DNA from: Periplaneta americana
Taxonomy: Eukaryota; Arthropoda; Insecta; Blattodea; Blattidae
DNA length: 64,000 nt
NCBI RefSeq assembly: GCF_040183065.1
Contig: NC_091122.1
Span: forward strand, 77,918,955 to 77,982,954
Reading direction: 5' to 3'
The position numbers were made by a program, and so were the translations under genes. Of the stretch, positions 1 to 64,000 are shown piece after piece. Under the pieces are notes generated by a model, which was not told where the DNA came from, did no database searches, and worked only from the letters and a program-made list of their open reading frames with translations. Positions within the stretch are counted from its first letter, which is position 1; each line of letters starts with the position of its first letter.

Positions 1-403
1 GTGTGATATTATTGTGTCGCAAGTAGAAGAACGATTTCGTTTCACAGGCCACTTGGCGGCTGCCAAACTTTTCCGTATATCTAGTTTTCAAGAATATTGT
101 AATCGGTTCCCAGAGAAAGATTTTGCGGCAACTGTCAACACATATTCAAAAGTGAACAAATCTACGCTCAGAACTGAGCTTGAAGTGCTATATTCCAGGG
201 TAGACTTGCGTGCGGCCGAAGGAGCTGCAGCACTTTTGCAACTCTTTTTGCACAACAATATGCAAGAAACATTTCACGAGTGTGTTCGATTACTAAGCAT
301 CATTGTTACAATACCTATGTCAATTGTGGAAAGTTTTTCTCTAAAAAGACGAAGAAGGCGAAGAAGGCGATTTTTGGGCGTCATAATGCTATCTTTATTT
401 TAA
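1..403 (+). pseudogene. hAT transposase C-terminal remnant
   Basis: An open frame enters from the window edge and ends at 403. It reads as the C-terminal part of a TTF/ZMYM-type hAT transposase: a helical stretch (KLFRISSFQEYCNRFPEKDF, then LRTELEVLYSR), followed by RLLSIIVTIPMSIVESFS, which matches the hAT dimerisation pattern in which ERSFS normally follows a TIP(x)S(x) segment. The conserved region is cut off by a basic run (RRRRRRRR) made by a short GAAGAAGGC-type repeat at 345-372, so the end of the dimerisation domain is lost. No upstream domain is in the window. The assignment rests on remembered family pattern, not a search. It is almost certainly non-functional. Confidence 0.55.
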
Positions 404-508
404 TATACGAGTAGTTTGATATTGTAGACATAATTTCCTCCTTATCAACCGGCGAGGTCTTTGATAATGCGACCATAGTCAATTAGACGTCTGATCCAAT
501 AACAATCT

Positions 509-1122
509 AAGATCTCAATGAGTCCGCCGCTGTGGTCTCGTGCTAACGTGTTCGCTCCCGAACCCAGCGGGCCGGAGTTCGATTCCCTGCTTGGGACAAG
601 TTCCTGGGTGAGGTTTTTTCGAGGTTTATCCCTCACTCCTATGGATGAATATCAGGTAACTTTATCAGGCGTATGAAACCCCACTCATTCTCGCCACTTC
701 CTTTCCTTGCCTCATCATTCTTTCCTTATCATTCCGGTTGTCTTCTAGGTTTTCAGATCGCGCCTGCGGCGGCCCTCCGAAGCTCCCGACGCTCTCGGCC
801 GCCTCCATGGATATGCTAAAGCATTGTAGTTGATGAACCAGCAGCGGAACCCACTCCCCTCCCGACGGGAGAGTGGCCTATATCTCAGACCATAGGCCAG
901 ACGGGAGGAGTGGCGTACACCTCAGACAGTTTGCGGGGGGAATGTGGGGGGCTGTTGGGGTGGAATGGTACACGGACTTAGAGGGATGGCGGGACTGGTC
1001 ATTAGGGTGATGGGGGTTAGGTCGGTTCGGCGTGGGTGTGGTCGTTGGGCTACAACTCATCCCAGGGGCGCACAATAGACCTCAGGTCACGGTGCACAGG
1101 GATGTTCCTCTCCCGGCCTCAT

Positions 1123-1159
<37 letters not shown>

Positions 1160-1166
1160 CTCAATG
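509..1166 (+). mobile_element. Long tRNA-derived SINE with 12-bp target duplication
   Basis: Direct repeats AAGATCTCAATG lie at 509-520 and 1155-1166 and flank a 634-bp unit (521-1154). The unit starts with a tRNA-like head: an A-box-like stretch around GTGGTCTCGTGCT and a B-box GAGTTCGATTCCC near 574. It then has a core (GGTGAGGTTTTTTC, then TCCCTCA) that the SINE copies at 24.8 and 63.3 kb also carry, then a GC-rich body, and ends in a (GA)n tract at about 1125-1154. Orientation is plus. It is unusually long for a SINE, so it may be a composite of two units. ORFs here are chance. Confidence 0.75.
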
Positions 1167-1499
1167 TGTAATAGTACTCACAGCCAACACTCATGCAGAA
1201 AATCGCGCTTGCAACATTATTAATTTATTGTAACTCAGTTTTGTGAATTAGAGCCTAAATCATAATGGAAATCAACGTGCATTGCGAACACTTAGGCGAC
1301 GATAATTTCCAACAATAGTTATCATAATGAAATTTAGTCTAATTCTTTCATTGTTAGTCTCCTTCATGTCAACCTTGAAGAACATATTTACTTATAATAT
1401 TACGAAATTAATAATAGATTAATTTTAAGTAAAATCAACTTGAAAGATTAAATTAGAATTAATTTTTTATATTTAAATAGCATAGTACAGTGTGCGAAT

Positions 1500-1563
1500 G
1501 AAGATTTCTTATGGGCGGGGGGGGGGGGGAATAGAGTCCTAGATAGAGAATACCATACATAAA

Positions 1564-1629
<66 letters not shown>

Positions 1630-1630
1630 G
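1500..1630. repeat. Poly-G run and (TTA)n microsatellite
   Basis: A run of about 13 G sits near 1517-1529, and an uninterrupted ATT/TTA trinucleotide array covers about 1565-1629. Confidence 0.9.
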
Positions 1631-3404
1631 TCCTCATTCGATACGGCTTAACGCTTGGTCGCACTGAGTTGCTTGTCTTGCATCTTGATTATAATAATAA
1701 TTATATCCATGAGCAGACTTAAGATAAGATGTGTATTGATTGTTATCAGCTTGACGGTTATGATAATACATCAGTATTCTTTTCTTTGCTTACTTTATAC
1801 TGTACTTTATAAAATATACTCGTATTAAAACAATTATATTTTGTGAGGGGGGATAGAAGTTATCCCTGGCAGGGATGGTAATATGAATTTGTGAGAGGGA
1901 GATAACTTTCCAACAGGGGGAAAATCCCTCCCATCCCCACGTAAATTCGCACCCTGACATAGTAGAAAAATGACACAGTATTGTGAATATTACTTCTCTA
2001 TGACATACATTTTGGAATTTTATACTTAAATAAGAAGATGCGGGAGGAAACCACTCTTTCGAAGAACTATAGTCGCGTCGCTGTCATTTCCAGCGTGATT
2101 CCTCCTCTTTGCTTACGGGTTAGGAAGTGAAGGCTCTATAAAATATAGGTAGGTAGTATCGTTCGCCATTTTTGTTCTTTCGTTGCCGAGCTATCAGACG
2201 AGGAATCTATTTGTCGCACCGTTAAACATTATCATGTAGTAGTTCCTATGATAATAAATCAAACACAATGTAATTGAGCAAATAATTGAGTGGCAAATAA
2301 TGACCTCGTGTGCTTTCTGCGAACGCCAACGAAAGAATAAAAATGGTGGGCGATTATATTAAGTAGCCTATTTATCGAGCCTTTAGGAAGTGTATAACGT
2401 CATCAGTAGAGAATGACAAGACGGACACGTTTAAATATAGCCGACCTGCAACGTGATTGGCTGCCGGAAATAAGAGTGACGGAACTATAGCAACATTTGT
2501 GCTTGAGTTATTTTACTTTCTGTCAGTACTGCCGTAATCGAGAGGGTATGTTCAATCAAGAACAGTGTAAGACAAAAGTAAGAAATCAAATGATAATACA
2601 GACGTTAGTGTTAATATTACGTACATTCATTCATTCATCCGTTCATCCGCCAATCAATCAATCAATCAATGAATCAATCAATCAATCAACCAATCAATCA
2701 ATCCATTAAAATTATTGATTAATCAATCAATTAATTCAATATTCGCCCCAAGAGTAGGTCTTTCATTGCAAACTAAGCATTCTCCAATTTTATAACCCAT
2801 GTATCTTAATGTTATCTATCATCGATATGTTGTTCTGCCCTGAACTTTTCTTCCATTCACCATTCCTTCTAATGCACCCTTCAATAGGAAGTTTCTTTTT
2901 AGACAGTGACCCAGCCAATTTCTATTCCTCTTTCTAATCGATTCAGTAACGTATGGCCACAATTTTGAACCGCGAAAGACATTCTCAAGTAATTCACTTG
3001 TTTAAAAAAATGTACATATATTCAGAAAATTAGGTTAGTGCCACTACTTCTCAGTCGGAAATGCCGGAGATAACAGTAAAAGGAGCAAAGGAAGTTTTAA
3101 TATGGGGTCATTTAGGGATACCTCGACACGCTAAAGAAAAATGATAATTTTGGGACCAATTTATGCAAATATTATTCTAATTTTTTCCCCTAATATGTAT
3201 GGACATTTTTTCTGTACATTCCATATATCTGGTGCCAATGTGATCATTTCACATCACTGCATTTTAAAAAATACTTAGCGATGCTGAAGTGTCGACTACT
3301 CCCATAATGGAGAAGATTTCGACATAGTATGACAAACATAGGAAACACTTTAACACCCAACATTTACAACACGTATTTTGCTTCTGAAATATAAATCTAC
3401 ACTA
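1631..3404. other. Non-coding stretch with (AATC)n tract
   Basis: I see no coding sequence. It holds an AATC-rich microsatellite at about 2630-2705, with a decayed extension to about 2735. The block at 2040-2490 is somewhat richer in GC and resembles a dispersed cockroach repeat I remember, but there is no second copy in this window to prove it. Confidence 0.4.
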
Positions 3405-3520
3405 ATAATACAACTGTAACCTAAATTTTTCTCGTAATTTTCGCTTTTGCGAAAATAATTCGTGTAAACATGTACAATTAGCTATCCTGAGACCAAAAAT
3501 AGCTTTTTTTTACATTTTTG
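3405..3520 (-). repeat. Dispersed repeat, inverted copy of 23715-23860
   Basis: Read on the minus strand, this block contains TTTTTGGTCTCAGGATAG, a segment around ACACGAATTATTTTCGCAAAAG and a GGTTACAG-containing tail. All three have close counterparts in order at 23745-23850 on the plus strand. It is a shared dispersed repeat of unknown class, with no coding potential. Confidence 0.6.
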
Positions 3521-3521
3521 T

Positions 3522-3697
3522 TTGTACGTATGTCTCCAAACGAAGATGCTAAGAATAAGCCAATGCAAGATAGTGAGGAAAATACTATATGTCATCTGGA
3601 GGGATAGAATCAGCAACCAAGAAGTGATGAGCTGGACAAGTATGAAAGATATAGCGGTCCAAGTTCTTCAGCTGATGTGGAGATGGAGCGGGTACGC
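3522..3697 (+). pseudogene. LINE (RTE/R1-like) C-terminal remnant, left half
   Basis: The frame encodes RDRISNQEVMSWTSMKDIA and then LMWRWSGY. This is the C-terminal DRIRNEEV...W.WAGHVLRL pattern found downstream of the reverse transcriptase in several insect LINEs. The coding sense stops at MULE-1 (starts 3698) and resumes at 8222. Joining across with one copy of the target duplication gives SGYVLRLTSED in frame. The remnant has no active-site domains. Confidence 0.6.
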
Positions 3698-3841
3698 GGT
3701 ATGGCATAGTTGCGCCTCGCGGTCAATTGGAAGGCCTAGGCATGTCATAGTTGCGCCCCGAAGAAATCAGGTAGCAGAATGGACATGGCATAGTTGCGCC
3801 CCGATGGACATAATACACACGAAAGGGATTGTCATAAAATA

Positions 3842-4716
3842 AATTACTTTAAAATATTATATAGCTGCATTTTTTTAAGAACATGTGTCTATCTATTTTA
3901 TCGCTTCTCAATTCCTCGATCATTTGGTTTAAAAAAACGGAGTCTTTCACGGTATGTCTTATTATTGCAGTTCTTTTTCAAATTTAAGCTGTTCAAAGTT
4001 ATATATGTTTTTGTTCCTACATCTTTTAAAACAGTCAAAAATACTGAACGTTTGGGATGTTCTTGGTAGAATGATTTGTTATAACTAGTGTGGAATGACT
4101 CACATGCATTTGTCGTCAGTTCATTTGGTGCTGAGTGACACGTCCACATTTCAGGAGGAAATGAGGCTTCTGCTGTAATGTATATTTCCAAAAAATAATA
4201 GCTGTAGGCATCTACTTTGTTCATCCACTGGTTTATCATTCATCAAGTCTTAAATAAAGCAACTTTCCACTTCATGTGGAAACAGAAACATCAAGCCATT
4301 TCCCTATAAAATGAAACGTCATACATAACCTCTACTGCAGTAGAAAGGAAATATATTTAGTTTAAGCATAACAGAAGTAAACTCACCTTTTTCACTCTCA
4401 GACTAAGGCTCTGGATATTCCTGTACCAAGATTGTACGAGATGAAATCTGCATTCTCAGCTTACAGTCTGGTCAGATTCGACGAACTGCAGCGTGAATAC
4501 TAATTTCAAAATCAACAAATGCTTCCTCTGGTTCAAAATCTAATCCAAGTTCGCCATATTTACCTTTCACACTAGCCAAAACTTCAAAATAGACATCAGT
4601 CTGTTTTGTAGCTAAAAGACTAAATACTACTGGGACGTAATGTCCATTTTCCAATCCGTGAACCGTAAAACGTCGAAAGACATAATTTCGGCAACACTTA
4701 CACGTTCCGTCCATGT
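3842..4716 (-). pseudogene. MULE-1 transposase, catalytic-domain half
   Basis: The minus-strand frame at 4714-4472 begins MDGTCKCCRNYVFRRFTVHG, then LENGHYVPVVFSLLATK and LDFEPEEAFVDFEISIHAAV. These match the MULE DDE core, with the first Asp in MDGT and the second in DFE. After a degraded stretch (FLFPHEVESCF is still readable around 4290), the frame at 4239-3898 gives LTTNACESFHTSYNKSFY and a segment resembling the NxxCESFH region with the last acidic residue. Stops and shifts separate the blocks, so it is dead. It would cut and paste MULE DNA if intact. Confidence 0.65.
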
Positions 4717-4739
4717 AAACTTTCCTTGATTTATACTAA

Positions 4740-7335
4740 TCGAATCGTATAATATGACCATTTTACCACTTTTGCCCACGCATCATACTGCAACATCCGA
4801 GACGTTACTAGACCTGATTATTACTAAGAACACGGACAGGGTACTGTCATACGGACAATTACCTGCACCAAGCATATCTGCTCATGACATCATTTACCTA
4901 ACATATTCACTACAATGCTCTAAAATGAAGCCAAATACAATAACTTTCCGCGACTTGAAACATATTGACGAGACTAGTTTCTATGAGGATGCTGTGCAAT
5001 TATCCTGGCACACGATCTGGACTGCACGCTCAGTGGATGACAAAGTGGACATTCTTAACGGACTTATTGTGTCACTGTACGACAAATACGCTCCACTAAA
5101 AACTAAACATGTTAAAAGGTGCCCAGCACCATGGATGACAACTAAGATAAAAGACCTGATGACCGACAGGGATTCCGCTTACAGAAAATACAGACGGGAT
5201 AAAACTGATGACAACCTGCGAAATTACAAACGACTGAGAAATACGACGAATCAAGGAATACGAAATACCAAACTGAAATATATGCACGGACTAATTGAAT
5301 CAAATGTAAACACTAGGGACATGTGGAAAAATATTAACTCAATGGGATTTGGAAATACAAAAGGACAGACACAACAAACCAGCATCTCATTAGAACGCCT
5401 CAATGAACACTTCACTACTCCGCCAACTAACAGTACTGACCATAACACACAGCGACAGACAATGGCAGAACCTCAGGTAGTTGACCCACTCAGAGACAGA
5501 TTTTACTTTTCATACGTTACACCTAGTGATGTGAAGAAAGCTCTTAAACGCAACAAATCCAAAGCGACAGGTTCTGACGACATTAGTATCGCAATGATAA
5601 ACAAACTTATTGACGTAATCTTACCAACACTGACACACATTTTCAACGCTTCGCTGACGACATCCATTTTTCCTAAAGCTTGGAAAAATGCTTTTGTGCG
5701 CCCTATACCCAAAGTTAAAACGCCGACTACTCCCAACGACTATCGACCTATTAGTATTCTACCTACCTTATCGAAAGCGTTAGAGAGGATAGTACACAGA
5801 CAACTCATTGACTACCTAAATAGATATGAACTCTTGGATACATATCAATCAGGTTTTAGGACTCGACACAGTACAGCAACTGCACTGTTGGAAGTAACGG
5901 AAGACATCCGAAAAGCTATGGACGAACGTAAAATTACAATACTGACCGTACTTGACTTCAGCAAAGCGTTTGACACTGTAAATATCGACTTACTGACGAG
6001 AAAATTACGATTACTCCAACTATCAGAAAGCACAGTCTCTTGGTTCTCCTCTTATCTCAGAGAACGTCAGCAGTGTGTTTCCATTGGAAGTCGAACTTCC
6101 TCATGGCGTATCGTTGATTCTGGAATCCCACAGGGATCTGTTCTATCACCACTACTATTCACTATTTACGTAAATGACATCCCTTCGACTCTACTGCACT
6201 GTAAGCATCACCTTTACGCAGACGATTTACAAATCTATAACCTTACAACCCCTGACTCACTCAATGACGCAATACAAAATCTTAACGTGGACCTTCAATC
6301 CATATCTGCATGGGCCAGAAAGTTTGGTTTGACTCTCAATGCAAGAAAATCACAAGCAATCCTAGTGGGACACCAACGTCTATCATGCAACATTACTCCT
6401 GCTCTTCCAGTCAAGTTAAACGACACAATAATCCCTTTTGCTTCCTGTGTTAAAAACCTTGGAGTTTACTTTGACACGCATTTAAACTGGAATTATCTAG
6501 TAACCCATATTATCAAAAAAGTGCTTTCCATACTACATTTGTTAAACAGCATTCGAAAATTCCTCCCTCTATCACTCAAGAAAATACTAGTGGAAACACT
6601 AGAAATGCCCCACTTCGATTATTGTGATTCTCTACTGATCGACCTCAATGTCAACCAGCCGCAAAGGTTACAACGTGTTCATAATTCTTGTGTTCGCTTC
6701 GTCTGCGATGTCCGTCGCGCTGACCACATTACCCCATTCTTCCAAACTCTAAACTGGCTACGGCTTAACGAACGTAGAAATTTTCATTCTCTTGTTCTCC
6801 TTTTCCAAGTCCTTCACACGTCTACACCTACCTACCTTGCCTCCCGTTTCAGTTACCTGTCATCATATCATAATCTCTTCACACGCACACAAAATAGCCT
6901 CATACTAGCCATACCAACACATAAGACTTCATCGTATTCATCATCATACACAATCTCGCTTTCGCGCTTGTAGAATACCCTGTCCAGTGACATCAGAGAC
7001 TGTCGGAATTTAGTAGCGTTCAAAAGCAAACTTATTAAGCATTTTCTTACTGCGTAGAGTAGGTTTAATTTTTACTTAGTTAATAAAAAATTTTCTCTCT
7101 TCTTAATTTTTATAATGAACAGTCTAGCTTTTATTAGTCTGTTAATTCTTTTAGTACTTTGATTTTTTATTGTATTTGTAAATGCAGTATTAATTGTAAT
7201 TATAATTGTAATTGTATTCTTTATATTGTAGTTGTAATCCCCTGGTAGAGGGGAAGAGAAAGCCTGATGGCCTTATCTCTACCAGGTTAAATAAATAAAT
7301 AAATATATATATAAATAAATATATAAAATAAATAA
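4740..7335 (+). mobile_element. LINE-A, CR1/Kiri-like, 5'-truncated
   Basis: This non-LTR retrotransposon copy starts inside the endonuclease domain and runs to a 3' microsatellite tail (AAATA/AAAT units, 7285-7335). Just before the tail is an imperfect hairpin (CTGGTAGAG ... CTCTACCAG, 7232-7283) matched by a similar hairpin at the end of LINE-B. A short simple-repeat tail rather than poly(A), with a structured end, is typical of the CR1/L2 group. It lies inside MULE-1 in the opposite orientation. Confidence 0.8.
4754..7057 (+). pseudogene. LINE-A ORF2: endonuclease tail plus reverse transcriptase
   Basis: The frame opens at ATG 4754 and encodes the last part of an APE-type endonuclease (LLDLIITKNTD, SAHDIIYLTY, residues 17-55) and then a full reverse transcriptase: PIPKVKTPTTPNDYRPISIL near residue 320, VLDFSKAFDTV with Asp about 401, PQGSVLSPLLFTIYVND and YADDLQIY (Tyr488, Asp490, Asp491). 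The C-terminal RVHNSCVRFVCDVRRADH block is typical of this clade. A TAG at 6971-6973 ends the 739-aa open frame, but the same frame continues NTLSSDIRDCRNLVAFKSKL to a TAG at 7055. Other family members have Trp at that place, so TGG to TAG is the likely lesion. The true ATG of a full-length element is missing; the start used here is internal. Confidence 0.85.
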
Positions 7336-7389
7336 ATAAAATTGCAAGTTGCTTTCACAAGAGAACATCACCAACTGTTTTTCTTGGTT

Positions 7390-7741
7390 ATTAACTAATA
7401 ACATATCTTCATTCCTGTACAATTTCACTTAAATTGTTTGTAATGCAGAATGAAATTCTTCAACGTTCCTCGGTAATGGCCTTTCGCCTTGTCGAATATA
7501 TGCATTTCCTAATATTATATATATTATTATATGTTATATATATATAAGTTTTATTCAAATTTGTTGTATTTTCATTTGAATTCACTTCACAAATTATCAG
7601 TTTCATGTCTCTCTCAGAAATGTCTTCCTTAGCTTTTCTTTTAACACTGTTCGATACACTTTGTGTATCAATGTGTAAGTCCGCAGCGTAGTTACGATCA
7701 ATTTTGTTATTAAAATAACATTTTTTGTCTATCACACACAA
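7390..7741 (-). pseudogene. MULE-1 transposase, N-terminal half
   Basis: The minus-strand frame has NSVKRKAKEDISERDMKLI followed by IRKCIYSTRRKAI. This is the linker typical of FLYWCH-type MULE transposases (KRKAxEDxSxRPxKLI...IRxxxYxxRRK), which sits just before the DDE core. It continues degenerately to CESNLQFY at the LINE-A junction. The expected next element, the MDGT catalytic block, is on the far side of LINE-A at 4716, so the two halves are one gene interrupted by the LINE. There are in-frame stops between 7460 and 7390. Confidence 0.6.
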
Positions 7742-8221
7742 TAAATGAACTGCATTTTTTGTTTGTACACCGATATCTTAAATCTACGCTACAGGGTTTC
7801 GCAAATCGAAACTTAAATCCATTGTGACTTATTAACTCTCTACCCTTTTCACTAAACGTATCATTCATTTCAAATTAACCTCACTATACGCCACAAACGG
7901 TGTGAAAATCACTAATAAAATGTCAACGAAATATTCCAACGACTCACCTATTTGGATATGTCAGTTAATAAAGTACTGCCAACTTCATTTTTGCGGTATT
8001 GATTATCAATATTAAATCGAATGAGAATTCAATAAGATTTGTCGATTACGAGGCTCTAGTTCCCATAATGCCTGTTTCTCTTCCTATTTCATAGGAGCGC
8101 AACTATGCCATGACCCTTTTCTCTACCTGATGGGAACGGGACGCAACTATGCCCACAAAACAGGGACCCTTTTTTATCTGCTGCATCTTATCTGACTATG
8201 GGACGCAAACATGCCCTGCCC

Positions 8222-8420
8222 CGGGTACGTGCTGAGACTCACCAGTGAAGATGGTCCTATGTATCAACTGTAATGGGACCCGAGAATGAGGAAGAGAGAC
8301 TAGGGCAGACCGAGGCGGTGTTGGTTAGAGAAATAGCAGAAGTATGGTCCAGAACCGCAATACGTCACGAAGACTGGAGAGTTTGGAAGAAAGAGCGCTG
8401 CAAATCGTAATGATGTAAAT
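8222..8420 (+). pseudogene. LINE (RTE/R1-like) C-terminal remnant, right half
   Basis: This continues the remnant at 3522-3697. VLRLTSEDGPMYQL, a stop, then WDPRMRKRETRADRGGVG and RRLESLEERALQ fit the WDPRxGxRxxGRPxxRW...W pattern at the ends of these LINE proteins. It is followed by AT-rich non-coding DNA. The frame across the MULE insertion is restored by removing the element and one duplication copy. Confidence 0.55.
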
Positions 8421-9033
8421 ATGAAAGACCGAGCAATCAACGTAAAAAATGGTACTAAATTGCGAATCGATCAGCACTTGGATTGCTCTGTGCTTTATGA
8501 CGCGACATGTGATACAGAAGGAAGCCATCTTGCGATTTGATCCGAACATTGTTTGAACAAATGATGGTGCCATTATTGTTAAAATCGATGGCAACGAAAG
8601 AAAGATAACGCGCTTGTTTGATCTGTGCAATATGTAAACGTCGGACGATCTGACACTCAAAGTTCAGTTATAATAAATTTTTATTTCTTTTATAATAGTA
8701 TGTATTTTTATATACTACATTATTTATTCCACTTAATTTTCTTAAAGTCTTATGTTTCTAAGTATATTTTATTATTACTATTATTTTTATTATTATTAGT
8801 GTTAATTATTTTTAATACTCATTCTAGGTTGCATCTTCAAACTTCTATTTAGCAACTTCCTGGTTATAATTTTCTTAAGTTGGCTAAGTTGATTGATGGG
8901 CGGTCATCCTCTGACAATAGCGAAGACCTTCACCTACATCCTTCCCCAGCCACAAGCAGACCAGTACGAGAACCCATTCCTCTACCATGAAGCTTTAATA
9001 GCAGCATTTGAAAAACATTCTTCATCCCTTTAA
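8421..9033. other. AT-rich non-coding stretch
   Basis: Probably the remains of the LINE 3' region and old repeats. I see no convincing coding region. The TTAA at 9030-9033 is the left target site of piggyBac-1. Confidence 0.4.
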
Positions 9034-9274
9034 CCCTAGCTGGACCAAGCTTTTTTTGGTTACGCGGTGGACCAAGGGGGATTAAAAAGTATCCACAAGG
9101 AATAAATGGCAGAAATGTGAATATGATGCACATAGATCAATTTTATAAATCTATTTGACATGTCTTTAATACAAATTAATTTACGGGTGTGTTTATTTAT
9201 TGATAAAATGAAATTATTTTTATTGAAATAAAAAAATAAACAAAATATTGTAGCCATGACCTGTTAATTTCACT

Positions 9275-9643
9275 CAGCATCTTATTAGTGAATACATGGC
9301 ACTACAGTCCATGAAGAGCCAAGACCGACCAGCCGGCCTCTGGCCTCACGTCCACATGCCGAAGCAGAGATGGATGATCATCCAACCAGAATGGGGGTAT
9401 CGTGTGGTTAGCACGATTTCCCCAGCGGATATAGCTGGTTTGCGAAACAGGATTTTCGCTACCTATCGTAGCTCCCCAAGTGCATCACGATGCTGGGTGG
9501 CTACCGGTCCCATACACTGGCCGAAATTTCATGAGAAAATTTTTTCCTTCACGGGGACTCGAACTAGCGCGGATTCCGTAACGCGAGTCCAAGGCAGGAT
9601 GCCTTAGACCACGACGCCACGGCGCGGGACCAGCATCTTATTA
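9275..9643 (-). mobile_element. tRNA-derived SINE in piggyBac-1
   Basis: The direct repeats CAGCATCTTATTA at 9275-9287 and 9631-9643 delimit a 343-bp unit. On the minus strand it starts with a tRNA-like head: GTGGCGTCGTGGTCTAAGGC (A-box region) and CTAGTTCGAGTCCCC (B-box). It is the same family as the copy at 54356-54704, with matching sequence throughout. It has no protein-coding potential; the ORF on the plus strand is chance. Confidence 0.85.
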
Positions 9644-10264
9644 CTACCACAGAAATAAAAAAAAAATCTTTCTTTCTAATGTTTACGATTAGAAGAAAGA
9701 ACTCAAATACCACAAAAATATAATAGAATAAAGACAATTTTCATTAGTTTTAATAATCTAACAAAAATATTGGCATCTACAAAAAATTACAATTAAACCC
9801 AATTTCATAATAAAATTCCAAATAATAATCCAAATAATAAATATAAATGTAATCCTTAGAATTTTTTATTTTAGTTTTATTTTTAATATTATATATTTAT
9901 TTCAATGGTTTTAATGAAGTTTACCTTCTAATTTCACTCGCCATTACATTAGTTCCATTGAAATAGAAGAAATAAAACAAAAACGAAACGATAAAAATAC
10001 TAAAACTTTAGTATGTTATGGTGTGTACATGTTCAATCATCACGTACAGAACTGTAACACACTTTTTTAAACAAAATATTGCATACCTGTTAATTTCACT
10101 CAGAATCCTATTACTACTGCTGAAATAAAAAAAAAATTGAAGTGTTCTCTTTCTATGAAGTTTACCTTCTCATTTCACTCACTATCACATTAGTTACATT
10201 GCAATATAAGAAGAAAATACCTTGTAGTCTGTACCTTGTTCAATCAGCACGTACACAATTTTAA

Positions 10265-11947
10265 CACATATTAGTCTTCTTGGTAGCTATATCTACCACA
10301 CACAAACAGCTAACATACTGCACAAACAATGGGGTTTTTGCCAATTTGTTCTTCTGTTCTTAGTGTGAGCCTCATCACAGCATACATGACATCTTCCTTT
10401 TTCAGTCGAATATTTTGGAGTCTCACTTCTTTCCTAAGTTTCCTCCCAAGACAGCTTCCATGGCTGCTAATATGTCGCTTTGGAGCCCAGTTACGACTTC
10501 AGCCCGTTGTTCAACTTGATGAGGTCTAATCCTAACTGCTGGAGATAAAGACGTCGCTGGTTTGTCTTAGTACTATTCCATTCAGGAAAGTTTATGGTGT
10601 ACAATGCGTATACGTTTATGCAGGCAATATCTATCAAAGTGTCAAATACAGAGAGAGAGGTCATCGTCCGGTTCTTCTTTTTGTACTGCATTGTCTCGCC
10701 ATTTGATCGATGGTGTCAACTGCTCCTTTTGTTGAATTATAAAATAAATTAATGTCAGTCAGACTTCTTCTTAATTCCATCATCAGAAATACAATGTTGA
10801 GATGAAAGCATAATTAGGACCTTCTTTGGTTTTGGTATATATGATACCAAAGTCACAAGTGACTTTCCAGAGGGTGGATCAGTAAAGGCGAAGATGCTGG
10901 AATAGAGTTCTCTTCCTTTTACAGACTTCAGCTCTTCTGGAATGTGCTTTCGTTTATTTTCCATAGTCCCAACTAAAGTCAGATTGTAGTCACTATAGAG
11001 GTCCTCCGCTAGATCAACAGATGTAATTATAGTACCAATCTGTTACATTTCGGCCTGTATTTTTGATAGGAGCACCAAGCCGTTCCACGTCTCTTTAGGT
11101 CATCTGTATTCAGAAGTTGTGCCTTCCTGCTTACCGGTGTACACTTCCATGCTGTGAACGTATCTTTCTTTACAGTCTGCAAGCATTCTTATCAGGATCC
11201 CATACTTTCCCAGCTTATCTTTCATGAAAACCTAGAAGGGTCAATTCCCTCTAAAATGGGACAGCATTTCGTCAATAGTGGTATTTTTGTAAGCACAATA
11301 GAATCTAAGAAAAATTTGCATTTAGGAGTTGGAATATTTCACGCAAAGGAGCATATTTGTCACTTTGTCTTCGAATATCCCGTGTACCTTTATCATAAAA
11401 TCTAATTATCCCCACAAGATCACAGAATCTGTTCCGGATCATGCCTGCAATATATGCTGATCTGCCAAGTTCTCCAGACCATAAATCATGATAGTCCAAG
11501 TACTGGCATATCAATAGCAGAATATCCAGAAAAACAAGAAATTCAATCCTATTTGTTTCCTCAATATTATTCCTTCCTCTCTCTTCATTTGTGTGTTGTT
11601 GAATTTTTTAGATTTCAAAAAGGATTCATGTAAATTGTCTACTTTACCTACTGGTCATAGACCCGGTTTGCCACGAATTATATTAGCAATGGTTCTTCGA
11701 GCAGGGCGAGGTGGATTCGATATACAGTATACAACCCTACTACTTTTTGCCACATATGTAACTACATTGGTATTTCTGTTGCGAACATAATCGAATCGCC
11801 AGTTGTATCACTTTCACCTTAGTTTACATTTATCTCTTCTAAATCATGCACTGTGTCTTCATTTTCACTTATACTGCCATCTTCCCTTCGATCATAATTT
11901 TCCTCCTCTCCTTGTTCAGTAACAACACTTAGGTCTTTATCACTCAT
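10265..11947 (-). pseudogene. piggyBac-1 transposase, multiply broken
   Basis: An ATG at 11947 (minus) starts an acidic N-terminus (MSDKDLSVVTEQGEEENYD). Further blocks are YLDYHDLWSGELGRSAYI (11514-11305), HIPEELKSVKGRELY and VTLVSYIPKPKK (10964-10755), YNSTKGAVDTIDQM near 10735 (a conserved catalytic-domain Asp region) and SVFDTLIDIACINVYALY (10691-10491). A cysteine-rich C-terminus (KGRCHVCCDEAH) follows. The order matches piggyBac-2. Many frameshifts and stops make it inactive. Intact relatives excise and insert at TTAA. Confidence 0.75.
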
Positions 11948-12765
11948 AGTTTCTGGATATTTATATTATCATACAACTGACACTGCTCACTGATCAAGAG
12001 CAACTGAATTTATACTAAAAACGATTCCTGTTACCAATAATGGTAAAACATGTTCTTATGTAGTATACAGGCACCATTGTTGTCGATGTTTAAATTTAAA
12101 ACGTTATGACAGGACCATAATTAAGCGGTGATTAAAAATTTAGTATATTAAAAGTCAGTTACATGCTGGACCAAAGGGGGGTTATTTTGTGTCCACATAG
12201 ACTTTTCATAAAATAAATAAGGCAAATCAATTGAAAATATTTATTTTCTTATAGATTCATAAAATTTGAAGTTTTTCTGACACAATCATGGAATATGAAC
12301 TTCAAAATAATATTATTGCAATTTTAATAGCCAAATTAAAAATGTGTGGACACAAAATGACCCCCCCTTTCCTTGGTCCATGGAGGGTTAAATAGTGCAC
12401 ATCCATGCTCAGTGTATTACCGTATATTTTGATGAAATTTATTCTATTTTCTCGGATCTAAATTTATATGCCCTTGCTATTTATGAATCTTGGCAATAAA
12501 CAAACTATTCTTTCATCTATTGTACACCTTGACGGTTATGTAGTATTAAGAAATGATTGTTTAAATAATAGGGAAGGCTGTGTTACAGTATAAATTTGGT
12601 CAGATTTAAATCCTAGAGTTATACATATGTGTTTCTGGACAATTATGATGAAAAACCGGAGACGCTGTTCCTTAAAAAATGCAAATTTCCAAAAAATGTA
12701 TTGTTTGTGTAATCTACCAAGCATCTAAAGTTAACGATATTGTAAACATTTCTATTGAATGTAAC

Positions 12766-13178
12766 CATTTATGAACATGTCGAAATATCGGGAGACTTCA
12801 ATACAAATTTGTTAATTCCATCGTCAATCCACACGAGATAATTATTACTGACTGCTTCAGGCTTTTGATATAGCAGTCCTCTCTCTCGAGCCCACTCACC
12901 CTTACACAGCTTTCTGAATCCATACTACACCAGATTATTATCAATAAGACAGACAGAGTACCGAAGCATGGAACATGTGCAGCCCGGGGAATATCATATC
13001 ATGATTTTATATACTGCATATTTCTTGAAATGTCCTAAATAAAAATATATGACATACCGCGACTTGAAACGTATCGGTAAGACAAACCTGCAGTACAATC
13101 AGCGAAAATACCTTTACACTCCACATGGACTTTTAGACGCAGTTGATGGGAAAGTTGACAGCCTGAATTAATATATTA
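12766..13178 (+). pseudogene. LINE endonuclease remnant, LINE-B family
   Basis: A degenerate reading gives EHVEISGDFNTNLL, LLSIRQTEYRS, then MTYRDLKRIGKTNLQYN. These line up in order with the LINE-B endonuclease and linker (EHVIVMSDFNTNLL, LLDLIITNNPSKVLSHGQ, YRHLKRIDNSALIDD). Stops are frequent. This copy keeps GDFN, the usual form of the endonuclease motif, where LINE-B has SDFN. It ends abruptly at about 13178. Confidence 0.65.
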
Positions 13179-14339
13179 TTAACTAGCCATACCCGTGTGC
13201 TTCGCTGCACTTGTTAGAAATAAATATTTACTTTAATCTAAATACAGTTTTATAATTACTTAGTGAATAATAACTCTTTTACGTTTTAAGTCGTTTGCTC
13301 CTGAATCATTTTGAAAGTTGTATTTAAAACTATAAATTTAACTGTTATTATCATGTAATAATTTCTGGAGTTGTTCAGTCAATTCTACTTTTAAGATTTA
13401 TACTATATTAGACCTAATAGACAATTGGTCAGCGTCTGAAATGAAATATACTTAGGTTCTTACTCTCAGCTGGAAGATTTCCAATTAAATAAGCCTATGC
13501 TTGAACTTCAAATGATGGCGTAGAATTGACTTTATGTATTTCTTTGGCACCAAACAATGGCACTTGGGATAAGGTGTTGTACTGTCTTATATTATTTAAA
13601 AAGTGTGTTGGTGACGGATGTAGGCTACTGCGATAAGTAAGATTTTAATTGGTTCTGGGGGCTCTTGAATCTCAGGAGGAACAACTTTTACAACAACGCA
13701 GCATAATCTACAGTATTTGGTTCATTACCCCATTTTTTGCATTGCATTTATTGCAGAGTATATTCATTTTATCTACTTTAACACAATTCAAATGAGCATA
13801 GTTAATATTGGGATTATAAAATAATGGAATGCTAAGCTAACGTACTATTGCTGCATAGTAAATCAATACACTCTCGTTGTTCGTTAATTTTCTGAGATGA
13901 AAATGAATGCGGTACATTAATACTCACCTTTATGACTTAACTCTTAAAAATACTATTATGTTCTATAGACAAAAAGAAACTGAAGTGTATAAAGTTAGAG
14001 TATCTTATGTGGACCAAATAAAGTTTAAATAATCAAGTAATATAATATTGCGACAGGATATCAAGTTTTCTGTGCGTAAGAATCTATTTTAATCCTACCT
14101 ATCCTCGATTTATACAGGAGTTACGGTAATATATAACATTATGTCCATTTGGAAACCACCCTTTCAAATGGTGAAATAATAATTATACAATTTGGTTAAG
14201 TAGCTTCTGAGATTACTTCATACAAACACACAAACATTCTCTGTATGTTAATATTGATAAACATTTATATATTCCCATCAGACAATTATATCCCTATAAA
14301 ATAGTCTTAAATGAATAGCTTCCGTTTGTTGTGCAAGGC
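13179..14339. other. AT-rich stretch starting with a probable dispersed repeat
   Basis: It opens with ACTAGCCATACCCGTGTGCT (13185), a sequence I associate with a common dispersed repeat of roach- and locust-like genomes (memory only; no second copy here). The rest is AT-rich with no gene that I can support. Confidence 0.35.
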
Positions 14340-14522
14340 TCCTTATAGACGAAGTCATTTGTTTTCATTTCATTATTCAGTGAATAGTGTCATGGCGGAT
14401 AGTGAGTAGACGCTGAAACAACTCTCTCGACTTGAAGCTTCATAGGAGGTGTATAAAAAGTGGTTAAGGAAGTGGCGACATATAGTTAATCTGTTAAGTT
14501 GTTCGGCATTGATTAATTTACA

Positions 14523-15196
14523 ATGGGCCCTAAAAAGTGTGAGAAAAGTGAGGAAATTGAGGAAACTGTTAAGCGTGTTGTAAAGGAAGCTCTACAAGAC
14601 ACCGTATGCTGCAAGTTCTTGCCAACTTGATAAAAGAAACTGTAACGAACTCAGTTGTTACTGAACTACAGAAGACAATTGAATTCAATAACGAAGTAAT
14701 AAGTGAGTTGAAAACTGCTTTGGTAAAAAGGGACGAAAAAATCGAAGCCCTGGAAGCTAAAGTGGACTATCTAGAACAATATCAACGTAGGCAGTGTCTA
14801 AGGATCTTCGGGGTGGAAGAACAGGAGGCAGAAGACACCGACAATTTGGTTATGGAGGTAGGGAAACGGATCGGAGTAGATGTGAATGTGATGGATATTG
14901 ATAGGAGCCATAGGATTGGCAGGCGCGACGTTGGCAATGATAGGCCTAGACCTATCATTGTCAAGTTCGTGAGTTATCGGAAGAGGAGTGAAGTATTCAA
15001 AAATAAGCACCTACTTAAAAAAAAAACTGGTGTAACGATTCGAAAAGATCTGACCAGAATCCGGCATAACATTCTGAAAGAAGCCATCAATAAGTTTGGA
15101 GTGAATAGTGTGTGGACTCAGGACGGTGTTATCGTAGTGAACAGAGGTGACTCGAAGCGACGTGAGACATGCTGGAGCGATCTTCGCAACATTTAG
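14523..15196 (+). pseudogene. LINE-B ORF1: coiled coil plus RNA-binding domain
   Basis: ATG 14523 starts MGPKKCEKSEEIEETVKRVV; near 14603 the frame shifts by one and continues LANLIKETVTNSVVTELQKT to a stop at 15196. The middle is a heptad-like coiled coil (NNEVISELKTALVKRDEK, EALEAKVDYLEQYQ), followed by an RRM/Transposase-22-like domain (RRQCLRIFGVEE, DIDRSHRIGR, RPRPIIVKFVSYRKRSEVF). This is the architecture of LINE ORF1 proteins, which trimerise and bind the element RNA. It lies about 240 bp upstream of the ORF2 start. The single frameshift is the only lesion I see. Confidence 0.75.
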
Positions 15197-15433
15197 AAGT
15201 CGCGAGTTTTGTATTACGACACAAGGTTTAATTCTGTTAATTCTAGTTATAGTTACATAGTACTTAAGCCTATCTACTTTTTTTTTTTTGCTTTCTTATT
15301 TAATATTAACTTACTAGCTGTTAGTTTATATTGACAGGAAAAGTGTTGTGAAAGTAGTGATGGTCTTGATTGAAACTTTTAACAAAAAAGTAGAAGTAGT
15401 GTAGTTTAGACTAGTAGTGTAATATTCTTAGAG

Positions 15434-15531
15434 TTGGTAGAAGTGGACCCTAGTCAAACGGAAATTCTGACAGACTCTGACAATGACACTGACCTTCATA
15501 ATTCCCCTCCCCTTACCAGTAACAACCTGCC
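15434..15531 (+). pseudogene. LINE-B ORF2 N-terminus, cut by MULE-2
   Basis: A frame that opens at a TTG at 15434 (no ATG is present after the TAG at 15416) reads VEVDPSQTEILTDSDNDTDL and NSPPLTSNNLP up to the MULE-2 insertion. After removal of MULE-2 it continues in phase at 18959 as QQTANILQAAFSFHPNALRV and AHINA, the start of the endonuclease. The lack of an ATG may mean reinitiation from ORF1 or a lost start codon. Confidence 0.55.
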
Positions 15532-15718
15532 ACTCGACGTTCTGGGCAGCTCGGCTCCTCTGCTCCGCGCATGCGTAATTCGGCTTTACTCCCACTACGT
15601 TGCTGGAGTTGTCACTGGCGGGTTGTGTTTGAGTTTGTTTTGAGTCTCGTGCTATGTTTTTGTGGTTTCATTTTTATAACATTTCATTTCGTGTTTCATT
15701 GTAGTTATTGTGGTGGGT

Positions 15719-15758
<40 letters not shown>

Positions 15759-18700
15759 GGGTATGTGTGTATATAGCCTTATTTAGCGTTCTTATTTGTC
15801 AAGATGTCCACATTTAATTGTTTCACGTGTGAACTGTGTGACAAGACTTTTAGTAAAAGATTCAACTTAAAAAGACACTACAACAATATACATTCTGGGT
15901 ACTCTGGTACGGACCAAGAATCGTCCAGAACTACAGCTTTGAAGTGTGCTATATGTGTAAATACATTCAAAAAATTTACTGACTTCAGTGATCACCTTCC
16001 CATAGTGCATGATATAGAATTACAAACTAACGAATTAGAATTCGAAAATTCTAGTCATTTCAAAGAATGGAAAAAAAGTGTCGAGGAGCAAGAAACAGCT
16101 TCATATGTCAAAAATCGATCTGGAAGTACATATGCAGACAAAAAAATAGTTTATTATCAATGTCACCGTTCGGGAAATTACAGAAGTAAAGTTTCATCTC
16201 CAGGCAAGAGACAGAGAGAGATTAAAGTACAGGGATCGTCAAAAATTAATGCTTATTGCCCTGCCAGAATTAAGGCAGTATTTTTTAGTGATGGAAGTGT
16301 GCGGGTTAATCATTGTATAACCCATGTAGGACATAAAATGGAACTAGCTCATTTGACCTTACCGTCATGTGAAAGAAAAAATATAGCTTCAAAAATAGCC
16401 GCGAAAGTACCTTTTGAAGCTATCTTAGATGACGTACAGAGTTCTGTCGAAGATGAAATCAAGCGGAAACACCTTGTTACAAAGCAAGATTTACGAAATA
16501 TAATAAGAGAATTTTGTTTAGACAGCGACTCTGTACGCCATTCTGATGACGCGCTGAGTGTCGAGGCATGGGTAGAGAAAGAAAGGAGAAACGACGAAAA
16601 AAGTTGCGTTATTCTCTATAAGCCCAAAGGAGTGGATATGGCAGAATATCCTCAATTAAAAACTGAGGATTTCATGCTGGGCATTATGACAGAGGCACAG
16701 TCAGAGATACTTAAAAAATATGGCACTGACTGTATATGCATGGATTCTACTCATGGAACAAACGCGTACAGTTATGAAATGACAACACTGTTAGTTCTCG
16801 ATGACATGAGACAAGGATTCCCATGTGGATTTTACTTTTCGAACAGAAATGACCAAACCGGTCTAGACGTGTTTCTAAGGGCTGTAAAAGAGAAAGTAGG
16901 GCATATTGACACTAAGGTATTGATGACTGACATGGCCGAAGTCTTTTACAATTCTTGGAAAACCGTTATGAGCGACTGCGAAAAGAGGTTGTTTTGCAGC
17001 TGGCATGTCAAAAGAGCGTGGCAAAGACGACTAGATAAAATAAAGAACGAAGAGAAGAAGAAAGACACCTACATTAAAATTTGTGCTTTACATAATGAAT
17101 TAGACGAAAACGCCTTCGAAATGATGTTGCCTATCATGGTCAATGAGCTGTGCGCAGATGAAGAAACGCAAGATTTTGGACTATATTTAAAAAACAATTA
17201 CCTAAAAAACTGTCAGGCTTGGGCCTATTGCTATAGAAAAAATGCCGGCATAAACACAAACATGCATTTGGAAAGGCTTCATAGCATAGTCAAACACCTG
17301 TTTTTGAAAGGGAAAATGGTAAAGAGACTCGACATAGCAATTCATGCTATAATGCGATTCATAAGTCGCAAATTATTTGACCGTTTGATTGTACTCGAGA
17401 AGGGAAAAGTAACGAATAAACTCCGAAATGTAAGAGAGCGCCATAAAAAGTCCCTGTCTATGAGTGCGGAAAGTGTTGCAGTTTCTTCTCTAGATGCATG
17501 GAATGTATTTTCATCGTCGGCAAATGAAATGTATACTGTGACACTAATTGAGCCATCTTGTACTTGTACCCTGATTTGTGAGCATTGCAAAGCATGCATA
17601 CACAAATTTAATTGTACGTGTATTGATGCATGTATAAAGTGGAATATGTGCAAACATATACACTTGGTTTGCAGCACTATAGAGACGAAAGGAACTTCCC
17701 ACACAAAGACTGAATCGGTTAATGAAGATGATGATTTTGTTTCTAACCCTGGTCTTCAAATTGAGGAGGAAGAAGAGGCAAAATTGAAAGAAAAAAATGC
17801 GATTTTAAATTATGTAGGGAATGGTGATAACTTTAAATCTCAAAATGTGAATATAGAGGAAATGAAAATGGAGGTTTCAAATGAATTTCATTCTATTTTG
17901 GACAAAGTCACACAACCTAATCAAGTAGTCTTAATTAGAAAAATGCTAAAAAATATAGTGCCGTTGTTGGATTCTGTTCAAGATGTCACAAGAAGTTTCC
18001 CAGATGTGACAAAAAAAATTGACACAAGGAAGAAAATTGACCCTCAACGAAGATTCACGATTAGAAAAAAGAAATCAAATAATAAAGTAGTTCCAAAACC
18101 CACATCTGCAGAGACTCAAACTATTGCAGCCCACACTATAATTGGACATCTGTCACGTGCTGGTACAAGCAATGAAGATACACAATTTCCTGATGTGTAG
18201 AACTGTTTTATAGTTCAGGCTGTGTAAAATAAAACTCTCATTTTATGTAAATAGATAATCATTATTGATGTTATGAAAAATAGGCCTTATTATTTTAAAC
18301 GGAATACGTGTGATGTGAAAGTGATAGTGTGCAATTAAGACTTAACTGTAATATGGATTAAAACAGTGACTGATGTCATTAAGAAGAGTCATATATCGTA
18401 ACCTACTTCAGTGTTCACGACTTCTGCTAAATTGAAGGTGAGTAATCTAAATACTAATCGTTTAGATCAGTGATCACTGATATGAACCGCCTACCATAGA
18501 TGTAAGTGCCACAAATTAAACATTTACAACTAAGTTCATAATGTTATGGTGTAAAATAGAGAAAAAGTCAATAAGTGACTTATTTTGAATGTTGAATTTG
18601 CATAAACTGCATGCATTTGGTTATCACTGGTCTTGGTTCCGTAATTCTTTATATTTTCAATTAGCTGCCTATAAATATCGTCTTTGATAGCCATTCTAAA

Positions 18701-18958
18701 AGGGTTGGAGAAATATGAGAACAGATAAAATATTTTCTCGCGTTTTTAATGTTAGATATTATATTTAATATTTAATGACACATGTTAAATAGAATATAAT
18801 AGAATAGAATATAACTATGTAACAGTAAAAATGTATTCAATCATCGTAGACAAATACATTGCGAAAATACGAGCAATCGTGACGATATAACTGAAGAGCC
18901 AACAGCGCATGCGCGGAGCTGAGGAGCCGAGCTGTCCAGAACGTCGAGTCAACCTGCC
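15523..18958 (+). mobile_element. MULE-2, intact Mutator/Phantom-like transposon
   Basis: A perfect 9-bp target duplication CAACCTGCC lies at 15523-15531 and 18950-18958. The TIRs are 44 bp, at 15532-15575 and 18906-18949, beginning ACTCGACGTTCTGG and differing at 2 positions. Total length between the duplications is 3418 bp. The 9-bp duplication, long TIRs and a MULE-type transposase all agree. An AT dinucleotide tract (15720-15755) lies in the 5' leader. The element sits in LINE-B ORF2 in the same orientation. Well-preserved ends and an open transposase suggest recent insertion. Confidence 0.93.
15804..18200 (+). CDS. MULE-2 transposase (Mutator-like, C2H2 and SWIM fingers)
   Basis: This 798-aa open frame from ATG 15804 is the transposase of MULE-2. 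Two C2H2 fingers lie at residues 9-30 (CELCDKTFSKRFNLKRH start) and about 48-71. They are followed by a FLYWCH/GCM-like Cys-His region (YYQCHRSG, YCPARIKAVFF, HCITHVGH; about 115-185), likely for end binding. The MULE DDE core has Asp314 in CMDSTHGTNAY, Asp376 in LMTDMAE, the C(x2)H signature at Cys398-His401 (CSWH) and Glu490 in MHLERLHS. A SWIM-type finger (CTCIDACIKWNMCKH) lies near residues 605-620, and the C-terminus is acidic then basic. All expected catalytic residues are present, and there is no frameshift. The two N-terminal C2H2 fingers point to an animal Phantom-like lineage (from memory). The alternative, a domesticated gene, is unlikely given the flanking TIRs. Confidence 0.9.
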   Translation: MSTFNCFTCELCDKTFSKRFNLKRHYNNIHSGYSGTDQESSRTTALKCAICVNTFKKFTDFSDHLPIVHDIELQTNELEFENSSHFKEWKKSVEEQETASYVKNRSGSTYADKKIVYYQCHRSGNYRSKVSSPGKRQREIKVQGSSKINAYCPARIKAVFFSDGSVRVNHCITHVGHKMELAHLTLPSCERKNIASKIAAKVPFEAILDDVQSSVEDEIKRKHLVTKQDLRNIIREFCLDSDSVRHSDDALSVEAWVEKERRNDEKSCVILYKPKGVDMAEYPQLKTEDFMLGIMTEAQSEILKKYGTDCICMDSTHGTNAYSYEMTTLLVLDDMRQGFPCGFYFSNRNDQTGLDVFLRAVKEKVGHIDTKVLMTDMAEVFYNSWKTVMSDCEKRLFCSWHVKRAWQRRLDKIKNEEKKKDTYIKICALHNELDENAFEMMLPIMVNELCADEETQDFGLYLKNNYLKNCQAWAYCYRKNAGINTNMHLERLHSIVKHLFLKGKMVKRLDIAIHAIMRFISRKLFDRLIVLEKGKVTNKLRNVRERHKKSLSMSAESVAVSSLDAWNVFSSSANEMYTVTLIEPSCTCTLICEHCKACIHKFNCTCIDACIKWNMCKHIHLVCSTIETKGTSHTKTESVNEDDDFVSNPGLQIEEEEEAKLKEKNAILNYVGNGDNFKSQNVNIEEMKMEVSNEFHSILDKVTQPNQVVLIRKMLKNIVPLLDSVQDVTRSFPDVTKKIDTRKKIDPQRRFTIRKKKSNNKVVPKPTSAETQTIAAHTIIGHLSRAGTSNEDTQFPDV

Positions 18959-20137
18959 CCAGCAGACAGCAAATATCTTACAAGCCGCTTTCTCTTTCCA
19001 CCCCAATGCTCTTCGAGTCGCACACATAAACGCTTAAAGTATTTTAGCACACATTGACACTTTTACGCTATATTTTCCCCACTAAACTTGCACGCCATCT
19101 TTATCCTCTTCCCTAATTCACTTCGACGGATACAATCTACTTCGCAACGATCGCTTAAATAAGCGGGGAGGTGGTGTTGCAGCCTTCATTAGATCGGATC
19201 TCGAGCCCAAAGTTATTCACCAATCCCCCGGCGAATATTCCTCTCGCCCTGAATTTCTCTTCGTAGAAATACGAGTTAGTTTTCAGAAATGTTTGCTGTG
19301 TATTGTTTATAAGCCTCCGAAGGTTAATTTTTTAGCTGACCTGGTGACATCCCTACAGAACCTATTGCCATATTATGAACACGTAATCGTAATGAGTGAC
19401 TTTAATACAAATCTACTTGCCGCTGACTCAATACAGACGACACAACTAAAGACAATGTTCCATGCTTGTGACATGACTATCCTTCCACTTAAACCCACTC
19501 ATACCGCCTACTCAGAAGCGCTCCTTGACTTAATCATCACTAATAATCCTTCCAAAGTTCTCTCACATGGACAGCTACCTGCGTCTGGAATATCTTCCCA
19601 CGATATAATATATGTAATATAGGCCTACGCATTGCAGTGTCTCAAAATGACAACCAAAATATCTACTTATAGACACCTAAAACGTATTGACAATTCTGCT
19701 TTAATAGACGACGCATTACGTATACCCTGGAACGCAATATGGAAGTTACGAACTGTGGACGAGAAGATAGAACAGCTAAATAACTTTATTATAGACTTGT
19801 ATGACCGACATGCTCCTCTAAAAACTAGACGTGTGAGAAGACTGCCTGCGCCGTGGATGACTGCTGACATACGCAACATGATGGTTGAACTAGATTCGGC
19901 ATATCGAAAATATAGACGAGACACAAACGAAACTAATTTTAACAGGTACAAGCAACTGAGAAACAGAACCAGCCAGACTGTAAGGAATGCTAAAATCCGA
20001 CATGCATACAGCCTTACTGAACCAGGAACTAGCCCCTCTACGCTATGGAGACATGTGCAGACAATGGGATTAAGACAGACAAAGACCCAGGTAGACGGCA
20101 ACTCAATATCACTGGAACGGCTCAATGACCACTTTAA
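18959..20137 (+). pseudogene. LINE-B ORF2: endonuclease and linker
   Basis: The frame continues from the ORF2 N-terminus: ALRVAHINA, a TAA at 19035-19037 where family members have Gln (HINAQS), SILAHIDTFTLYF, a second stop, and a gap that removes the expected SETW region. It then reads GYNLLRNDRLNKRGGGVA, LCIVYKPPK, MSDFNTNLL, LLDLIITNN and SSHDII. Another stop (19620-19622) precedes ALQCLKMTTKISTYRHLKRI and the linker up to ERLNDHF at the MITE. The endonuclease would nick the target DNA. Here it is disabled by stops and by loss of its catalytic Glu region. Confidence 0.75.
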
Positions 20138-21129
20138 GGCCCGATTGTATAAACCATTTAATCTTAGATCAGAGGTTAAATTGATCCTTGTTTCAGCTGA
20201 ACTTGGAATTTTGTGTTGTATAAAGTCTAATCTGAGATTAATTTGTCTCAAACTAAAGTCAACTTTGACTGAAGAAATTTCTCCGATTAAGTTAGATGAT
20301 CCAAGTTCAGTTATTTCTTTTCTGTTTGAAATATACGAGTGACAGATTGTGCAAATAAAATATCCATTATTATTAATATTAATAGATATGTTAGGTACAT
20401 TTATATATATTTCTTTCAATTTCTTGCCTTAATACACAAACAATCTTATATTTTATAAGGCTCTATCGTGTTCAGCATTATCAAATAACATAACCTATAA
20501 TTATATTATGTTTATAACAACCATTAATTATTCATGGATATGATAGGTACATTCATAAATGTTCAATTAACTGTATTACTAAACGAAAATTGTCGTTTTA
20601 TAAAGCTTTATTATGTTTAGCAGTATCAAACACCATAACATGATAACAACTTGGAGAACAGTCAGCCTTCTTCTTATTGTCCGCCATTATTTACATTACA
20701 CAAAAAAAAAAAAAACAGTGTCTGCAACAGAGTGTATGGAAAGTCGCCAAAAAGTAGTTGCAAAGTCGCTAGATTTCTCATTATCAACAAAGAAAGCTTA
20801 CATTTTGTCACTATGGGGTGCTAAAAAGGTCACTAAATCCCTATTTAAGCAATATAAAAGTTAAAAGAAATTGTTGTTGAAAAAGAGTTAAAGTCGCTAG
20901 ATTGGCAACACTGAACAAACCTGTATAACATGGTCCGCGCATCACGTATTTCACCTGTTTATGCGATGTTGCCAAATCCTTTTCACGTGAACTTAGATTG
21001 CATTTGAACCAAGGTAATTTGATCGCAGAAAAGTTTTATACAATAGAAGAAGTGTCTGAACTCGGTTCACTTTTCGATCTTCGATCAAAGTTGATCTTTA
21101 GTCAGGGAGTTTTATAAAATTGGGCCTAA
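20135..21129. mobile_element. PIF/Harbinger-type MITE in LINE-B
   Basis: An insert of 989 bp (20138-21126) with imperfect TIRs GGCCCGATTGTATAAA and, from the right end, GGCCCAATTTTATAAA. It is flanked by TAA at 20135-20137 and 21127-21129. A 3-bp TAA/TTA duplication with GG(G/C)CC-type ends is the PIF/Harbinger signature. Subterminal GATC-rich words repeat at both ends (TTAGATCAG...TTGATC on the left, GATCAACTTTGATC on the right, inverted). No transposase is present. Excision in silico gives LNDHFKKTHTTTLSP in the LINE frame. Confidence 0.8.
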
Positions 21130-22780
21130 GAAAACGCACACTACAACCCTTAGCCCCATTGACAAACAACAGACAATCGATGAACTCTTAAACTTACGGA
21201 CCAACCCCTCAAGGGAAAAATTTCACTTTTGGTATATTACGCAATCTGACGTAAAGAAAGCCCTGAAACGAATCACAACTAAAGCAGAAGGACCAGACCA
21301 CGTCAATATTTCGTTAATAAACAAAATCATAGATGTAATACTACCGACTGTGACACACATTTTCAATGCCTCAATTATGACTTCGACTTACCCACAGCAA
21401 TGGAAACTCGCTTTTGTCCACCCAATTCCCAAGACCAAAACACCGACATCTTATAACGACTACAGACCTATCAGCATCCTACCTGCCCTATCCAAAGCAT
21501 TGTACACAAGCAACTGACAGAATACTTAAACAAATACAAACTTCTCGACTCTTATCAATCAGGTTTCAGGGCCGGACATAACACAAGTACAGCATTACTT
21601 AAAATCACGGAAGACCTACGCGAGGCCCAGGACGAACGTAAATTGACAATAATGACTTTACTTGACTTCAGCAAAGCCTTCGATTCTGTAGACATTGACT
21701 TGTTAATATGTAAACTCAGAAGACTACACCTAGAAGAGCACGTTGTCCTGTGGTTTGCCTCTTACCTTAATGGCCGCCAACAAAGTGTGATAGCTGGAAA
21801 TCGTTCTTTCTCTTGGCAGGCCGTGAGGTCAGGGATCCCACAGGGATCAGTTCTTGGCCCTTTACTATTTACAATTTATATCAACGACATATCAGAATCT
21901 CTAAAGTACTGCCGACACCATCTCTATGCAGACGACCTTCAAATATACATAAAATTCCACACTGACGAAATAAAAGATGCAATAACTAAAATTAATGACG
22001 GTCTGGACTCAATCTGGACATGGACACGGAAATTCCGACTTAAACTAAATCCAGAAAAATCACAGTCAATCATTGTGGGTCATTCACGTTTGTTAAGTAC
22101 TATTACCGTACCAAATTTGTCCCCGATTAAAATACACGGCACCGAAATTCCGTTCAGTGAATCAGTAAAGAATCTAGGTATTTATATGGATAAAAGTTTA
22201 AATTGGAACATTCAAGTTCAGAAACCTACAAAAAAGTATTCTCATTAATCCACTCGTTTAGACGATTGAAGAATTTTCTACCCTTTTCCATGAAAAAAAT
22301 GTTAGTGCAAACACTCGTGATGCCCCACTTCGATTACTGTAATATTCTGCTTACTGACCTAAGCGTTACTTCGGCGCAGAGACTACAACGTGTTCATAAT
22401 ATGTGCGTCCGTTTCGTCTGCAATATTCGCCGGGCTGATCACGTAACACCATCCCTCGAAATGTTGTCCTGGCTCCGTCTAGAAGAACGTAGGAAAATCC
22501 ACTGTCTTTCCCTTCTCTTTCACATATTGCATTTCTCCACTCCTGTCTATCTTGCGTCTCGTTTTCAAAATTTATCCACCTATCATAACCTAGACACGCG
22601 ATCACAACACTCCTCAATATTATCCATTCCCTCCCACCGACCATCCTCATATTCATCTTCTTTCACTGTGGCTGTTCCTCGACTTGAATTCCCTACCGAC
22701 TAATGTCAGGGACTGTCAGACATCAAACCAATTTAAGAATAGGCTAACGAGATATTTTTCTAACAATTCTTGTTAACAAT
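21130..22780 (+). pseudogene. LINE-B ORF2: reverse transcriptase, frameshifted
   Basis: It reads FHFWYITQSDVKKALKRITT, FVHPIPKTKTPTSYNDYRPI and LPALSKAL, then a deletion of about 10 bp near 21500 shifts the frame (HKQLTEYLNKYKLLDSYQSG follows). The open frame 21643-22248 has LLDFSKAFDSVDID, IPQGSVLGPLLFTIYINDI and YADDLQIY. A shift near 22225 leads to LIHSFRRLKNFLPFSMKKM and RVHNMCVRFVCNIRRADH (22203-22703), and a final shift leads to TNVRDCQTSNQFKNRLTRYF ending near 22775. RT motifs including YADD are intact but split. It is the same family as LINE-A. Confidence 0.85.
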
Positions 22781-22845
22781 AATAGCTGTTTCAGGTTTCT
22801 CAATGTTTAATGGTTATATATATCACAGATAAATATCTAAATTAT

Positions 22846-22849
<4 letters not shown>

Positions 22850-22926
<77 letters not shown>

Positions 22927-23119
22927 ACTATTTCTTACCAATGTTTATTACTGTCACAATAGCATTAGTTATCCAATTTTCATTATTTACTTTCATGTTG
23001 TTTTATGATCTAGATATTAATGTAATAACTATATAAGCAAATGTATTTAATTAGAATTGGAGTCTGGCTGGGCGGAAGAGAAGGCCTACTGGCCTTAGCT
23101 CTGCCAGATTAAATAAATA

Positions 23120-23195
<76 letters not shown>

Positions 23196-23200
23196 TGTCG
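22850..23200. repeat. LINE-B 3' end with ATT and AAT microsatellites
   Basis: (ATT)n covers about 22850-22925. The 3' hairpin AAGGCCTACTGGCCTT inside TCTGGC...GCCAGA lies at 23059-23109. The tail ATAAATAA passes into (AAT)n and then an inverted (ATT)n to about 23193, which makes the tail itself palindromic. Confidence 0.85.
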
Positions 23201-24000
23201 ATGGCAACCTGTAGTGGTTACAGGAAGAAATTAAATTAAAATTAAATTAAAATAAAATTAATTAATACACTGCATAATGAATACGTCTGAATGGATAGCT
23301 CATTCGTCAGTAAAAACACTCATTGTTAATACAGTACTGTATTTTGATTAAACAAAAACCTAATGAAAATTATAAAAAATTATGAAAATTATTAATCTGA
23401 GGCGGCAATGATAAAAAGCATTCTTATTTTAAAGCTCGTGTATCTCGTTAAATATCAGTCTTATCAAACTATTCCACAGAATAAAACTTATCGAAAATTA
23501 TCTTTAAAGAACCTTTTTTTATGTAATATGTTTCACAAAAATCAATAGTAAGCGAGATATTTCGATTTATTTATTTCAGGCCCCCTTATAACCCCTCTTT
23601 TAAATAAGATATCTTGAATGGCATGTAGCCTAAAATCTAAATTAGAACAAACTTAATTGATATTCTAATTTTCATGTAAATCGGTTCAGCCATTATCGCG
23701 TCAAAAGGTAACAAACATCCAGACAGAAACAAAAATAAAAAAAAAGCGATTTTTGGTCTCAGGATGGTTAATACATGTTGACACCAATTATTTTTGTAAA
23801 AGCGAAAATTTTCAGAAAAATTATGGTTACAGATTTATTATTAGGCTATTATAGATTTATACATCAAGCATGCACCTCTGAATTTAAAGCATGTTAAGAA
23901 GCGTCCGGCAGTCTGGCTCTCTCTTGACATACGTGCCATATGAAAGAGCGTGATGCAGCGCACAAACAGTTTAGACTTTATAAGATAGATACATCATATT
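23201..24000. other. AT-rich non-coding stretch with dispersed repeat
   Basis: I see no gene. Positions 23715-23860 match the minus strand of 3405-3520 (GCGATTTTTGGTCTCAGGAT, then GCGAAAATT and GGTTACAG). The segment AAATCGGTTCAGCCATTATC (about 23680) belongs to the same dispersed repeat. Confidence 0.5.
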
Positions 24001-24004
24001 GATT

Positions 24005-24400
24005 ACAAACATCTACGTAACAAAATTACACACGCTATTAGGAACACTAAAGTCAGACATTTCCTCAACATTTTACATCAGGGCGCTGACTCTTCCAAAT
24101 TGTGGAGAGAATTACGCACGTTAGGACTAAGAAATTTCAAAACTCAAAGTGACAACATTACCATTCCTCTTTGAAAATCTAAATAATCGCTCCATAATGT
24201 CACATACATTGACCCTGGAACAAACTAAAAGACAGCAAACAATAGTTGCCATGTTAAGAATTTCACCACCGACAAATTCTTTTTTTCTTACGTGACAGAA
24301 GTAGACGTACGAACAACGATGAAACGCATAAAAACTATAAGTACTGAACCAAACAAATATTTTTTCATATAATGTACAGGATGTGTAGCTTATAGCAATA
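24005..24400 (+). pseudogene. LINE-C family fragment
   Basis: The reading YKHLRNKITHAIRNTKVRHF, GADSSKLWRELRTLGLRNFK, TQSDNITIPL is nearly identical to the start of LINE-C at 29150-29320 (HLRNKTIQDIRNAKLRHF, GADSSKLWRELRMLGLRNLK). It covers only the segment just upstream of the reverse transcriptase and then decays with stops. Confidence 0.7.
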
Positions 24401-24426
24401 TTGAAGACCGCAAGTCGAAATACCAT

Positions 24427-24780
24427 ACCGTTCTCAATCTACAAGGCACTAAATCAGCAGTTGTGAAACGTAGTGGGTTCACTCACCTCTAACCTCTTTT
24501 CGGCCGTAAATCGTTGAACAACGATGAATACCTCGTTGGGCCAACAGGAGTTTACAATCAAACAAAATATATAAACATTTACCTTCATAACAATTTATTA
24601 AATAAAACAAGATAATAACAAATTCTAAACTATTGGAAAAAATTTAGCAATAAAAATATACATAACAATCTATGAAATATTTAAATGAACAATAGTATGT
24701 ATATAAATTGTTAGTATAAATAAGAAGATGAGACGAGAGGATGATAATTATTGAATATGATTTATTTTATTTTATTTTAT
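24427..24780. other. AT-rich stretch, no gene seen
   Basis: No coding signal. It ends in TTTTATTTTATT, which is the tail of the adjacent minus-strand SINE. Confidence 0.5.
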
Positions 24781-24781
24781 T

Positions 24782-24966
24782 GGGTTATTTTAAGACGCTG
24801 TATCAACATCTCAGGTTATTTAGCGTCTGAATGAAATGAAGGTGATAATGCCGGTGAAATGAATCCAGGGTCCAGCACCGAAAGTTACCCAGCATTTGCT
24901 CGTATTGGGTTGAGGGAAAACCCCGGAAAAAACCTGAACTAGGTAACTTGCCCCGACCGGGATTGA
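24782..24966 (-). mobile_element. SINE, headless, shared-core family
   Basis: On the minus strand it reads GGCAAGTTACCTAGTTCAGG, TTTTCCCTCAACCCAATACG, then TTTCGGTGCTGGACCCTGG, TTTCACCGGCATTATCACC and ends GATGTTGATACAGCGTC. It is the same sequence as 63329-63490 but in inverse orientation. The tRNA head is absent. A (TA)n tract follows at 25000-25028. Confidence 0.75.
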
Positions 24967-24997
24967 ATATGAAATAGACGTGTAGAAAAGAGGACGG

Positions 24998-25028
<31 letters not shown>

Positions 25029-25260
25029 GGATGTGAAGCCAAAAACCTATCTTCGGTACAAGCAGCTAGGGCAGATTCGGAAACGGCAAATGGAGAACCC
25101 AGAGAGAAAGCTACTTCACTCGCATTCGCTATTACAACAACTCCAAATAATAAATGTCATTAAACAGGCAAGAAAACGATGAGTTGACACACAAAATACC
25201 AGAATAATAGATCAAATTAACGAAATAGTAATCACAAATCAAAACTGCCAAACCTGACTG

Positions 25261-25870
25261 AATATTAAAGATACTTTTATTAATTTGTCCTACAAAATAA
25301 TAACTGTAATATTGACAATTAATATTTGAGGAGAAAAATTCGCTCCGGCTCCGGGGATCGAATCCGGGTCCTTAGTTCTACGTACCAAGCGCTCTGACTA
25401 CTGAGCTACGCCGAATTCAATCCACAGCACCGGACCGAACCCTCCTCCTTGAATGTTTCCCTTTTGGCCTGACTCCAAGTTAGGCATATATGTTGACGTT
25501 TTATCTTCAAGTCAACTGCCATTATGCAAGGTGCGCACTCAGCTGAGAGACTTATTTGGCCGGGATTCCGCAGTTAAGTGCACAGTAATCTGTACAGAAA
25601 TATGCACTGCTAGCTATTAGAATATTAAAGATATTTTTATTAATTTGTCCTACAGAATAATATCTGTAATATTGACAATTAATATTTGAGGAGAAAAATT
25701 TGCTCGGGCGTCGGGGATCGAACCCGGGTCCTTGGTTCTACGTACCAAGCGCTCTGACTACTGAGCTACGCCGAATTCAATCCACAGCACCGGACCGAAC
25801 CCTCCTCCTTGAATGTTTCCCTTTTGGCCTGACTCCAAGTTAGGCATATACGAGTATGTTGACAGCTGAG
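25261..25870 (-). repeat. Tandem 360-bp duplication carrying tRNA-like units
   Basis: Two copies are offset by exactly 360 bp (25261 and 25621, both starting AATATTAAAGATA); the second is partial. Each has on the minus strand a tRNA-like fold: GGCGTAGCTCAGTAGTCAGA (D arm/A-box) and GGRTTCGATCCCCG (T arm/B-box), near 25340-25420 and 25700-25780. The anticodon loop would be 9 nt with weak pairing, and the acceptor arm does not close, so I read them as SINE-type tRNA relics, not functional tRNA genes. The shared non-tRNA flank (CCACAGCACCGGACCGAACC) shows the whole block was duplicated. Confidence 0.75.
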
Positions 25871-26082
25871 TTGACTAAACGTTTTATGGTGTCTGACTGA
25901 CTGACTAGTGTTATCAGGAAAAATAAAAATATTGGTTATTATTCTTTTCTGAACAAGGACAAATTCCAAATTATATAAAGAAACAGATTTTGTGTGCAAA
26001 GCGAAAAAAATTCTTTCCTACACCACGTTCGGTAATCTGTTGCATTCATTTCCGAAATTAAGATTTTAATCAGTCAGATATA

Positions 26083-27663
26083 ATGAAAAAAAGTCTTCTG
26101 TGCGATTGTAAATTTAAACATCCACGAATGAATTATGATCCTATTCCATCAAAGTTTCTAGGTTCTGAGAGAGAAAAAAAGAGATTCTTCTTTCATAAGG
26201 AAGAAAACTGTTTCAGAACTATTTATAAAGCCACAAGTCTGGCACTAGCACCACATCAGAATGTGAGACATCTGAATTTTTTATAAAATAGAATATGTGG
26301 AAATGCACATCCATGGAAGTGTTCATGTGAACTGAGACTTGAGACGTACAGAAGTATTGTGAGTGAGTCAGAACAAAATATTGGTTACTCCGACATCGAT
26401 TCTGATGAAGATTGTAATCCTTCCGATTATACAAACTCTGAAAATGAAACGAGTAAAAAAGGCAATTAAATGAGGAGGAACAGCCAACTTTGTTAATTAC
26501 AATGTTTACCAGTGGATTGTTGTCGTTATTTAAATGATGGCATATGTGTGGAATGCCTGTAACTGAAATTCGTACACGACAATAAGGTGTGTTTTTGTGT
26601 AAAAACTGGTTTGCACCAAAGGCCATTCCTTCATTTAGCAATCTTGAGGCGAAAGAAGCACTTTAACTGGTAACGTTTATATTGCATCAGGAATTTATCT
26701 GTGTAGACTTACCTTCAGTGCTTTCAGATCATTTGAAGATACAATCAAGATGTGTTTTTTTTTAATTATTTTTAGCGAGACTTACTTTCATGAATTGGTT
26801 AAACGATATTTGTTATACCATTCACCGCACGAGGGTTGAGGGAAAAGATATTAACTTTGCAGCTGCAGTAGAAGAACAAAATCTGTGTTTAGCAGGAGAT
26901 GGGCAATACGATTCCCCAGGGTTTTCGGCAAAATATTTATACCATCATGAACCTGAGTAGGTCTAAAATATTGGACTTCATTATCGTTCAAAGGGGCATG
27001 ACGCAAGGAGACATTTTTCTGTCTGTTAGACACATAGGGGTAAGGGGTAATTAAAAGACGTTTCCAACTATTCATCACTAGTTTGACGCGTGGCATGTCG
27101 GAAAATCGCAGATGAAAAAATTTAACAGGTATAACAAAGATTTGATTATACATGAAAGAAGTCCATTTATCTCTGGTGGTCCTCAGCTACATGTGAAAAC
27201 GATCATGAACTGCTTATTAAAAAATTAAAAGAATTATAAAAAAAACTCATGCAATAGGCTATGTTCATTGAAAAATTGAAAGAAATTCACATCCTGTGCG
27301 CACGACAACCAGATGGGAGACCGTAAGTGGATGAAGAAAAATTCGAAAGAATATTCTCATCTACAAGACATAATTAGTGATGAAATATTTCTGAAAGATC
27401 CTAGTCATGTAAATAATTTTCTACATATTGATAGTCTGGAATGTTTTCATAATGAGAGACTGAAATACGTTCCTAAAAGGGTACACTTCAGTTTTTTGGG
27501 AATGTACGTAAGATCTATGATCGCAGCTCTTGATCGCAATGTCCATGTAAAGGAATTAAAATGTGCGACAGTGGAACTTTCAAAAGCATCGGCAGAGTGG
27601 ATGTATAAAAGAAAATGCAATCAGAAGACTGTCGACTGGCGACACAAAAAAAAAAAAATCTAA
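26083..27663 (+). pseudogene. Kolobok-like DNA transposase remnant
   Basis: Several plus-strand pieces appear to belong together. 26083-26283 is unrecognised. An acidic stretch (SDIDSDEDCNPSDYTNSE) lies at about 26380. A patchy 26640-26820 reading gives LTGNVYIASGIYLCRL and ETYFHELVKRYLLY. The open frame 27313-27663 has DEIFLKDPSHVNNFLHIDSL, ECFHNERLKYVPKRVHFSF and GMYVRSMIAALDRNVHV. The last block matches the pattern LEVYH...KYxPKRxHFxxxGMxARxxxAxLDHN that I remember from the C-terminus of Kolobok/T2-type transposases. Stops and shifts interrupt the rest. The class name is tentative; that it is a transposon remnant is more secure. Confidence 0.45.
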
Positions 27664-28053
27664 AATAACGAAGAACAAATTTTTGCTTTTTGTCATGCTC
27701 CGAAATAAAAATAGGTGAATATTACTAATATGTGTGTCCTAAATCTGAATTTAATATTCAAATAGCCCCATCACGTACCATTTTCCGGGAAAATGAATTT
27801 AATTTTTTATGACAAAACTTATTTGTTTTTAATTTTTCGCTGCTACTGATAAAATTACAACACACTAGGGATTCAAAATTCCTCACAATAAAAATAGAAA
27901 TGTGTACTGGATACAAAATTGAAATGATGTAACATAGTCAAACAAGAATAACCATATTTCATGCATATAATGAGAAAAATCTCGGAATTTGAACTTACAT
28001 TTAAAATAATTTTCTGGATGGCTTCTGTTTATAACTAGACCCGGGACTATATT

Positions 28054-28540
28054 TTAAAGGAACCAACAATAGTCTGCAAGCATGCTGGATGATGATCTTC
28101 CTTTATATCGCCTTTCCATTTCAGATATTTCTTGATTAAATTTTTCCCCTTGCTCGTCGTTTACCGCTCCAAATTTAGGAGGAAAGAAATTCAAATGAGA
28201 AAGTAAAAAGTGTATTTTGAGAGATATATTACACTTCATTTTGTCGTATGCTCTTAACATGATTTCCACAACACGTTTTATGTAGTTCTCTGCCCTAGAA
28301 TTTCCAAGGAAATTTGAGCAAACGGCTTTGATAGAGCGCCATGCCATTCTTTATGTAACGGAAAGTTTTTCCTCAAACGAAGGGTCAGCCATAACTTTGT
28401 GAATTTATGGACCGATGAAAATGTTCTCTTTTAATTTTCCTTCACTCAAACTAGTAAACCTTTCCTTTAAATACTGAAAACCACACCCTTGTTTGTTCAT
28501 TGCATAGACCTCACTTTGAACTCATGAAATTTTCTTAATA
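28054..28540 (-). pseudogene. Conserved repeat-borne protein fragment, function unknown
   Basis: The minus-strand frame 28347-28054 reads YIKRVVEIMLRAYDKMKCNI, SLKIHFLLSHLNFFPPKFGA, VNDEQGEKFNQEISEMERRY and ADYCW. Upstream (to about 28540), LKERFTSLSEGKLKENIFIG is readable across stops. I recognise the pattern H(x2)SHL(x)FFP...DE(x)GE(x)F(x)Q...ME(x)RY(x)G...ADYCW from a large family of uncharacterised proteins repeated in arthropod genomes, but I do not know its function. It is in-frame for about 97 aa and broken elsewhere. Confidence 0.5.
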
Positions 28541-29139
28541 GAAGGGACCAATATCTGTTTATTTAATAGAAGTACAAAATAACATGCCAACAACCATAAT
28601 AAACCGTAAATAAATTCATAAAATACATTAGCTTTTGTTTCGGTTTATACCTCATCCCCGCGCCAGATGTTTCCTGGGGGAGCGCTTATCGAAAAGTGAA
28701 ATCATAGTATATCTTAACAACCTTACGTGATATGAAGAAATGAGATGCATTTTCGGATTCAGCGCACATCAAACCATAAGAGACACATTGTTTTAAGTCG
28801 GAGCAAAATTCTTGTTGTTCAGTGTAATCGACGATATACCTAATAACAAATGCACCAGCTACATCATTATAGGCTTAACAGAAAGAAGATCGTCCACTAA
28901 ATCTTGGGTCACTATCCAAGGTAAAACCCAGTAAAGAGGAAGCTTAAGAAAGGTATTTCTCGCGCTTCGGACTCTAGCGTGGCTGGCTGGCAGGATCGCA
29001 CAGTGACGCCATCTCCATAGGACTCCAAACCTTCAAAGGTACGTAACTCGAGAATTATTATTTTGTGTTATTGATATTGGATTTCACCATTGTATTTATA
29101 ATTATTTAAAGAATTACTGAATTGCATTTTCCTACGACA
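28541..29139. other. Non-coding stretch, no feature seen
   Basis: AT-rich sequence with one GC-richer patch near 28965-29020. No coding region or repeat boundary that I can support. Confidence 0.4.
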
Positions 29140-31371
29140 TGATTTTTGAGTTCAGTACACCTACGTAACAAAACTATACAAGATATTAGGAACGCTAAAC
29201 TCAGACATTTCCTCAACACTTTACATCAGGGCGCTGACTCTTCCAAATTGTGGAGAGAATTACGCATGTTAGGACTAAGAAATTTAAAAACTCAAAGTGA
29301 AAATGTTACCATTCCGCTTGAAATTTAAATGATTACTCGATAATATTACAGTAGTTGATCCTGGACCAAACTAAAAAAACAGCAAATAATAGTTGACTTG
29401 CTAGGGATCTCACCTTCCACACATTACTTTTCTTACGTGGCAGAAAATGAAGTACGCATGAAACGCATAAAAGCTAAAGGTGAAGGAGTAGACTGTATAA
29501 GCTTTACCTTACTGATTGAAATACTGGACATAATTATGATGGCTAATATATTTAATACCTCCCTCATTTTTTCATACAATCAAATTTTCTGGTCAAAACC
29601 CCTATCAGTCCATTTTCCGAAATTAAAATCCCTCCATTGGTATTTTATCTCTTCCATCAAAAGTTCTACAATGTATGGCATACACAAACATCTGACGATT
29701 TACCTGATCGAACATTGCTTACTTAATAATTAATTATTTATCAGTAAGTATTCAGAACTGGACACAGTACGACTTCAGCATTTTTCAAGGTCAATGAGGA
29801 TATTTGTCATGCCTCTCATGAACGAAAATTGGCATTATTGGTGCTACTTTACTTTAGTAACGCTTTTGACACAGCAGGCACAGAACTTCTCTCAATTAAA
29901 CTCAGACAACTTAATCTTTCTGTCACTATTGTCATATGGTTTGACTCCTGTCTTCGGGACCGTTAAAATGTGTTACGACAGGTATTTTCTCCTCAAAATG
30001 GCACGTTTTGAAGTCCGGAGTACAACAAGGCTCAGTACTTGGGATTTTTTGTGTATGATATAATATATCAATGACTTAACTAAAATGATAAATAATGTAG
30101 ACAATATAATGTAATAATATTGAAAACTAATTTATATGATAATATAATGTATGCCGACGATTTACAAATAAGGTAAATGCGCCAAATAAGGTCATGTAGA
30201 CCAATAAGGCCAATTACTGTTTTACGAAGAACTGTCAAATATTGGTGATAAATAGGAGCATCTTCTTCGTCTGCATGCTCTGCTAAATGTTAAGGCATAT
30301 AAACCACTCACTTGTGGTCAGTTGTAGTGGATACATAGAGGAAGAAAGCCGTGCGGCCGAACCTGATTGTGTTGATACTACCACGCGGTAAGAGCGTTTT
30401 TGTTTAAAACTCCTTTTATCTTTAATGAAAATTTAGTGTGTTATGTATATAATATAGTATATTTTATCTATTTCCAGGATCTCAAAATAATTTTATAACA
30501 TAATTTAAATTAGGATGTAGCCCTTTAAGGCCAAGCGATGCCCTATTAGGACCATATGATTAATTTAATTCTTTGCATTAATTATTTGTATTTATTTGTG
30601 TTTGTTTATTTATTTATTATTTACTTAGTTATTAATTAATCAATTAATTCTTTTTATTTAAGCTGATAATGTTTCATTTGTAAGGAGGATGTTATCAGAG
30701 ACATGATTTTGTATGAAACTTATCGCAGATATGTGCATGGACACTGTATTGGGATCACAAAACAACAGAAAATTGTACATTTTAAGTGCCCAGAATGTGA
30801 AAATAATTGAGTTCTAATGTAATTTTAAACGTGTTATGTTACTCATAGTGTAAAGACCATTTTCTCAATAACTTACAGTTTTCTTTATTATGGTAAATAA
30901 AATATATTTTTATTCAATCGTTTGTTCCATCAATTGAAAAATTTATCAACTTTGTTTATTTCTAAAATTTGGAAATTCTGAGCTGGCCTTATTTGAAACC
31001 CCTGTTCTAATAAGGCCAAATATCACTTTGTTGAATTATCGATCTTTTTTGTAACAAATAATACAATTTAACAATAAAGCTGAATGTTTTCCATTTCCTC
31101 ATGAATAAATTTCAAATTTTGTTAAATTTGGAAAAGATTCATTGAGAAAGAATCAAATAGCAGCGAAGAAAACCCTAGCATGGCCTTATTTGGCGCACTG
31201 ATCTTATACGACAATTTTCATCGTGACGACATTACTGATGCAATAAAAAGACTTTCGATGTAGGCTTTGCAAATTTGGAATGATGATAAACCCAGAAATC
31301 TCAGGCAATAGCAATGGGTCATTGTCGTTTTCTTAGCACTCTAGGCAGCAAGAATTTACCTAGCATATTTA
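29140..31371 (+). mobile_element. LINE-C, decayed, interrupted by pogo-like element
   Basis: A CR1-like LINE relative with many stops. Segments in order: HLRNKTIQDIRNAKLRHF and SSKLWRELRMLGLRN (29155-29300), HYFSYVAENEV and RIKAKGEGVDCISFTLLIEI (29420-29530), the degraded palm motifs TRHSTT-like at 29760 and SNAFDTA-like at 29860, and YADDLQI at 30151-30170. There the frame is broken by the insert 30171-31204 and resumes YDNFHRDDITDAIKRLSM (31207 on). It ends at about 31371 where another dispersed repeat begins. Confidence 0.7.
30169..31206 (+). mobile_element. Pogo-like non-autonomous element with PHD-finger relic
   Basis: The insert 30171-31204 is flanked by TA. Its inverted ends share TGCGCCAAATAAGG(T/C)CATG within about 21 bp of each terminus. 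Removing it with one TA restores LQIYDNF, the conserved residues after YADD in this LINE clade. Inside, at 30681-30810, a frame reads CFICKEDVIRDMILYETY, RRYVHGHCIGITKQQKIVHF and KCPECENN then stop: C(x2)C, H(x2)C and C(x2)C of a PHD finger, as found at the C-terminus of some pogo transposases. AATAAGGCC-type words recur inside (about 30210, 30525, 30985, 31008). The catalytic core is deleted. Confidence 0.65.
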
Positions 31372-31750
31372 AAGCTTAATTAGTGGTTTGTGCAGGAAAT
31401 GCTGCAGACTAAGATCATTAGATTTTTAAGATTTATTTTACCAGCAGAATACCAGACATTTTGAAAGTTATTTGCTTCCATAAGAATGAAACATACTACA
31501 TGGAAGATGTGACATTGAAAGCAACGTAAATAACTCAATAAAGTGTAACCTTGTCAAAAATTTCTTTTTCTAAAAAAAATCATCTGAATGAATTTTATGC
31601 CAAATGCTTTTTCTTGGACATATACATCTTCACTTATTCGAGTTTCAACGTGAAAACGCAAGTAACTATGCCAAGACGTTCAGCGTTTTTTTTTTTTTTC
31701 ATGTTGGAGTAAAGTAGTAGCTATTTGAGGTCATTGCGGATTTTTGGCAA
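31372..31750 (+). repeat. Dispersed repeat, copy 1 (pair with 52024-52320)
   Basis: TGGTTTGTGCAGGAAATGCT, AATACCAGACATTTTGAAAG, ACGTGAAAACGCAAGTAAC and TAGCTATTTGAGGTCATTG all recur, in the same order and orientation, at 52030-52310. There is no coding potential and the class is unknown. It truncates LINE-C. Confidence 0.75.
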
Positions 31751-32439
31751 GAATATGACATTTTGGAGTGTATTAGGTCAAGTAAATGCTGGACATCATC
31801 TTGGCCACTTTTAAACATTAGCATAATATGTTCAATCAATGACGTACTTATTGGCCATAAGCTCGTAATGAGTTTTACTGTTACTCGTTGATGATCAGAG
31901 ATGTAACCTATTTATGTATTATACCACGTATTTTCAAAAGTAGAGGCTGTTATGGGATTTCCATTGTTGAGATACTGAAAATGAGGCAAATGCTATAGCA
32001 GGGTTTTAGAATCGTACGTAATAAATACATCCTAAGTAAAATTATTTACCGAAAATCATTAAGAGTTTCAGCGTTTTATTCGTTGCTGGTTGTGCAAAAT
32101 AAACTAATTCATCATGTCAGCAAGAAATGAAATAGCCTGCTATTCTTCCTACAGTGGTTAGGTTGATGGCAGCACTACGCACTGAGAGTTTCGACTGGAC
32201 TCATGGTAACTTGTGGGACTGGGGTTGAGGGACCGCGGTGAGGCCTACGTGGAAAAATAAAAGGAATATGTAGGCCTGTAAGGGAGTTCGGAGGCGGCGC
32301 GTAGGACCTGTAGCGCGGGGGTACTTAGAAGATGCGAACCATTCCATCCCGGGTAGTACAATGGGTCCACCCGAGCGACTTGCGTGCGAGGACATTCTCA
32401 GTCTGTGTCCTCCCCTCTTCCCTAAAGAAGGAATATTAG

Positions 32440-33500
<1,061 letters not shown>

Positions 33501-34429
33501 GACCATCTAATTTTGACGACCATTTTTAATTAGCAATAAGTTCTACTTTACCATAATTTTGTAACGTGTTACGTATTCCATCATTGAACATTTTCGGTGG
33601 TAAATTTAGCACACACACTAAAACAACTTCTTTGTCTGCAAGAGGTTATGTTAAGTGTTACACTATTTCCATTCATGATGGCGTTCCAGTATGTTGATCC
33701 AAGTATTGTACAGAAATAATTTTGCTTCTAAGTGTAATATAAACTGTATTCTGTTTCCCTATTAGTTGAAACGTTTGTATTTCTGTGTATGTGATTCGTA
33801 ACACATAGTTCCGTCTGTGAATGGCAATTGCTGCTGGACCAGTTGCATCTTTGTTAAATGTTGTTTTTAAAGCCTCGTATTTTCTCATTTTACTGCGGTT
33901 TTCATCTTTAACTATAACGATTACGTAAACAAACTCAGAATGTAGCTAACACTCACGCAGTGTCTAAGTACGACACACGATGTTATCTGCTCTGTTGTCG
34001 CCGGGAAACTTGAGTTAAGGCCATCAGGTCTTCTCTTCCACACAACCAGAAATGTAATATAACTACAAGATAAAGTGTACACCATCATCATCATCATCAT
34101 TATCATCATCATCATCATCATCAACACCAGCATGCATATAAATCTACTGTAATGCGTGGCAAAATAAAAATTGTGGCACCCGCTTCAGTATAATTAATCA
34201 AAGGAAGATAGACTGTTCTACACTCGCACAAAAACAAGAGGAAGGATTACTCTAACACAAGGAAATTATTATTAAAATATTAAAGCATAAATCTAGCAAC
34301 TTCTCAATAATGGATTTCGTACGATGAAACATATCTTTCTAGTTTAATTTTAAACTGCGACAGCGTCGGGAATCTCCAAAGGCGATGCAATGCTACAGTT
34401 AGGACCGTCTGACAGGACCGTCCTTTCCA
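33501..34429. other. AT-rich stretch with (ATC)n microsatellite
   Basis: An ATC trinucleotide array lies at about 34083-34123. I see no coding region. Confidence 0.5.
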
Positions 34430-35420
34430 AGTTGTCAAGCTTTCCATGATCCACGGCCCTTACGGAGCGGTAAATCCAATGTCACCTTGTATGAAGAATG
34501 GCAAATGTACGGAGAATTTCCTGAATCCTTACGAAACTATTACAAAGGAAAACTGCAACGGTTATCCTATCTATAAGCGAAGAAACGATGGTAGAACTAT
34601 TTAAACCAAAGTTAATGGCCAGTTTCTCAAAATCACAAATGAATGGGTGGTGCCGCATAGCTCGTATTTGAGTAAGAAATTCCAGGCTCATATTAACTTT
34701 AACGTATGCTCTACAATTAAACAGCAAAATACCGATACCTACAGAGATACATCACGGTAGTACGAATGTAAAGACGGAGAACGTTAGGACACATGGATGA
34801 ACTTATTATATAAGTTTACCACGATCTGTCAACATGCACATACTGTGTACCTGAGGCATTTTAGATGGTTACTTGAGTTCCCAAAACAAACAAAGTTGCA
34901 TACTATCCACAAGTTAGCTATTCATCTGCCAGAAGTCATAGTGCTACATCCGAGAGGGCACATACATCGCTGGCTTTGTACGACTTTGACTGTATTTTTC
35001 GAACTCAATCACAATGATCTCGAAGCCAGATCGATTTGTACCAGGATATCACAAAAACCTTTTTGACAACAAACGTTGAGCAGACCTTCGCAATTCGTCT
35101 TCTATTGGTCGGTATCCGACTTCTTTTGATAACCTGGAGACATTTAATGGTACAGTCCACAAAACTTCCAAGTAAGCTCATATCGCTCGGAATATTTTCG
35201 ACTCCAACACACAATATGAAATTGTACTAGTACAACCAGATGCCAAACAATTCAAGACATTGTACGCTTTGTGGCCCAAAAAACGTTAGGGCAATTTTCT
35301 TGAATTCCGAGGTAATTATAACTGAAGATTTCTTTAGAACTCTCACTAGAAATTAGCTGCAACAGGGCGCTTGTGAAAGTGGTACACTATTTTTGTCAGA
35401 TCTGTTGAGTCTCGATATTT
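34430..35420 (+). pseudogene. Helitron Rep/helicase remnant
   Basis: Reading across stops and shifts: MIHGPYGAVNPMSPCMKNGK (from 34454), NGYPIYKRRNDGRTI, NGQFLKITNEWVVPHSSYLS, KKFQAHINFNVCSTIKQ, then RYIST-like text, FRWLLEFPKQTKLHTIHKLA and HLPE (to about 34960), and further on SFDNLETFNGTVHKTSK (35120-35165) and IVLVQPDAKQFKTLYALWP. The order HGPCG..NP.SPCM, GYPLYRRR, WVVPYSPLLSKTFNAHIN, then FxxLRTxNGxxHxTF is that of animal Helitron proteins between the HUH Rep domain and the helicase. The two-His Rep motif itself and the element ends are not visible. Clearly dead. Confidence 0.75.
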
Positions 35421-35807
35421 TAAGTCTGCTACAAATCTCACTAGAAGCTATGCCTGGAACCCAGAAAAATTTACAAATTGTATTGTTTTAAAGAACATTT
35501 TTTAAAAATTCAATTTTAACTTATGAAGGTTACATACGGTTCTTTGGCTAAGCAAAATAGGTTATATCCTACAAGGTTATCAATTTATTGGCTTATCTTG
35601 TAAGTTCATAACAATTGCTGGAACTATCGACTGCTGGAAGTGTAATTAACACTATACCTTTTTACGATTTCTTCATAATATAGGCCTACGTATTATAAAT
35701 GAAGAATCGCTGTTTCAATGTGTAGGCTTACAGCACGAGCAAAATTGAATTGCACTGAATGGATGACAGCTGTATACTAAAGACCTAATCTTGACGTCCT
35801 TTCAGCC

Positions 35808-36362
35808 TTGTTATCTATCCGTATAAGCAGTCACAAGTGCTGCTGCCAGGAAGTCAAAAGGAGGATAGCAATGGCTAAGGAAGCTTTTAATAGAAAATGG
35901 AGCATCTTTTGCGGATCTCTGGAAAAGGAACTAAGAAAGAAACTAGTGAGATACTCTGTGTGGACTGTGGCATTTCACGGGGCAGAAACATGGACATTAC
36001 GACTAAGTGAAGAGAAACCACTAGAAGCATTTGAAATGTGTATATAGAGAAGAATAGACCGTGTGAAATAAACAGACAAAATAAGAAATGAAGCTGTTTT
36101 GGAAAGAGTAGGTGAAGAAAGATTGATGCTGAAACTGATCAGGGAGAGAAAAAGGAATTTGTTGGGTCACTGGCTGAGAATAAACTGCCTACTGAAGGAT
36201 GCACTGGAAGGAATGATGAACGTCAGATGATAGACTACATTAAGATACATGGATCATATGTGGAGACAAAGAGGAAGGCAGAAAATAGGAAAGATTGGAG
36301 AAAGCTTGGTTTACAGTGAAAGACCTGCCCTTAGAGAGAACACTATGAATGAATGAATGAAT
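35808..36362 (+). pseudogene. RTE-like LINE C-terminal remnant and tail
   Basis: EVKRRIAMAKEAFNRKWSIF, EKELRKKLVRYSVW, FHGAETWTLRLSEEKPLEAF and, after a stop, KIRNEAVLERVGEERLMLKL and LLGHWLRINCLLKDALEG. It is the segment downstream of the reverse transcriptase in RTE-like insect LINEs (GAETWTLR, then GHxLR). It ends in a GAAT repeat at 36345-36362, a plausible 3' tail. It is 5'-truncated, with several stops. Confidence 0.7.
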
Positions 36363-37849
36363 ATCGGATTACCACCTAAGTCCCTTCTCTGTTATGTAAT
36401 TCGAGTATAAAACAAGAATACGTGATATAAGTGTATTATGGATGGAATTACTACCCTTGAAGAAGTTTTGATGTCACACTACAGTGAAATATATAATCAG
36501 AGTAGTATACGAACCATTACAATGGGTAAAATTATATAATCTACATTATGCAGCTTGCATAGTTCTTTCCTGGAAAGTTTACTTGAAGAATTTTCGAAAG
36601 GATTTATCTCTTATTTGAACTAAAAGAAAAATATATTCAATAGACACACAAAGTAAACAATAATTTCTTACTTATGTTTGCATGTAATATACATAAAAAC
36701 ATAATTTCTTAGCTAAAATACATTAATATTGGACGTTGGAAGGTAAAAGTTTTTCTAATTTTGACGTTACTTCAGGAAAACTCACATGGAGTAACGTCGT
36801 TAAACGGATAGGCCTATTTGGGCTTCGGCCATAATTTTCCTTATAGTGTCAAGTTACCATTCAATGATTTCGGATTTCCAGAATTATGGAAATTGTATTC
36901 AACTTGTCTACATGAGCATTGTTATTCAGTTGGATAGAGTGATGAATTTGGAAATATATTCCCATCTAATGAAATGGATTTGAAGATATTATGGTAATTA
37001 TTATGAGTCCACATTGAACAATAATTATAACAAAGTACATTAATTTGATGAGAAATCAATACATGGAAACACTTATTTGTGGTTAATTCGAAAAGCCTTT
37101 TTTCTATGAATTCATTCGACAAAATGAAATATTGTTCTTAGGTAAATGCATGATTTTCTTCGCAAAATTCTCAGTTGTTGTTCAAGGTGGCATCATTCAC
37201 ACAATTTCCTTATGCATGTAGTCTACTGAAAATTTTAAAGCGAAATAATTGTAGGGCTATGTGATTTTTGGCGTTTTGAAATAAAATATTTAAGTTACTA
37301 AATCTGGGTCACCAGCTTTGAACTAAAATTATTCTTCCTTTCATAAGATAGAAAATACTGTGAAATTCATAGATAGAAGATATTAAATTTATAATTTTCA
37401 AAATGATGAATTCATAATTTAGAATTGCTTTATACTATTTACATAAAATAATTTATAACATATAACAAGAGGAAGAAGGGAATGAACTGGTCACCCTACC
37501 CCATTACCTCCTGGCTTCGTTGCCTCATGATTGACGCCTTATTGGCATCACTTATGAGGTTCCACCTTGCCTTCGGACAGTTGACTAAACAACAACTAGA
37601 GAAGACGGAAGAAACAATAAAAATTAAAACAAACAAAAAAAAAAAAAATCATGAGGCATTTCATTAGCGGTTATGTTCATTTTATGCTCGTGAAATGGAA
37701 AGCGCTTTTGTGTCGGATAAACACAGCAATAAATAATAAATGTAATTTAATATATTATATTATAATGAGTGGCTATATTGATAATATACTTTCTTATTGT
37801 CCATGCATTAATGCCATCTATGCAACAAACCGAGCACCATAATTTGGCA
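36363..37849. other. AT-rich non-coding stretch
   Basis: No gene seen. 37480-37660 is a GC-richer patch (CCTGGCTTCGTTGCCTCATG) ending in an A-rich tract, possibly an old SINE-type insertion, but it has no recognisable promoter boxes or duplication. Confidence 0.35.
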
Positions 37850-38581
37850 CACTCGCCGCTAGGCGGTAAAAGAAAACGGGCGAGGCGGATGGGGATGAAC
37901 TGACGCCGTCAGGGGTTCGGCCGGGAGAGGGGCGACGTAGCGTCGCGCGACGTCGGTGGCGGGAATTCTGGTAGACGTCGAGCAAATCAATAAACAAGGG
38001 AGAGAGTCGGCGCACACTGGAAGCAGGCAAGTTTTGCCCGGGCTTGGCGAGGAGTCGTCGGCCTTCCAACCCCCTCACAACGCACCAGACAAGCTTTTTA
38101 ATACACACAGTTTTATTGCCATTATCTTCACCTCCGTCAGAGAGGGATCGGAAATTTTCTTTACGTCACATAAGCTACACTGGAATCCTCTATTCGGCTA
38201 TGTGCTTGCGACCACGACAACGCAGCCATTTTCTGTTTTGACCGTACGTGTATTCGGATTTCTAAAATACGCACGCCACATTGCCACCCTCCCCTCTATC
38301 TCATGCAACCCCCCCTCTCTGGAACAGGAGTATCGTAGACAGAAAATCGCCACCCAACATGCGATGCCGGACAAATAATTCAGTTGTTCGTGTGTCAATT
38401 TGCGAGTTGTGAATCCACGCAGTCGAACGCTGAGTGAACTGTGTGTGGAGGCATGTGAGTAGACCGGCGCTTGCTAATTACTGCGTGATAGTACATGTGC
38501 TTCTCAAGTGACTGCTCCGCACTGGAACTTTCTTCAACGCCTAGACAATAATGTGTCATGTAAAGATTTTGTGATCTTAAT
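37850..38581 (+). promoter_or_regulatory. GC-richer putative promoter/5' leader of a host gene
   Basis: About 700 bp with many CpG steps (for example CGTAGCGTCGCGCGACGTCG at 37935) stand out from the AT-rich surroundings and end just before a plausible first coding exon. No TATA box is evident. Promoter function is inferred from composition and position only. Confidence 0.35.
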
Positions 38582-38775
38582 TTGTTATCTGTTATCGTAT
38601 TGTTAAGTGTTTATGAGTGCGTGGCGAATATGAGAGATTCTAGTCGCAGGCGAAAGCGACGGACCATGTTCTCGAGAAGTGCCCAGTATTATTCCTGTTT
38701 GTTGTTCTCTCTAGTGGTGCTCATGGCCTTTCTACCCACCTCGTTGGAGCAAGATGAGGACATTCCGCACAACGA
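38582..38775 (+). CDS. Candidate first coding exon of a host gene
   Basis: The first in-frame ATG is 38630, giving MRDSSRRRKRRTMFSRSAQ, then the hydrophobic segment YYSCLLFSLVVLMAFLP and an acidic stretch (LEQDEDIPHN). The open frame would stop at 38777, but a good splice donor (CGA|GTAAGA) sits at 38775/38776 immediately before that stop, so the exon probably ends there. A basic N-terminus followed by about 17 hydrophobic residues suggests a signal peptide or type II signal anchor of a secreted or membrane protein. A 6-codon upstream ORF (ATG 38613) ends in a TGA that overlaps this ATG (ATGA). I do not recognise the gene, and no further exon is visible downstream. Chance is not excluded. Confidence 0.4.
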
Positions 38776-40886
38776 GTAAGATATATTACATTACTATAAT
38801 TACTTTCTTCTAGAGAACTAACATATGCCGGACCCGAGAACAAGAACCTAACCAGATGACATTCTTTTCTTCCCGATTACTTTTAATCCCGTGAATAATT
38901 AGTCCCAATCCTGGTTGTGATTCATTAAACTAGAACTGTATTGTTTAATATTTTTGATCAACATTTAATATTTTACTCTAAAAAAAGATTCATTGTAGGC
39001 GACGACTGGTATAATTTAACTGTATTCTAAGTTAGAGATGTGGAAATCAAGTTTTAATGGTGGAGTTCCCTTCAATACATTCACCTCTTAATTTTTTTAT
39101 TTATATGATTACGCGATGCACTTGAAACTTCCACTGCAATTACTTTGCTATTTTAAATGTCTTCCAATTTAACTTTTATGCGTATATATAATTTTACTCA
39201 CAATTATCAGAACGAGTTGTCAAGTGTTATCTAAACAATAACGCAAGATTAAGATAGATTTGTACGCATGACGTTGATAATCAATAATACATTTCGTTTT
39301 GATTGTTTAACACAGATATAAATTACTATTGTTGTGATACGTCGTATATAATTCGTGATTTTGGAGATATCTCTGTAGTATGTATATGCTTTGACATAAT
39401 GCATAAATCAAGCTTCCTTTATATTTTAAATTCCACCATTTCAGTTGCTTCATCAGGCTTAGTAATACAGTGATATTAATCTCATATTTGTATCTAATAT
39501 AAAGTTGCTTAACGACTGTTCCCTTTGGAACCTTGGTAGCATTTTCACCCTTTAATATGTCATATCATGTAAATTAAACCTGCAATAATTTCGGAATTTT
39601 ATATTTAATCACCGATGTCAGGAGATGACACACTTTGTTGGGTTTATAGATTGTGTAACAGATGTTACAAATTTTAAAAATGTAATTGACTGATAATTAG
39701 TAGTACATAAACTCTTAACTACCTATACAGACTTTTGTTTTATGCATGTAGGCGCCTCGCTCTATATAAATCCATTGTTGGGTGTGTATTTACGCATTAT
39801 ACCGGGAAATTCTCCTTACTTCAAGCCATTTTCCAACATGGCGTCAATCCGCAGCGCTAACGTGTAGTACGTTGCATCATGCAAATTGATTTATTGTAAG
39901 GGTTAATTCTAGTAATTTGATTCGTAATTTTATTATTTACCTGATTCTGCTGTTAGTGATCAGAATTTCATGGCTTCTTTCATGTCACATAAGGAAAACA
40001 TACTAAATCAAATGATAATACAGTATATTGACTTTCATAAACTGTGAAAGAAATCACTTTGGATGCCAGTTGTCCGTTTCATGACTTTATATCTGTGAAC
40101 GTAATGTCCATCACATCTCGTAGTCTTTTCTGATGTCTCGCGAAGCATTTTTTTCGATAAAGTATACAAACTGGTAGGTCTTATAAAAATATTTTTTCAA
40201 CTTCAAGGTCATAATTAAAATATTTAATAATTAGTTACATTTAATTCTTCGAATGAGCTAAAAAACTTAACATATATTAATTTTAATATTATTGTCAAGG
40301 TACAGCGATAATTGAGAAATTAATTTTAAAGAAGGTTCACAGTACTAATTAGAAAACAGACGTGGCAAGATTGGCTTTTGATTGCATTATGAACACTGGA
40401 GCCAAGAGAACTTACAATGATACCTATGTAATAGAAAGACTCCCTGCGGACGTGTTCATCCTTATCTGTCATTCACAATGGCAGTTGCCTGGGCATGGAA
40501 TAAACTGTAATTGAAATGCCAATATTACTTAATTGCATATTTCACTCTTTGTCTATAGGAAAGGAAAATAAATTAGTACAAAAAGTTGCAATTTCTTACC
40601 GCCTCTTTAGATATAGCACACATTGTCTTTACTTTTAATAAAGTAACAAACTTTAACGGAAAATATATATTAAAAATTAAACTTAAACATTTTTTATTAC
40701 TATCATAACGTCTTATTATAAATGTTATCCACCACTAAAAAAATCAGAATTAAAGAAACCACGCGAGCTTAAAGTAATCTGCTCATACATACAATTTTAT
40801 ATAATGCTAAACATGAGCAAAGAGCTGCTACGTGCTTGCTACGGACTCTCTGAATACTGAACATCAAATAAAGCATTATTTTATAA
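38776..40886. other. AT-rich stretch, possible intron
   Basis: About 2.1 kb without coding signal or clear repeats. If the exon upstream is real, this is the start of its first intron, with the hAT element inserted inside it. Confidence 0.35.
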
Positions 40887-43098
<2,212 letters not shown>

Positions 43099-43354
43099 AT
43101 TCTTTTAAAGGTTAATTAAGTACACGACCTTTCAAAATTGGTTGCATTTGTGTTCAAACTGACTAAATATTTCTTGAAATTTAACTCATATTCAAACAAA
43201 ATAAAACTTCTTTCTCAGTTATTATAATTTTAATTGCTGATTGACAGTAAATTATATTTCACTATTTTGCCAATAAGCATGGTGGCATTCAATAAGCAAT
43301 GGCAACAATACTGTCAATCGGCGCTTCTAGTGGAGAGCATTCCTATATCTTTTA

Positions 43355-44197
43355 GCACCAAAAAAATTTCGGGGTTTAGGAGTCTTTAAAATCCAGTGGG
43401 AAGCATTTAAATATTAATATTGTCAAAGACTTTTACACGTTGACCACCCTCATGTAGCAGCCATTCGGAATCTTCCAAACGAAATTGAACATTGCATAAA
43501 ACAATTATCAATTACCTTCGATTGCTCTGAACGTATTTCTTTTAAAAAACTAAGAAAAGCATTGCGTGAAGATTCTTTTCGTCAATGGAGCAAACTGAAA
43601 AGTAAAAGTTTGGGAGTTGTTTTTTATTCTCACTTGAGGAAAGGTAATTCGTCGATCTCAACTAAGAATGGACTTTCGAGCAATCAGTGGACGCAAGCCA
43701 TTAAGATGAACTGTAATACAATACCTGTACGTACTCTCCCCCGTAGAACTTTCGACCCAACCCGTTGCAGAAGATGCAACGAGCAAGAAACGCTTTCTCG
43801 CGTCTTGGGCTTCTGCCATCATGGGGAATTGCTGCGAATCAACAGATATAATACGGTTCGTTCTCTCATCTCAGCTTCAATCCGTCAGATTGCTTCCTGT
43901 GAGGTTTACGAGGAGTTTGGTTGCGTCTCTTCTGATGGCTCTACTAGACATGCTGATATCATCATAATTGATCGGCAGAAGGATAAGGGTGTTATTCTTG
44001 ATCCCACAGTCCGTTTCGAGGTGTGTTGTGAAAAAAAAGTCATGTATGAGCCTTGTTGTCAGCATCTCGGAGCACAATACCACATCATACATTGGACAGT
44101 TTTTGGGCTCATGTTCGGTGCCCGTGGCACGATCCGTCTAGAAACTATCAATCAACTGAGACAATTAAAATTTCTGATGGAACGATTGTTGCCATAG
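43355..44197 (+). pseudogene. R2-type LINE C-terminus: zinc knuckle and restriction-like endonuclease
   Basis: Upstream, across a shift near 43410, it reads APKKFRGLGVFKIQWEAF. Then HPHVAAIRNLPNEIEHCI and LRKALREDSFRQWSKLKSKS run into the open frame 43562-44197. That frame contains CRRCNEQETLSRVLGFCHHG (a CCHC/CCHH knuckle) and then RHADIIIIDRQKDKGVILDP, TVRFE and LGAQYHIIHWTVFGLMFGAR. Knuckle plus R(x)DI...DPT(x)RFE is the C-terminal endonuclease arrangement of restriction-enzyme-like LINEs (R2/NeSL/Hero group). It nicks the insertion site. The reverse transcriptase is missing (5' truncation). About 270 codons remain open, so it is fairly young. The exact clade is uncertain. Confidence 0.65.
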
Positions 44198-44639
44198 GAT
44201 CTCATGTGTTAAAATCATCCTTAGCTATAATTAGGAATCATTTATATTCAAGAAACTTTTATTGTAAATGATTTCCTATGTTTTCTCATTATTTATCTGA
44301 TAACTTTTTTTCAAATTATTGTTCTCTTTTTATTTTTGTCACATACATAATTGTTTTTAATCATTGTTCATTGTGAATGGATTAGTATGCCGATCTATGA
44401 ACCCTTATTTAGGGCGGCTTTTTTCATTTGAAAAATATGCATCTAGAAGTCATTATTTTTAACAGCATAACATTTATTTTCAGTTTCAGGTCACAAGGTG
44501 CCTTGGCTTTTTACAATGAGAATAACAGAAAAAATGGTACAAATTCATAACGAAAGTGAACAATTAAGACAAGAACTCCATCACAAACGGAGACTAGCAA
44601 CTTGAAAAAAATAAAATATGAGCATTAGACAAAGTAAAT
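44198..44639. other. AT-rich stretch, likely LINE 3' UTR then unknown
   Basis: No coding signal seen. The first part probably is the 3' UTR of the R2-type fragment. Confidence 0.35.
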
Positions 44640-44649
44640 AAAATCAAGT

Positions 44650-45165
44650 GTCACGGAAGAGTTCTCTTATCAGTGGATTGATGTGAGATCTGGAGGAATG
44701 GAGAAAGGTTGATCTCTTAACTTTATAATGTCACTAAATAAGCTGACGTTAAAACCTTCATAAAGTTGTGTGTTTCTAATAAGGTAGTCAGCTCCTGAAT
44801 ATTTCGTCAACTGATCGTTGAATGGCATCTAGTTTCTTCAGATAACGTATGTGATTTTGTGCCCAAATTTCACAGGTGTAAAGCATATAGGAAGGAACGA
44901 ACCAGAGGCGTGTATAACAGTATGTTCATTGGCAAACTGCTTTTGAATAATGGCTATAGTGCCATAAACCGTTGAAAAGATATCCCTCACAGCTTAAATG
45001 TGATGTTTGAAGGTGCGACGATAGTCCAATGTGATTCCAAGATATTTAGTTGTTGTATTGAATGGAATAGTCTGATTCTGAATGCTGAGGTTTGTTAAAA
45101 CTCGGGGGAAGAGTTTAGTGAAGACAATTAAATGTATTTTTTCACCGTTTATTTTTATTTTCTAC
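44650..45165 (-). pseudogene. Jockey-type LINE RT C-terminal remnant
   Basis: On the minus strand, across stops: KINGEKIHLIVFTKLFPRVL, TNLSIQNQTIPFNTTTKYLG, ITLDYRRTFKHHI, YGTIAIIQKQFANEH, then SGADYLIRNTQLYEGFNV. It matches the thumb and C-terminal region of jockey-like reverse transcriptases (TKYLGVTLD...TFxxHI, then RNxxLHxxxxV). No catalytic residues are covered. Confidence 0.6.
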
Positions 45166-45267
45166 TTATATTATTGTATAAATATGGACTATTAAAAGTC
45201 TTTAAGGAACCATATTTTGTGAATACAGGGACTATTTCTGATTTGTATTAAGTAATACCGCCCTAAA

Positions 45268-45490
45268 AATGTTCAGTAGGTATGAACAAAGATGCTTAAT
45301 AAAAATACAAGTTGCAAGAGGAAAAAATGCAACCCAGTACTTTACGGCATTACAAGAAGCTTGTGGGAGAGAAGTTTAACCATAACGAACTATTGCAAGA
45401 TGGGTGGAAGCGAGACATTCGCTTTCAATCAAGAGTTGACACCCAAAGATCTTTAGATCGATTAGTAACATAGAAATCTAGAAATGATGC
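45268..45490 (+). pseudogene. Mariner transposase N-terminal remnant
   Basis: MFSRYEQRCLIKIQVARGKN, ATQYFTALQEACGREV, a stop, then RTIARWVEARHSLSIKS. This is the paired-HTH DNA-binding start of a Mos1-type mariner transposase (RYEQR..IK...ARGK.A...YxALQEACG...YRTVARWV). The catalytic DD34D part is absent. It is a different family from the fold-back at 54.8 kb. Confidence 0.65.
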
Positions 45491-46392
45491 TGCAGATGTT
45501 ACGCCGTCTTCCAAGCAACATATTTTTGACATGACAAGGGACTATATTTGGAGTGTGTAATGCCAAAAATAACCTAAATAAATGTATGGGTAGTGTGAAA
45601 CAGTAACTATGTTGCCATTACTTTTCGAATGCCCTGGTATTTTTTCTTGCGTGCACGTGTAGTGTTTTTTTATCCAATGAAAGTTTATATCCATTCTGTA
45701 TTAGAAATAGGTAGCAATCCAAAATGTCTCATGCTTCAGCTGATTATTAGTTATTCGCCTTTGTTTCGCTTATTGTTAGTCGAAATAATTCTAGCGATGA
45801 ACAACGTTCGTGCCAAAGACATCAACTGACAGAAGAAAATCGCTTCTAGATTACGTAAAGTAATTACAATCACGCAAAGAGCGATTCAACATGACCGACT
45901 AGAGAAACATTTTATATTCGTTCAGACTCTACTGTATTATAAATATATAGGCAGTTAGAAATATGTCTCCCATGTACACACTCAAGTTGCGTGACTTCAA
46001 TTTTAACTTCGGTTTGCAACTTTTTCATGACGAAAAACTTTTTGCTAGATGCAATCAAGTAAAAAAGTAAGACACGTACTTCTCACCTCCGTGTACTTCT
46101 TGTGAATGTGACGTATTGCAAGTTGAAACTGTATTTTATTAATAGCCACAATGTTTATCGGAAAGTTTACTGAGCCGAATATGTGGACTTGCCTTCCTTT
46201 CACATCGTGCTGCACACTTTCATACAACGTATATGACACGAAACAAATTCTGCTTCATTCACTAACATATTTTTAACTTAAGTGTCTTTTATGAATGCTG
46301 AAAAAATTTGTTAGAAAGTTATTCTTGGTTTAAATTAAGCAAGGCATGAAGAGTAAAATTATTCGTAGAAATATTCCATCCTAATTCGGTAA
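45491..46392. other. Non-coding stretch, no feature seen
   Basis: AT-rich, with no coding region or repeat that I can support. Confidence 0.4.
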
Positions 46393-46645
46393 AGCCGCCT
46401 TATTAGCTTAGTTGACAGAATTCTGGTTTGCGACGACTGCGGATACGAGTTCAAATCTCGTCGATGGCGGAGTTGTATCTGTGTTGGAGAAAGTCTTTTC
46501 CTTTTTTTTCTTTGTCATTCCACCAACATTCTCTACAACTCCCATTTCATTATTATTTCAGCCTTGAAAATTAGGGCACTACGTGTGTTTGCCTTGCGCC
46601 GATTCGATCGTCCACCATGGTTGGTGGTTCTCGCTGTTTTTACAA
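46393..46645 (+). mobile_element. tRNA-derived SINE
   Basis: A tRNA-like head GCCGCCTTATTAGCTTAGTT (A-box TTAGCTTAGTTGACAG) and B-box CGAGTTCAAATCTCG near 46448, closing with GATGGCGG, which pairs with the start. A T-rich body follows. The 3' end is unclear and no target duplication was found. A decayed tRNA pseudogene is the alternative. Confidence 0.5.
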
Positions 46646-47384
46646 ATATTGGTAAATGACAGACGTTGTAGATTGTAGAGTCTAGACGACTTCTACGTCT
46701 GCACAAGGGTTACCGGAGCCTCCTACATTCGTCCTTAGATGATGGGGACATTTCGACTGTGAGGTACAACAGACTACAAGCAGAGGTATGGGAAACTGAT
46801 TTCATAGCTTGAGAAGAATGCGTAATGTAATCTTGTAAAATTATGATTTGTTCCACATCGTAAAGTTTCAGTGCTAATGTAAGATCTATGGAATACAATA
46901 AATGAAATTAAGAAAAAGTGTGACGGGTGATGGAACCTGTTTAACGGGTCAGCACAATTGGCACGCAACTTATTCCATCACGGGTGCATGAATATCGTAA
47001 TTGGGATGAAGTCCTTAGGAATGCTCGTATTCTGCACATTTACACCACTATACCTCTCTAATTCTGTAAAAGAGAACTCAATTCTTGTTTTATGCATTCA
47101 TCTACAGAAGTATGTGTGATTGTAGAACCTACTATTTCATGAGGACTGAGTACACAGCACGGTGGCAGTTGCCTTTCTGTTGTATTTTATAGATTCAGAC
47201 AGAGAATAAATGGCAAAATCGCAGTGTGAGAAATATCTGCATCAACGCTTCATGTACCGCATTTCCATTTTAACTGGTCGGTACTAAAGTTATATCTCTG
47301 CAAGGATAGTTGATGTAGGCCTACTGACTATTCATCTGACAACGTGCCAAAGAAAACATTTTATAAATATATAATTGTTATAAC
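46646..47384. other. Non-coding stretch, no feature seen
   Basis: No gene or repeat boundary that I can support. Confidence 0.4.
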
Positions 47385-47700
47385 AACAGCTGTAATGTAC
47401 AGAAACGAAACATGGACTGTACCAAGTGGGACACTTAAAGAATGCAACTTGCAGAAATTAAAATACTGATTGAAACTGAAGACTGCACTTTGAGGTATCA
47501 AATCAGAAATGAAAACACAAGAGACTAATTAATGCTAGATCCCCGACGAGAAAGATATATGAATATAGAAAGAATAAAAGACGAGACACAGGACGTCCGA
47601 GGAGAAGATGGCTAGAATTAAGACGGAACGGGATGGAAACATACATCACGAAGTGACGAAAATGGAGAAAGGAACTATGTTTTTTTAGCTTGGGAACCTA
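47385..47700 (+). pseudogene. LINE C-terminal remnant, RTE/R1-like
   Basis: TAVMYRNETWTVPSGTLKEC and, further on, RHRTSEEKMARIKTER fit the decayed Y(x)ETW...RPRRRWLE pattern of LINE C-termini. It is heavily decayed. Confidence 0.4.
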
Positions 47701-47843
47701 CGTCTTGGTTAACGAAGAAAGAATTACTGTAATAATTATAACTTCATTTCTGCCTTTTTTTTTTTGCTCGATTTGCCTCATTTCGACTGATTACGTCTTG
47801 AATTCTAGCGTACTTTTATTGGTCTACTTTCCTACATAATACA

Positions 47844-47845
<2 letters not shown>

Positions 47846-47892
<47 letters not shown>

Positions 47893-47908
47893 GTAAAATA
47901 ATAATGGC

Positions 47909-47954
<46 letters not shown>

Positions 47955-47956
47955 TT
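47846..47956. repeat. (AAT)n microsatellite, two blocks
   Basis: An AAT/ATA trinucleotide array interrupted at about 47892-47912. Confidence 0.95.
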
Positions 47957-49080
47957 ATAATTGACCGGGTTACATCAGCTGCTTGTTCATGCTCATGACG
48001 TTAATATGTTGGGAGAAAATTCACAAACTATAAGGGAAAACACGATAATTTTACTTGAATCAACTAATGAGATAAGTTTGGAAGTAAATCCCGAAGAGAC
48101 AAAGTATATTATTATCTCTCGTGACCAGAACATAGTAAAAGGTATCCCCGTCACATGCCATGAAGGCATTTGGGCGGCATGGAGGTAGAGCCCATGCTTT
48201 CCATAACCTCCATGAGGTGGTGTGGTCGACACCATGCTCTGACCGCCTTTTACCCCCTGGAAAGACTCGGTACTCAATTTTACAGGAGGCTGGGTGAACC
48301 TCGGGGCCGGTCTGAAAATTCGGGATCGAACCCCAGACCTTCCAGTCCGTAGCCAGCTACTCTACCAACTGAGCTACCTGGCCGCCGACCAGAACATAGT
48401 ACGAAATGAAAATATAAATATTGGAAAGTTATCTTTTGAAGAGGTGGAAAAATTCAAATGTCTTGGAGCTGCAGTAAAAAATATAAATTACACTCGAGAG
48501 GAAATTAAACGTAGAATAAATACTGGAAATGCTTGTGATTATTGTGTTACGAAACTTTCGTCATCCAGTATGCTTAAAAAAATAACTGAAAGTTATAATT
48601 TATAAAACAGTTATATTACCAGTTGTTCTATATGGTTGTGAAACTTGGACTCTCACTTTGACAGAGAAACAGAAGTTATGGGGGTTCGAGAATAAGGTGC
48701 TTAGAAAAATATGTGGGCTTAAAAGAGTTAAAGTTATAGGAGAATGGATAAAATTACGTAACGCAGAACTGCACGCATAGTATTCTTCGCCTAACATAAT
48801 TAGGAACATTAAATCCAGACGTTTGAGATGGACAGAGCATATAGCACATATGGGCGAATGTAGAAATGCATATACAATGTTAGTTGGGAGGTCGGAGGGA
48901 AAATACCTTTGGAAAGGCTAAGACGTAGATGGAAGAAAATTATTAAAATGGATTTGAGGGAGATGGGATATGATGGTAAAAATTGGATTAATATTGCTCA
49001 GGATAGGGATCGATGGCGGGCTTATGTGAAGGCGGGAGTGAACCTCCGGGTTCTCTAAAAAGCCATTTGTAAATAAGTAA
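47957..49080 (+). pseudogene. RTE-like LINE C-terminal half, split by a SINE
   Basis: ADDVNMLGEN-like text (HAHDVNMLGENSQTIRENT), then EISLEVNPEETKYIIISRDQ up to the SINE at 48138. It resumes NIVRNENINIGKLSFEEVEK and FKCLGAAVKNINYTREEIKR, and across stops YGCETWTL-like, IRNIKSRRLRWTEHIAHMGE, LERLRRRWKKIIKMDLREMG and NIAQDRDRWRAYVKAGVNLR. It follows the order of the RTE-like LINE abundant in cockroach sequence. The catalytic motif has decayed (HAHD for YADD). Confidence 0.75.
48123..48401 (-). mobile_element. tRNA-derived SINE in LINE, 15-bp duplication
   Basis: GACCAGAACATAGTA at 48123-48137 and 48387-48401 flanks a 249-bp unit. On the minus strand it starts GGCCAGGTAGCTCAGTTGG (a near-perfect A-box) and has a B-box GGGGTTCGATCCCG. 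It then ends in a short body near 48138. The head is close to a canonical tRNA, so this SINE is recognisably tRNA-derived. It interrupts the LINE between SRDQ and NIVRN. Confidence 0.9.
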
Positions 49081-51235
49081 TAATAATCATCATCATAATC
49101 ATCGCCATTGACATAAAAACCTATTGAGAGTCCTTCCTTTTCCAGATGCTTCATTCAGACGTGTCCATGAATCATGGTGCTCTAATTCCAAATTTCCTAC
49201 GTTCGATATTATCTTCTAATTTCATCCTAAGCCTGCTTGTAGTCCTGGTATCTCATAGGTTGTTGACAAAATGTCGTATTTTTTAGTTTCTGGTCAACCA
49301 TTCCTGTTTTAAAGTATTCAGTCCATTGTGGCCTGAGTCTTTAAATAATTGACATGACTAATGAATTATAGTATCTGAATCGTAATTTATTATTCAACTT
49401 AATGGGGTCATTGGTCGGTCTTATGTTCTCAATTACGAAATCAAATTAATATTTCTTCTGGTTTAGTAGGGAATCAGTTTTTTTGTGCTTAGTGACTTGG
49501 GGAAATACTGAAATGCTGAAATCGAAAGTAATTAAAAAAATCGGACCTATCATTAATTTTTATCTGTATTAATGTCACGAGAGGTCTGATATTTATGTGG
49601 AAAATCTCAGACCTCGAGTGACATTTGTTAGGACTATTTCGTGAATAAAATAAAAATGTAAATAATAGGTCTATATCCCTAAAATTTGATTACAAAATGT
49701 TAATAATTGTATATTAACGAATACTTTACCTATTCAGACATTGTGAAGTTGAAATACTCGTAGATGAATATCGATTACTGCAATAAAGAAATTCGATGTT
49801 ATTATTCAGTAATGCCAATTGCGAAAAGCGAAATACAGGTTTATCAATGTTAATTACGTGTACTGCACTTTTCTCTTATTATTATAACATAAATGCATTT
49901 TCATTATCTGCTGAAATCATAATTTAATTTAAGAGTAACAGTGGGAACAGCTATATACCAATGCTTAAGTATTCACAGCGAGACATGTTGCTACACAGTG
50001 AAGCCATCTCTGTATAGATAGGCCTAATTAAAACACGAATTTTATTACACCATACGGAAGGCAGTTTGATCAAAGACCTTATTATTACTATGCAAGGTCT
50101 TTGGGTTTGATAATGCGATGATGTCACATAAATTTGAACATCTGACTTTCTATTAATTGTTTAATTTCATATTCATTCACAAAATACAAATTTTATAGGC
50201 TACATTATTATAGGTTACCCGTGGGAGCAGGACCAATGTCAGCTGGGCCTTATTTCGACCGTTACAATCAGTGCTACACGAAAGCATTTTTATAGCTCGA
50301 CAAACGCATTCCCGCTGTAGTGTGTAACGGAACTAAAGCTGCATCTACACAGTTCAATATTCCAATCGCGTATGCGTGCAATCTGGGAAGAATATTGAAA
50401 GAATCAAGTGTAAAAGGTACGTTCAATTAAGATGCATGAAGATTTTGTGTCTACATGGTGCGCCGTTTTGATCGTCGTCTTCACTGAGTAAATATATTAA
50501 TTAATATTAAATATGAATCTTGCATTCATTGCTTTAAAGTTGAAAGAAACGTTTAACCGTGTAGTTGCATCTTAATGTATTCATGATCATCGATTAACGG
50601 GGAAACAGTTGGCGACAACGACTAAACAGAAGAACGACCATGCGATAAATTGATAGCGATAAATCTAGCTGCAAAAATTATCGCAAAGTGTGACTGTGAT
50701 TGGTTGGAATTCAAAATTTCATTACACTTCATTGGTCGAAAATGGAATGACGTCATATAAACGAAATAGTCCATAAAAATTCTGACAATTTACTACCATG
50801 AGAATATGTATTTGACCTCTGTATTAAACAAATTATCATTGCAACTTGAATTGAGTTTATGCTGCTACATTCATGTATAAAATTCAAAAGAAATGTGATA
50901 TGTCCCAAGAGTTAGATACAGTGTGTTAATTGAGTATGAAATATTGTTTAATAACTCTTTATATATTCATTAAAAAATACCAAAAACAAAAGTTATTGGA
51001 GATATCTAACTAAAACTGTGGTCTCACAAAAGTATTGATTAATGTAAAGGATGTGGCAAAAAATAACACTTTTTTTTAAATGGCACCCTATATTCACTTT
51101 ATTTAATTGCTTATCGGTCTACACCACCTTTTCAAAATGAAAATACCCTATATTAAATTTTACATATTTGAAATCTCCATTCAATTTTATATACGAATAC
51201 AAGTTTGACTCAGCATAAATGATGAATAATCCCTT
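49081..51235. other. Long AT-rich stretch, no gene seen
   Basis: About 2.1 kb without coding regions. A short inverted segment (GACCTCGAGTGACATTTGTT near 49610 against ATGTCACGAGAGGTC near 49570) gives a local hairpin. GTGTGACTGTGATTGGTTGG (50688) resembles a dispersed repeat I remember, but it is single copy here. Confidence 0.35.
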
Positions 51236-51237
51236 GT

Positions 51238-51840
51238 AAATGTTATGGTTCTTTGAAATGCTTTGATGATGTAACACAAAATAAATGTGTGTATTCCGGT
51301 GTATTCATATGGCGTAGGCCATGAAACAAACAAAACAATAACATAACTGCTTCAGCGAATGTTTAAAATTATAGTTTTTTCAAATGCTTTGATATGTAAC
51401 ACAAAATAAATGTGTGTATTCATAAGGAAGTAGGACATGAAACAAACATAACAATAACATAACTGTTTCAGAGAATGTTTAAAATTATGGTTCTTTCAAA
51501 ATGAAGAGTCCATTGCAAAAATAGGGAATGTCGTAAATTTTTGAAAAATAGTATGAAGGTTCAGTACTATAGATCAAAGGGAGTAGAATATAATACACTT
51601 TGTTGCACTGCAAGAAAAATTATAGTTCCAGATCTACATCGTGTTGAAGAATTGGTATACTACACAAAGAGTGGGAATGTCAAATTTTAAATTGCATTTC
51701 CTGAAAAATGCAACACATTCGACATTTCTCCTTTTTACAGTGGACTTTTCAAATGCTTTGATATGTAACACAAAATAAATGTATGTATTCATATGGAGTA
51801 TACCATGAAACAAACAAACAATAACATAAATCAACAATGA
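51238..51840. repeat. Minisatellite-like repeat, unit about 120 bp
   Basis: Unit landmarks CTTTGATRTGTAACACAAAA, ATAAATGTGTGTATTC, CATGAAACAAACA and ACAATAACATAA occur at about 51262-51350, 51388-51465 and, after a 250-bp gap, 51751-51835. The first two are adjacent. Confidence 0.85.
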
Positions 51841-52023
51841 CTCTTTTTAATTTCTGAGTTTAAAATTGTTCATCATGACAATGATTTCCGAAAGAGAAAT
51901 GATAGAAATCCTAATAATGGTTGGTTATGGTGACAGAAGGAGAAATCAGCAAGAGGATGTAATTTATTTAATGAGGTAGGCCATAATTAATTGTAATTAT
52001 AATTGTTTGTAATTATAATAGTA

Positions 52024-52320
52024 AACTAGTGGCTTGTGCAGCAAATGCTGCAAACTAAGTTCATTAGACGTTCAAATAAACATTTTTCAGATTTATTTTC
52101 AATGAAGAATACCAGACATTTTGAAAGTTATTTGTTTCCATAATAATGAAACATACTCCCTCTGAATGTTTTATGCGAACTTTTTCTTGAACTTATCAAC
52201 CTTCAGTTGATAACAACGCGAAAACGCAAGTAACAATGTCAGGACGATCAATGGGTTTTTCATGTGAGAGTAAAGCAATAGCTATTTCAGGTCATTGTGG
52301 ATTGTAGGTGAAAGTTAAAA
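52024..52320 (+). repeat. Dispersed repeat, copy 2 (pair with 31372-31750)
   Basis: ACTAGTGGCTTGTGCAGCAA, AATACCAGACATTTTGAAAG, GCGAAAACGCAAGTAACAAT and AGCTATTTCAGGTCATTG match copy 1 in order. Non-coding, class unknown. Confidence 0.75.
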
Positions 52321-53361
52321 AAATTTCATGTTTTCTATGCTTTGGTATAGCTGCTGCATGTAGAGCTTGAAATGTAGACTAGAGGGTAAAATCATCTTAA
52401 CCTGCTAAGAGATATTGCTAGAATGATCGGGAGACTACAACATTTTGTAGGCCTCTTATTTTAACAGTAGGTAATACCTTTTGGTTTTTCCTTAGAAACT
52501 GTAATTTTTGCGCTCTGTCGAGCCAATACTGGAGAGAATAACGCATATAAATATCTACACCACACCGCCATTAAGTATATGAAAAAGACCCAACCCCATT
52601 TGATTAATAACTATAAAAATATTTGATTTTAATAACAATATTATTATCTTGCGTGAGTTTTGTAATTATATACAGGGTGATTCAGAACACTCGTAACAGT
52701 CATTGAACTGCAGTAACAATGGCGGCCGACTAGCTGATTACGCTACTCTGTATATCCACGGATTCTGATTGTCACATTATCATGGTCCAGGGTTGTCAGA
52801 TAATTCCAGACCAATGTCGCCAACTATATATCAACAAAGCGCCAGAAAGTATTCAATTATCTCTGAAGTTGATAGTGAAAGGAGTAATAAACTTAAAAAA
52901 ACCTTACAATGTAATCATGAACACAACCATTTATATTCATTCATAAATGTGTAATAATTTTATTGTTAATATTATTTAATACAAAGATACAGGGTCATTA
53001 AATAGCATTATTCAACTACGTGTATCTTTGATACTTGCATTTTGCTATTTGTTCAACCTGTATTCTCTTGTTAAATTAATATTAAACCTACTAACCTATA
53101 AAAAACTACATTAACATATTATTACATAAAAATCTGTTCTTAATGAGTATCATGAACATGCTGTTGTGATAAACAATAGATACTAACATATAAGCTAAAC
53201 ATCAGTGTTACATAAAGTAATTTAGTAGTTATTTAATGTGAAGTGTGCGCAGTTATTAGGATTAAGAAATGACATTAATTCAAGCTAACCACAATGTTTT
53301 GTGAGTAACTCTGATTACATTGTGATTAGGGGTGAGTAATCTGACAATATAAACTAATAAT
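52321..53361. other. AT-rich stretch, no gene seen
   Basis: Nothing supportable; the short ORF at 52769-52954 has no recognisable content. Confidence 0.4.
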
Positions 53362-53724
53362 GTCTAAGGCAGTGATCGCCAAAAGCTGTGTCGCGACACA
53401 TCCCCGTCTCCACTCAAGCGTAACCATGGCATCATACCCCACCCTCTGTTTACAGCCTTCACTTCGATATAAGACAAGACATTTATCAGCAGCGGACGTA
53501 CACATGTAATGTTACAAGTGTGTAGGATAATATTATGTTTCGATGTCTTTTCCAAAAGAGATGACATGAAAACTTAATTTTAAGGAGCATGGTAGCAAAA
53601 GTATTTCTTTTGTGCAGATGGCAATAATATGAGACACTTAATTTGTTGTAGAATTTTAAATGAAGTATAAAAGAACAATGTACGTTGTCATTATTCTTCT
53701 TGAAATAAAGACTACCACACCCTT

Positions 53725-53938
53725 ACCTGTAAATTGAACATTTTATTAATAAATGAACAATAAAAAGTATCGGCTTCTATGACTTAATCGGGGTAAAATA
53801 CTTCGACGTTTTTTCCGACGTATGTAGTATAATTTGAATATTTCATTAATAAACAAACAATTAAAAAGTATCGGCTTCTATGTCTTAATCGGGGTAAAAT
53901 ACTTCGAATTTTTTTTTTTTTTTATGTTTGTAGTGTAA
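53725..53938. repeat. Tandem duplication of about 105 bp
   Basis: AAAAAGTATCGGCTTCTATG and CTTAATCGGGGTAAAATACT occur twice (about 53760-53805 and 53867-53912) with flanking ATTTYATTAATAAAYRAACA. It lies within the hAT-ended element, left of piggyBac-2. Confidence 0.9.
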
Positions 53939-54342
53939 TTTACAACTTCGTGACCAGCCTGGTACGTATTTCTAATTTCAAATATCTACTGATGTGAAGT
54001 ACACATTCTTTTTATGGTAAATAAGAAAATATACTTCATGCTCGACCATGCCGAAATGTAGTAATTATATACCTGGTAGCAGTCCTTTAACCCTAGATGG
54101 ACCAAGGGTGGGTCAATTTATGTCCACACTTTTTAGAACTATTACTATTATAGTATAGAACATGTTCAGACCTTGCTGTTCTCATTTTGTGTCAGAAATA
54201 GTATAAAGTTAATGATTCAATAAAGACAATCAAGTTTTTTTGGTTGAAAACCTAATTATATGGACTAAATTTCGAAGTGGTCACAAAATAACCCTCCCTT
54301 GGTCCAACTTGTAACAATTTTTTTTATTCGAAATTATAAGTA

Positions 54343-54717
54343 TATGTTACATCAAAAAAGTAAATCCATGGCGCTACAGCCCATGAAGGGCCAAGACCGA
54401 CCAACTGGCTGCTGGCCTCACGTACACATTCCGAAGCAGAGGTGGACGATCATCCAACCAGAATGGAGGTATCGTGTGGTTAGCACGATGATTCCCTCAG
54501 CCGTTATATCTGGTTTGTGAAACCGGATTTTCGCTATCTACCGTAGCTCCCCATGTGCATCACGATGCTGGGTGGGCACCGGTACCTACACTGGCCGAAA
54601 TTTCATGAGAAAATTTCTTCCCCCATGAGAACTCGAACTAGCGCGCATTCCGTAACACGATTCCTAGGCAGGATGTCTTAGATCACGATGCCACGGTGCG
54701 GGACTATGTTACAACAA
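54343..54717 (-). mobile_element. tRNA-derived SINE in piggyBac-2
   Basis: Same family and orientation as 9288-9630. On the minus strand the head is GTCCCGCACCGTGGCATCGT with a B-box CTAGTTCGAGTTCTC. The flanks TATGTTACATCAA (54343) and TATGTTACAACAA (54705) form a 13-bp duplication with one mismatch, so the unit is 54356-54704. Confidence 0.85.
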
Positions 54718-54785
54718 TGAACTTATTATTCGAAGCTGCAAACATATATTGTAACAATGGACTTATTTGGAAACCAACATTATAT

Positions 54786-55485
54786 TACGAGGCGCGTCCA
54801 TAAAGTAACATTTCCACTCGTTCCACAGCTAGCAAACCATATGTTGTGCGAAGCGACTGCATGTACGTGATAGGGTAATGTTCTGGCATGGCGCATGCAC
54901 TAGCGGAACTTCCCGAGTGCTCTCAGTAGCTTCGTTTCATTGGCTGAAGATGGATGCTCCAATTTCAGCTCCCGCCGTGTGAAGTGCGATCAGTGACAAA
55001 GTTTTTGAATGCACAGGGCATAGCGCCGATTGAAATTCATCGTCAGTTGTGGCAGGTCATGAGCAAGCAGATGGTGCGTCGCTTCTGTAGACAGTTTTCA
55101 ACAAGACGCCAAAATGTGAACGACGAGGACCGCAGTGGGAGGCCAGCTATCATCAGAGACGACCTTGTGGAGCAACGTACCATCTGCTTGCTCATGATGT
55201 TAGGCCCATAGTCCTGGCACAGCTGACGATAAATTTCAATCTGCGCTATTCCCTGTGCATTCAAAAACTTTATCACTGACCGCACTTCACACTCGGCGAG
55301 AGCTGAAATAGGAACGTCCATCTACAACCAATGCAACGAAGCTACTGAGAGCACTCGAGAAGTTCCGCTAGCGCATGTGCCATGCCAGGACATTACTGTA
55401 TCACGTACACGCAATCGCTTCGCGCAACATATGGTTTGCTAGCTATGGCACGATTGGGAAAGTTACTTTATGGACACGCCTCGTA
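54786..55485. mobile_element. Palindromic mariner fold-back element
   Basis: TA-flanked unit 54788-55483. Its arms of roughly 290 bp (54788-55074 and 55190-55483) are inverted copies of one another, roughly nine bases in ten alike by eye, around a spacer of about 115 bp. The outer ends are CGAGGCGCGTCCATAAAGTA and the inverted near-copy. Both arms encode the same mariner N-terminus: plus strand CEVRSVTKFLNAQGIAPIEI (54968 on), minus strand CEVRSVIKFLNAQGIAQIEI. The spacer holds the next part (FSTRRQNVNDEDRSGRPAI). The left arm has lost 18 bp relative to the right (LWQVMSKQM against LCQDYGPNIMSKQM). No catalytic domain is present. Confidence 0.88.
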
Positions 55486-55589
55486 CATTGTTGGCATTGC
55501 TCCATGGACTGAAAACTCATTTTATAAACAGTGTTATTCTGTCTCTGACCGTGGTATGATTCAGAAACACGAGCAGATAATTATATAAT

Positions 55590-57100
55590 ATGGAAAGTGA
55601 ATCGGAAGCAGTTTCAGAACATTACGAGGAAGAAAGTTATGACATTTTTGATGAGTTTGTTAGTGGAAGTGTTAGTGTTTTGGAAAGTTCTTTACTGATG
55701 AAATTGTGTCTAAAATTCTGCAACACATAAACGAGGAAGCAGATAGGAGTGACGAAGAAACAACTCCAACTGAAATCCTCGCATTCATAGGTAGCCAACT
55801 CTCATTTTGATGGGCGCAAATAACGACAACAACCTAGATTACCATGACTTATGGTCCCAAGAGTTTGGAAGGCCAGTATACATAGCCAGCATGAGTCGGA
55901 ATATATTTCGTAGTCTTCTGTCATCAGATTTGATGATAAGAACACAAGGCAAGTTGGAGATCTAATGACAAATTTGCTCCTTTACGAGAAATATTTCAAC
56001 TTTTGAATGACATATTTCCGAAGTACTGTACAGCGGGTAAAACACTACCATAGATGAAATGCTTACCCTGTTTCCAGGCAGATGCCCATTTAAAGTCTTT
56101 TTGAAAGAAAAACCGGGTAAATATGGGATCCTCATCAGACTTCTTGCTGACTGTGACTATCGATACGTTCATAGTATGGAAGTCTATGCTGACAAACAAG
56201 AAGGAACAACTCCTGAATCAAGAAATCCTAGAGAAGTTGTCAAAAGGCTTGTTGCTCCAATAAAGGACAGTTCGGAATGTGACTACTGATCGTTTCTATA
56301 CATCAGTCGAACTTGCTGAAGATCTGTACGGGTGTAAAATTACTTTAGTTGATACCATGAAAAATAATCGCAAACATATTCCTGAAGAACTGAAACCATA
56401 ACTGGAAGAGAATTTCACTCAAGCAAGTTCGTATTCACTGACCCTGCATTTGGAAAAGCACCTGTCAAGTTAGTGTCGTATATTCCTAAACCTAAGAAGA
56501 ACCTAATCATCCTGTCATCATATCAAGATGCCAAAGTTTCTGAAGGTGAAAAAAAATCAGATATAAATTTATTTACAGTATAACACAGCCAAAGGCTCTG
56601 TTGACACCATTGATCAAATGGCGAGGATGTATACTACTAAGAGAGGTACCCGTCGTTGGCCGCTATCAGTATTTTACACCCTAATTGATATTGCGTGCAT
56701 AAATTCTTATACACGGTACATTATGACTTTCCCAGACTGGTACAAAAAGAAAACAAACAGGCGGCGTTTTTATCTACAGGAACTGGGGTTTCAACTAATC
56801 AAACCAAATGTGGAACATCGTGCTGCAAACATAATTGGACTGCAGAACAATATCATCATGTCAATGGAAGCCATCCTGAAGAAGAAAATCACCAAAACAA
56901 CGCAGAATCAGCAGCAAACATCAGGGAAAGGGAAGTGCCATAAATGTAGCAAACAGTGTCGCACCAAGAGTGAAAAACTAAACAAATTAGCAAAGGCAAC
57001 CATTATTTGTGGAAAATGCAACTTCTATGTGTGTGGAAAACACAGTCAAAAGACAAACATACGCTGTGAGTGTGTGAATGAGGTGGAAGAATCTCAATGA
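55590..57100 (+). pseudogene. piggyBac-2 transposase with cysteine-rich C-terminus
   Basis: ATG 55590 starts the acidic MESESEAVSEHYEEESYDIF and then shifts. The blocks TPTEILAFIGSQ and LDYHDLWSQEFGRPVYIASM follow. Catalytic-region pieces: TIDEMLTLFPGRCPFKVFLK with the first Asp (56052), after a shift VTTDRFYTSVELAEDL with the second (56286), and YNTAKGSVDTIDQMARMY with a further conserved Asp (56581). The last open frame (56618-57100) has WPLSVFYTLIDIACINSY and a Cys/His domain CHKCSKQCRTKSEKLNK, ICGKCNFYVCGKHS, used in this family for end binding. All key Asp residues are readable, but at least four shifts or stops disable the gene. Confidence 0.82.
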
Positions 57101-57352
57101 ATATGTGTATGAAGTATAAGAATTTGTTCAAGCATTAAGTTTCAATAATTAATTTAATTTAACAGTTTTGAAGATATAAACAAATTTTCTTTCTTAATAT
57201 ATACTATTTCTTAATTCACTCAATAAAGGAATAATACTTACGCAAAAATTGTAAACACAACCATAAGGGTAAAATATAGTGGTGGACATTAATTAGCCCT
57301 CCCTTGGTCCAGCATGTTACAAAAAAAAAAAGCTTGGTCCATCTAGGGTTAA

Positions 57353-58148
57353 TGCATGTCATTAAAGTACATCTATTCATTAAAGTTCAGGTTTTCGATT
57401 ATTCTCGGATATGCAATCGAAAGACAACGAGGGAAACGTCACGGAGGCTGGAAATCCAATACTGTCGCAGAAGGTTATGTTCTGTTACTATAATAATTAG
57501 CGTTAATTGTAAATAGTATTCAAATAAATTCAATTTGTCATCTCGTTTTTCAATTCTAAATCAATTTCCAGCTTATATCAAAATTAGTTCATGTTATTCT
57601 CTAGATTATAACAAGGTCAATGACATTATTGTTCCTCGGAAAAAATCAGTACTTTCGCGTCTGCGCACATCTCACAATTTACGAGCTATGCACAAGGTCA
57701 CTTCCACTCTTCAGTCAGATACGAATAAAATGAATACTTCTGAATAATTTCAAGTTAGAAATATGGTCGAGCATAAAAAGTAGTATGAAACTTGCCTATA
57801 ATGGTAATTAAGAAGCTCGTATGAAAATTATGAAACTCGCTTGCGCTCGTTTCATAAACAAACATACTCACGTCTTAATTATTATCATTATAAGCTCGTT
57901 GCATAATGTACTATTATTTTATTAATAATACAAAAATAATGAATAGGAGGATAAAAGTTAACTCGGAAAAATGTGTGCGTAGTTAATAAGTGGAAGAATA
58001 TTATATTGTTTTTTTGTCACAGTCCGCCTCTGCACTGTTATTCGCTTCAGTACCTGAGGAGATACCCACTCCACTCCTCTCCCTGCGACAGTGGTGTGCG
58101 GGTTGCATTTCTATTACGTCACAATTTCGTGATGTTTGGCAACCACTG
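57353..58148. other. Right part of the hAT-ended element
   Basis: AT-rich filler after piggyBac-2, ending in the hAT right TIR (TTTGGCAACCACTG at 58135-58148). The last 130 bp are GC-richer. No gene. Confidence 0.6.
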
Positions 58149-58520
58149 GTCTAAGGTATTCAAAATTTCACTTTTTCAAATACAGTATTCAGATTAAGAA
58201 GGGTTTTTCAATTCAAATAAAATTTTCTATATTGCCATTTGATGTAGGGACTGTGTTATTGAACATATTATTTTTTAAAGTGAAAACAAGTCTACGTTAT
58301 AACCAATAAGATTTTAACATATAAAATCAGTGTTAAATAGAGTAATTTGATAAAGTTATTGGACCTGTATGATTACATGTTTATAGCACTTAGAAGACTA
58401 TGTAGTGGCATAATTATTTCATACTATCCCAATAAGTTTTGTGTATTACAAATGAATAATCTAGCAATGTAAACTAATATTATCTATTGAAAGTTACATG
58501 TTTTTTCAAGTAGACCTATT

Positions 58521-60540
58521 TTATTTAGACAATGAAGCGTCTTTCAATTCAATTAAAAATTCAAGAATGTCAGCATTATCTTCATGAGCATCTGTTTCAC
58601 TTTTTTCACTTTTATATAGTACTGAAGAATCAAACTTTGTTACTTCTTCAGTTGGTGCAAAATCAACGCTGCACATTTTGTGAGCTTGAAAGTGTGTTCT
58701 AATTCTGAGTATGCTGTCAAGCATATGCAACTGCATTCTATTGCGCAATTTTGTTTTTATGACAGTCATTTGTGAAAAAACTCTTTCCACAACAGCATTA
58801 CTAATTGGAAGTAGCAAAAGAGTGATGACTGCTAAAGCTAATTCTCTAAATGGTTGTGTCTCATATATTCTTTTGTATTTGATTATTTGAGGCCAGAATT
58901 CATATACATTATTAGTTACGATTTAGTTGCTCCAGTCTGTTGGGGGAAGTGATCTCCACTGCTCTTCTACCAGTGTCAGTTCATTTATGGTAACAAACTT
59001 GAGAATTGGCAAGTCTTGAAATGCAGGCTGCATTTGTGAAAGTGCTTTATCTGAGTTCAATAATTTCATTTGTGCATAAAATGTCAAATTATCAGGCAAT
59101 CTCAAACACAATTCCTTGAGAAGTCTGCACAAAAATTGTTTACGTCTCATTTAATGTCTCTTTTACTTCCTTTTGTTAAAAGAGATTCATTTAAAACATT
59201 TAAAATTCAACTCCATAGTCTACACAGACGGAATCAAGGAGTGCTAATGGATTATCTAGAACTTCAATTATTTGTACAATTAGATCTTTGTTTCTGGTTT
59301 CCATAAGAAATGTAGGCTTCAGAATTCTATTTGCAAATGACTGAAATTTCACATATAACATTTCATGGACACTTCCTATAGCTATCTAAGTTCTCTCTCT
59401 GAAGAGCTAGATTTAGAACATTAATTTGATAAAGGATTGGTTTGAGAAAGATGAAGTATGCTTTATTTGTTTCATCTTTGAATATATCCCTCAACATTCA
59501 TGCCATGTAGCATTTATCTTTAAGTGCACTAAATTGAAATGGGTAGCTAGCTCCAACCATTGATCTAAAATCTTTTTCATCACCTCATACCGACATAACC
59601 AGCGTGTAACTGAGAGCTTTTGCAACTTGTAGAACTGCTTGCCTTCCCCTACATTGATTGTATCAAATACCTTCCTATGCAGAACTATTCTTAAAGCACT
59701 TACACGGAACCAGTTGTAAGTCTCTCTACACAGGAAATCTAGAGAACTTGGTAGCTCCTCTCTTGCCATTGATGCAAAGAAATGGAGGGAATGACAAACA
59801 CATCTTATAATATCAGTTGTATGTTTGGACTCAAAGATTTCAACTTGGTATAGAGAGAATCGTGTTTACCACACATATTGGCAGCACCATTTGTGCCAAT
59901 CCCTATCGGTTTATTAATATCTAAATTAACTGATGTTAAGAACTTTCTCACAGCCTCAAAATGTGCCTCTGTAGTAGTACTGGATACTTCATTTACTTGG
60001 GGATACCTGGGGAGTAATCTGTAATAATCTTATATTCAACTTTATGAAAATATCTAATACACATACACAGATACTTATGAACAGAAATATTAGTAGATTC
60101 GTCCAATATTAACGAGTAAAATCCATCTCCAACTACAGATTGAATCATTTTTGGGGAAATAACACTGTCTATTAGACGTGAACATTTTGTCCTATGTAAC
60201 TGAAGATCTTGAAAACGTGCTCCTTGGCCAACAGATTTCAAAGTCTCACATAGGTGATCACATGTTCTAACTGATGAATGAACTGCAATATGTACAGCTA
60301 ATTTTAAGTCTAATATCTTATTCTCTCTGGAAACTACAGGAATATGCTTTAATAAGGTTTGATTTTTCGCAAAGAAATTAGTAGACAACTTGCTTCTATG
60401 CATGTTACTGCTAGCATGCTTTTTCAGATCTGCTACATGGGCTCTCAAAGAGGAGATGCATATTTTACAAAATTCTTCATTACAATTTTTCTTAAAATCT
60501 GTAGCCTCTTGAAGCCAGCCTGAAAATACAGGGACATCAC
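58521..60540 (-). pseudogene. hAT transposase remnant (BED/ZMYM-like)
   Basis: Read on the minus strand from 60540: a zinc-finger start EEFCKICISSLRAHVADLKK with HASSNMHRSK, then LAVHIAVHSSVRTCDHLCET and DGFYSLILDESTNISVHKYL (first catalytic Asp, in DEST), a gap with shifts, FYKLQKLSVTRWLCRYEVMK (RW region, 59650), a middle block and the C-terminal NAVVERVFSQMTVIKTKLRN with MLDSILRIR (58800-58700), the hAT dimerisation motif. The order is right for a hAT transposase, but frameshifts and stops separate the pieces. It is outside the hAT-ended element at 53.4-58.1 kb. Confidence 0.75.
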
Positions 60541-60780
60541 TTTATTTTTACCAAGATTTTTAACATTAACCTGGCTATACTCGGAAACACTGTTGCCCCC
60601 TTCCATTACAGGAGTTTGATGTTACTAGTGCAATATGCAAACAAATCATTTTACTAGGTATAGGAGGAGAGAAAAGTAGTGTATCCATTCATCAATTTCA
60701 TGTTGAGATTTGCCGATAAGCTATTTATGTTTGACTATAGTTATAAGTGTGCAATACCGCCTTTGCTTATCATAAAAGTT
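60541..60780. other. Short AT-rich stretch
   Basis: No feature seen between the hAT remnant and the Penelope 3' end. Confidence 0.4.
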
Positions 60781-60787
60781 TATAAAT

Positions 60788-60831
60788 TTTCATGAACGTT
60801 TTCGATACTGATGTATCATCATCAGATGTGT
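60788..60831 (-). ncRNA. Hammerhead-ribozyme-like motif of the Penelope element
   Basis: On the minus strand: CAU, CUGAUGA, one extra U, the stem GAUAC-AUCA-GUAUC, GAAA, then ACGUUC and AUG. It has the two conserved core boxes, a perfect 5-bp stem II with a 4-nt loop, a 3-bp stem I (CAU with AUG), and a palindromic AACGUU in place of stem III, which could only pair between two molecules. The extra U after the first box departs from the textbook core. Penelope-like elements are known to carry hammerhead motifs with minimal stem III. Activity is not shown. Confidence 0.55.
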
Positions 60832-61521
60832 AGTGTTAGATTGATGAAAATGATGAGAACCTTGCCTATTAGATCTTAATGTGATATTTTCAGGTCATGT
60901 TGGTATGGTTGCTTGTACTTGAGTTGATCTATGATGTATATGCTGTTATGTTAAGTCACTGGAGTCATGTGATATGATCTAAAGTATATGAAATTAAAAT
61001 AATAATACACTGTTTAGGAATTGTAACCACTATAGGCGTGGTGATAAAATATGAACACTGTAAAACACTTTAAAAGTTTAAAAATCACTTTGATCGTATG
61101 TTCGCGGCGTTTGTCGGTACAAAGTTCGTTGATAGGACAGTTTTTGTTGATCTTGATGCTTGACGTCGGTCTAAGGCGCAGTGTCGTTTTTCGCTAACAC
61201 GTCTATATTTGTTAAACTGTATGTTGATAAAACGCTTCATCCGATTGTGGTTGATAAAATTGATGTAAATCATAGATGTATTACTAGTACAATGTGGAGG
61301 TTGTCAGGTCCATAAATTTAGTACAGCCTGGCGTGTCTGTAACAATGTGAATAAATATTAATAAATTAATTTGGAAGTTTAGCTGGTATTGTATTAATTT
61401 TGGTTTAAACCGTTGGGTTGATAACTATTACGAAAGAAAATTGACTTACGGTTTGACATGTGTTGGTTTGCTCGTGCTTGATGCTGGGCTGATACTAAAG
61501 TTATGAGCTCGCTCACAGTTT

Positions 61522-63328
61522 TTAAGTTACGTTATCTAATACTGGGAGTGGAGGGGGGATTGGTGGGACCTGTGTGTGTGTTTGTTTTGGCAGGAATAAT
61601 TTGAATAAATTGAAGAGTGGATTGTTTGTGTTAGCTATTTGTTCATTTAGAAGGGGTTTTCCTGAGTTGTGTTCTTTTATGATGTGGAATTGTTCAGCCG
61701 TTTCTATTGTGGGATCATTTGTGATTTTTAGTATTTTCAAAGTTTCATTTATGTTTGCTAGTTCGTGATTTTCATCTATGAGATGCTGTGCGAATTTGGA
61801 TCTGTTTCTATTATAAATGAAATCGGAGGTATGTTCACGAAATCTTACTTTAAAATTGCGCCGAGTCTGTCCTATGTAAGTTTTGGTACAGTTTTTACAA
61901 CTTAACTGGTATATGCCGCTGTTTAGGAGGGGTTCATTATTGTTGGTATTATTGGGAATTATGTTGTTTAGTTTATTGTTAGTACGGGGGGCTATATTGA
62001 TGTTTTGTTTTTTTTTTAAAGTTACTGAGTTTATTTGAAATCTTGCCGTAGTATATTAGACTATGCCATTGTTTTTTGTTTTATGTTTTCTCGGGTTGTA
62101 GTGTTGTAAAATCTTTTTTATGTAATTTTGTTTTCCTCTTTTGTATTAAGTTGTTGATTAGTTGTTTTTCATATCCATTTTCAGAGGCTATCTGCTTTAT
62201 GTAATTGAGTTCTTTATTGTAATTGTCTTTATTTAGCGGAGTTGTGAGTAATCTGTCAATAAGGAAACGGAATTTACTAATTTTGTGTGTGGTGGGATGT
62301 ATGGAATGTTTGTTTATAGAATGTGTAGTTGTTGTTTGCTTCCTGTATATGTTGAATGTGATTGTTGGGGGTGCTATTGTTATATTAAATCTAGGAAGTT
62401 AAGACTGTTGTTATTGCTTTGTTCTAATGTAAATTTTATGTTCTGGTGCCATTTATTAAATTCATCTAGTATTTGACTGTTTATGTTTTGGTTGTTTTCG
62501 TATATTATTATTGTTCCGTCGACGTATCTTGCGTAGATGCTGAAGTTGAACTTATTATTTAAATTATTTATATGTTTGTTTTCTAGATCTTGTAGGAATA
62601 TGTTAGCTAGGTATCCAGATAAGGGGTCGCCCATGGCTAATCCTGTTGATTGAGTGTATATTTTATTGTCAAATTTAAAGTAATTTTGCTTGAGTGATGT
62701 TTTTAGTAACTGGGTAATTTGTTGAATTAGATTGTTTTGTAATTGGGCTTCATTGAGTTTTTTGGTAATGATGTTGATGGTTTCATCTATTGGTATATTA
62801 GTGTATAAGTTTGTGACATCTAGTGAAAGTATTTTGGTGTTGTTCGTAGTTTTTAGTTTTTGAAGTTTTTTTTATAATTTGTTTCGTGTTGATAATGGTG
62901 TATTGGGTGTCTTGAATGATGTTATTACTTAAGAATTTGTATAAATGTTTATTAACTTTGTAGTTTGGGGCATTTCTGCAATTCACTATTGGTCTCATTG
63001 TCATTTATTTTTTATGTGTTTTAGGAAGTGTTTTTAAGCTGGGTGCTTTGGGGTTCTTCATGATGAAATTTTGGATTTTATTTTTTGGTATAAGATCAGG
63101 TGCATTTTTTATAGCAGTTTTTATTTGTTTTTGATATGTTTCTGTGGGGTCTGATTTCATTTCCGTGATCTGGTTGCTGTTGAAGAATTCGTTGGTTTTA
63201 TCTATGTATTCTGTTTTATTCGTCAATACTACTGAATCATTTTTGTCTGCTTTTATGTGTAAAATGTTGTTTTCTTTTAGTTTTTGTTTTAATTGTTTTA
63301 GTTCTTTGTGTAGATTTTTGGCTGGCAA
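61522..63328 (-). pseudogene. Penelope-like RT and GIY-YIG endonuclease
   Basis: From 63328 downward: HIKADKNDSVVLTNKTEYID (RT motif 1 region), TLPKTHK, then after a stop MRPIVNCRNAPNYKVNKHLY. Across a shift near 62870, LSLDVTNLYTNIPIDETINI (first catalytic Asp), GLAMGDPLSGYLANIFLQDL and YARYVDGTIIIY follow. The last motif is normally YVDD; here the second Asp is Gly. The endonuclease (61960-61740) has SGIYQLSCKNCTKTYIGQTR, VRFREHTSDFIYNRN and FAQHLIDENHE, then AEQFHIIKEHN, and a stop at 61522. GIY and YIG are intact and in one open frame that has no start codon of its own. RT is inactive by frameshift and by the Asp loss. Confidence 0.85.
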
Positions 63329-63495
63329 GTTACCTGGTTGAGGTTTGTTCCGGGGTTTTCCCTCAACCCAATACGAGCAAATGCCGGCTAACTTTCGGTG
63401 CTGGACCCAGGACTCATTTCACCGGCATTATCACCTTCATTTCATTCAGACGCTAAATAACCTAGATGTTGATACAGCGTCGTAAAATAACGCAA
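63329..63495 (+). mobile_element. SINE, headless, shared-core family
   Basis: AGTTACCTGGTTGAGGTTTG, TTTTCCCTCAACCCAATACG, ACTTTCGGTGCTGGACCCAG and GATGTTGATACAGCGTCGTA, with an A-rich tail. It is the same family as 24782-24966 (inverse orientation). It abuts the broken 5' side of the Penelope element. Confidence 0.8.
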
Positions 63496-63575
63496 CAAAA
63501 TAAAAATCGATGTGAATTAGAATTGATCAACGGCTGTTGCAGGATTCTGTTGATCATTAATTATTCTAGGAGTTT

Positions 63576-63600
63576 GTATATATATATATATATATATACC

Positions 63601-63650
<50 letters not shown>
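63576..63650. repeat. (TA)n microsatellite
   Basis: Two TA arrays separated by CCG at about 63600. Confidence 0.95.
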
Positions 63651-63652
<2 letters not shown>

Positions 63653-64000
63653 TTAATATTGGTAATGGAAATTACAAGAAAACGGCTGAACGGATTTTAA
63701 TGAATGACCCGTCATTTTGTGCATCCAAGGACTTTCAGAAAAAGAGTGACTTAGAGTGAAGCGTTAGTTTTCCTACATAATTTTCCTATTTTCCAAAATC
63801 CATCTTTCGTTAGTTTTGATAACTAATTGCATTTCAGAATAAAACAAAACACACACTACAATAAACAATAGGCTGTTATACGAATGCCATGATCTGCAGG
63901 ATTGCTGACAGATTTAGAGTTCAGATGGCTCAGATTCCCTGTCATCATAATGCCAATATGTAGATCTTCATTTATGTAATTTTTTGATAACGTATAAAAA
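63651..64000. other. Terminal AT-rich stretch
   Basis: AAACGGCTGAACGGATTTTA (63678) resembles a phrase common in insect retroelement-derived repeats, but I see no coding region. Confidence 0.35.

What the first reader, a model, noticed from the sequence alone, without database searches (positions are those of the whole stretch)
15523..18958. Intact Mutator/Phantom-like transposon with perfect 9-bp target duplication
The TIRs (44 bp, 2 mismatches), a perfect 9-bp duplication and an uninterrupted 798-aa transposase with D314, D376, CxxH, E490, two N-terminal C2H2 fingers and a SWIM finger make this the best candidate for a recently active autonomous element in the window. Tandem C2H2 fingers ahead of a FLYWCH/GCM-like region in a MULE transposase may be an unusual architecture.
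Basis: partly seen in the sequence, partly recalled or inferred. Interest (0 to 1): 0.75.

Follow-up and report, generated by a model that had tools for sequence, protein, structure and literature searches.

The report
Intact Mutator-type transposon, likely cockroach
This is a complete, apparently undamaged jumping gene of the Mutator type, probably from the American cockroach, that landed inside an older dead jumping gene; it is a clean example of a known kind rather than something new.

Summary
The element is 3,418 bp (15532-18949), with 44-bp inverted repeats (2 mismatches), a perfect 9-bp duplication (CAACCTGCC) and an unbroken 798-aa transposase ORF. Pfam places the protein in the MULE family. 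Its predicted fold is closest to ISCth4, recalled as an IS256-family transposase. The DDE triad and the counterparts of the H and W tested by mutation in mosquito Muta1 are present. Removing the element and one duplication gives one reading frame through the second ORF of a decayed LINE, which supports the insertion site. Two interpretations are not upheld. 'Phantom' is unproven: C2H2 fingers and host range fit the published Spectre description better, but no reference sequences were available for a tree. N-terminal C2H2 fingers are not unusual: 47 of 66 relatives that hold the middle zinc domain carry one ahead of it. A predicted Periplaneta americana protein carries 59 identical residues, so that is the likely host. 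Recent activity is plausible but unproven: the genome search did not complete, so copy number is unknown. Verdict: an intact new member of a known kind.

The parts
15523..15531 (.). left target-site duplication CAACCTGCC
   Evidence: identical to 18950-18958
15532..15575 (+). left terminal inverted repeat, 44 bp
   Evidence: 95% complementary to 18906-18949
15804..18200 (+). transposase ORF, 798 aa
   Evidence: uninterrupted ATG-to-stop ORF; PF10551 MULE and PF21056 above their cut-offs; 83 homologues at E <= 0.001
15828..16010 (+). two C2H2 zinc-finger motifs (residues 9-30 and 48-69)
   Evidence: motifs; PF00096 22.2 bits for finger 1, below its 25.2 cut-off; of 30 relatives in A2, 23 have a residue at the finger 1 ligands (same letter in 20-23) and 23 or 27 at those of finger 2 (all the same)
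16023..16337 (+). WRKY-GCM1/FLYWCH-type zinc domain (about residues 74-178; ligands C120, C152, H174, H177)
16743..17273 (+). DDE catalytic core: D314 (16743), D376 (16929), CxxH with H401 (17004), W473 (17220), E490 (17271)
17559..17663 (+). Cys/His-rich block: two CxCx9CxH motifs in tandem (residues 586-600 and 604-618, plus H620), the second being the SWIM motif
   Evidence: motif scans; ligands the same in 28-30 of 30 relatives of A2
18228..18233 (+). candidate polyadenylation signal AATAAA, shortly after the stop codon
   Evidence: sequence scan
18906..18949 (-). right terminal inverted repeat, 44 bp
18950..18958 (.). right target-site duplication CAACCTGCC
14606..22685 (+). target: decayed LINE (possible ORF1 14606-15196; second ORF from about 15425 to 22685), interrupted by the element ahead of its endonuclease region
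   Evidence: RVT_1 in 21643-22245; one in-frame tblastn alignment across the joined flanks for 4 of the 5 LINE proteins tested

Best explanation
A structurally complete, probably autonomous MULE (Mutator superfamily) DNA transposon, most likely of Periplaneta americana, inserted in the second ORF of an older LINE. Inferred mechanism: the 798-aa protein is made from the element's own ORF; its zinc modules (two C2H2 fingers, a WRKY-GCM1/FLYWCH-type domain and the Cys/His-rich SWIM block) recognise the 44-bp TIRs and help assemble the complex; the RNase H-like DDE core (D314, D376, E490, with H401 and W473) cuts the element out and joins it to a target cut with a 9-bp stagger, whose repair gives the 9-bp duplication. 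Shown: TIRs, duplication, intact ORF, conserved catalytic and zinc residues, predicted fold, interrupted LINE. Inferred: DNA binding by each zinc module, catalysis, and recent mobility.
Against: No copy count, transcript or polymorphism data: the genome search did not complete (13 tries). TIR identity is 42/44, not perfect. The load test is only marginally significant and assumes the LINE was intact on arrival. The LINE alignments reach only 8-36 weakly similar residues left of the junction, and a 9-bp duplication keeps the frame whether counted once or twice. The two nearest relatives in the tree, P0003 and P0005, lack the standard first catalytic motif in a simple scan, so neighbouring lineages include broken copies.
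Confidence: 0.9

Rival explanations
1. The copy is structurally intact but no longer mobile: silenced, or with a subtly defective transposase, a leftover of a past burst.
For: No activity evidence of any kind is in hand; 2 TIR mismatches; the nearest relatives lack the standard motif.
Against: All tested catalytic and zinc positions are intact, the duplication is perfect, and it carries fewer disabling changes than the LINE it sits in.
Confidence: 0.4
2. The ORF is a domesticated host gene derived from a MULE.
For: PF21056 is named for the proteins ZSWIM1/3; a stretch of the same sequence appears in a predicted Periplaneta gene model.
Against: TIRs and TSD are intact and the ORF sits within a dead LINE; domesticated genes normally lose their TIRs (recalled).
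Confidence: 0.03
3. The element belongs to the Phantom family proper (group 20 of Dupeyron et al. 2019).
For: Phantom elements have 8-10 bp TSDs, variable TIRs and none, FLYWCH or SWIM fingers, mostly compatible. BFVD's best fold match is a bracovirus protein (O92526, E 1.1e-11), and the title of Marquez and Pritham 2010, seen in a reference list, says Phantom is found in insect viruses.
Against: The table of Dupeyron et al. gives C2H2 to Spectre and not to Phantom; Muta1, put in Phantom there, is 504 aa with FLYWCH at residues 24-92, whereas this protein is 798 aa with C2H2 fingers first.
Confidence: 0.2

Closest known systems
Spectre (MULE group 8, Dupeyron et al. 2019, PMC6446971)
   Same: Arthropod MULE with C2H2 zinc finger; flanked by TIRs and TSD; listed hosts include Nilaparvata lugens and Parasteatoda tepidariorum, which also gave homologues here
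   Different: The one complete Spectre has 74-bp TIRs, an 8-bp TSD and two ORFs by the text (76 bp and one ORF in the table); this has 44 bp, 9 bp and one ORF. Not tested by tree.
Phantom / Muta (MULE group 20)
   Same: TSD length range; FLYWCH in 13 of 14 Muta families and SWIM in one; counterparts of the functional residues of Muta1
   Different: No C2H2 finger in the published description; Muta1 transposase is 504 aa
ISCth4 transposase (recalled as IS256 family)
   Same: Nearest solved fold over residues 241-613
   Different: About 11% identity; bacterial and without C2H2 or WRKY-GCM1 modules (both from recall)
Uncharacterised proteins P0001, P0002 (Macrosteles), P0003, P0004 (Anabrus), P0005
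   Same: 48-56% identical in A1 (P0005, not in A1: 52%); same general layout
   Different: P0003 and P0005 lack the standard DxTH motif; their DNA could not be fetched, so TIRs are unknown

Membership tests
MULE (Mutator) superfamily | MULE transposase domain | tested here: met
   PF10551, 38.5 bits, cut-off 27.6
MULE (Mutator) superfamily | DDE triad with CxxH motif after the second D | tested here: met
   D314, D376, C398/H401, E490
MULE (Mutator) superfamily | 8-11 bp target-site duplication | tested here: met
   9 bp, 9/9; range from PMC6446971
MULE (Mutator) superfamily | terminal inverted repeats (present in most members) | tested here: met
   44 bp, 42 complementary
Spectre | C2H2 zinc finger with the transposase | tested here: met
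   two motifs at the N-terminus of the same ORF
Spectre | 8-bp TSD and 74-76 bp TIR, as in the one complete element | tested here: not met
   9 bp and 44 bp; known from one element only, so weak as a definition
Spectre | position in the Spectre clade of the DDE tree | not testable with these tools
Phantom | position in group 20 of the DDE tree | not testable with these tools
   as above; Marquez and Pritham 2010 not held
Phantom | FLYWCH or SWIM zinc finger (or none) | tested here: inconclusive
   SWIM motif present; no Pfam FLYWCH or SWIM match at E up to 10; WRKY-GCM1-type fold at residues 74-178
Ghost | 84 residues and gaps between first and second D (PMC13359780) | tested here: inconclusive
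   61 residues lie between D314 and D376, but the published figure counts alignment gaps
hAT superfamily | 8-bp TSD and hAT dimerisation domain (recalled) | tested here: not met
   9-bp TSD; no hAT family among the Pfam matches at E up to 10; Hermes is a weaker fold match than ISCth4
domesticated ZSWIM1/3-like gene | no TIRs or TSD (recalled) | tested here: not met
   both present

The most novel reading that the evidence does not exclude
The element represents an undescribed, still mobile arthropod MULE family whose transposase combines three zinc DNA-binding modules (C2H2 pair, WRKY-GCM1/FLYWCH-type domain, tandem SWIM-like block), and a fragment of the same sequence is used as an exon of a Periplaneta NIT-domain gene.
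Probability: 0.12. Interest if true: 0.5.

Novelty: new member of a known kind. Interest (0 to 1): 0.3.

Why it matters
Intact animal MULEs with clean ends are good candidates for transposition assays: Muta1 from a mosquito moves in yeast, and a 2026 survey reports complete MULEs in 222 of 4,268 arthropod genomes, two of the species Blattodea. This copy gives exact ends, an intact ORF and a target whose decay can be compared. Two wider points: C2H2 fingers are common in this arthropod MULE group, and such ORFs can end up inside predicted host gene models.

Tried and rejected
Unusual architecture: rejected. A first count (41 of 42 with C2H2) took only proteins with at least 280 aa before a D/E-x-T-H motif, which favours finger-bearing ones. 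Without that bias: 47 of 66 with the middle-domain pattern, or 43 of 63 with at least 180 aa. Most finger-less rows start just before the middle domain and may be truncated predictions; that was not checked on DNA. All counts use regular expressions; the loose C2H2 one also fits 191 of 2,100 shuffled N-termini.

Rows dropped: A2 (31 rows) omits 7 of the 38 rows of A1 (P0003, P0010, P0014, P0050, P0057, P0063, P0081), which looked broken, carried inserts or were divergent; the 30-of-30 counts are on A2. On A1, H401 and E490 are invariant and D314, D376, C398 and W473 are at 90% or more. The tree took only the 57 of P0001-P0083 with at least 560 aa. A note says 60 identical residues; one search gives 59.

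Full report
What is there. Between 15532 and 18949 lies a 3,418-bp element with 44-bp terminal inverted repeats (42 of 44 complementary) flanked by CAACCTGCC on both sides. Similarity between the ends stops after 44 bp. One ORF, 15804-18200, encodes 798 residues without a stop, with an AATAAA at 18228 shortly after the stop codon. No second copy of the TIR (up to 16 mismatches in 44) and no convincing transposase relic lies elsewhere in the window.

What the protein is. Pfam gives MULE (PF10551) and ZSWIM1-3_RNaseH-like (PF21056) above their cut-offs; its C2H2 matches are below theirs. The database search returned 83 homologues at E of 0.001 or better; the best-scoring is 54% identical over 94% of the query, and the highest identity listed is 56% over 55% (P0012, Macrosteles). 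Where a host is named it is an arthropod, except a lancelet for the weakest hit (P0083); many rows carry no name. A profile search gave 102 proteins at E of 1e-10 or better, the same 83 among them. In the 31-row alignment A2, D314, D376, H401, W473 and E490 are the same in all 30 relatives, as are C588, C598, H600, C604, C606, C616, H618 and H620. By motif and spacing these five match D214, D283, H307, W401 and E419 of Muta1, whose mutation abolished or reduced transposition in yeast (passages read, not the whole paper); the pairing is mine. A2 leaves out 7 of the 38 rows of A1; on A1 H401 and E490 are invariant and the other three are at 90% or more.

Architecture. Of the 102 family proteins, 66 match a pattern for the middle domain; 47 of these have a C2H2 motif before it, and most of the other 19 begin shortly before the domain. 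Among the 42 with at least 280 residues before a D/E-x-T-H motif, 41 have one, but that cut favours finger-bearing proteins; at 180 residues it is 43 of 63. The loose motif fits 191 of 2,100 shuffled N-termini. The fingers are therefore common here, not unusual. The C-terminal block holds two CxCx9CxH motifs in tandem; that exact spacing occurs in 37 of 103 sequences (window included), and a looser tandem form in 39 of the 57 with a SWIM motif. One paper search for SWIM fingers in tandem in MULE transposases (8 of 219 papers listed, titles and abstract starts only) showed no title on the subject, which is no proof of novelty.

Insertion site. The element splits a LINE. With the element and one duplication removed, LINE proteins P0085, P0086, P0088 and P0091 align in one frame from the left flank (starting at 15491, 15506, 15509 and 15425) through the junction to 20135-20174; the fifth tested, P0084, aligns only from 19392 (5 of 120 fetched LINE proteins used). 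The part left of the junction is short (8-36 residues) and weakly similar, and since nine is a multiple of three the frame would hold with one or two copies of the duplication. The LINE carries 3 stops, 2 frameshifts and an insertion of about 1 kb; the transposase has no stop or frameshift in 798 codons (P 0.015 by Poisson, 0.047 by binomial). This points, weakly, to a MULE insertion late in the life of the LINE copy.

Host and other copies. A predicted Periplaneta americana protein, ANN_19355 (P0222), holds residues 241-299 of this transposase without a change and continues into unrelated sequence; its source name mentions a nitrate/nitrite sensing protein. The next best of the 102 family proteins is 69% identical over that stretch. 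The host is thus probably P. americana. The rest of P0222 has no significant match in the window, so it may be this copy, spliced over a long distance in a gene model, or a second copy. The DNA at both edges has plausible splice sites (acceptor TTTAGACAG, donor CA|GTCAGA; my reading). A gene-prediction artefact is the simplest account. PMC12774602 (passages only) reports the P. americana genome as 24.3% DNA transposons, primarily Tc1-Mariner and hAT; MULE and Mutator have 0 occurrences in its main text.

Placement. Dupeyron et al. 2019 (PMC6446971; passages and section 5 read) list Spectre with C2H2, Ghost with SWIM, and Phantom with none, FLYWCH or SWIM. Chen et al. 2026 (PMC13359780; parts 1-3 of 5 read) divide arthropod MULEs into twelve clades that include all three. 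By description this element sits nearest Spectre, but its TSD and TIR lengths differ from the one complete Spectre and no sequence comparison was possible. My own tree (57 relatives of at least 560 aa plus the window) puts it with P0003 and P0005 (100/98) in a group of six with P0001, P0002 (Macrosteles) and P0009 (Lygus) (100/100).

Mechanism and limits. Cut-and-paste transposition by a DDE enzyme is what the anatomy says; TIR binding by the zinc modules and present activity are inferred. Copy number, transcripts and polymorphism are untested because the genome search did not answer in 13 tries. The finding is a well-preserved new member of a known kind.

Noticed in passing
32650-33500: A perfect (GATA)n array, about 213 copies over 851 bp at 100% match; long minus-strand reading frames there are artefacts of it.
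   Followed up: no
20138-21126: A second insertion in the same LINE ORF: about 989 bp with ends starting GGCCC and a TAA duplication, like a PIF/Harbinger MITE (label recalled; boundaries read by eye from the sequence printed).
   Followed up: partly
16524-16700: 59 residues identical to part of the predicted Periplaneta protein ANN_19355 (P0222), whose model joins them to unrelated sequence: exonised MULE fragment or prediction artefact.
   Followed up: partly
4754-6973: An unbroken 739-aa reverse-transcriptase ORF of a related LINE, 65% identical in DNA over 1.4 kb to the LINE that hosts the element.
   Followed up: partly
41369-42853: A 494-aa ORF with DUF659, a domain recalled as typical of hAT-like transposases.
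   Followed up: no
   Followed up: partly
15804-18200 (model of the whole transposase): The best BFVD fold match is an uncharacterised 544-aa bracovirus protein, O92526 (E 1.1e-11, 15% identity), possibly a MULE carried by that virus.
   Followed up: no
53730-53915: A 101-bp unit repeated 1.9 times at 89% match.
   Followed up: no
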